In this document: piece by piece, positions 1 to 35,921 of the stretch | Layout: every line of letters starts with the position of its first letter | How positions within the stretch are numbered: the first letter of the stretch is position 1 | Assembly: GCA_947478755.1 (NCBI GenBank) | Contig: CANJXH010000008.1 | Location: forward strand, 1-35,921 | DNA length: 35,921 nucleotides | Source: Betaproteobacteria bacterium | Lineage (GTDB): Bacteria; Pseudomonadota; Gammaproteobacteria; Burkholderiales; Rhodocyclaceae | Reading direction: 5' to 3' | Notes under the pieces: generated by a model | The model's database searches: none | What the model saw: only the letters and a program-made list of their open reading frames with translations | Told to the model about the DNA's origin: nothing | Position numbers and translations under genes: made by a program

Positions 1-247
1 GAACGGGCCGCTCGGCGTATTCGAGTTCGACCAGTTCGGCGGCGGAACCAAGATGATGGCCGCGGCCATCGCCCATTCGCCGGCCTTTACCATCGCCGGT
101 GGCGGCGATACGCTGGCGGCGATTGCGAAGTACCACATCGAAAACCAGATCGGTTACATCTCCACCGGGGGTGGCGCCTTCCTCGAGTTCCTCGAAGGCA
201 AAACCCTGCCCGCAGTTGAAATTCTGGAACAAAGAGCCACCCAATAA
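1..247 (+). CDS. pgk: Phosphoglycerate kinase, C-terminal fragment (cut by window start)
   Basis: This is the last 81 residues of phosphoglycerate kinase, which interconverts 1,3-bisphosphoglycerate plus ADP and 3-phosphoglycerate plus ATP in the cytoplasm. The reading frame is open from base 2 and runs to TAA at 245-247. The signature [12 protein letters not shown] followed by [16 protein letters not shown] is the classic C-terminal nucleotide-domain ending of bacterial Pgk. The ORF track begins at an internal Met (53), but the upstream in-frame residues [12 protein letters not shown] are also Pgk-like, so the gene simply continues out of the window. It lies 3 nt before pyk, which suggests one glycolytic transcript. 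Confidence 0.95.
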
Positions 248-250
248 ATC

Positions 251-1678
251 ATGCAACGTGCCACCAAAATTGTCGCGACCCTCGGACCGGTTTCATCGGA
301 TCACAAATCGCTGACAGCTTTGGTGGAAGCCGGGGTAAATGTTGTCCGCCTCAACTTCTCGCACGGCACGGCAGACGATCATCGCAAGCGCGTCGAGCTG
401 TTGCGCGACATCTGCAAGGCGACCGGGCGTACTGTCGGCATCATGGCCGACCTGCAGGGCCCGAAGATCCGCATCGGAAAATTTGCCAACGGCCCGATTC
501 ACCTCAAGGCCGGCCAGGGCTTCGTGCTTGATACGGCCTGCAAGCTGGGCGACGAACAGCGGGTCGGCCTCGACTACCCCGAACTGATTGACGACGTGAC
601 GGTCGGCGACGTGCTGTTGCTCGACGATGGTCGCGTGGTGATGGACATCGAACGTATCAGCAACGGCGAAATTTTCTGCCGCACGCGCCACGACGCAGAG
701 CTGTCGAACAACAAGGGCATCAACAAGCAGGGTGGCGGACTTTCCGCACCGGCATTGACGCCGAAAGACATGGAAGACATCAAGACGGCGGCGTTTCTCA
801 ATGTCGATTACGTCGCGGTTTCATTTCCCAAGTCGGGCGCCGACATGCACCAGGCGCGCGAGCTGCTGACGGCTGCGGGTTCCGACGCGCTGGTGATCGC
901 CAAGATAGAGCGGGTCGAGGCGATTGCGAACCTGGAAGACATCCTGCTCGCCACCGATGGCGTCATGGTCGCCCGCGGCGATCTGGCGGTCGAGGTCGGC
1001 GACGCGGCGGTACCGGCGCTGCAAAAGCGCATCATCCGCACCTCGCGTGAACTCAACAAGTTCGTCATCACCGCCACGCAGATGATGGAGTCGATGATCC
1101 ACAGCCCGGTGCCGACGCGCGCCGAAGTGTCGGACGTCGCCAATGCGGTGCTCGATGGCACTGATGCGGTGATGCTGTCGGCTGAAACCGCCTCGGGCGA
1201 ATATCCGGTGCAGACGGTCGAGGCCATGGTGCGCATTTGCGTCGAGGCGGAAAAATCAGCGGAAGTGGCGCTGGACAAGGACTTTCTCAATCGCGTGTTC
1301 ACGCGCATCGACCAGTCGATCGCGATGGCCACGCTGTTTACCGCCTTCCACCTCAAGGTGAAGGCTATCGCGTCGCTCACCGAATCCGGCTCCACTGCGC
1401 TGTGGATGTCGCGACTGCATTGCGGCGTGCCGATCTACGCATTGACGCCGAAGATTCGCACACGTTACAAGGTCAGCATCTTCCGTGACGTTACACCGCT
1501 GCTGATGCGCACGGTGGAAAGCAATCGCGATGAACTACTGCGCCACGCCGAAGAGGCACTGATCAAGGAAGGCGCCGTGGAACCGGGCGACCTGATCGTG
1601 TTCACCGTCGGCGAGCCGATCGGCCAATCTGGCGGTACCAACACGCTGAAGATCGTGCGCGTCGGCAGCAACAACTGA
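251..1678 (+). CDS. pyk: Pyruvate kinase
   Basis: Pyruvate kinase converts phosphoenolpyruvate and ADP to pyruvate and ATP in the last step of glycolysis. The protein is 475 aa, usual for the bacterial enzyme. It opens with RATKIVATLGPVSSD and RLNFSHG (the N-terminal barrel strand with the catalytic Arg/Asn/Ser). It carries MADLQGPKIRIG near residue 70, the VMVARGDLAVEVG metal/active-site segment near residue 240, and TATQMMESM just after it. The C-terminal allosteric-type domain starts near residue 350. The start ATG is 3 nt after the pgk stop. The pgk-pyk-fbaA order is common in betaproteobacteria and supports the call. Confidence 0.97.
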   Translation: MQRATKIVATLGPVSSDHKSLTALVEAGVNVVRLNFSHGTADDHRKRVELLRDICKATGRTVGIMADLQGPKIRIGKFANGPIHLKAGQGFVLDTACKLGDEQRVGLDYPELIDDVTVGDVLLLDDGRVVMDIERISNGEIFCRTRHDAELSNNKGINKQGGGLSAPALTPKDMEDIKTAAFLNVDYVAVSFPKSGADMHQARELLTAAGSDALVIAKIERVEAIANLEDILLATDGVMVARGDLAVEVGDAAVPALQKRIIRTSRELNKFVITATQMMESMIHSPVPTRAEVSDVANAVLDGTDAVMLSAETASGEYPVQTVEAMVRICVEAEKSAEVALDKDFLNRVFTRIDQSIAMATLFTAFHLKVKAIASLTESGSTALWMSRLHCGVPIYALTPKIRTRYKVSIFRDVTPLLMRTVESNRDELLRHAEEALIKEGAVEPGDLIVFTVGEPIGQSGGTNTLKIVRVGSNN

Positions 1679-1726
1679 ATCCAGTTTCAAACACACTACA
1701 TTCGACAATTTTTACCGGAGAACATC

Positions 1727-2791
1727 ATGTCACTCGTATCGATGCGCCAGTTGCTCGACCACGCTGCCGAAAACGGCTATGGCCTGCCCGCCTTCAACGT
1801 GAACAACATGGAACAGGTGTGGGCCATCATGGAAGCCGCCAATGAAGTTGGCGCGCCAGTGATCATGCAGGCCAGTGCCGGTGCGCGCAAATATGCGGGC
1901 GAAGCCTTTCTGCGCCACCAGATTCTTGCTGCGCTCGAAGCCTATCCGCACATCCCCGTCGTGATGCATCAGGACCATGGCCAATCGCCGGCGGTCTGCC
2001 TGTCGGCGATTCGCTCCGGCTTTACCAGCGTGATGATGGACGGCTCGCTGATGGCTGACGGCAAGTCGGTCGCCAGCTACGACTACAACGTCGCGGTCTC
2101 GAAACAGGTTGTCGAGATGGCGCACTCGATTGGCGTCACCGTCGAAGCTGAACTCGGCGTGCTCGGATCGCTCGAAACCATGAAGGGCGACAAGGAAGAC
2201 GGCCACGGCGCCGAAGGCACCATGACCCGCGAACAGTTGCTCACCGATGTCGAGCAGGCCGCCGACTTTGTTGCCAAGACCCAATGCGATGCGCTGGCCA
2301 TCGCCATCGGCACCTCGCATGGCGCCTACAAGTTCACCAAGAAGCCGACCGGCGACATCCTCGCCATCGGCCGCATCAAGGAAATTCACGCCCGCATCCC
2401 GAATACGCATCTGGTGATGCATGGCTCGTCTTCGGTACCGCAGGAGCTGCTGGCCGAGATCCGCGAGTTCGGCGGCGACATGAAGGAAACCTACGGCGTG
2501 CCGGTGGAAGAAATCCAGGAAGGCATCAAGCACGGCGTGCGCAAGGTGAACATCGATACCGACATCCGCCTCGCCATGACCGGCGCCATCCGCCGCTACT
2601 TCGGCGAGAACCCTTCGAAGTTCGACCCGCGCGATTACCTCAAGCCCGCGCGCGAAGCCGCGAAGAAAATCTGCCTCGCGCGCTACCAGCAGTTCGGCTG
2701 TGCCGGCCAGGGTGGCAAGATCAAGATCATCCCGCTAGACAAGATGGCAGAACGCTACACAAAAGGCGAACTCAACCAGATCGTGAAATAA
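1727..2791 (+). CDS. fbaA: Fructose-bisphosphate aldolase, class II (Calvin-type)
   Basis: This zinc-dependent aldolase interconverts fructose 1,6-bisphosphate and glyceraldehyde-3-phosphate plus dihydroxyacetone phosphate; the Calvin-type subgroup also acts on sedoheptulose bisphosphate. At 354 aa it has family length. It shows the N-terminal [11 protein letters not shown], the metal-binding MHQDHGQS near residue 83, the EAELGVLG segment with the GDKEDGHG loop near residues 140-165, HGSSSVP near residue 230, and NIDTDIRLA near residue 275. A GGAGA-type ribosome site lies just before the ATG. The 48-nt gap from pyk shows no clear terminator. Whether it serves glycolysis or CO2 fixation cannot be told here because no other cbb gene is in view. 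Confidence 0.96.
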
Positions 2792-2803
2792 GCAAAACAC
2801 CCC

Positions 2804-3697
2804 ATGACCCAAACGCTTTTTGAATCCAGCATCACCAGCCTGCAACTGCTTGGCCGCGGCAAGGTGCGCGACATCTATGCCGTCGGCGACGACAAGCTGC
2901 TGATCGTCGTGACCGATCGCCTCTCGGCCTTCGACGTGATCCTGCCCGACCCAATCCCGGACAAGGGGCGCGTGCTGACCGCGATTGCCGATTTCTGGTT
3001 TGGCAAGCTGGCGCACGTGGTGCCAAGCCAGCTGACCGGCATCGATCCCGAAACCGTGGTTGCCAGCGACGACGAGCGCGCGCAGGTGCGCGGCCGCTCA
3101 ATGGTGGTGAAGCGCCTGAAGCCGCTGCCGATCGAAGCCGTCGCACGTGGCTACCTGATCGGCTCGGGCTGGAAGGATTACCAGAAGACCGGGCAGGTAT
3201 GCGGCATTGACCTGCCGGCCGGCCTGCAGTTGGGGCAGAAGCTGCCGCAACCCGTATTCACTCCGGCGACCAAGGCCGAGATGGGTGACCACGACGAGAA
3301 CATCGACTACGCGACGGTGGAAAAGCTGATCGGTGCGGAACTCGCCGCCAAGGTGCGCGACATCACGCTGCGCCTTTACCGCGAAGCCGCGGCCTTTGCC
3401 GGCGTCAAGGGCATTATCATCGCCGACACCAAGTTTGAATTCGGCCTCGACGATACCGGTCGCCTGTATCTGATCGACGAAGTGCTGACGCCGGACTCGT
3501 CGCGCTTCTGGCCTGCCAGCGAATATCAGGTTGGCATCAGCCCGCCCAGCTTCGACAAGCAGATCGTGCGCGACTACCTCGAAACCCTGGACTGGGACAA
3601 GAAGGCGCCGGGCCCGAAACTGCCGCAAGCCATCATCGACAAGACCACCGCCAAATACAACGAAGCCCTGGCCCGACTCACCGGCGCCTCGGAATAA
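2804..3697 (+). CDS. purC: Phosphoribosylaminoimidazole-succinocarboxamide synthase (SAICAR synthase)
   Basis: PurC joins CAIR and aspartate using ATP to make SAICAR in de novo purine synthesis. The protein is 297 aa, the longer form of the family (the E. coli enzyme is about 237 aa). Visible motifs are [13 protein letters not shown] (ATP site, about residues 16-28), [32 protein letters not shown] near residue 113, DTKFEFGLD near residue 207 and [13 protein letters not shown] near residue 225. It starts 12 nt after fbaA. In many betaproteobacteria purE and purK follow purC; here the next gene is a peptidase, so those functions must be encoded elsewhere. Confidence 0.97.
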
Positions 3698-3700
3698 GCC

Positions 3701-5743
3701 ATGAATCCGCTACTCGATTTCTCGGGCCTGCCCCGCTTCGACACCGTACAACCAGAGCACGTTGCGCCGGCCATTGATCAGTTGCTCGCCGAAAGCCGTG
3801 CGCTGATCACCAGACTGCAAGCGGACGCGACGCCCGCGACGTGGGATGCCTTTGTGCAGCCGCTCACCGATGCCGGCGAACGGCTGTCGCGTGCCTGGGG
3901 CATCGTCGGCCATCTGCACTCAGTCAACGACGTGCCGGCATGGCGCGAGGCCTACAACGCGCAGCTGCCGCAGGTCTCCGGTTTCTATGCCGAGTTGGGA
4001 CAGAACCTGGCGCTGTTCGCCAAGTACAAGGCCTTGCAGCAAAGCGCCGAATACGCGACGCTCTCCGCCACGCGCCGCCGCATCATCGACAACGACGTGC
4101 GCGACTTCCGCCTCTCCGGTGCCGAACTTGCCGAAGACCAGAAACCGCGCTTCAAGGAAATTTCGGAAGAGCTCTCTGCCCTCTCCGCAAAGTTCTCCGA
4201 AAACGTGCTCGACGCCACCAATGCCCACGGCGAGTGGGTCGAGGACGAAGCATTGCTGGCCGGCATCCCCGCCGATGCCGTTGCTGCTGCCAAGGCCGCT
4301 GCGGAAAAGGACAGCAAGCCTGGCTGGAAGTTCACGCTGCACCAGCCCTCCTACATCCCGGTGCTGCAGTACGCCGACAACCGCGAATTGCGCGCGCGCA
4401 TGTATCGCGCGTCGGCCACCCGCGCTTCCGAGTTCGGCAAGCCGGAGTGGGACAACACGCCATTGATCGACAGGATACTTTCGCTGCGCGCCGAAGAATC
4501 GAAGATGCTCGGCTACGCCAATTACGCCGAAGTCTCGCTGGTGCCGAAGATGGCCAACACGCCGACGCAGGTTGCTGCCTTCCTGCGCGACATCGCCGCC
4601 AAGGCGCGGCCCTTCGCCGAAAAGGATGTTGCCGAGCTGCGCGATTTCGCACGCCAGGAACTCGGCCTTGACACGCTCGAAGCCTGGGACATGGCCTATG
4701 CCTCGGAAAAACTGCGCGAGCAGCGTTATGCTTTTTCGGATGAGGAAGTCAAACAGTATTTCCCCGAACCGAAAGTGCTGGCCGGCCTGTTCCGCGTCAT
4801 CGAATCGATTTTCTCCGTCAAGCTCGAAGCCGATACGGCGCCGGTGTGGCACCCGGCGGTGCGCTTTTTCCGCATCGTCAAGAACGGTGAGCTGGTCGGA
4901 CAGTTCTACCTCGACCTTTACGCCCGCGACACCAAGCGCGGCGGCGCCTGGATGGACGAAGCGATCACCCGCCGTACGCTGGCGGGCAGCATCCAGAAAC
5001 CGGTCGCCTACCTCAACTGCAATTTCCCGGCGCCGGTCGGTGACAAACCCGCGACCTTCAGCCACGACGATGTGATCACGCTGTTCCACGAATGCGGCCA
5101 CGGCCTGCACCACCTGCTGACCCGCGTTGATGAGCTTGCCGTCTCCGGCATCCATGGTGTGGAATGGGATGCGGTCGAGCTGCCCAGCCAGTTCATGGAA
5201 AACTTCTGCTGGGAATGGGACGTGCTGCAAGGCATGACCAAACACGCCGAGACCGGCGCGCAATTACCGCGCGCGTTGTACGACAAGATGATCGCAGCAA
5301 AGAACTTCCAAAGTGGCATGCAGACCCTGCGCCAGATCGAGTTTGGCCTGTTCGACCTGCTGCTGCACAGCGAATTCGTTCCTGCGCCCGGCAAGCCCTT
5401 CAAGCCGCTGCTCGATGCGGTGCGAAAGGAAGTCGCCGTCACCGTGCCGCCGGAATGGAACCGCTTCCCGCAAAGCTTCTCGCACATCTTCGGCGGCGGT
5501 TACGCCGCCGGCTACTACAGCTACAAGTGGGCCGAGGTGTTGTCGGCCGATGCCTACGAAGCCTTCGAGGAAGCGGCGAAGACCAGCGGCAGCACGCTCG
5601 ATGCCGCGACCGGCGAACGCTACTGGCGCGAGATTCTGTCGGTGGGCGGTTCGCGCCCGGCGATCGAATCGTTCAAGGCCTTCCGCGGTCGCGAACCGCG
5701 ACCGGATGCGCTGCTGCGCCACAGCGGCATGGCGCTGGCTTGA
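3701..5743 (+). CDS. prlC: M3 family oligopeptidase (oligopeptidase A-like)
   Basis: This is a cytoplasmic zinc metallopeptidase of the thimet-oligopeptidase family. Oligopeptidase A degrades short peptides, including released signal peptides. The protein is 680 aa, matching the E. coli enzyme. The zinc signature HECGH lies at residues 463-467 in LFHECGHGLHHLL, and the third-ligand region follows at GVEWDAVELPSQFMENFCWE. The C-terminal FGGGYAAGYYSYKWAEVLSAD is also typical. The ATG is 3 nt after the purC stop, so translation is probably coupled. The symbol is by family resemblance; a dipeptidyl carboxypeptidase (dcp) is less likely from the length and motif context. Confidence 0.93.
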   Translation: MNPLLDFSGLPRFDTVQPEHVAPAIDQLLAESRALITRLQADATPATWDAFVQPLTDAGERLSRAWGIVGHLHSVNDVPAWREAYNAQLPQVSGFYAELGQNLALFAKYKALQQSAEYATLSATRRRIIDNDVRDFRLSGAELAEDQKPRFKEISEELSALSAKFSENVLDATNAHGEWVEDEALLAGIPADAVAAAKAAAEKDSKPGWKFTLHQPSYIPVLQYADNRELRARMYRASATRASEFGKPEWDNTPLIDRILSLRAEESKMLGYANYAEVSLVPKMANTPTQVAAFLRDIAAKARPFAEKDVAELRDFARQELGLDTLEAWDMAYASEKLREQRYAFSDEEVKQYFPEPKVLAGLFRVIESIFSVKLEADTAPVWHPAVRFFRIVKNGELVGQFYLDLYARDTKRGGAWMDEAITRRTLAGSIQKPVAYLNCNFPAPVGDKPATFSHDDVITLFHECGHGLHHLLTRVDELAVSGIHGVEWDAVELPSQFMENFCWEWDVLQGMTKHAETGAQLPRALYDKMIAAKNFQSGMQTLRQIEFGLFDLLLHSEFVPAPGKPFKPLLDAVRKEVAVTVPPEWNRFPQSFSHIFGGGYAAGYYSYKWAEVLSADAYEAFEEAAKTSGSTLDAATGERYWREILSVGGSRPAIESFKAFRGREPRPDALLRHSGMALA

Positions 5744-5747
5744 CCGC

Positions 5748-6005
5748 ATGAATCGCGCCTTCCTCTGTGGCCTCGCTGCTGTCACCCTGATGCTGGGTGG
5801 TTGCAGCAAGCTGACGGAAGCCAACTATGCAAAACTCAAGACGGGCATGAGCTATGAAGAAGTCACGCAGCTCATCGGCCGTGCCGACCAGTGCAGCGAG
5901 ACGGTTGGGCTGAAGCACTGCGTGTGGGGAAATGCGGAGCGTGGCGTCACGGCGGATTTTGTCGCCGACAAGGCCCTGGTGTTCTCCAGCCAGAACATCC
6001 GCTAG
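5748..6005 (+). CDS. Small outer-membrane-type lipoprotein (DUF3862/BamE-like fold)
   Basis: This 85-aa protein is hidden inside a longer ORF-track frame (5313-6005). The real start is the ATG at 5748, 4 nt after the peptidase stop. It has a lipoprotein signal: MNRAFLCGLAAVTLMLGGC with the lipobox LGGC, lipidated Cys at residue 19. The mature part, LKTGMSYEEVTQLIGRADQC followed by a WGN strand, resembles the small alpha-beta SmpA/OmlA (BamE) or DUF3862 fold, in which a TGMSxxEV motif starts the first helix. No enzymatic function is visible. The mature part also has two further Cys (ADQCSE and KHCVWG) that could pair. Residue 20 is Ser, not Asp, so outer-membrane sorting is likely. Confidence 0.85.
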   Translation: MNRAFLCGLAAVTLMLGGCSKLTEANYAKLKTGMSYEEVTQLIGRADQCSETVGLKHCVWGNAERGVTADFVADKALVFSSQNIR

Positions 6006-6094
6006 GCGACACAGCGCCGAATTTGTCCGTGGTATCTTGATGGTCACTGATCCGAACATGGGTCACGAATCATTACGCCGCTCTACTGAAATCC

Positions 6095-6565
6095 ATGTCA
6101 CTCGAAACCTGGGAACTGCTGAGTTACGTCGTCACGGTGGTTGGCTTGCCGCTGGCGATTTTTGTTTTCCTGTTCGAGCAGCGCAAGGAGCGTGAGAACG
6201 AGGAGGAAGAGGTTTATCAGCTGCTGTCGGACAACTATCAGGACTTTCTCAAGGTGGCGCTGGCGCACCCGGACCTGCGGCTGTTTGCAGACACTGAAAC
6301 GCCGGCGATGAGCGAGGAACAGAAGGAACGGCAATACATCATCTTCGCCATGCTGATCTCACTGTTCGAGCGCGCCTACCTCTTGCTGTACGAAGACGTG
6401 ATGTCTCCAAAACAGGCGCGGCGCTGGAATTCCTGGGAAGACTACGTGCATGAGTGGTGCGGTCGTGCCGACTTCCGGGCCAGCCTGGACAAGCTGCTGC
6501 GCGGTGAGGATGAGGATTTCGCGCGTTATGTGCGACGCATTGCAACGGCGGAAAATGGCAGTTGA
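6095..6565 (+). CDS. Hypothetical protein with one N-terminal membrane segment
   Basis: I do not recognise a family with certainty. The 156-aa product has one hydrophobic segment (about residues 8-27, LLSYVVTVVGLPLAIFVFLF), then a charged stretch QRKERENEEEEVYQLL that begins a helical cytoplasmic domain. The remainder is rich in aromatic and acidic residues (FERAYLLLYEDVM, WNSWEDYVHEWC, DFARYVRRIA). It looks like the small single-pass proteins of the DUF4760 type, which is only a resemblance. Its TGA overlaps the ATG of the DNA glycosylase gene in TGATG, so the two are probably translationally coupled. The 89 nt upstream (6006-6094) hold no clear promoter or terminator. Confidence 0.75.
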   Translation: MSLETWELLSYVVTVVGLPLAIFVFLFEQRKERENEEEEVYQLLSDNYQDFLKVALAHPDLRLFADTETPAMSEEQKERQYIIFAMLISLFERAYLLLYEDVMSPKQARRWNSWEDYVHEWCGRADFRASLDKLLRGEDEDFARYVRRIATAENGS

Positions 6566-7104
6566 TGGCAGCTGCGTCGAAGGCATCAATTCAGTCCTTT
6601 GCACCGATTGCCGATCACAAATCACGCGTGCTGATTCTCGGCTCGATGCCGGGCAATGCCTCGCTGGATGCCGGCCAATACTATGCGCACCCGCGCAATG
6701 GTTTCTGGCCGATTGTTGCGGCATTGACGGATGTAGCAGCTGATAGCCATTATGCCGAACGAACCCGCGGCCTGCTGAAAGCGGGCATCGCGCTGTGGGA
6801 TGTACTGGCCTGTTGCAGCCGCAATGGCAGCCTCGATTCGGAGATCGACATTGCGACTGAAGTCGCCAACGACTTCAGCGGGTTTCTTGCAAAACACCCG
6901 ACCGTCACCCATGTGTTCTTCAATGGCGGCAAGGCCGAACAGTCCTTTGCGCGCCATGTGCGCCCGCTACTTGGTGCGCGGCCTTTGCACATGCAGCGCT
7001 TGCCGTCGACCAGCCCCGCTCATGCCGGTTTGCCGTTGGCGGCGAAGCAGGCGGCCTGGCTTGCGGCGATCCGCCCGGCGCTGCAGGCAGGGCGAATCGC
7101 GTAG
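6565..7104 (+). CDS. DNA-deoxyinosine glycosylase (uracil-DNA glycosylase superfamily)
   Basis: The 179-aa protein belongs to the hypoxanthine/uracil-DNA glycosylase group that excises deaminated bases in base-excision repair. The N-terminal motif VLILGSMPGNASLDAGQYYA followed by HPRNGFWPI (about residues 20-50) and the C-terminal LPSTSPAHAGLP are the hallmark segments of the deoxyinosine glycosylase subfamily (known from related mug-like enzymes). The ORF track starts at TTG 6562; ATG 6565 is preferred because it forms TGATG with the stop of the preceding gene. The gene converges on the tim44-like gene with only 3 nt between stop codons. Substrate preference (I versus U) cannot be decided from sequence alone. 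Confidence 0.88.
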   Translation: MAAASKASIQSFAPIADHKSRVLILGSMPGNASLDAGQYYAHPRNGFWPIVAALTDVAADSHYAERTRGLLKAGIALWDVLACCSRNGSLDSEIDIATEVANDFSGFLAKHPTVTHVFFNGGKAEQSFARHVRPLLGARPLHMQRLPSTSPAHAGLPLAAKQAAWLAAIRPALQAGRIA

Positions 7105-7107
7105 CGC

Positions 7108-8016
7108 CTAGTCGAGCTGCTCGATGCCGGCGACCTGCCAGCCACCCTTGCCGCCGCGAGCGCTGACCAGATGCCAGACTTCATCCACCGGTTGCGGATT
7201 GGCGTTGGCCTCTTCACGTACCAGACCGACAAAGCGCACGCTGACCACACGGCGATTGCCTTCGTCTTCGACATTCAGCACAGTGGCATCGATGCTGACC
7301 ACGTCGGTTTCCTGCTTGGTGTCGCCGCGCTCGGCAATCGAGAGACGGATTTCGGCAAACATTTCCGGCGTGGTGAACTCGCGGATGTCGTCGAGATTGC
7401 CGGCGTCATTGGCGGCCTGCAGGCGAATGAAGTTGAGCTTCGCCGAGCGCGCGAAATCCCTCACATCGAAATCGGCTGGAATGTGCCCGGCACGGCCCGA
7501 TGCCGGCGCCCCGGTTCCAGGCGCGGCGGCGGGATTCGCCCCTGCGGGACCAAAGGCCGGCAAGGGGTTGCGCTCGAACACGTTGCGCTGGTCCTGGCCG
7601 GAACCGGCGGCGGCGTACTGCATGCCGTTCGATGCACCGGCACCATTGCGACGTCGCATGAAATAGCCGATCACCATCATCACGACCGTCACCAACAGGA
7701 ACATCGTCACCATCGAGGCGAGCTCGCCGCCAAACCCGAAATGCGACGCCAGCGCTGCAATGCCGAGGCCGGCGGCAAGGCCGGCCACCGGGCCCATCCA
7801 CGACCGCGCCGGCGAAGCGCTTGCCTGGGCTGCAGTGCTGGCACCGGCGGGTGCCGGTGCTGCTGACGGGGCCTTGTTTGGCGCAGAAAACTGCCGCTGC
7901 ATGCCGGATGTCTTGCCCCCCCCGAAACGCTTGGCGCTGGCCTCGCTGCTGGCCAGCGAGAGGCTGACTGTAAGGATGAGGGCTGCTGCGGTCGCAAAAA
8001 ATGAACGGAATTTCAT
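7108..8016 (-). CDS. Tim44-like domain membrane protein
   Basis: This 302-aa exported or membrane protein has a C-terminal Tim44-like domain (about residues 175-300, with the segment DVVSIDATVLNVEDEGNRRV). Bacterial members are of unknown function; Tim44 is a mitochondrial import component. The start is placed at ATG 8016, not the longer ORF at 8037, because AAGGAG lies 6 nt upstream and the product then opens with a signal sequence, MKFRSFFATAAALILTVSLS. A Ser/Ala/Pro-rich stretch follows, then two hydrophobic segments, GPVAGLAAGLGIAALASHFG and MVTMFLLVTVVMMVIGYFM, ending in RRR. It is the last gene of an htpX-terC-tim44 run. Confidence 0.87.
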   Translation of the reverse strand: MKFRSFFATAAALILTVSLSLASSEASAKRFGGGKTSGMQRQFSAPNKAPSAAPAPAGASTAAQASASPARSWMGPVAGLAAGLGIAALASHFGFGGELASMVTMFLLVTVVMMVIGYFMRRRNGAGASNGMQYAAAGSGQDQRNVFERNPLPAFGPAGANPAAAPGTGAPASGRAGHIPADFDVRDFARSAKLNFIRLQAANDAGNLDDIREFTTPEMFAEIRLSIAERGDTKQETDVVSIDATVLNVEDEGNRRVVSVRFVGLVREEANANPQPVDEVWHLVSARGGKGGWQVAGIEQLD

Positions 8017-8033
8017 GATGACTCCTTGTGTGG

Positions 8034-8807
8034 TCAATCGGATGATTGGGGGCTGGGGATGCGTTGGTCCGAAACGTAATGCGCATGCAACTCGACCGGC
8101 TTCGTCACCCGCTTGCGCAGGCGGATGTTGAGCATTTCGACGCAGACCGAGAACGCCATCGCGAAATAGATGTAGCCCTTGGGTACGTGGTGGCCGAAGC
8201 CGTCGGCTAGCAGCACGACGCCGACGACGACGAGGAAGGAAAGCGCCAGCATCTTGATCGTGGGGTGGTTGGACACCACGCGACCAATGGACGGCGCGAA
8301 CAGCATCATCAGGCCGACCGAGACAATCACGGCAGCGATCATTACCTTGACCTCGCTGACCATGCCGACTGCGGTGATGATGGAGTCGAGCGAGAACACC
8401 AGGTCGATGACAATGATCTGGCCGATGGCGGCGGCGAAACCCGATACCGACTTGTGCTGCGCTTCACCCTCTTCGCCTTCCAGCAGCTGGTGCACCTCGG
8501 TGGTGCTCTTCCAGATCAGGAACAGGCCACCGGCGATGAGGATCAGGTCACGCCCGGAGAAGCCGATGTCGAACACCGTGAATACCGGTTCGGTCAGGCC
8601 GACGATCCAAGATAGGGCAAGCAGCAGACCGATGCGCATGAACATCGCGAGGAAAAGGCCGATGCGGCGCGCCAGTTCCTGCTGCGCCTTCGGCAGCTTG
8701 TCGACAAGGATCGATATGAAGATGATGTTGTCGACGCCAAGGACCAGCTCCAGCGCGGTAAGCGTGAGGAAGGCGATCCAGATGTCGGGGCTGAGCAGGA
8801 GTTCCAT
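8034..8807 (-). CDS. TerC family integral membrane protein
   Basis: The 257-aa polytopic inner-membrane protein belongs to the TerC family (tellurite resistance/YoaE-like). Members of this family have been linked to manganese export and metal supply to exported enzymes. The signature LELVLGVDNIIFISILVDKLP (about residues 19-39, with the conserved acidic pair) and the repeat IDLVFSLDSIITAVGMV (about residues 133-149) are plain. About seven hydrophobic segments can be counted. The C-terminus includes FAMAFSVCVEMLN. It sits 21 nt after htpX and 17 nt before the tim44-like gene, so all three probably form one envelope-related transcript. The substrate is not determined. Confidence 0.92.
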   Translation of the reverse strand: MELLLSPDIWIAFLTLTALELVLGVDNIIFISILVDKLPKAQQELARRIGLFLAMFMRIGLLLALSWIVGLTEPVFTVFDIGFSGRDLILIAGGLFLIWKSTTEVHQLLEGEEGEAQHKSVSGFAAAIGQIIVIDLVFSLDSIITAVGMVSEVKVMIAAVIVSVGLMMLFAPSIGRVVSNHPTIKMLALSFLVVVGVVLLADGFGHHVPKGYIYFAMAFSVCVEMLNIRLRKRVTKPVELHAHYVSDQRIPSPQSSD

Positions 8808-8828
8808 GGTGACGACTTGTCCGGTTGA

Positions 8829-9713
8829 TTACTGGAGGCGCGCGCCTTCGAGCGCGGCGATGCGTTCTTCGAGCGGCGGATGGCTGGAGAACAAGGCCAT
8901 CCAGCCGGGGCGGCCGGCGATGCCGGCGGTGGCGACGTTCTGCGGCAGCGCACCGGCTTCCAACCCGCCCAGACGGCGCAGTGCGGCCGCCATCGGCTGC
9001 GTGGAGCCCATCAGCTTTGCTGCACCGGCGTCAGCACGGAACTCACGCTGACGCGAGAAGTACATGACGATGATGCTGGCGAGCACGCCGAAGACGATAT
9101 CGCAGACCAGCACGGTGACCATGTAGCCGATGCCGGGGCCGGATGACTCTTCATTGTTCTTGCGCAGGTAGGAGTCGACGAAATAGCCGACGACGCGGGC
9201 AAGGAAGAATACGAAGGTATTCACCACGCCCTGGATCAGCGTCAGCGTCACCATGTCGCCGTTGGCGATATGGGCCACTTCATGGGCGATGACTGCTTCG
9301 GCTTCTTCCTTGCGCATGCTTTGCAACAGGCCGGTGGAGACCGCCACCAGCGAACTGTTGCGGCTGGCACCGGTGGCGAAGGCATTCGGCTCGCCGTCGT
9401 AGATGGCGACTTCCGGCATCGGCAGACCGGCCTGTTGCGAAAACTTGCGTACCGTCTCGACCAGCCAGAACTCGGTGGAAGTGGACGGGGCGTCAATGAC
9501 GCGTGCGCCGGTGCTCCACTTGGCGATGGTCTTGGACATCCACAGCGACATGAAGGCACCGCCAAAGCCCATGATGGCGGCGAAGACCAACAGCTTGCCG
9601 AGATCAAGCCCGTTGCTGGTAAAAAAACGGTTGGCCCCGGTGAGGGAGGTAACGATGCCGAGCACCAGCATGATGGCCAGGTTGGTAGCGATCAGCAGCA
9701 CTATGCGTTTCAT
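8829..9713 (-). CDS. htpX: Protease HtpX (membrane zinc metallopeptidase)
   Basis: HtpX is an M48 inner-membrane protease that helps degrade misfolded membrane proteins with FtsH. The start is the ATG at 9713, giving 294 aa; the track ORF extends to 9800 through non-homologous sequence. AAGGAG stands 7 nt upstream of this ATG. The N-terminus [21 protein letters not shown] is the usual first membrane segment. The zinc motif HEVAH is at residues 144-148 and the third ligand lies in [14 protein letters not shown]. Two further hydrophobic segments follow HEVAH. It leads the htpX-terC-tim44 run and has a good sigma70-type promoter upstream. Confidence 0.96.
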
Positions 9714-9771
9714 GAATCGACTCCTTGAGTGGTTGACTGTGCGAACGGGAAAACCCGATTCAGCGCGGTGC

Positions 9772-9800
9772 AGTGTAGTGAACGACAACAGATCGTACAA
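9772..9800 (-). promoter_or_regulatory. Candidate sigma70 promoter of htpX
   Basis: On the minus strand TTGTAC and TACACT are separated by exactly 17 bp, 59 bp or more upstream of the htpX ATG. The -35 side touches an inverted pair AATCGA (9800-9805) and TCGATT (9824-9829), which lies just before nhaR and could be a LysR-type regulator site. The promoter is seen; the regulator site is speculation. Confidence 0.5.
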
Positions 9801-9857
9801 ATCGAATATTATTTACAAACACATCGATTAAACCGAGCATTTACAGCCGAGGGAACC

Positions 9858-10805
9858 ATGTCCAAGCTGAACTACAAGCACCTGCGTTATTTCTGGATGG
9901 TCGCCAAGACCGGCAGCATCGCGCGCGCCAGCAAGCAACTGCACCTGACACCGCAATCGATCAGCGGCCAGCTCGCCGAGTTCGAGTCGATCCTCGGGGT
10001 GAAGCTGTTTCGCCGTGCCGGCCGCGGCCTCGAACTCACCGACACCGGCCAGCACCTGCTCGGTTACGCCGAGCAGATCTTCGTGCTGGGTGATGAACTG
10101 ATGGATGCCGTGCGCGACGGCGTACTGCCGCAAAGCACGCCGTTTCGCGTCGGCATTGCCGATTCGGTGCCGAAGATGGTGGCGTATCGGCTAGTCGAAC
10201 CGGCGCTCAGCCCGGAGAGCACGATCCGCCTGATCTGCCGCGAAGGCCGCCTGACCATGCTGCTGGCCGAGCTGGCCGTGCACCATCTCGACATGGTGAT
10301 CGCCGACCGGCCGATGCCCGCCAACCTGAATGTGCGTGGCTACGATCACTTTCTCGGCGAAAGCGGCGTCACCGTATTTGCGATCCCGGCACTGGTGAAG
10401 AAGGGCCGGGCCGAGTTCCCCGCCCTGCTTGATGGCGCGCCCTTCCTGATGCCGGGAGAGGACGTGGCCCTACATCCACGACTGATGCGCTGGTTCGAGT
10501 CTGAGCGCATCAAGCCGCGCATCGTCGGTGAATTCGACGACAGCGCACTGCTGCTTGCCTTCGGTCAGGCAGGGGCCGGTTTCTTCGTCGGCCCGACAGC
10601 GATCGAGCGATACATCGCGGAACAATATCGCGTCACCATCGTCGGGCGTGTCGACGCGGTACGCGAACAGGTCTATGTCATCACCAACGAACGCAAGCTC
10701 ACGCACCCGGTCATCGCGGCTATCTGTAATACCGCGCAACACAACATCTTCGGCAGCGTTGCATCACGAAAAAACTCAGGCAGCAAGTCCGCGCGGAAGA
10801 AATGA
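9858..10805 (+). CDS. nhaR: LysR-family regulator, NhaR type
   Basis: This 315-aa DNA-binding regulator belongs to the NhaR branch of the LysR family. NhaR in E. coli activates the sodium/proton antiporter gene nhaA in response to Na+. The N-terminus MSKLNYKHLRYFWMVAKTGS, the helix-turn-helix IARASKQLHLTPQSISGQL and LFRRAGRGLELTDTGQ are nearly diagnostic. The effector domain spans about residues 90-300. The ATG at 9858 is preferred over the longer track start at 9729 because homology begins there and GAGGGAA lies just upstream. No antiporter gene is adjacent; it is divergent from htpX, so its local target, if any, is uncertain. Confidence 0.9.
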   Translation: MSKLNYKHLRYFWMVAKTGSIARASKQLHLTPQSISGQLAEFESILGVKLFRRAGRGLELTDTGQHLLGYAEQIFVLGDELMDAVRDGVLPQSTPFRVGIADSVPKMVAYRLVEPALSPESTIRLICREGRLTMLLAELAVHHLDMVIADRPMPANLNVRGYDHFLGESGVTVFAIPALVKKGRAEFPALLDGAPFLMPGEDVALHPRLMRWFESERIKPRIVGEFDDSALLLAFGQAGAGFFVGPTAIERYIAEQYRVTIVGRVDAVREQVYVITNERKLTHPVIAAICNTAQHNIFGSVASRKNSGSKSARKK

Positions 10806-10858
10806 TGCCGGCCACGAGCCTTGCCGGGCGTAACGGAAACGGGCACGTGACGAGGCCA

Positions 10859-10864
10859 TATAAT
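10859..10864 (+). promoter_or_regulatory. Consensus -10 element upstream of xth
   Basis: A perfect TATAAT lies 38 nt before the TTG start of the exonuclease gene and is followed by CCGC. No matching -35 hexamer is found at 16-18 bp. A transcript would start near 10871, right at the alternative GTG 10872, which makes the TTG at 10902 the better start because it leaves a 5' leader. Confidence 0.4.
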
Positions 10865-10901
10865 CCGCAGAGTGCTTTCATCAGAATCTGGTAACCAAAC
10901 C

Positions 10902-11678
10902 TTGAAACTCGCCACCTGGAATGTGAACTCGCTCAAGGTACGCCTGCCGCATGTGCTGGACTGGCTGGCGACCGAGCAACCCGATGTGCTCTGCCTGCAG
11001 GAGACCAAGCAGGAAGACAAGGCATTCCCCTTTGCCGAACTCGAAGCCGCGGGCTACACCGCTCACCACAACGGCCAGAAGACGTACAACGGCGTTGCGC
11101 TGCTGGGCAGGATTGCAGCGACCGATGTGACGCGCGACATTCCGGATTTCGACGACCCGCAGAAACGCATCATCGCGGCAACCTACGATGGCGTGCGGGT
11201 GATCTGCGCCTACATCCCAAATGGCCAGGAAGTGGGTTCGGAAAAATATGAATACAAGTTGCGCTGGCTGGCGGCACTGCAAGGATGGCTGCAACAGGAA
11301 ATACAGCGTTATCCGCGGCTCGCGTTGCTCGGCGACTACAACATTGCGCCGGAAGACCGTGACGTGCACGACCCCGCGGCCTTCAAGGACCAGGTGCTGT
11401 GCTCGGTGCCGGAGCGTGAGGCGTTTCAGAAATTCATCGGCATGGGCTTGAGTGATTCGTTCCGCCAGTTCGAGCAGGCCGAAAAAAGCTACAGCTGGTG
11501 GGACTACCGGATGATGGGCTTTCGCCGCAATGCCGGCCTGCGCATCGACCATATCCTCTTGTCGCCACCGCTCGCGGCAACTTGCAGTACCTGTCGCATC
11601 GACAAGGCCCCGCGCAAGCTGGAGCGACCATCCGACCACGCGCCAGTGGTCGCCGAGCTGACCTTGCCGCCGGCTTGA
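10902..11678 (+). CDS. xth: Exodeoxyribonuclease III (AP endonuclease)
   Basis: This is a cytoplasmic repair nuclease with 3'-5' exonuclease and apurinic/apyrimidinic endonuclease activity. The 258-aa product starts at TTG 10902, giving MKLATWNVNSLKVRLPHV, the standard family N-terminus. The track start (GTG 10872) adds ten residues without homology. Catalytic motifs are visible: LQETKQED (metal-binding Glu, about residue 36), GDYNIAPEDRDVHD (about residues 148-161) and the terminal SDHAPVVAEL with the catalytic His. IDHILLSP precedes it. It converges on the phosphotransferase gene; a hairpin lies between them. The size fits the XthA class. Confidence 0.95.
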   Translation: MKLATWNVNSLKVRLPHVLDWLATEQPDVLCLQETKQEDKAFPFAELEAAGYTAHHNGQKTYNGVALLGRIAATDVTRDIPDFDDPQKRIIAATYDGVRVICAYIPNGQEVGSEKYEYKLRWLAALQGWLQQEIQRYPRLALLGDYNIAPEDRDVHDPAAFKDQVLCSVPEREAFQKFIGMGLSDSFRQFEQAEKSYSWWDYRMMGFRRNAGLRIDHILLSPPLAATCSTCRIDKAPRKLERPSDHAPVVAELTLPPA

Positions 11679-11692
11679 GCCTGCGGCCCGGG

Positions 11693-11710
11693 CTGGCCCG
11701 CGAGGGCCAG
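11693..11710. terminator. Hairpin between convergent xth and phosphotransferase genes
   Basis: CTGGCCC and GGGCCAG form a 7-bp perfect stem around a GCGA (GNRA-type) tetraloop, placed exactly in the 37-nt gap between two convergent genes. There is no T-tract on either side, so it may act as a transcript 3'-end stabiliser or a weak bidirectional terminator, not as a classic intrinsic terminator. Confidence 0.45.
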
Positions 11711-11715
11711 ACCAA

Positions 11716-13137
11716 TCAGGCCAGCAGGTGCTTCGCTACGTTGCCGATCATGTAGCCGTAGTAATGTTGCGCGGCATACATCTGTGTCAGCTCTGGGTGG
11801 TCGGTCTTGTTCATCATGTCCTGCGTGCGAATCGCGAAGGCGGCCACACGCAGATCGGCCAGCACGGCGTAGAACTTCTCGCGTGCCGGGCTGTATTCCT
11901 TGCCGCCATGCTGGTAGTAGTGCGCGAGGAATTCGTCCCAGGGCATGAACTGGTCGATCCACTTGCGCGGATAGGCAATGTCCTCGACCGGGTCGCCGGG
12001 ATGGGCCAGTTCCCAGTCGAGCATCACGCTGAAGCGGTCGCCGTCCATCATGATGTTGGTGAGGCCGGCATCGCCATGCACCAGGCGCGGCGGGCCATCG
12101 TCGTGCGGCACATTGCCACGCAGCCATGACAGCGCGGCGAGGAAGGTCGGCGAAGGCTGCAGATGGTGATTGCGATAGTAGCGTTCGCAGATGTCGATTT
12201 CGCGATGCAGAAAGTCCTGCAGCGACAGCGCCGGGTCGTAGAACTTGCGCGGCAGATTGAGTTTGCCGAGATCAAGCTGATGCAGGCGAGCGAGGAATTC
12301 GGCGAGTGCCCTGGCGGCGGCCTTCATCTCCGGGCCGGCAACGACGCCAGCCATGGTGTTGGTTGCCGCTGCGCCGGAAGCACGACGCGTGACCATGAAG
12401 GACTCGCCAAATACACCAGCGTCGGCTTCCAGCAGTACAGGTTCGGGCACGGCAAGGCCGTGTGCATGCAGTGCGGCGACGAGGTCGTATTCGTCAACGA
12501 CCGTGCTCTCCACCGCGCCATGCGGCACATCGCGGCGGATGACGACCGGATGCGGTTTGCCATCGGCCTCCATGTCCACCAGCAGGGTTTCCTTGGAAAA
12601 ACCGGAGAGCACGGGCTTCACCTGCGTCACGCGCAAAGCCTTCAGGTGCGGCAGCTTCGCCGCAAGGTAGGTGGTAAGCCGCTCCGGCGTGACGTCGCGC
12701 AAGGCGCGACGTTCGAGGCTTCGCTGTGGAATGTTTACTGCTTCAATGAGCGCGGCGTGGCGCGCGAGAAAATCCTGCTCGGCCTGCACCGCCTTGCGGC
12801 TGATGTCGTCACTGACCGACGCTGCAGCGCGGCCCATGCGCACCGTGAGCATGTCTTCAACAGCGGCCCCCAGTGTCTGGTTGGCCAACACCGGATCACC
12901 CGACAGCGCGGGCAACTGCTTGCCGGCATCGGCCAGCAGAGCGGACTCGACGCGACTCCAGTCCGCAATCAGGCCGTCGAGGCCCTCTTCACGCGTGATC
13001 AGGTTGCGCAGGCCGCGGCCGATGAGATAGGCCACGGTCTGGGCATGGGCCGAACCGAGGTCAGGCATGACGGTCTGTTCGAGCTCGCGCAGCAGCAGGC
13101 CGAGCGTGCGTTTGGTTTCCGGCTGCAATCCGGGCAT
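11716..13137 (-). CDS. Phosphotransferase (APH family) with N-terminal helical domain
   Basis: The 473-aa protein has a C-terminal aminoglycoside-phosphotransferase-like kinase domain (about residues 160-430). It contains the catalytic loop HGDAGLTNIMM (His354, Asp356) and the metal-binding LDWELAHPGDPVEDIAY. This subgroup resembles the kinase part of ACAD10/ACAD11-type proteins and many uncharacterised bacterial phosphotransferases; the substrate is unknown and drug resistance should not be assumed. The N-terminal ~150 residues are helical and resemble DUF6285 (LLLRELEQTVMPDL, IGRGLRNLITREEG). The start is ATG 13137 with GAGGAG 7 nt upstream; the longer track ORF to 13398 overlaps rsmA. It lies 70 nt downstream of rsmA and may be read from the same transcript. 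Confidence 0.85.
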   Translation of the reverse strand: MPGLQPETKRTLGLLLRELEQTVMPDLGSAHAQTVAYLIGRGLRNLITREEGLDGLIADWSRVESALLADAGKQLPALSGDPVLANQTLGAAVEDMLTVRMGRAAASVSDDISRKAVQAEQDFLARHAALIEAVNIPQRSLERRALRDVTPERLTTYLAAKLPHLKALRVTQVKPVLSGFSKETLLVDMEADGKPHPVVIRRDVPHGAVESTVVDEYDLVAALHAHGLAVPEPVLLEADAGVFGESFMVTRRASGAAATNTMAGVVAGPEMKAAARALAEFLARLHQLDLGKLNLPRKFYDPALSLQDFLHREIDICERYYRNHHLQPSPTFLAALSWLRGNVPHDDGPPRLVHGDAGLTNIMMDGDRFSVMLDWELAHPGDPVEDIAYPRKWIDQFMPWDEFLAHYYQHGGKEYSPAREKFYAVLADLRVAAFAIRTQDMMNKTDHPELTQMYAAQHYYGYMIGNVAKHLLA

Positions 13138-13207
13138 TGGAACACTCCTCGCGATGATGGTTTTAGGACTGGGCCAAGTATAACGCCCACCCGCTGCAGA
13201 ACCTTGT

Positions 13208-13981
13208 CTAGAGCGCGTTCGCGAGACTGACGTAGTCGGCGACCGAGAGCTCTTCCGGCCGCGCAGTGGGACGAATGCCAAGACCTTCCAGCGCTGCTTC
13301 GTCGAACAAGTCGCGCAGGGTGTTGCGCAGCATCTTGCGCCGCTGCGAAAACGCCATGCTGACGAGGCGGGCAAACGCAGCCTCATCACGCGCATCAAGC
13401 GTAGCTGCAGGTTTGGGAATCAGACGCACGATGGCCGAGTCCACTTTCGGTGCAGGCGTGAAGGCACCGGGCGGCACGATGAACAGGCGCTCCATGTGAA
13501 AGCGGTATTGCAGCATCACCGACAGCCGGCCGAACTCGCTGCCACCCGGCTCGGCCACCATGCGATCGACCACTTCCTTTTGCAGCATGAAATGCATGTC
13601 CCGCACCTGCGCGGCAAAACTCGCGAGATGAAACAGCAGCGGCGTGGAGATGTTGTAGGGCAAATTGCCGACAATGCGAAGCTCACGAGAAGTTCCCGTT
13701 CCCAGTTGCGAGAAATCGAACTTCAGTGCATCGCCTTCGTGAATCGTCAGTTGCCCGGTGGTGAAACGCTGCTTGAGATCAGCAATCAGGTCACGATCGA
13801 TTTCCACCACGTGCAAGTGTCCCAGTGCTTCCAGCAGCGGCGCCGTGATCGCTGCCTGGCCAGGGCCGATCTCGACCATCAGTTCGCCGCGTTGCGGATT
13901 GATCGCTTCGACGATGTTGCGAATCACGCCCGGCGAATTGAGGAAGTTCTGGCCGAAGCGCTTGCGAGGAATGTGGGCCAT
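13208..13981 (-). CDS. rsmA: 16S rRNA dimethyladenosine transferase (KsgA/RsmA)
   Basis: RsmA dimethylates the two adjacent adenosines (A1518 and A1519 in E. coli numbering) near the 3' end of 16S rRNA during small-subunit maturation. The 257-aa protein begins [20 protein letters not shown], the family start. It has the SAM-binding motif [11 protein letters not shown] (about residue 36) and the catalytic NLPYNIST (about residue 105). The C-terminal helical domain follows from about residue 185 ([18 protein letters not shown]). It follows pdxA in the conserved lptD-surA-pdxA-rsmA order. The pdxA-rsmA gap carries an inverted repeat array. Confidence 0.97.
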
Positions 13982-13997
13982 CGACCAAAAACCTTTA

Positions 13998-14078
13998 AGC
14001 CACAGAGGACACAGAGAAATTCAAACCCGAACGCATCACGATTAGTTTCTCTCTGTGTCCTCTGTGAACTCTGTGGCT
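13998..14078. repeat. Inverted array of CACAGAG heptamers between pdxA and rsmA
   Basis: The left arm reads CACAGAGGACACAGAGA (14001-14017). The right arm (14050-14066) is its perfect 17-nt reverse complement. The right arm also has an extra unit, so on the minus strand CACAGAG occurs three times at 9-nt steps there and twice in the left arm. Outer bases AGCCACAGAG and CTCTGTGGCT also pair once the extra 9-mer is looped out. The whole intergenic region is therefore a long imperfect hairpin with a ~32-nt loop. Similar CACAGAG-rich elements occur in many environmental genomes (from general knowledge). It could affect transcript processing between pdxA and rsmA. Confidence 0.85.
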
Positions 14079-15033
14079 AATTGACTTTGGCATTTCTCTT
14101 TGCGGCGACGATTTCTGCGGCCATCTTTACCGCAGCGAACAGGCTGCCCGGATCCGCACGGCCGGTGCCGGCAAGATCAAGCGCCGTGCCATGGTCGACC
14201 GAGGTGCGCACGATGGGCAAGCCGAGCGTGACATTGACACCGTCTTCGAAGGCCGCGTACTTGAGCACGGCAAGGCCCTGGTCGTGATACATCGCCAGCT
14301 GGGCATCGGAACCGGACAAGACCTTGCGAGTGAACAGCGTATCGGCCGGCAGCGGCCCGACGACATCCATGCCCTGATCGCGCAAACGCTTCAACACCGG
14401 CGTGATGACGTCGATTTCTTCGCGCCCCATGTGGCCGTCTTCACCCGCGTGCGGGTTTAGCCCGGCGACAAGGATGCGCGGACGGGCAATGCCGAACTTG
14501 TTGCGCAGGTCGGCATCAAGGATGCGCAGCGTCGACTCGAGCTCCTCTTGCGTGATGGCAGCGGGCACATCCTTCAACGCGAGATGGGTTGTCGCAAGCG
14601 CCACGCGCAGGCCAGCACCGGCCAGCATCATCACTACCTTCGGCGTGCCGGTTTTTTCGGCGAGGTATTCGGTATGACCGGTGAACGCAAGGCCACCATC
14701 ATTGATGACGCTTTTTTGCACTGGTGCTGTCACCATCGCGGCATAACGTCCATCGCGGCAGCCCTGCAAGGCAGCATCGATGACATCGATCACGTAAGGC
14801 GCGTTGCGCGCGTCGAGCCGGCCCGGATGGCTGGGGACGCGTAAAGGGACGTGCTGAATATCCAGTCCAGAGGCCGATTTGCCGATCAGCTGTGCACGCG
14901 TCTCGATCAGGTCGCGGTCACCAATGACGACGATGCGCGCGGGCAAGCCGGCATCATCAAGGGCAAGGCATATTTCGGGGCCGATGCCGGCAGGCTCGCC
15001 GCTGGAGACGGCAACGACGGGGAGCGTGCTCAA
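14077..15033 (-). CDS. pdxA: 4-hydroxythreonine-4-phosphate dehydrogenase
   Basis: PdxA oxidises 4-phosphohydroxy-L-threonine with NAD in pyridoxal 5'-phosphate synthesis. The protein is 318 aa. The N-terminus VVAVSSGEPAGIGPEICL is characteristic. The three metal-binding His are seen in ATTHLALKDVP, LNPHAGEDGHMG and MYHDQGLAVLKY, and the C-terminal RTSVDHGTALDLAGTG completes the family pattern. The start is TTG at 15033 because no in-frame ATG fits the homology start. Only 24 nt separate it from surA upstream, so it is likely co-transcribed with lptD-surA. Confidence 0.96.
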   Translation of the reverse strand: MSTLPVVAVSSGEPAGIGPEICLALDDAGLPARIVVIGDRDLIETRAQLIGKSASGLDIQHVPLRVPSHPGRLDARNAPYVIDVIDAALQGCRDGRYAAMVTAPVQKSVINDGGLAFTGHTEYLAEKTGTPKVVMMLAGAGLRVALATTHLALKDVPAAITQEELESTLRILDADLRNKFGIARPRILVAGLNPHAGEDGHMGREEIDVITPVLKRLRDQGMDVVGPLPADTLFTRKVLSGSDAQLAMYHDQGLAVLKYAAFEDGVNVTLGLPIVRTSVDHGTALDLAGTGRADPGSLFAAVKMAAEIVAAKRNAKVN

Positions 15034-15057
15034 GATGCCCGACCGGCAACTGCCAGG

Positions 15058-16353
15058 CTACTTGTCTTCGAGGCGGTATTCGACATAGGCCGAATCGCGC
15101 TGCTGACGCAGCCAGTCCTGAAAGGCTTCATCGGCTTTGCGCTCGCGAATGGCCGCGCGCGCGACCATGCGCTGACGTTCCTTGGAGCCTTCGTCAACCC
15201 GGCGTTCGAGCACCTGGATCAGGTGCAACCCGAACTGGGACTGAACAATCCGGCTGACCTCGCCGACCTTGAGGTCGTTCATGGTGCGCTCGAATTCGGG
15301 AACGGTATCGCCTTCATAGAGCCAACCCAGATCGCCTCCCTTGGATGCCGAGCCGTCTTCGGAATACAGCCTTGCCAGCTCGGCAAAATCGGAACCGTTG
15401 TCAAGTCGCTCCTTGACCGAAATCATCTTGCGCCGCGCGTCGGACTCGGACGTGATTTCGTTTATCTTGATGAGGATGTGGCGGGCATGGGTTTGCTTCA
15501 AGGCGGGCAAGCCCTGCTTCGCCTCTTCACGCGCTACCAGCTTGACGATGTGGAAACCCGCCGGGCTGCGCAGGACATCGGACACATCTCCGGGATTCAT
15601 CTTGGCAACGGCTTCTGCAAACAGGGTTGGCAAACGATCCAGCGGACGCGTGGCCAGCACGCCGCCGGTGAGGGCATCCGGCGCATCCGAGAAAGTTGCA
15701 GCGACCTTGCCGAAATCTTCACCCGCCTTGATCTGCATGTAGGCCTGTTCTGCGCGAGAACGCCTGCCGGCCAATTGCTCAGGTGTCGCCTGTTCCGGTG
15801 CCCTGACGAGAATATGGGCAACGCTGACGCCCCCGGCATCGGCGGGCGGCGGGTTGGCAAGGTAATTGTCGATTTCACCGTCCGATACCTGCACGGTATT
15901 TTCGATCACTCGTTCGCGCAATCGGCTGAGGGTGAATTGTTCTCGAATGTCCTGGCGGAAATGTTCCCAGCTCATGCCGTCACGTTCAATCGACGTTCTC
16001 ATCTCGGACACGGAAATACTGTTGCTTTCGGCAATGCGGGCAATGCTCGACTCAAGCTCCGACTCGCCGATTGATGTGCCGGATTCCTTCGCGAACTGCA
16101 GCTGGATACGATCCATCACCAGCTGTTCCAGCACCTGCCTGGCAAGCACGTCTTGGGCCGGCAGTTGAATCTTCTGTGCGCGGAGCTGTTGCTCGGCCAG
16201 GGCCAGTCTGGAATTCAGGTCGTACTGGGTGACGACTTCGTTGTTCACCACCGCAACGACGCGATCAGCAGCAATGACCGACGCTGCCTGGCTGGTAACA
16301 GCCGGCAGCAGCAACAGGCAGGGAAGCAGCAATACGAGTTGGCGCAATTTCAT
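15058..16353 (-). CDS. surA: Periplasmic chaperone/peptidyl-prolyl isomerase SurA
   Basis: SurA escorts unfolded outer-membrane proteins, including LptD, across the periplasm. The start is ATG 16353, giving 431 aa; the track ORF reaches back into lptD. A signal peptide is plain (MKLRQLVLLLPCLLLLPAVTSQA). The N-terminal chaperone domain (VVAVVNNEVVTQYDLNSRLA onward) is followed by two PpiC/parvulin domains, near residues 170-275 (VAHILVRAPEQ, FHIVKLVARE) and 285-385 (ARHILIKINE, GGDLGWLYEGD, FGLHLIQVLERR). It begins 5 nt after the lptD stop, so the client and its chaperone share an operon, as in many proteobacteria. Confidence 0.97.
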   Translation of the reverse strand: MKLRQLVLLLPCLLLLPAVTSQAASVIAADRVVAVVNNEVVTQYDLNSRLALAEQQLRAQKIQLPAQDVLARQVLEQLVMDRIQLQFAKESGTSIGESELESSIARIAESNSISVSEMRTSIERDGMSWEHFRQDIREQFTLSRLRERVIENTVQVSDGEIDNYLANPPPADAGGVSVAHILVRAPEQATPEQLAGRRSRAEQAYMQIKAGEDFGKVAATFSDAPDALTGGVLATRPLDRLPTLFAEAVAKMNPGDVSDVLRSPAGFHIVKLVAREEAKQGLPALKQTHARHILIKINEITSESDARRKMISVKERLDNGSDFAELARLYSEDGSASKGGDLGWLYEGDTVPEFERTMNDLKVGEVSRIVQSQFGLHLIQVLERRVDEGSKERQRMVARAAIRERKADEAFQDWLRQQRDSAYVEYRLEDK

Positions 16354-16358
16354 GATGG

Positions 16359-18905
16359 CTATTGTGACGAGAAGACCGGGTCGGCAACGGGTTGTACGAT
16401 TTGTCCGTAGCCAGGAATATTGCGTTTGAGGATGTCCAGCGGGTTGGATCCAATGTCCGAGAATCCGTTCAACTGCAATTGGACAAAGATCGAGTTGTTG
16501 ACCTGCCCGACCGCCGTTGCCAGACGTTGCACGACGAACCTGGACGCCCAGCACCCGCCATCGTACTCAAGGCCGGCGACGCTTTCGATGACGCGCTTGT
16601 CGCGGAAGGAATAGTTGTAGCGCCCGACAGCATGCCAGCCGCCAAACAGCGGCCACTGCGCCGATGTATCGATCTGGCGCAATAGTGCGCGGGTGTAGCG
16701 GTAACCGGCATTGAATACCTTGCCGGTTTCGGGCTGGTAGCGTGCACCGAAGTTGAGGCGCTCGATTTCCTTGTCCTGATTGTTGTACTGCACGCCGGAG
16801 TCGAGGCTGACCTCACGCGTCAGCTTGCCGGACAAGGCGGCCAGCAAGTCGGCAATATGCTGGGTGCGCGGCGCGACGCCGGGAATGGTGACGGTCTGGT
16901 CGGCAAAGTAATAGCGCTGTCCGACGGCGGCCCGCAGCAGTTCCTCGCCATTGGCGGCATCCACCATGCGCGACGTCACGGCAAGTGTCAGCTGATTGGC
17001 ATCCGAAATGCGATCGTTCCCGGTGTAGGCATTCTCGGAAAAAATCTGCGCGAAATTGAAGTCGGCGAGGCCGGTATCGAACAGGGGAATCTTCGTCTGG
17101 TCACGTCGCGGCACCTTGAGATAGAAAGCCCGCGGCTCAAGCGTCTGCGTGTAGTCCTGGCTGAACAGTTGCAAGGGGCGTTCAAACACCATGCCGCTGT
17201 CAATGCTGAAGATCGGCACATTGCGCGTAATCTGGTCAGGAATAGTGGCCGCCTGCTGGGACAACTGATAGCGTGTCGAGTGAAAGCCAACCTTGGGCGT
17301 TACGTAAAACGCGGCTGTCTGCATCGGGTAGGAAAGCTGCGGATACAAGGTGGTGCGCTTACCCTCGACGACTGTTCCCGTGGGATTGGAAAAGTCGACA
17401 TACTCGCCCGAAAAGATCAGCTCGGTTCCAAATGGCAGGTCGGGACGATCGGCATTGACGACCAATTGCGGCAGGCGGTCATAGGGTATCGCAACCGGTG
17501 GCTGCGAAGGATCCTGCAAGGTCTGGAACCGCTGTGCCATCAACTGCGCGGACCACCATCCGGAACCGTAATTGAGGCGACCTTCCCGCAGCAGGTTGGT
17601 CTGCGTGATATTGGAAAGTCGCGTCGACAGGTCGGAGAAGTAGGTGTCGTCCGAGACCCTGTTCAGGTTCAGCGAGCCGCTGAAACCATAACCTAAATTC
17701 TGGTCATGCTTGATGGTGAGGGCGCTTCGGTTGGTATGGGTGATCTGGTCATTCTCCAGAAACTCACCCGCGACCTGCCCGATGTAGCTCTGACCTAGAT
17801 AGCGATACTCGGCCGCCCACTGCGTACCACGCTTGGCCATGAAGCGCGGTGCAATGGTGGCGTCCATGTCCGGCGCGATGTTCCAGTAGAAGGGCTGCGT
17901 ATATTCCGGGCCGCCCTTGCTGGTACTGCCGATCGTCGGTGCCAGGAGCCCGGTCTTGCGCCGATTGTCCAGCGTGAAGGACATCCACGGCGAGTACAGG
18001 ATCGGCACGTCCTTGAATACGATGGTGGTTCCCTTTGCTACCCCCTCGCTGGCAACATAATCCAGCGACAGGTCGCTGACTCTGGCGAACCAGGCAGGGT
18101 CGCCAGCCGTGGCGGGGCAAGTGGTGTAGGTGGCGTCCTTGAGCTGGTACTTGTCTTCGCCGACAAAGTTGAGAATGCTGGCGGTGCCGTTGGCGCTTGC
18201 ATCCTGATCCTTGCCCGTCTGATCCTTGCCGGTCAGGCGATGAAGCGTATACGCCGGTGTATCAAAACTGCCAACGCTTTCACCCAGCTTGAGTTTCATG
18301 TGCGGCCCCGCGATCGACTCGCCCGGGCTGGTCAAGCGGACATTGCCGGTCGCCTCGGCTTCATCGGCCTGCTCGCGATAGACGAGCTTGTCAGCCTTGA
18401 TGGTCCGATCACCCCGGACCATATCAACATCGCCCTCGGCAACACTCTCGACACCGGTGACCCCATCAATATGATTGGCAGTGACGTATACCGGCTGTTC
18501 GGCGGTCGGTACAACAGCCTGGGGAGCAGCCGGCGCCTTGGTGGCCTTTGTTGCCGCAACCGGCGCGGCGATGGATGCCGCCACGGCTGCCGTGGCCGCA
18601 GGCGCTGCTGTGGGTGCTGACGCTGCCTGAGGCGCCAGATTTTTTGGTGCCGGCGAGGATGGAGTGGCGGTTATTGGCAGGGGCGCCTTTGTTGCAGCAA
18701 CTGCGGCGGCGGAAGCTGCCGGTGCGGCGCTGACCGGCGCATCGAGCGACTCGGGGGAAGGCGGCAGTGGCGGCAATCCCAGCAATGTCGGATCAACCTT
18801 CAACGGCGGAAGCGCGATGGTTGCAGCAACAGCGGCACCAGCCATGGTGTGCAATGCGAGAGCCGCAGATAGACTGCGCAAATGTCTGCGGTTGGAACTG
18901 GACAT
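16359..18905 (-). CDS. lptD: LPS-assembly outer-membrane protein LptD
   Basis: LptD is the beta-barrel that, with LptE, inserts lipopolysaccharide into the outer leaflet. From ATG 18905 the protein is 848 aa, with a signal sequence (SLSAALALHTMAGAAVA). A ~100-residue Ala/Pro/Ser-rich linker follows, then the OstA/LptA-like jellyroll (about residues 135-270, YVTANHIDGVTGVESVAEGD) and the barrel (FKDVPILYSPWMSF to LQLNGFSDIGSNP). Only two cysteines exist, C263 (TTCPATAG) and C785 (GGCWAS), corresponding to one inter-domain disulphide. The start is not certain: the frame is open to 19046, but the product should begin at a signal peptide. It is divergent from amgK. Confidence 0.95.
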   Translation of the reverse strand: MSSSNRRHLRSLSAALALHTMAGAAVAATIALPPLKVDPTLLGLPPLPPSPESLDAPVSAAPAASAAAVAATKAPLPITATPSSPAPKNLAPQAASAPTAAPAATAAVAASIAAPVAATKATKAPAAPQAVVPTAEQPVYVTANHIDGVTGVESVAEGDVDMVRGDRTIKADKLVYREQADEAEATGNVRLTSPGESIAGPHMKLKLGESVGSFDTPAYTLHRLTGKDQTGKDQDASANGTASILNFVGEDKYQLKDATYTTCPATAGDPAWFARVSDLSLDYVASEGVAKGTTIVFKDVPILYSPWMSFTLDNRRKTGLLAPTIGSTSKGGPEYTQPFYWNIAPDMDATIAPRFMAKRGTQWAAEYRYLGQSYIGQVAGEFLENDQITHTNRSALTIKHDQNLGYGFSGSLNLNRVSDDTYFSDLSTRLSNITQTNLLREGRLNYGSGWWSAQLMAQRFQTLQDPSQPPVAIPYDRLPQLVVNADRPDLPFGTELIFSGEYVDFSNPTGTVVEGKRTTLYPQLSYPMQTAAFYVTPKVGFHSTRYQLSQQAATIPDQITRNVPIFSIDSGMVFERPLQLFSQDYTQTLEPRAFYLKVPRRDQTKIPLFDTGLADFNFAQIFSENAYTGNDRISDANQLTLAVTSRMVDAANGEELLRAAVGQRYYFADQTVTIPGVAPRTQHIADLLAALSGKLTREVSLDSGVQYNNQDKEIERLNFGARYQPETGKVFNAGYRYTRALLRQIDTSAQWPLFGGWHAVGRYNYSFRDKRVIESVAGLEYDGGCWASRFVVQRLATAVGQVNNSIFVQLQLNGFSDIGSNPLDILKRNIPGYGQIVQPVADPVFSSQ

Positions 18906-18957
18906 GCTTTTGTCGTTTTGTGGGCCAAGCAAGCGCACCAGGGCACTGCCGGCTGAA

Positions 18958-18966
18958 TGATAAGAT
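18958..18966 (+). promoter_or_regulatory. Candidate extended -10 promoter of amgK-murU
   Basis: TGATAAGAT fits an extended -10 (TGn plus TAAGAT), 60 nt before the amgK ATG, with no clear -35. Its predicted start point falls inside the -10 of the opposing lptD promoter. Confidence 0.35.
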
Positions 18967-18973
18967 TGGTCGG

Positions 18974-18982
18974 ATTCTAGCA
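18974..18982 (-). promoter_or_regulatory. Candidate extended -10 promoter of the lptD operon
   Basis: On the minus strand TGCTAGAAT followed by CCG is an extended -10 element 69 nt before the lptD ATG. The same string TGCTAGAAT appears upstream of hemC. No good -35 is seen and I see no sigmaE-type GGAACTT box. Confidence 0.45.
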
Positions 18983-19026
18983 CCCCCGCTTGTCCCGAGA
19001 CCCACCCCAAAACATCTGGAAAATCC

Positions 19027-20055
19027 ATGCAACGCCAACGTGCCATAGAAACCTGGCTGGGTTCATTGCTGCCCGGTCAAACGATTTCGCTGGCGCCGGC
19101 TTCGGCCGATGCCAGCTTTCGCCGCTACTTCCGTTTCTCGCTCGCAGATGGCAGCACGAGAATTGTCATGGATGCCCCCCCGGCGCATGAAGACTGCGGC
19201 CCCTGGCTGCGGATCCAGGCCTTGTTCCATGCCGCCGGCGCCGCCGTGCCGGAGGTCTACGCCGAAAATCTGGAGCAGGGCTTTCTGCTGCTGTCCGACC
19301 TCGGCACCACCACCTATTTGAATGTCCTCTCCAACACCGATGCAGCAGCGGCGGCACCGCTATACCTCGCGGCTCTGGACACCCTGGTCAGCATCCAGGC
19401 GTCGAGCAGCCCAGATGTGCTGCCTGCCTATGATCACGCCTTGCTGAAGCGTGAAATCGATCTTTTCCCCGAGTGGTATGTCGGGCGTCACCTCCGCGTG
19501 ACGCTGGATGACAAACAGCGTGCGCAACTCTCGGACGTGTTTGAAAAAATCATGGCCGTCAACTTGGCCGAACCGAAAGTCTTCGTCCACCGTGATTACC
19601 ACTCACGCAACCTGATGGTGCCGGCGTCGGGTGGCAAGCCCGGCGTCATCGACTTTCAGGACGCCGTCTACGGGCCGATCAGCTACGACCTGGTATCGCT
19701 GTTGAAGGATGCCTACATCGAATGGGAAGAAGAACAGGCGCTCGACTGGCTGATCCGCTATTGGGAAAGAGCACGCAAGGCCGGGGTGCCGGTGAATGCC
19801 GACTTCGCCGAGTTTCATCGTCACTATGAGTGGATGGGCGTACAGCGCCACCTCAAGGTACTCGGCATCTTTGCCCGCCTCTATCACCGTGATGGCAAGG
19901 ATGGCTACCTCAAGGACATGCCACTGGTCGCCAAATATCTGCGCACGGCCTGCACCCGTTACGACGAACTTTCGCCGCTGCGCAAACTGCTCGACCAGCT
20001 CGAAGACAAGGTCACGGTATTGGGCCAGACCATGGCAAAGCCGTCGGTGGAGTGA
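19027..20055 (+). CDS. amgK: Anomeric N-acetylmuramate/N-acetylglucosamine kinase AmgK
   Basis: AmgK phosphorylates recycled MurNAc (and GlcNAc) at the anomeric carbon, feeding MurU and so bypassing de novo UDP-MurNAc synthesis; this route underlies intrinsic fosfomycin tolerance in pseudomonads. The 342-aa protein has the aminoglycoside-phosphotransferase fold: N-lobe ASFRRYFRF (about residues 28-38), hinge FLLLSDLG, catalytic loop VHRDYHSRNLMV with His188 and Asp190, and VIDFQDAVYGPISYDLVSLL. Its pairing with murU 4 nt downstream and its divergence from lptD match the arrangement known in Pseudomonas, which makes the assignment much firmer than the generic fold would. Confidence 0.92.
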   Translation: MQRQRAIETWLGSLLPGQTISLAPASADASFRRYFRFSLADGSTRIVMDAPPAHEDCGPWLRIQALFHAAGAAVPEVYAENLEQGFLLLSDLGTTTYLNVLSNTDAAAAAPLYLAALDTLVSIQASSSPDVLPAYDHALLKREIDLFPEWYVGRHLRVTLDDKQRAQLSDVFEKIMAVNLAEPKVFVHRDYHSRNLMVPASGGKPGVIDFQDAVYGPISYDLVSLLKDAYIEWEEEQALDWLIRYWERARKAGVPVNADFAEFHRHYEWMGVQRHLKVLGIFARLYHRDGKDGYLKDMPLVAKYLRTACTRYDELSPLRKLLDQLEDKVTVLGQTMAKPSVE

Positions 20056-20059
20056 CAGC

Positions 20060-20755
20060 TTGAAAGCCATGATTCTGGCGGCCGGGCGCGGCGAAAGAAT
20101 GCGCCCGCTCACCGACCACACGCCCAAACCCTTGCTCGCGGCGGGCGGCAAGCCATTGATCGTCTGGCATCTCGACAGGCTTGCTGCTGCAGGATTTCGC
20201 GAAGTCGTCATCAATCACGCCCATCTCGGTGCGCAGATTGAAGCAGCGCTGGGCGATGGCACGCGTTTTGGCCTGTCTATCGTCTATTCGGCAGAGCCGC
20301 CGGGTGCGCTCGAAACGGCTGGCGGCATCGCCAGTGCATTGCCCCTGCTTGGCGAGGCACCCATTCTTGTCATCAACGGCGACATCTTCTGCGACTGGGA
20401 TGTCGGCCAGGCGCCGCTGATTGCCGCAGCACTGAAAGACGACCTCGCCCATCTTGTAATGGTGGCCAACCCGGAGCACCACCCGCGCGGCGATTTTGCG
20501 CTCGACAAGGGGCGCTGCCATTCCGCACCCAGTGCGGCGCACGCGCCACTATTTACTTTTTCCGGCACCGGAATCTACAACCCGGCATTGTTTGCGGAAG
20601 TTGGAATCGGCCAACGGGCCAAGCTCGCCCCGCTGCTGATCGAGGCAATGAATGCCGATCGCGTCGCCGGCAGTTTTCATGCAGGCAAATGGATCGATGT
20701 CGGCACGCCGCAACGACTGGCCGCGCTCGATGCCGAACTGCGAGCTTTGCGTTAA
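20060..20755 (+). CDS. murU: N-acetylmuramate alpha-1-phosphate uridylyltransferase MurU
   Basis: MurU turns MurNAc-1-phosphate and UTP into UDP-MurNAc in peptidoglycan recycling. The 231-aa nucleotidyltransferase is embedded in a longer track ORF (19796-20755). The start is TTG 20060 (MKAMILAAGRGERMRPLT), supported by GTGGAG 7 nt upstream; ATG 20069 is the alternative. The nucleotide-binding LAAGRGERMRP, KPLLAAGGKPLI, the metal-binding INGDIFCDWD near residue 105 and the WIDVGTPQRL C-terminus are typical of sugar-1-phosphate nucleotidyltransferases. Adjacent amgK defines the substrate. Confidence 0.92.
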   Translation: MKAMILAAGRGERMRPLTDHTPKPLLAAGGKPLIVWHLDRLAAAGFREVVINHAHLGAQIEAALGDGTRFGLSIVYSAEPPGALETAGGIASALPLLGEAPILVINGDIFCDWDVGQAPLIAAALKDDLAHLVMVANPEHHPRGDFALDKGRCHSAPSAAHAPLFTFSGTGIYNPALFAEVGIGQRAKLAPLLIEAMNADRVAGSFHAGKWIDVGTPQRLAALDAELRALR

Positions 20756-20764
20756 GCTGCAAAC

Positions 20765-22102
20765 ATGAACCCGACACATATGAACCTGAGCATCGCACCC
20801 GCCTTCAAGAAACGTCGCCAGCAGCTCATCAAAAAGATGGGCAGCGGTATCGCCATCATTCCCACTGCCAGCGAAAAAATCCGCAATCGCGACGCCAGCT
20901 ATCCCTTTCGCGCCGACAGCTACTTTCACTACCTCACCGGTTTCGGCGAACCCGAGTCGGTGCTTGTGCTGATCGCCGGCAAGAAACCGCAGCAGATCCT
21001 GTTCTGTCGCGACAAGGATGCAGAGCGTGAAATCTGGGACGGCTTTCGTCATGGCCCTGAAGGCGCGAAAAAGGCCTTTGGCTTCGATGCCACCCTTTCG
21101 ATCACGACGCTCGACGAACAATTGCCGCAGCTGATTGCCGACCAGCCCGCCCTCTATTTCTCGATGGGACAGGATGCAGCATGGGATGCGCGCATTACCG
21201 CTGCGCTCAACCAGGTGCGCGCCCTGTCGCGCGCCGGCAAGCGGCCGCCGGCAGACATTCGCGACGTTCATACCCCGCTTGACCAGATGCGCCTGATCAA
21301 GGACGGCCACGAGATCGCGCTGATGAAACGTGCCGCGAAGATTTCAGCCGGCGCCCACCAGCGCGCCATGCAGTTTGCCGCGCCCGGCAAATACGAATAC
21401 GAAGTCGAGGCCGAATTGCTGCACGAGTTCCGTCGCCATGGCAGCCAGTATCCGGCCTACACCTCCATCGTTGCCGCCGGTGCCAATGCCTGCGTGCTGC
21501 ATTACGTTGACAACGACCGCCAGATCGGCAACAACGACCTGATATTGATCGATGCCGGCTGCGAACTTGACGGCTACGCCTCCGACATCACGCGCACCTT
21601 TCCCGCCAACGGCAAATTCTCGGGCCCGCAGCGCGACATTTACCAGCTCGTGCTTGATTCACAGGCGGCTGCCATAAGTGCGACCCGCGCCGGTTCCGGC
21701 TTTCTTGATCCGCACAATGCCGCGCTCAAGGTGCTGGCGCAGGGCATGCTCGATTTCAAGCTGCTCAGGGGTTCGCTCGACAGCGTGCTCGAAACCGAAA
21801 GCTATCGGCAGTTCTACATGCATCGCACCAGCCACTGGCTCGGACTGGATGTACATGATGCCGGCGAATACAAGGACGGAAAGCACTGGACAAAACTGCA
21901 ACCCGGCATGGTGCTGACGATTGAGCCGGGCTGTTATGTGCGCCCGGCCAAAGGCGTGCCCAAGGCCTTCTGGAACATCGGCGTACGCATCGAGGATGAC
22001 GCGCTGGTCACGGCCAAGGGCTGCGAGATCATTACCGCCGCGGCACCCAAGACGGTCGCCGACATCGAAGCGGTAATGCAAAGCACGAGGAGCAAGGATT
22101 GA
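20765..22102 (+). CDS. pepP: Xaa-Pro aminopeptidase
   Basis: PepP removes N-terminal residues that precede proline; it is a cytoplasmic di-manganese M24B peptidase. The protein is 445 aa, close to E. coli PepP. The N-terminal domain (about residues 1-170) starts with FKKRRQQLIKKMGSG. The catalytic domain shows metal ligands in LIDAGCELDGYASDITRTFP, HRTSHWLGLDVHD, LTIEPGCYV and IGVRIEDDALV. Two ATGs are possible (20765 and 20780); the first is used. The stop overlaps the next start in TTGA, and a pepP-ubiH pair also exists in E. coli. Confidence 0.96.
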   Translation: MNPTHMNLSIAPAFKKRRQQLIKKMGSGIAIIPTASEKIRNRDASYPFRADSYFHYLTGFGEPESVLVLIAGKKPQQILFCRDKDAEREIWDGFRHGPEGAKKAFGFDATLSITTLDEQLPQLIADQPALYFSMGQDAAWDARITAALNQVRALSRAGKRPPADIRDVHTPLDQMRLIKDGHEIALMKRAAKISAGAHQRAMQFAAPGKYEYEVEAELLHEFRRHGSQYPAYTSIVAAGANACVLHYVDNDRQIGNNDLILIDAGCELDGYASDITRTFPANGKFSGPQRDIYQLVLDSQAAAISATRAGSGFLDPHNAALKVLAQGMLDFKLLRGSLDSVLETESYRQFYMHRTSHWLGLDVHDAGEYKDGKHWTKLQPGMVLTIEPGCYVRPAKGVPKAFWNIGVRIEDDALVTAKGCEIITAAAPKTVADIEAVMQSTRSKD

Positions 22103-23250
22103 GCCGTGAGGAATTGCTGCCGGTCGCGATTGTTGGTGGCGGCCCGGTCGGGATGGCGCTCGCTTTGGCATTGCACAAGCAGGATATTGCTGCCGAGATT
22201 TTCGATGAACGCGAGCGCGGCGCCGGTCTGAAGGACCGACGTACCCTGGCGCTCTCCCACGGCAGCAGGCAAACGCTGGAATGGCTGGGGGCGTGGCAGG
22301 GCATCGACGCGACGCCAATCCATCGCGTCCACATCTCCCACTGCAATCACGCCGGCAGGACCGTGATCCGCGCCGAAGATGAAGGTGTTCCTGCGCTGGG
22401 CCATGTGGCGTCGCTGCACGAGATCTACAAGGCACTGGACAAGGCGGTCGCCAAGGCGGGCATTGCCTACCACGAGCACACCCGCATCTCGTCCGTGCAT
22501 GCCGAGGCACAGCAGGCGAGTTTCATCGCAGGTAGCGCGCCCGGCATGGCGAAGCTGGTCGCCTATGCCGAAGGTGCGATCGACACCAACAAGATGGACC
22601 CGGAGGAAATCAATACGCACGACTATGGCCAGCATGCCGTCACCGCCATCGTGACGTCGAACGACGCCCCGGCCAATGCGGCGTGGGAACGCTTTACGCC
22701 GCATGGCCCGATCGCGCTGCTGCCGTTCGGGCAGGCCTTTGCCGTTGTGCAGTCCTGCTCACCCGAGGATGTGGCCAGGCTGACGGCCATGAGTGCCGCC
22801 GAATATCTGGCGCAACTGCAGTCGCACTTCGCCGATCGCATGCATTTCGTCGGTGCAGGCCCGCGCTACACCTTCCCGCTGGGGCTGCGCTATCGCCGCA
22901 GCGCCATCGACGCGCGCCAGGTCTGGCTGGGCAATGCAGCGCAAACCCTGCATCCGGTCGCGGGCCAGGGGTTCAATCTCGCCCTGCGCGATGCCAGGGC
23001 GTTGACCCGCGTCATCGTCGATGCAGTCGATCCGGGCAGTGCGGACGTGTTGGCCGCTTATGCCGCCAATCGCCGCGTCGACCGCCGCAGCACGATCGGC
23101 TTCACCGACATGCTGGTACGGCTGTTCAGCAACAACAATCCTGTCGCCGGCCACTTTCGCGGTGCCGGTCTGTTGGGGCTGGATGTTCTGCCGCCGGTGC
23201 GCAGTTTCATCGCCCGGCGGATGATGTTCGGCGCCCGCGCCTTTTTCTGA
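22099..23250 (+). CDS. ubiH: FAD-dependent hydroxylase, UbiH/UbiF/VisC family
   Basis: This 383-aa flavoprotein monooxygenase most likely hydroxylates the ubiquinone ring precursor. The N-terminal VAIVGGGPVGMALALAL is the FAD Rossmann motif, and GNAAQTLHPVAGQGFNLALRDA (about residues 278-299) is the family signature. The start is TTG 22099, overlapping the pepP stop by 4 nt and preceded by AGGAG at 6 nt; a second TTG 15 nt downstream is less favoured. The pepP neighbour argues for UbiH, but in betaproteobacteria family members may act on more than one ring position, so the exact regiospecificity is open. A terminator-like hairpin follows. Confidence 0.88.
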   Translation: MSREELLPVAIVGGGPVGMALALALHKQDIAAEIFDERERGAGLKDRRTLALSHGSRQTLEWLGAWQGIDATPIHRVHISHCNHAGRTVIRAEDEGVPALGHVASLHEIYKALDKAVAKAGIAYHEHTRISSVHAEAQQASFIAGSAPGMAKLVAYAEGAIDTNKMDPEEINTHDYGQHAVTAIVTSNDAPANAAWERFTPHGPIALLPFGQAFAVVQSCSPEDVARLTAMSAAEYLAQLQSHFADRMHFVGAGPRYTFPLGLRYRRSAIDARQVWLGNAAQTLHPVAGQGFNLALRDARALTRVIVDAVDPGSADVLAAYAANRRVDRRSTIGFTDMLVRLFSNNNPVAGHFRGAGLLGLDVLPPVRSFIARRMMFGARAFF

Positions 23251-23277
23251 ACCCGGAGCGCTGCCCCTTGATGCAGC

Positions 23278-23303
23278 GCAAGGCATCATGCCATTGCGGT
23301 TTT
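23278..23303 (+). terminator. Probable weak intrinsic terminator after ubiH
   Basis: GCAAGGCA and TGCCATTGC pair with one bulged A around a TCA loop and are followed by GGTTTT. An additional GCGCTG/CAGCGC stem lies just upstream (23258-23279). The short T-run makes it a moderate candidate; it separates ubiH from the dusB promoter. Confidence 0.4.
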
Positions 23304-23330
23304 GATTCGAACATCGCCGCACGGCTGGGG

Positions 23331-23336
23331 TAAAAT
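23331..23336 (+). promoter_or_regulatory. Candidate -10 of the dusB-fis promoter
   Basis: TAAAAT preceded by GGGG and followed by CCGCGCC lies 50 nt before the dusB ATG. The nearest TTGATT is 23 bp upstream, too far for a standard -35. The TAnAATCCGC form matches the other -10 candidates in this window. Confidence 0.4.
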
Positions 23337-23386
23337 CCGCGCCTCAATCCCCCGCACTTCCTTCCGCTCTCCCCGATAAATTCGCG

Positions 23387-24406
23387 ATGCAATTCGCCGG
23401 CTTTACGCTCCGTAACAATTTGTTTGTGGCACCCATGGCGGGTGTTACGGATCGTCCATTTCGTCAACTGTGCAAAAAACTAGGTGCCGGATTGGCCGTA
23501 TCGGAAATGGTGACGTCGAACTCGCTGCTCTATGGCAGTGCCAAAACCCGCCGCCGTGCCAACCACATCGGCGAGGCTGACCCGATCTCGGTGCAGATCG
23601 CCGGCGCTGATCCGGTGATGATGGCGGAGGCCGCACGCTACAACGTCGACGAAGGCGCGCAGATCATCGACATCAACATGGGTTGTCCGGCCAAGAAGGT
23701 CTGCAACGTCATGGCTGGCTCGGCATTGATGCAGGACGAAGCCCTGGTGGCGAAAATCCTTACCGCAGTCGTCAATGCCGTGCCCAATACGGCGGTGACG
23801 CTGAAGTTCCGCACCGGCTGGAATCGCGAAAACAGGAATGCGCCGACCATCGCCCGCATCGCTGAAGATTGCGGCATTCGTGCCGTCGCGATTCATGGCC
23901 GTACCCGCGCCGACCAGTACATGGGCGAAGCCGAATACGACACCATCGCGCTGGTCAAGACGCTGATCAGGATTCCGGTCATCGCCAATGGCGACATCAC
24001 CACGCCGCAAAAAGTAAAGCAGGTGCTGGCCGCCACCGGCGCCGATGGCGTGATGATTGGCCGTGCGGCACAGGGTCGGCCCTGGCTGTTCCGCGAAATC
24101 GAGCACTACCTGAACACCGGCGCGATACTGCCGCCACCCAAAGTCGCCGAGATCCACCGCATCCTGCGTGAGCATCTGCACGACCTGTACAACTTCTATG
24201 GTGAAGATACCGGGCTCAAGATTGCGCGCAAGCACATCAGCTGGTACACCAAGGGTCTGCATGGCGCAGCCACCTTCCGCCACGCCATGAACCAATTGCA
24301 AAGCGTGGAAGAACAACTCGCCGCGACGGACGAGTTCTTCCTGCAGCAGGCCGCGGCGAGCGAAGTGCTGTGCTACGAAACATACGAGGCCGCCCAGGCA
24401 GCCTGA
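23387..24406 (+). CDS. dusB: tRNA-dihydrouridine synthase B
   Basis: DusB is an FMN enzyme that reduces a uridine in the tRNA D-loop to dihydrouridine (position 17 in E. coli). The 339-aa protein has the FMN barrel start LFVAPMAGVTDRPFRQLC, the catalytic Cys in NMGCPAKKVCNVMAGSALM (about residue 104), AVAIHGRTRADQYMG near residue 165, and GADGVMIGRAAQGRPW near residue 217. The C-terminal helical domain contains HISWYTKGL. It is followed 22 nt later by fis; the dusB-fis operon is conserved through proteobacteria. Confidence 0.97.
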   Translation: MQFAGFTLRNNLFVAPMAGVTDRPFRQLCKKLGAGLAVSEMVTSNSLLYGSAKTRRRANHIGEADPISVQIAGADPVMMAEAARYNVDEGAQIIDINMGCPAKKVCNVMAGSALMQDEALVAKILTAVVNAVPNTAVTLKFRTGWNRENRNAPTIARIAEDCGIRAVAIHGRTRADQYMGEAEYDTIALVKTLIRIPVIANGDITTPQKVKQVLAATGADGVMIGRAAQGRPWLFREIEHYLNTGAILPPPKVAEIHRILREHLHDLYNFYGEDTGLKIARKHISWYTKGLHGAATFRHAMNQLQSVEEQLAATDEFFLQQAAASEVLCYETYEAAQAA

Positions 24407-24428
24407 CGAGAACAAGAGGAGTCATCAC

Positions 24429-24659
24429 ATGAGCAATGAACTGCACGATTGCGTCAAGAAGACGCTCAATCGCTACTTCCGCGACCTCGATGGCGAAACC
24501 CCGCATGCGGTGTACGACATGGTCATCTCCAGCGTGGAAAAGTCCATGCTCGAAGTCGTCCTGCAGCACGCCGAGGGCAACCAGACCCTGGCCTCCGACA
24601 TCCTCGGCATCAACCGCAACACCTTGCGACGCAAACTCAACGATTACAAACTGATCTGA
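24429..24659 (+). CDS. fis: Nucleoid-associated protein Fis
   Basis: Fis is a small dimeric DNA-bending protein that activates rRNA promoters and organises the nucleoid. The 76-aa product is shorter than the E. coli protein (98 aa), lacking much of the N-terminal beta-hairpin region; this is usual for beta-proteobacterial Fis. The C-terminal helix-turn-helix [21 protein letters not shown] is canonical. AGAGGAG lies upstream of the ATG. It sits between dusB and purH (4-nt gap to purH). Confidence 0.95.
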
Positions 24660-24663
24660 AACC

Positions 24664-26247
24664 ATGACTGCATCCCACGCCCTGATTAGTGTTTCCGACA
24701 AACGCGGTGTCCTCGATCTCGCCCGCGCCCTGATTGCGCTCGACATCAGGGTCCTCTCCACCGGCGGTACCGCCAAGCTGCTGCGCGATGCCGGCCTTGC
24801 CGTCACCGACGTGTCGGACCACACCGGCTTCCCCGAAATGCTCGACGGCCGCGTCAAGACGCTTCACCCCAAGGTGCATGGCGGCATTCTCGGCCGGCGC
24901 GACCTGCCGGAACACCTGAGCACGATGGCGGCACACGACATCGCGCCAATCGATCTGGTGATCGTCAACCTCTATCCCTTCCGCGAGACGGTGGCCAAGC
25001 CGGACTGCACGTTGGAAGACGCGATCGAAAACATCGATATCGGCGGACCGACGATGGTGCGCGCCGCCGCCAAGAATCACGGCAACGAAATGGGCGGCGT
25101 CGGCATCGTCACCGATCCGGAAGACTACGCAAGCGTGATCGACGAACTGCAAAAGAACAAGGGCAAGCTGGGTTATGCCACCCGCTTCGCGCTGGCGAAA
25201 AAGGCCTTCACGCACACGGCGCGCTACGACTCGGCCATCGCCAACTGGCTGACCTCGCTGGATGAACAGAACAAGCCCGGCGCCTTCCCCGACAAACTGC
25301 AACTGGCCTTCGACAAGGTTGAAACCCTGCGCTACGGCGAAAACCCGCACCAGCAGGCCGCGTTCTATCGCGAGACCACGCCGGTAGCCGGCAGCATCGC
25401 CAGCTATCAGCAGATCCAGGGCAAGGAGCTCTCCTACAACAACATCGCCGATGCCGATGCCGCGTGGGAAGCCGTCAAGGCATTCGATGCCGGCAAAGGC
25501 GAGCTGGCCTGCGTCATCGTCAAGCACGCCAACCCCTGCGGCGTTGCGCTGGCGGCCAATGCCGAGCAGGCCTATCGCAAGGCCTTCAGCACCGACCCGA
25601 CCTCGGCCTTCGGCGGCATCATCGCCTTCAACGTTGCCATCGACAAGGCAGCGGCAGAAGCCATTGCCGGCCAGTTTGCCGAAGTGATCATCGCGCCGGA
25701 AGTGACAGCAGATGCCCGTGCGGTATTCGCCGCCAAGCAAAACCTGCGCGTGCTGACGGTACCGCTCGGGCGTGTTGCCGGCGCCTTTGACTACAAGCGC
25801 GTCGGCGGCGGGCTGCTGGTGCAAAGCGCAGACGAAGCACGCATCGCCGTGGCCGACATCAAGGTTGTCACCAAACGCGCACCCACCGCCACCGAAATGG
25901 CCGACCTGCTGTTCGCCTGGCGCGTTGCCAAGTATGTCAAGTCGAATGCCATCGTTTTCTGCAAGGACAGCACCACCGTCGGCGTCGGCGCCGGCCAGAT
26001 GAGCCGCGTCGATTCCGCACGCATCGCCGCCATCAAGGCCGAGAATGCCGGCCTCACTGTCAAGGGTTCGGTCGTTGCGTCGGATGCCTTCTTCCCCTTC
26101 CGCGATGGCCTTGATGTGCTGGCACAGGCCGGTGCTACCGCGGTGATCCAGCCGGGTGGCTCGATGCGCGATGCCGAAGTCATTGCCGCCGCCGACGAGC
26201 AGAACGTGGCGATGGTGTTCACCGGCTTCCGCCACTTCAGACACTGA
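24664..26247 (+). CDS. purH: Bifunctional AICAR formyltransferase/IMP cyclohydrolase
   Basis: PurH carries out the last two steps of IMP synthesis. The 527-aa protein has an N-terminal MGS-like cyclohydrolase domain ([45 protein letters not shown], about residues 1-150) and a C-terminal formyltransferase domain. The latter contains [30 protein letters not shown] and [13 protein letters not shown], with the catalytic Lys-His, near residue 285. [16 protein letters not shown] and [12 protein letters not shown] close the protein. It begins 4 nt after fis and is followed 5 nt later by purD. Confidence 0.97.
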
Positions 26248-26252
26248 TCACA

Positions 26253-27536
26253 ATGAAGTTACTTGTGATTGGTTCCGGCGGACGCGAACACGCGCTGGCA
26301 TGGCGATTGGCGCAGTCGGACAAAGTGCAGAAGATATTTGTCGCACCGGGCAATGCCGGTACGGCGCGAGAAAACGGGCTGGAGAATCTGGCCCTCACCG
26401 CCATCCCCGACCTGATTGCGTTTGCCAAAAGCGAATCCATACACGCGACGGTGGTCGGCCCGGAAGCGCCGCTGGCGGCTGGTATCGTCGACGCCTTCCG
26501 CGCCGCGGGCCTGCGCATCTTCGGCCCGAGCCGGGAAGCCGCTCAGCTCGAAAGCTCGAAGGATTTTGCCAAGCGTTTCATGATCCGGCACCAGATCCCG
26601 ACCGCGAAATTCCAGACCTTCACCGACACCGCAGCCGACATCAAGGCAGCCCATGCCTATGTCGATGCCGAAGGCGCACCGATTGTGGTCAAGGCCGACG
26701 GCCTGGCCGCTGGCAAAGGGGTGGTCGTCGCTACCAGCGTCGAAGAAGCACACCGCGCCATTGACGACATGCTGTCCGGCAACAAGCTGGGCGATGCAGG
26801 TGCCCGCGTTGTGATCGAGGAATTCCTCGACGGCGAGGAAGCCAGCTTCATCGTCATGGCCGACGGCAAACACGCGCTGGCCATGGCCACCAGTCAGGAC
26901 CACAAGCGTTTGCTCGATGGTGATGCCGGTCCCAACACCGGCGGCATGGGCGCCTACTCGCCGGCGCCGGTGGTAACGCCGCAGATCCATGCCAAAGTGA
27001 TGCGCGAAGTGATCATGCCGACCATTCGCGGCATGGAAGCGGACGGCATCGTCTATACCGGTTTTCTTTATGCGGGCCTGATGATCAAACCCGACGGTAC
27101 GCTGCGCGTACTCGAATTCAATTGCCGCTTCGGCGACCCCGAAACGCAGCCGATCATGATGCGGCTGAAAAGCGATTTCACCGAGCTGATCGATGCCGGC
27201 ATCGATGGCCGCCTCGACCAGATCGATGCCGAATGGGATCGTCGCGTTGCACTGGGCGTGGTGCTGGCTGCGGCCGGCTACCCCGACAATCCGAGAAAGG
27301 GCGATGTCATCAACGGCCTCGCCTCGCACCCCGAAGACGACGTGCGTACCTTCCATGCCGGCACCTCACTGGCTGGCAGCGATGTGGTCACCACCGGTGG
27401 TCGCGTGCTGTGTGTCACCGCGCTCGGTGACACACTCAAACTGGCGCAGAACCGCGCCTACGAAGAAGTTGCGAAAACCAGTTTCGCCGGCATGCAGTAC
27501 CGTACCGACATCGGGCACCGCGCCCTGAAACGCTGA
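26253..27536 (+). CDS. purD: Phosphoribosylamine-glycine ligase (GAR synthetase)
   Basis: PurD ligates phosphoribosylamine and glycine with ATP, an early purine step. The 427-aa protein starts [19 protein letters not shown], the family N-terminus. ATP-grasp features follow: [35 protein letters not shown] (about residue 145), [19 protein letters not shown] and [12 protein letters not shown]. The metal-binding [14 protein letters not shown] lies near residue 290. The gene follows purH directly, so the two purine genes are probably co-expressed and continue into hemF. Confidence 0.97.
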
Positions 27537-27542
27537 GGCGAC

Positions 27543-28430
27543 ATGGATACCGGGCAGATCAGGCAATACTTTTCCGGATTGCAGGGCACGATTGTTTCCG
27601 CGCTGGAAACATTTGACGGAAAGAAATTCACCCGTGACGAATGGGGCCGCGGAACCTCGATATTGATTGAAGAAGGCAACTTCTTTGAACGCGGCGGCGT
27701 CAATTTCTCCCACGTCACCGGCGAGAGCATGCCGGCATCGGCCACCGCACACCGGCCGGAGCTGGCTGGCCGGCGCTGGGAGGCGATGGGCGTCTCGCTG
27801 GTGCTGCACCCGCGCAACCCGTATTGCCCGACCTCGCACATGAACGTGCGCTTTTTTGTCGCGCAACCCTCAAGGCAGGAACAGCAGGCGGTGTGGTGGT
27901 TTGGCGGCGGCATGGACCTGACCCCCTACTACGGCTTTGACGAAGATGCGCAGCACTTCCACCGCAGCTGTCGTGATGCGCTGTCGGCCTTCGGTGTTGA
28001 TCGCTACCCACGCTACAAGAAGTGGTGCGACGAGTACTTCTTCCTCAAGCACCGCAACGAACCCCGAGGCATCGGTGGCATCTTCTTTGACGACCTCAAC
28101 GATGGCGGCTTTGATCACTGCTTCGGCCTGACGCGTTCGGTCGGCGATCACTTCGTTGATGCCTACCTGCCGATACTGGAACGTCGCAAGGACATGGCCT
28201 ACGGTGAACGCGAGCGCGACTTCCAGGCCTACCGCCGTGGCCGCTACGTCGAGTTCAACCTGGTGTGGGATCGCGGCACGCTGTTCGGGCTGCAATCCGG
28301 CGGCCGCACCGAATCCATCCTCATGTCCTTGCCGCCGATCGTGAAGTGGCGCTACGACTGGCATCCTGCACCGGGCAGCGCCGAAGAAAAGCTTTATACC
28401 GACTACCTCAAGCCACGAGACTGGGCCTGA
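27543..28430 (+). CDS. hemF: Oxygen-dependent coproporphyrinogen III oxidase
   Basis: HemF performs the O2-dependent decarboxylation of coproporphyrinogen III to protoporphyrinogen IX. The 295-aa protein shows [71 protein letters not shown] and [13 protein letters not shown], covering the whole conserved fold. It starts 6 nt after purD. Its stop lies 5 nt from the stop of convergent hemY, so it closes a purine/heme unit facing the hemCDXY unit. An aerobic or facultative lifestyle is implied by this O2-using form. Confidence 0.97.
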
Positions 28431-28435
28431 TCGGC

Positions 28436-29620
28436 TCAGCCCTGCGGAAACTCGCCGGCAGCGGCGCGGTAGTGAATGTTGGCCCGGTCGACATGGCCCA
28501 GGCTGTCCTGCAAGGCCGCCAGTTCGAGATGCACCCAGCGCGACGGCAGCACCGACAGCGAAGCCTCGAGATAGCTTTGTGCCTTGCCCCATAGCTGCTG
28601 GCGGCGGCAGAGACGGCCCAGCGTCAGCAGCAGCTTGTGGTCGCGCGGATGCGCGGGCAGCCAGCGCTCGGCATGGGCGATGCGACCCAGCGTGTCGTGC
28701 GTGCAGTCGCCGTAAGCGGCGGCGAGATAGGAATCCCACTGGATGTCGAGCGCGTCCTCGATCAGGCGCACCGCCTCCTCATGCTTGCCTGCCGAACTCA
28801 ACATGGGCACAACCCGCAGCACCAGCCTCGGTTCGAGACGGTCGACCTCCGGCAGCTTGTTCACAAAACGCAGCAACGCAGCACCGCCATCGCCCAGTGT
28901 CTGCAGCTGGCTGATGATTTCGCGTTGGGCGCGCTGGCGCAACGGTGCTGCCTGTGCCGGCGTCATGGCGTGATGTTTTTCCAGTTGTCGCAGTACGCGC
29001 TCGACGTCCTGCCATTGGCCCATGCCCTGATGGACGCGCAGCGCCAGTCGTTGCGCAGCCACGTGCAGGCCGCCCTTGCGCGTGAATTGATCGAGCAGTT
29101 CACGCGCGCTGGCAAAGTCGCGCTTGTCGGTGGCGATGCCGGCCTCGACCATCAGGCGCGCGCCCGACAGGCCCTTGTCGCTTTGTCGTGCCCGGTCGCG
29201 CCACAGCAGCTCGCGCGCTTCATCACGCATGCGGTGGGCTGCGCTCTGCGCCAGCAGTGACGCCAGCAGCGGCGCATGGTCGGCGTTGTACGACGCTTCG
29301 GCGCGGCGCAGGGCGTGGCTGTAGCGGCCTTCCATGAACAGGTCGACACCATCACGCAAGGCGGCATCCGCCTTTTCATGCGCGTGGCGTGCGCGGAACT
29401 CGCGCACCGACACCGGCAGCGCGATCAGGGCGGTGATGGCACGCACCACGAAATACAGCGCGAAGAAACCGACCATTGCCAGCACCAGCAGCAGATTCAG
29501 CGACAACTCAACGCGCCATGGCGGCAAGGCCACCAGTACATAGCCATCGTTGTGCAGGGCCGCCACGGCGAGGCCCGCAGCCAATGCCGCCAACGCCAGC
29601 AGCCAGATCAGGATGCGCAT
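28436..29620 (-). CDS. hemY: Heme biosynthesis-associated TPR protein HemY
   Basis: This is the proteobacterial HemY, a membrane-anchored TPR protein linked to late heme synthesis. It is not the protoporphyrinogen oxidase of Gram-positives that shares the name. The 394-aa protein has two N-terminal membrane segments (MRILIWLLALAALAAGLAVA and LNLLLVLAMVGFFALYFVV). TPR-like helical repeats follow (FMEGRYSHALRRAEASY; later HPRDHKLLLTLGRLCRRQQL and WGKAQSYLEASL). It starts 6 nt after the hemX stop and is the last gene of the hemCDXY unit. Confidence 0.93.
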   Translation of the reverse strand: MRILIWLLALAALAAGLAVAALHNDGYVLVALPPWRVELSLNLLLVLAMVGFFALYFVVRAITALIALPVSVREFRARHAHEKADAALRDGVDLFMEGRYSHALRRAEASYNADHAPLLASLLAQSAAHRMRDEARELLWRDRARQSDKGLSGARLMVEAGIATDKRDFASARELLDQFTRKGGLHVAAQRLALRVHQGMGQWQDVERVLRQLEKHHAMTPAQAAPLRQRAQREIISQLQTLGDGGAALLRFVNKLPEVDRLEPRLVLRVVPMLSSAGKHEEAVRLIEDALDIQWDSYLAAAYGDCTHDTLGRIAHAERWLPAHPRDHKLLLTLGRLCRRQQLWGKAQSYLEASLSVLPSRWVHLELAALQDSLGHVDRANIHYRAAAGEFPQG

Positions 29621-29626
29621 TCGCTG

Positions 29627-30706
29627 TTACTTTCTGCCGAGCTTGAAGTTGCGCACCGCCGCCAGCGTCTCGTTCAGCGAGGGTGCCTGTTGCACGATGT
29701 CCAGTGTCGAATAGGACTTCGCTGTGGCCAGCGCAGTTTGCACCGGGCGCGACTGCGTGTCGAAATAGCGATCCAGCCACTCCGCCGTCTGCCGCATGTC
29801 TTCACGGAAACTGCGGCCATCGCGGGCCAGCAATGCCAGGCGCGCATTGACCAGGCGCAGCTTGATGTTCTCGCGCACGAAGTAGGCCTGGTTCGGTGGC
29901 AGCAGGCCGGGGTCGCTGTGCTCGATGCGTTCAATGCGGATCAGCTGGTGAATGTCGATCCACCATTCATCCAGCAATGCCTGCCACCATGAGGGCTGCG
30001 CTGCCGCAACGGCCTTGCCATCCGCCTTTTTGCCCGGCTTGCCCTTGTCGGCCTTCTCCACCTTGTCTGCCCTCTCCGGCTTTGGGTGCTGCTCATACGC
30101 CATGGGGAAGCTGTCGACCTGCGCGACGATGCTTTCAATTTTCACCGCCATGCCCGAGATGTCGGCCACCGGCATCGCCGTGAGGTTGGCGATGTCGCGC
30201 GCAATCAGCTTGCGTAACGGCAGGAATTGCGGCTGCGCGGTCTTGGCCAGGCGCGCATCGGCGCCATTGAGGGCAATCAGCGCGACTTCGATATTGCCCG
30301 CCAGTTGCAGCTGTTGCGCCGCAATCGAGATGGACTGCTCCACCTCGGCCAGCAGGCGTTCGTCACGCGTGCGCGACAATTCCTGATACATCGACTCCAG
30401 CGCCAGCTGCTGGCTCTGCCCGGCGGCGAAATCGGACTCCAGCGACGCCAGCCGCGCCTGCAATGACTGCGCCAGCGCCTGGTTCTGCTTTGCCAGCGCC
30501 ACGGCCGACTTCACCTGCAAGTCGTTTTCGACCAGCCGCTTGGCAAAATCCTGACGCAGGTCTTCCACGCGAGAACGGCCGTCGAGCCACTGCCAGAAAA
30601 ACAGCGCGGCGACCGCGACGCCTGCCAGCAGCAGCAGCGTGCGCCAGCGCGATGCGGGCGCGGGCAGAACAGGCGGCGGTGTGACGGAAATGTTTTCGTT
30701 ATTCAT
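29627..30706 (-). CDS. hemX: HemX-type membrane protein (annotated as uroporphyrinogen-III C-methyltransferase)
   Basis: The 359-aa protein has a short cytoplasmic N-terminus, one membrane segment (TLLLLAGVAVAALFFWQWL, about residues 23-41), and a coiled-coil region (QNQALAQSLQARLASLESDF). The periplasmic HemX domain follows (WWQALLDEWWIDIHQLIRIER near residue 233). The family is often called a methyltransferase, but no SAM-binding motif is present, so that activity is unlikely. An acidic/Lys stretch around residues 205-230 (KPERADKVEKADKGKPGKKA) is an unusual charged linker. Its start overlaps the hemD stop by 8 nt. Confidence 0.91.
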   Translation of the reverse strand: MNNENISVTPPPVLPAPASRWRTLLLLAGVAVAALFFWQWLDGRSRVEDLRQDFAKRLVENDLQVKSAVALAKQNQALAQSLQARLASLESDFAAGQSQQLALESMYQELSRTRDERLLAEVEQSISIAAQQLQLAGNIEVALIALNGADARLAKTAQPQFLPLRKLIARDIANLTAMPVADISGMAVKIESIVAQVDSFPMAYEQHPKPERADKVEKADKGKPGKKADGKAVAAAQPSWWQALLDEWWIDIHQLIRIERIEHSDPGLLPPNQAYFVRENIKLRLVNARLALLARDGRSFREDMRQTAEWLDRYFDTQSRPVQTALATAKSYSTLDIVQQAPSLNETLAAVRNFKLGRK

Positions 30707-31475
30707 GGTGAGTGAAGTAGTTTAGCAAGCCGGCAACCAGACCATCGTCGCCCGGGCCTGTCGTATGGATGACGGCCAGGCCGAGCATGCTGGCCTGTAC
30801 CGCAATGCGATGGTGCGGCACGAACAGCGGCGTCTTGCGCAGCCAGGCCTGGCCCAGCTTGCCGACCATATCGAACAGGTTGCGCATGCCTTCGCTGCTG
30901 GTCACGGTGATGGCGTCCAGCGTGCGGTTTTCCCAGTGCTTCAGCAGTACCGCGCCGTCGATCGGCGGCATGCCGCGACGATAGCTGGCAATCTGCACCA
31001 CCTCGGCACCGCGCTCGCGCAGTGTGTCGCCCAGCAGTTCGCGCCCGCCATCGCCACGAAAGATGACGATGCGCTTGCCGGCAACATCCTGCAATTCCGG
31101 CAACTCCAGCAGGGCTTCGGAATCAAAGCGGCCAGCCGGCACCAGCACATTGTCGATACCATGCCGTGCCAGTGCCTGCTCGCTGCTGACACCCACCGTG
31201 GCCGCGCGCAGTCCGGGTGGCCAGCCACGATGCCGCAGCACCTGCTCCAGCGACTTGAAGACGGCATTGGGGCTGATGAAAATCGCGATCTGGAAATCGT
31301 CCAGCTGCAGGGCAATGTCGTGCAGCGGCCTGAGGTCATCAAGATCGAGGATGCTGAGCACGGGAAACAGGATCGGATGCGCGCCGAGATCCACCAGCGC
31401 CTCGGCCAGATGCGTTGCCTGCCCGGCGGGCCGCGTGATCACCACATGCCGACCCGCCAGCGGCTGCGATGTCAT
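30699..31475 (-). CDS. hemD: Uroporphyrinogen-III synthase
   Basis: HemD cyclises hydroxymethylbilane to uroporphyrinogen III with inversion of ring D. Sequence conservation in this family is low, so the assignment rests on fold-type motifs and place. The N-terminus LAGRHVVITRPAGQATHLAEAL is typical, with the conserved FISPNAVFKSLE near residue 70, ITVTSSEGMRNLF near residue 192 and a C-terminal HHRIAVQASMLGL. The protein is 258 aa, usual length. It lies 3 nt after hemC and overlaps hemX. Confidence 0.94.
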   Translation of the reverse strand: MTSQPLAGRHVVITRPAGQATHLAEALVDLGAHPILFPVLSILDLDDLRPLHDIALQLDDFQIAIFISPNAVFKSLEQVLRHRGWPPGLRAATVGVSSEQALARHGIDNVLVPAGRFDSEALLELPELQDVAGKRIVIFRGDGGRELLGDTLRERGAEVVQIASYRRGMPPIDGAVLLKHWENRTLDAITVTSSEGMRNLFDMVGKLGQAWLRKTPLFVPHHRIAVQASMLGLAVIHTTGPGDDGLVAGLLNYFTHHE

Positions 31476-31478
31476 TGC

Positions 31479-32411
31479 CTACAGCGCCAGCGCCGACAAT
31501 ATCTCGTCGGCACCATCGGCGCGCAGCATCTGCGCGACATCGAGGCCCAGTGCTTCGGCCGCATCCATTGCCCCCTTGCGCTCGGCGCGGGCGACCTGCG
31601 TGCCATCGGGCCGGGCGACAAAACCACGCAGCCACAACTGCCCCTCCTGCTGCACGGCATAGGCGCCCAGCGGCACCTCGCAGCTGCCAGCCAATGCGCG
31701 CGACACCGCCCGCTCGGCGCGAACGCAGGCCGAGGTGATGGCGTCATTCAGCGGTGCCATCCACTGCGCGACGTCGGGCCGCGAAGCCAGCGCCTCAATG
31801 CCCAGCGCGCCCTGCCCCGCGGCCGGCAGCGAGAACTCGGCTGGCAGCACGGCGCGAATGCGATCAGCAAGACCCAGCCGCGTGAGGCCCGCTGCGGCGA
31901 GGATGATGGCGTCGTACTCACCGCTGTCGAGTTTGCGCAAGCGCGTATCGAGGTTGCCGCGCAGACTGGTCACCGCGAGATGCGGAAAGTTGGCGTGCAG
32001 CTGCGATTCGCGGCGCAGGCTTGAGGTGCCGACCACGGCACCTGGCGGCATGTCATCAAGCGAGGCATAGCGGCTGGAGACAAAGGCATCGAGCGGCGTC
32101 TCGCGCGGGCCGATGGCGACCAGCGCAAAGTCATCGCCGAGGTTCATCGGCACATCCTTCATCGAATGCACGGCGATATGCGCGCTGCCATTGAGCAGCG
32201 CGTTTTCAAGCTCCTTGACGAACAGTCCCTTGCCACCGACCTTGGCCAACGGTCGATCCAGTATCTGGTCGCCCCGCGTCGTCATGCCCAGCAGCTCGAC
32301 ACTGCATTGGGGATAGAGGCCGCGCAACAGGTCGCGCACATGCTCGGCCTGCCACAGGGCAAGGCGCGATTCGCGCGTGGCAATGACGATACGTTCGGGA
32401 GCAGAAGTCAC
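31479..32411 (-). CDS. hemC: Porphobilinogen deaminase (hydroxymethylbilane synthase)
   Basis: HemC condenses four porphobilinogens into hydroxymethylbilane using a covalent dipyrromethane cofactor. The start is GTG 32411, giving 310 aa ([20 protein letters not shown]); the track ORF extends to 32519 through non-homologous sequence. Motifs include [26 protein letters not shown] and the cofactor-bearing Cys in [12 protein letters not shown]. It heads the hemCDXY run and has its own promoter candidate, important because the upstream algZ/algR region is broken. Confidence 0.96.
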
Positions 32412-32496
32412 GATATTGGAGCGAGCCGGAAAGAGGGAAAAACCACCGAAAAATGCCAGCGCAGCAAGTGCAAAGCGCAGTCGAAAAGCCGCGCCG

Positions 32497-32505
32497 ATTC
32501 TAGCA
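32497..32505 (-). promoter_or_regulatory. Candidate extended -10 promoter of hemC
   Basis: On the minus strand TGCTAGAAT followed by CGGC is an extended -10, 86 nt before the hemC GTG. It is identical over 9 nt to the lptD promoter candidate. It lies between hemC and the broken DUF3465 fragment, so hemC expression need not depend on algZ. Confidence 0.45.
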
Positions 32506-32537
32506 GTACCGGTCTGCACGGCACCGGGAAGCCGGGC

Positions 32538-32693
32538 TTACTGGTAGGTCTGCCCGTTGTATTTCAACCAACCCGCCTCATGCCGACCGGAAGGGTCGTG
32601 ATGCGTCCAATGCACCACCCCGCCCTTCTCGCTCCACTCGTACTCTCCATGGAACGCCACTTCATGCCCCGCCCGCAAACCCTCCAGGCGCGG
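32538..32693 (-). pseudogene. 3' remnant of a DUF3465 gene fused out of frame to algZ
   Basis: Read in the frame ending at TAA 32538, this stretch encodes about 51 residues: PRLEGLRAGHEVAFHGEYEW, then SEKGGVVHWTHHDPSGRHEA and GWLKYNGQTYQ. The GEYEW, GGVVHWTHHDP and GW-K-NGQTYQ blocks are the C-terminal signature of DUF3465 proteins, small proteins with an OB-like beta fold and unknown function. There is no room for the N-terminal half: going upstream the frame meets a stop at 32739-32741, with no ATG before it and algZ sequence in another frame. The piece is missing from the ORF track because it lacks a start. No function is expected. Confidence 0.85.
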
Positions 32694-33259
32694 AACAATT
32701 CGGCCAGCTCTTCGAGCGCCTTCTCGGCCCGGCGCGGATCACTGCGGATGATGCCGAGGATGCCATTCAGGCTGTTGAACAGGAAGTGGGGGCGAATGCG
32801 GGCCGAAAGCGCCATCAGTCTCGCCTCGGCCAGTGCGGGCGAACGTGCTTGTTGCCTGAGGTGCAGCCAGCTGCCGATCAAGGCCGTTGCCACGCCCGCC
32901 CAGAGCAGCTCGCGCAAAAGCGATGGGGTGATGGCGCTGCCTTGCGCGAAGGCGAGGTGCAGCCCCGCCACGACGAGCTGTGTCGTGACAAAAATCACCG
33001 CCCAGGCGCTAAATAGCGGGATCCCGGCCAAATAGGGTGCCGCGGCCGGGATAATGAGCAATATGACAATTGCAGCCCCGTCGAGCATTGGCAGCAAGGT
33101 GAGGAACGCCGGCATCCAGCGGGCGGGGTCGGGCTCGAAAATCAGCACCGTCAAAAGGCCCAGCACGTTGGCCGCGAGGAAAATGTGCAGCACAGTCGCC
33201 GGATTGCGGAAGTCGGGCAAGCCGGTCGGTGAGAGGTTTTGCCGTATACTTGAATCCAT
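32564..33259 (-). pseudogene. algZ: Truncated AlgZ/LytS-type sensor histidine kinase
   Basis: AlgZ (FimS) is an inner-membrane histidine kinase that works with the LytTR regulator AlgR. The ORF (231 aa) has about four membrane segments (for example VLHIFLAANVLGLLTVLIF and AWAVIFVTTQLVVAGLHLAF) and an intact phospho-acceptor block ARIRPHFLFNSLNGI with His158. After LEELAELFRA the sequence diverges at Trp192. The last 40 residues are DUF3465 sequence read in the wrong frame, and the whole HATPase domain is absent (full-length members are about 350 aa). It cannot autophosphorylate on its own. The start ATG 33259 is normal. The expected downstream algR is missing. Confidence 0.88.
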
Positions 33260-33315
33260 CTTAGCTAATTAGCCGATCTTGTTGAATTGACTTGTAAATT
33301 CGCGGCGATTTCATT

Positions 33316-34713
33316 ATGACAGAACAACAGAACAACAACGCTGGCGGCAAGGCCTGGTCGGGACGGTTTTCGGAACCGGTGTCGGACCTGGTCAAGCGCT
33401 ACACGGCGTCGGTGTACTTTGACAAACGGCTGGCGCTGCACGACATCCGCGGTTCGCTGGCACACGCCCGCATGCTGGCAAAACAACAGATCATCAACGC
33501 TCAGGATCTGGCCGACATCGAACGCGGCATGACGCAGATTGAAGCTGAAATCACCGCTGGCACCTTTGCCTGGAACCTCGACGACGAAGACGTGCACCTC
33601 AACATCGAGAAGCGCCTGACGGCGCTGGTGGGCGATGCCGGCAAGCGGCTGCACACCGGACGCTCGCGCAACGACCAGGTGGCGACGGACATCCGCTTGT
33701 GGTTGCGCGATGCCATCACGGATATTGACGCACTGCTGCGCAACTACATTCTTGCGTTGCTTGATCTCGCCGAGCAGCATGCGGCGACGCCGATGCCCGG
33801 CTTTACGCATCTGCAGGTAGCGCAACCGGTCACCTTCGGCCACCATTTGCTGGCCTATGTCGAAATGGCGAAGCGTGACCGGGAACGGATGGCCGATTGC
33901 CGCAAGCGGGTGAGCCGCCTGCCCTTGGGCAGCGCTGCGCTGGCGGGCACCACATTCCCGATTGATCGCGCCTATGTCGCACAGCAGCTGGAGTTTGAAG
34001 CGGTGTGCGAGAACTCGCTGGATGCGGTATCCGATCGCGACTTTGCCATTGAGTTCAGCGCCGCTGCGGCGCTGGTGATGGTGCATGTGTCGCGCTTTTC
34101 GGAAGAACTGATTTCATGGATGAGCCCGCGCATCGGCTTCATCGACATTGCGGACCGCTTCTGCACCGGCTCGTCGATCATGCCGCAGAAGAAGAACCCG
34201 GATGTGCCAGAACTGGCACGGGGCAAGAGCGGCCGCGTGTTCGGCAACCTGATGGGACTGTTGACCCTGATGAAAGGCCAGCCGCTGGCCTACAACAAGG
34301 ACAATCAGGAAGACAAGGAGCCCTTGTTCGATACCGTCGATACGCTGACCGATACCTTGCGCATTTTTGCCGACATGGCGACGGGCATTACGGTGAAGCC
34401 GGAGGCCATGGCATCGGCACTCAAGCAGGGGTTCGCGACGGCGACCGATCTGGCCGACTATCTGGTGAAAAAGGGACTGCCTTTCCGCGATGCGCATGAA
34501 GCCGTGGCGCTTGCCGTGCGCAGCGCCGAGAAGAAGGGCTGCGACCTGGCCAACCTGTCGTTGCAGGACCTGCAGACATTCTCACCCCTGATCGACAAGG
34601 ATGTCTTTGCCGTGCTGACGGTAGAGGGCTCGCTGGCGGCGCGCAACCACATTGGTGGCACGGCCCCGGCACAGGTTCGCGCAGCAATACAGCGCGCTCG
34701 CGCCTCGCTGTAG
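33316..34713 (+). CDS. argH: Argininosuccinate lyase
   Basis: ArgH splits argininosuccinate into arginine and fumarate, the last step of arginine synthesis. The protein is 465 aa, standard length. It has [20 protein letters not shown] at the N-terminus, [18 protein letters not shown] near residue 112, [19 protein letters not shown] near residue 160, and the fumarase/aspartase superfamily signature [19 protein letters not shown] near residue 285. It is divergent from the broken algZ; the 56-nt gap has a short palindrome but no strong argH promoter, though TATACT occurs at 33245 inside algZ. Confidence 0.97.
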
Positions 34714-34726
34714 GCCGGGAGAGAAA

Positions 34727-35921
34727 ATGGCAATGGACAGAATCGGCAAATACGACATCAAGCAAAAGCTCGGCGAGGGCGCAACCTCGACCGTGTATCT
34801 TGGCCATGACTCTTTTGCCGGACGCGATGTGGCGGTCAAGGTGATCTTCCCCGAGGTGCTGAAGGACCGCGAGAAAGGCCGTCTCTACCGGCATCTGCTG
34901 GTCAATGAGGCTTCACTCGCCGGCAAGCTGCTGCACCCGCATATCGTGCAGATCTTCGATGCGGTGATCGACGATGACCAGAGCTACATCGTGATGGAGT
35001 ACGTGCCGGGCGGTACGCTGGAGCAGTTCTGTTCACCGCGCAACCTGTTGCCGATCAATCGCATGGTGGAAATGATCTTCAAGTGCACGCGCGCGCTTGA
35101 ATACGCAAACCGGCTTGGCATCACCCATCGCGACATCAAGCCGGCGAACATCCTGCTGGCGAAGCAGGGCAATACCGGCGACATCAAGATTTCCGACTTC
35201 GGCGCAGCCCTGATGGCGGGCAGTGACCAGACGCAGACGCAGGTGTCGGGCGTTGGTTCGCCGGCCTACATGTCGCCGCAGCAGGTGCGTGACCTGCCGC
35301 TCAATCACCAGACCGACATCTACTCTCTCGGTGTCGTGATGTACCAGCTGCTGACAGGTCGCCTGCCTTTCACGGCGACCAACAACTTCAGCATGATCTA
35401 TCAGATCACCAACCACGACCCGCTGCCGCCGTCGACCTTCCGCACCGAGATCCCTGCAGGACTCGACGCCATCGTGGCACGCGCCATGCAGAAGGAAGTG
35501 GAGGCGCGCTACGCGACATGGGAGGAGTTCTCTCACGATCTGGCGCAGTCATTCCGCAACAAGCAGTTGTCGGCGCATGTTCAGGAAGTACCGGACAGCC
35601 AGAAGTTCGAGACGCTGCGCGGGCTGCCCTTCTTCTCGGAATTCAGCGATGTGCAGATATGGGAAGTGGTGCGCTTCTCGACTTGGGACGATGCCGCCGC
35701 CGGCACGGTGGTGATGAAGGACGGCGAGGCCGGTGACTATTTTTGTTTCCTCGCCGAGGGCGAACTGCGCGTCAACAAGAAAGGTCACCTGCTTGGCGTG
35801 CTGACGCCCGGCGACTGCCTGGGCGAGATGGCGGTGATCAATCGCAACAGCAGCGTCCGCGGTGCCGACGTCGTTGCGCAGACGCAATCACGCCTGGTGA
35901 CCATTCGTGCAGATGCGCTGC
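34727..35921 (+). CDS. Serine/threonine protein kinase with cyclic-nucleotide-binding domain (cut by window end)
   Basis: This frame is absent from the track because it has no stop before the window edge; 398 codons are visible. It is a Hanks-type kinase: glycine loop LGEGATSTVYLG (about residues 15-26), catalytic Lys38 in VAVKV, HRDIKPANILL with Asp136, DFGAA with Asp157, and SPAYMSPQQV. From about residue 297 a cNMP-binding domain follows (LPFFSEFSDVQIWEVV, AGDYFCFLAEGELRV, PGDCLGEMAVINRNSSVRGA). The phosphate-binding cassette keeps Gly-Glu and an Arg, so nucleotide binding is plausible but the ligand (cAMP, cGMP or none) is unknown. The start ATG 34727 has GGGAGA upstream; ATG 34733 is an alternative. 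It starts 13 nt after argH. No membrane segment is seen. Confidence 0.92.
   Translation, partial: MAMDRIGKYDIKQKLGEGATSTVYLGHDSFAGRDVAVKVIFPEVLKDREKGRLYRHLLVNEASLAGKLLHPHIVQIFDAVIDDDQSYIVMEYVPGGTLEQFCSPRNLLPINRMVEMIFKCTRALEYANRLGITHRDIKPANILLAKQGNTGDIKISDFGAALMAGSDQTQTQVSGVGSPAYMSPQQVRDLPLNHQTDIYSLGVVMYQLLTGRLPFTATNNFSMIYQITNHDPLPPSTFRTEIPAGLDAIVARAMQKEVEARYATWEEFSHDLAQSFRNKQLSAHVQEVPDSQKFETLRGLPFFSEFSDVQIWEVVRFSTWDDAAAGTVVMKDGEAGDYFCFLAEGELRVNKKGHLLGVLTPGDCLGEMAVINRNSSVRGADVVAQTQSRLVTIRADAL

Follow-up and report, generated by a model that had tools for sequence, protein, structure and literature searches.

A probable deletion scar joining remnants of algZ and a DUF3465 gene between argH and hemC in a Betaproteobacteria bacterium

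We observed that the algZ sensor kinase gene of a Betaproteobacteria bacterium breaks off after 191 codons and runs, out of frame, into the C-terminal end of a DUF3465 gene, a small gene whose function has not been assigned. With a probability of roughly 0.78, we read the region as a deletion scar, that is, a "deletion-born fusion" pseudogene left where the AlgZ/AlgR pathway was lost. The locus lies in a window of 35,921 nucleotides, the whole stretch of DNA that was analysed, which belongs to a draft assembly of 2.63 Mb in 193 contigs with 95.9% completeness. The features of the locus are listed below.

31479-32411, minus strand: hemC, probable start GTG at 32411; in the usual order algZ-algR...hemC it forms the downstream flank (Pfam; synteny).
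32538-32693, minus strand: C-terminal remnant of a DUF3465 gene, 51 codons plus stop, in a frame that differs from that of algZ (Pfam and identity).
32564-33259, minus strand: chimeric ORF of 231 aa, consisting of 191 AlgZ residues and then 40 frame-shifted residues (ORF translation).
32686-32694, minus strand: deletion junction; CCGCGCC (32687-32693) is the candidate microhomology (compared at the DNA level with homologues of both genes).
32687-33259, minus strand: 5' remnant of algZ/LytS, codons 1-191, with the membrane part and H-box (PHFLFN...ELFRA) and lacking the ATPase domain (Pfam and homologues).
33316-34713, plus strand: argH, which lies next to algZ and divergent from it in almost every relative (Pfam; synteny).

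An earlier note on this DNA had described an AlgZ/LytS reading frame that diverges at residue 192 and has lost the kinase ATPase domain, and the Pfam comparison agreed on both points. The match of the 231-aa ORF to PF06580 (His_kinase; E=1.7e-11) runs from residue 146 to residue 191, covers only positions 1-47 of the 81 in the profile, and is followed by sequence that leaves the family. The H-box region with PHFLFN is present in the remnant, and the complete His_kinase region and ATPase domain of an AlgZ/LytS kinase are absent. Identity to homologues was 34-49% across nearly the whole remnant, and the best homologue spanning all of it in a relative showed 49% identity over residues 3-197. The genus comparison comprised two species, those of the window's genome and of the same-genus genome G001, to which the remnant is 72% identical over residues 113-193. 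All compared homologues continue with FR[A/V]L[M/L] at the point where the window reads FRAWRV. The intact AlgZ of G001 (L018:1384-2178), counted from the start it has there, is itself a protein of only 264 aa; ~70 membrane-part residues present in the window's remnant and in most relatives appear to be lacking from it.

On the other side of the break, the minus-strand frame 32702-32538 matched PF11948 (DUF3465) with E=2.2e-23 over profile positions 72-124 of 124 and ended at its own stop codon. Over its 51 residues, the tail shares 51-73% identity with intact DUF3465 proteins, a resemblance that far exceeds chance. This bears out both the earlier assignment of 32693-32538 to a DUF3465 C-terminus in another frame and the similarity of the tail that had been named as its check. 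Like DUF3465 proteins, the tail carries GGVVHWTHHDP and AGWL; unlike them, it has neither the N-terminal two thirds nor a start codon, so that a full-length domain is absent.

Both remnants resemble working genes in their codon structure. GC content at the first, second and third codon positions is 0.64/0.47/0.79 in the algZ remnant and 0.68/0.44/0.76 in the DUF3465 tail, and the third-position values compare with 0.78 in hemC and argH. The 191 codons of algZ contain no stop. Against the same-genus copy, the H-box remnant showed pN of 0.045 and pS of 0.54; against intact relatives, the DUF3465 tail showed pN of 0.19-0.35 and pS of 0.68-1.06, with differences mostly at synonymous sites. Since both remnants keep their native codon structure and neither shows decay, the event looks recent.

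DNA comparison with homologues of both genes refined the point of the switch from about 32684-32696, as placed before, to about 32686-32694. The minus strand here reads GAATTGTTCCGCGCCTGGAGGG. The same-genus algZ has TTTCGCGCC at the matching site, then CTGATG, and other relatives are alike; DUF3465 homologues have GCN-CCN-CGN, then I, V or L. The TT 5' of CCGCGCC is consistent with algZ and not with DUF3465, which has GCN there (one T possibly excepted), and the TGGAG 3' of it is consistent with DUF3465 and not with algZ, the first T already departing from the algZ codon CTG. The seven nucleotides CCGCGCC (32693-32687) are compatible with both genes. Bases that fit either gene thus do exist, as the earlier note had proposed, but its nine nucleotides are slightly too long and seven fit. 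Its further proposal of a microhomology-mediated deletion stands as regards the deletion; a microhomology of ~7 nt is a possible mechanism, compatible with the homologues' sequences and unproven. A repeat check found no direct repeat of at least 12 nt at the junction.

Next, we compared the gene neighbourhood with that of relatives. Nearly all fetched relatives have the arrangement argH|algZ-algR, and in many of them hemC follows downstream in the same direction. Most of the family members examined have hemC downstream, ~0.5-14 kb from algR where both genes are on one stretch. In the window, argH flanks the scar on one side and hemC on the other. Both genes usually neighbour algZ-algR, which makes a deletion the simplest explanation. 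The same-genus genome has argH|algZ-algR intact and hemC elsewhere, with hemC-hemD-hemX ~0.9 Mb from algZ-algR (L165, L146) and a ClC-type-channel-like gene after algR; the block is rearranged there too. Two further observations concern the flanks in the window. Homologue starts make GTG 32411 a more probable start of hemC than GTG 32519 further upstream, with which the longest ORF begins, and downstream of argH a serine/threonine protein kinase gene with a C-terminal cyclic-nucleotide-binding domain (34652-35920) runs off the contig end.

We then assessed whether the missing parts are located elsewhere. A search of the 95.9%-complete genome found no second His_kinase (LytS-type) protein, no LytTR regulator (AlgR), no 3' half of algZ (searched with the same-genus AlgZ) and no further piece of DUF3465, including its 5' half. 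This completes the search proposed earlier for a separate full-length DUF3465 gene or algZ 3' half, neither of which turned up. The partner LytTR response regulator of an AlgZ/AlgR two-component system is accordingly absent. Among 351 family genomes of at least 90% completeness, LytTR was present in 318 and absent in 33 (~9%), so loss of the AlgZ/AlgR pathway is not exceptional in the family. Measured against AlgZ (264 aa) and AlgR (256 aa) of the same-genus genome and against a DUF3465 protein of 169 aa, the lost DNA amounts to at least ~440 + 770 + 350 bases.

The deletion scar probably arose as follows. In an ancestor, argH would have stood divergent from a run made up of algZ, algR, possibly further genes, a DUF3465 gene and hemC. 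A single deletion of at least ~1.5 kb would then have taken out algR entirely, together with at least the 3'-terminal 40% of algZ and the 5'-terminal two thirds of DUF3465, and the remnants would have been joined out of frame, possibly via the 7-nt microhomology. The outcome would be a recent pseudogene, a 231-aa chimeric ORF that has neither an ATPase domain nor a partner regulator. The weakest link is the position of DUF3465 between algR and hemC before the deletion. We checked the loci of relatives (>100 algZ-bearing and ~35 DUF3465-bearing) and found DUF3465 between algR and hemC, or near algZ, algR or hemC, at none outside the window's own locus; for this reason, we can only infer the pre-deletion order. 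The rarity of DUF3465 in the family, the separate location of hemC in the same-genus genome and the draft state of the assembly in 193 contigs also count against the deletion reading.

An assembly chimera, in which two distant loci or strains were falsely joined at a short shared motif while the living genome keeps an intact algZ-algR, is unlikely. The genome is a draft, and the missing halves could sit on short unbinned contigs. However, both sides belong to one conserved block, argH|algZ...hemC, and the order argH, scar, hemC is what an internal deletion is expected to leave, which speaks against two unrelated stretches having been joined by chance during assembly. In addition, LytTR, other LytS kinases, the algZ 3' half and the DUF3465 5' half are all absent from the bin. 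A shared motif of ~7 nt is too short for joining by ordinary k-mer assembly, and the junction has no longer repeat; both count against a chimera.

We regard it as similarly improbable that a piece of DNA bearing the DUF3465 tail entered algZ by insertion or recombination and that algR was lost separately. DUF3465 is rare and patchy, occurring in 8 of 399 genomes in the family and 34 of 399 in the order, and relatives that carry it have it at other loci; both points speak for such an event. This course of events nevertheless requires two or more steps, the junction shows no repeats, and hemC, which would be expected to follow algR, comes directly after the DUF3465 tail. That the truncated membrane/H-box protein has been kept for a new function, dimerising or acting as a dominant-negative form of AlgZ for instance, is very unlikely: its stop-free 191 codons and highly conserved H-box would fit, but a recently broken gene would show the same pattern, the genome has neither AlgR nor a second LytS kinase, and the last 40 residues come from reading DUF3465 in a shifted frame. 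It is just as hard to credit that the 231-aa chimera is expressed and retained as a deletion-born protein with its own role.

Of the two fates suggested earlier for the remaining membrane/H-box part, that it might dimerise or be inert, the missing AlgR favours the second. Lacking the ATPase domain, and in a genome that has neither AlgR nor another LytS kinase, the truncated kinase is most likely inert and non-functional. The window keeps the AlgZ membrane part and H-box, divergent from argH, as in AlgZ/AlgR (LytS/LytTR) systems; unlike these, it has no ATPase domain and AlgR is found nowhere in the assembly, so that it does not work as a system of this type.

Deletion-born fusions are known from across the bacteria (PMC12803068). 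The present locus shares with them that both ends of the apparent deletion lie inside genes and that a chimeric ORF, built from fragments of two formerly separate genes, is left. As for the ancestral split genes, argH|algZ-algR is intact in relatives, and DUF3465 was found between algR and hemC in none. A closely similar published case is mlaE-htpX of the M. bovis lineage, in which the front is in frame, the rear is out of frame, the catalytic motifs are lost and there is no sign of immediate function (PMC12803068). The present locus differs in its genes, algZ and DUF3465, and lies in a draft genome. A literature search for AlgZ, AlgR, hemC and argH together found no paper.

In conclusion, the locus represents an ordinary kind of gene loss and not a new system. 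It offers a clean example of a two-component system vanishing from a lineage and leaving a chimeric ORF behind, and it cautions against annotating the 231-aa ORF as a functional AlgZ or as a novel fusion. Should the chimera be expressed, it would add a further test case for deletion-born genes (PMC12803068).
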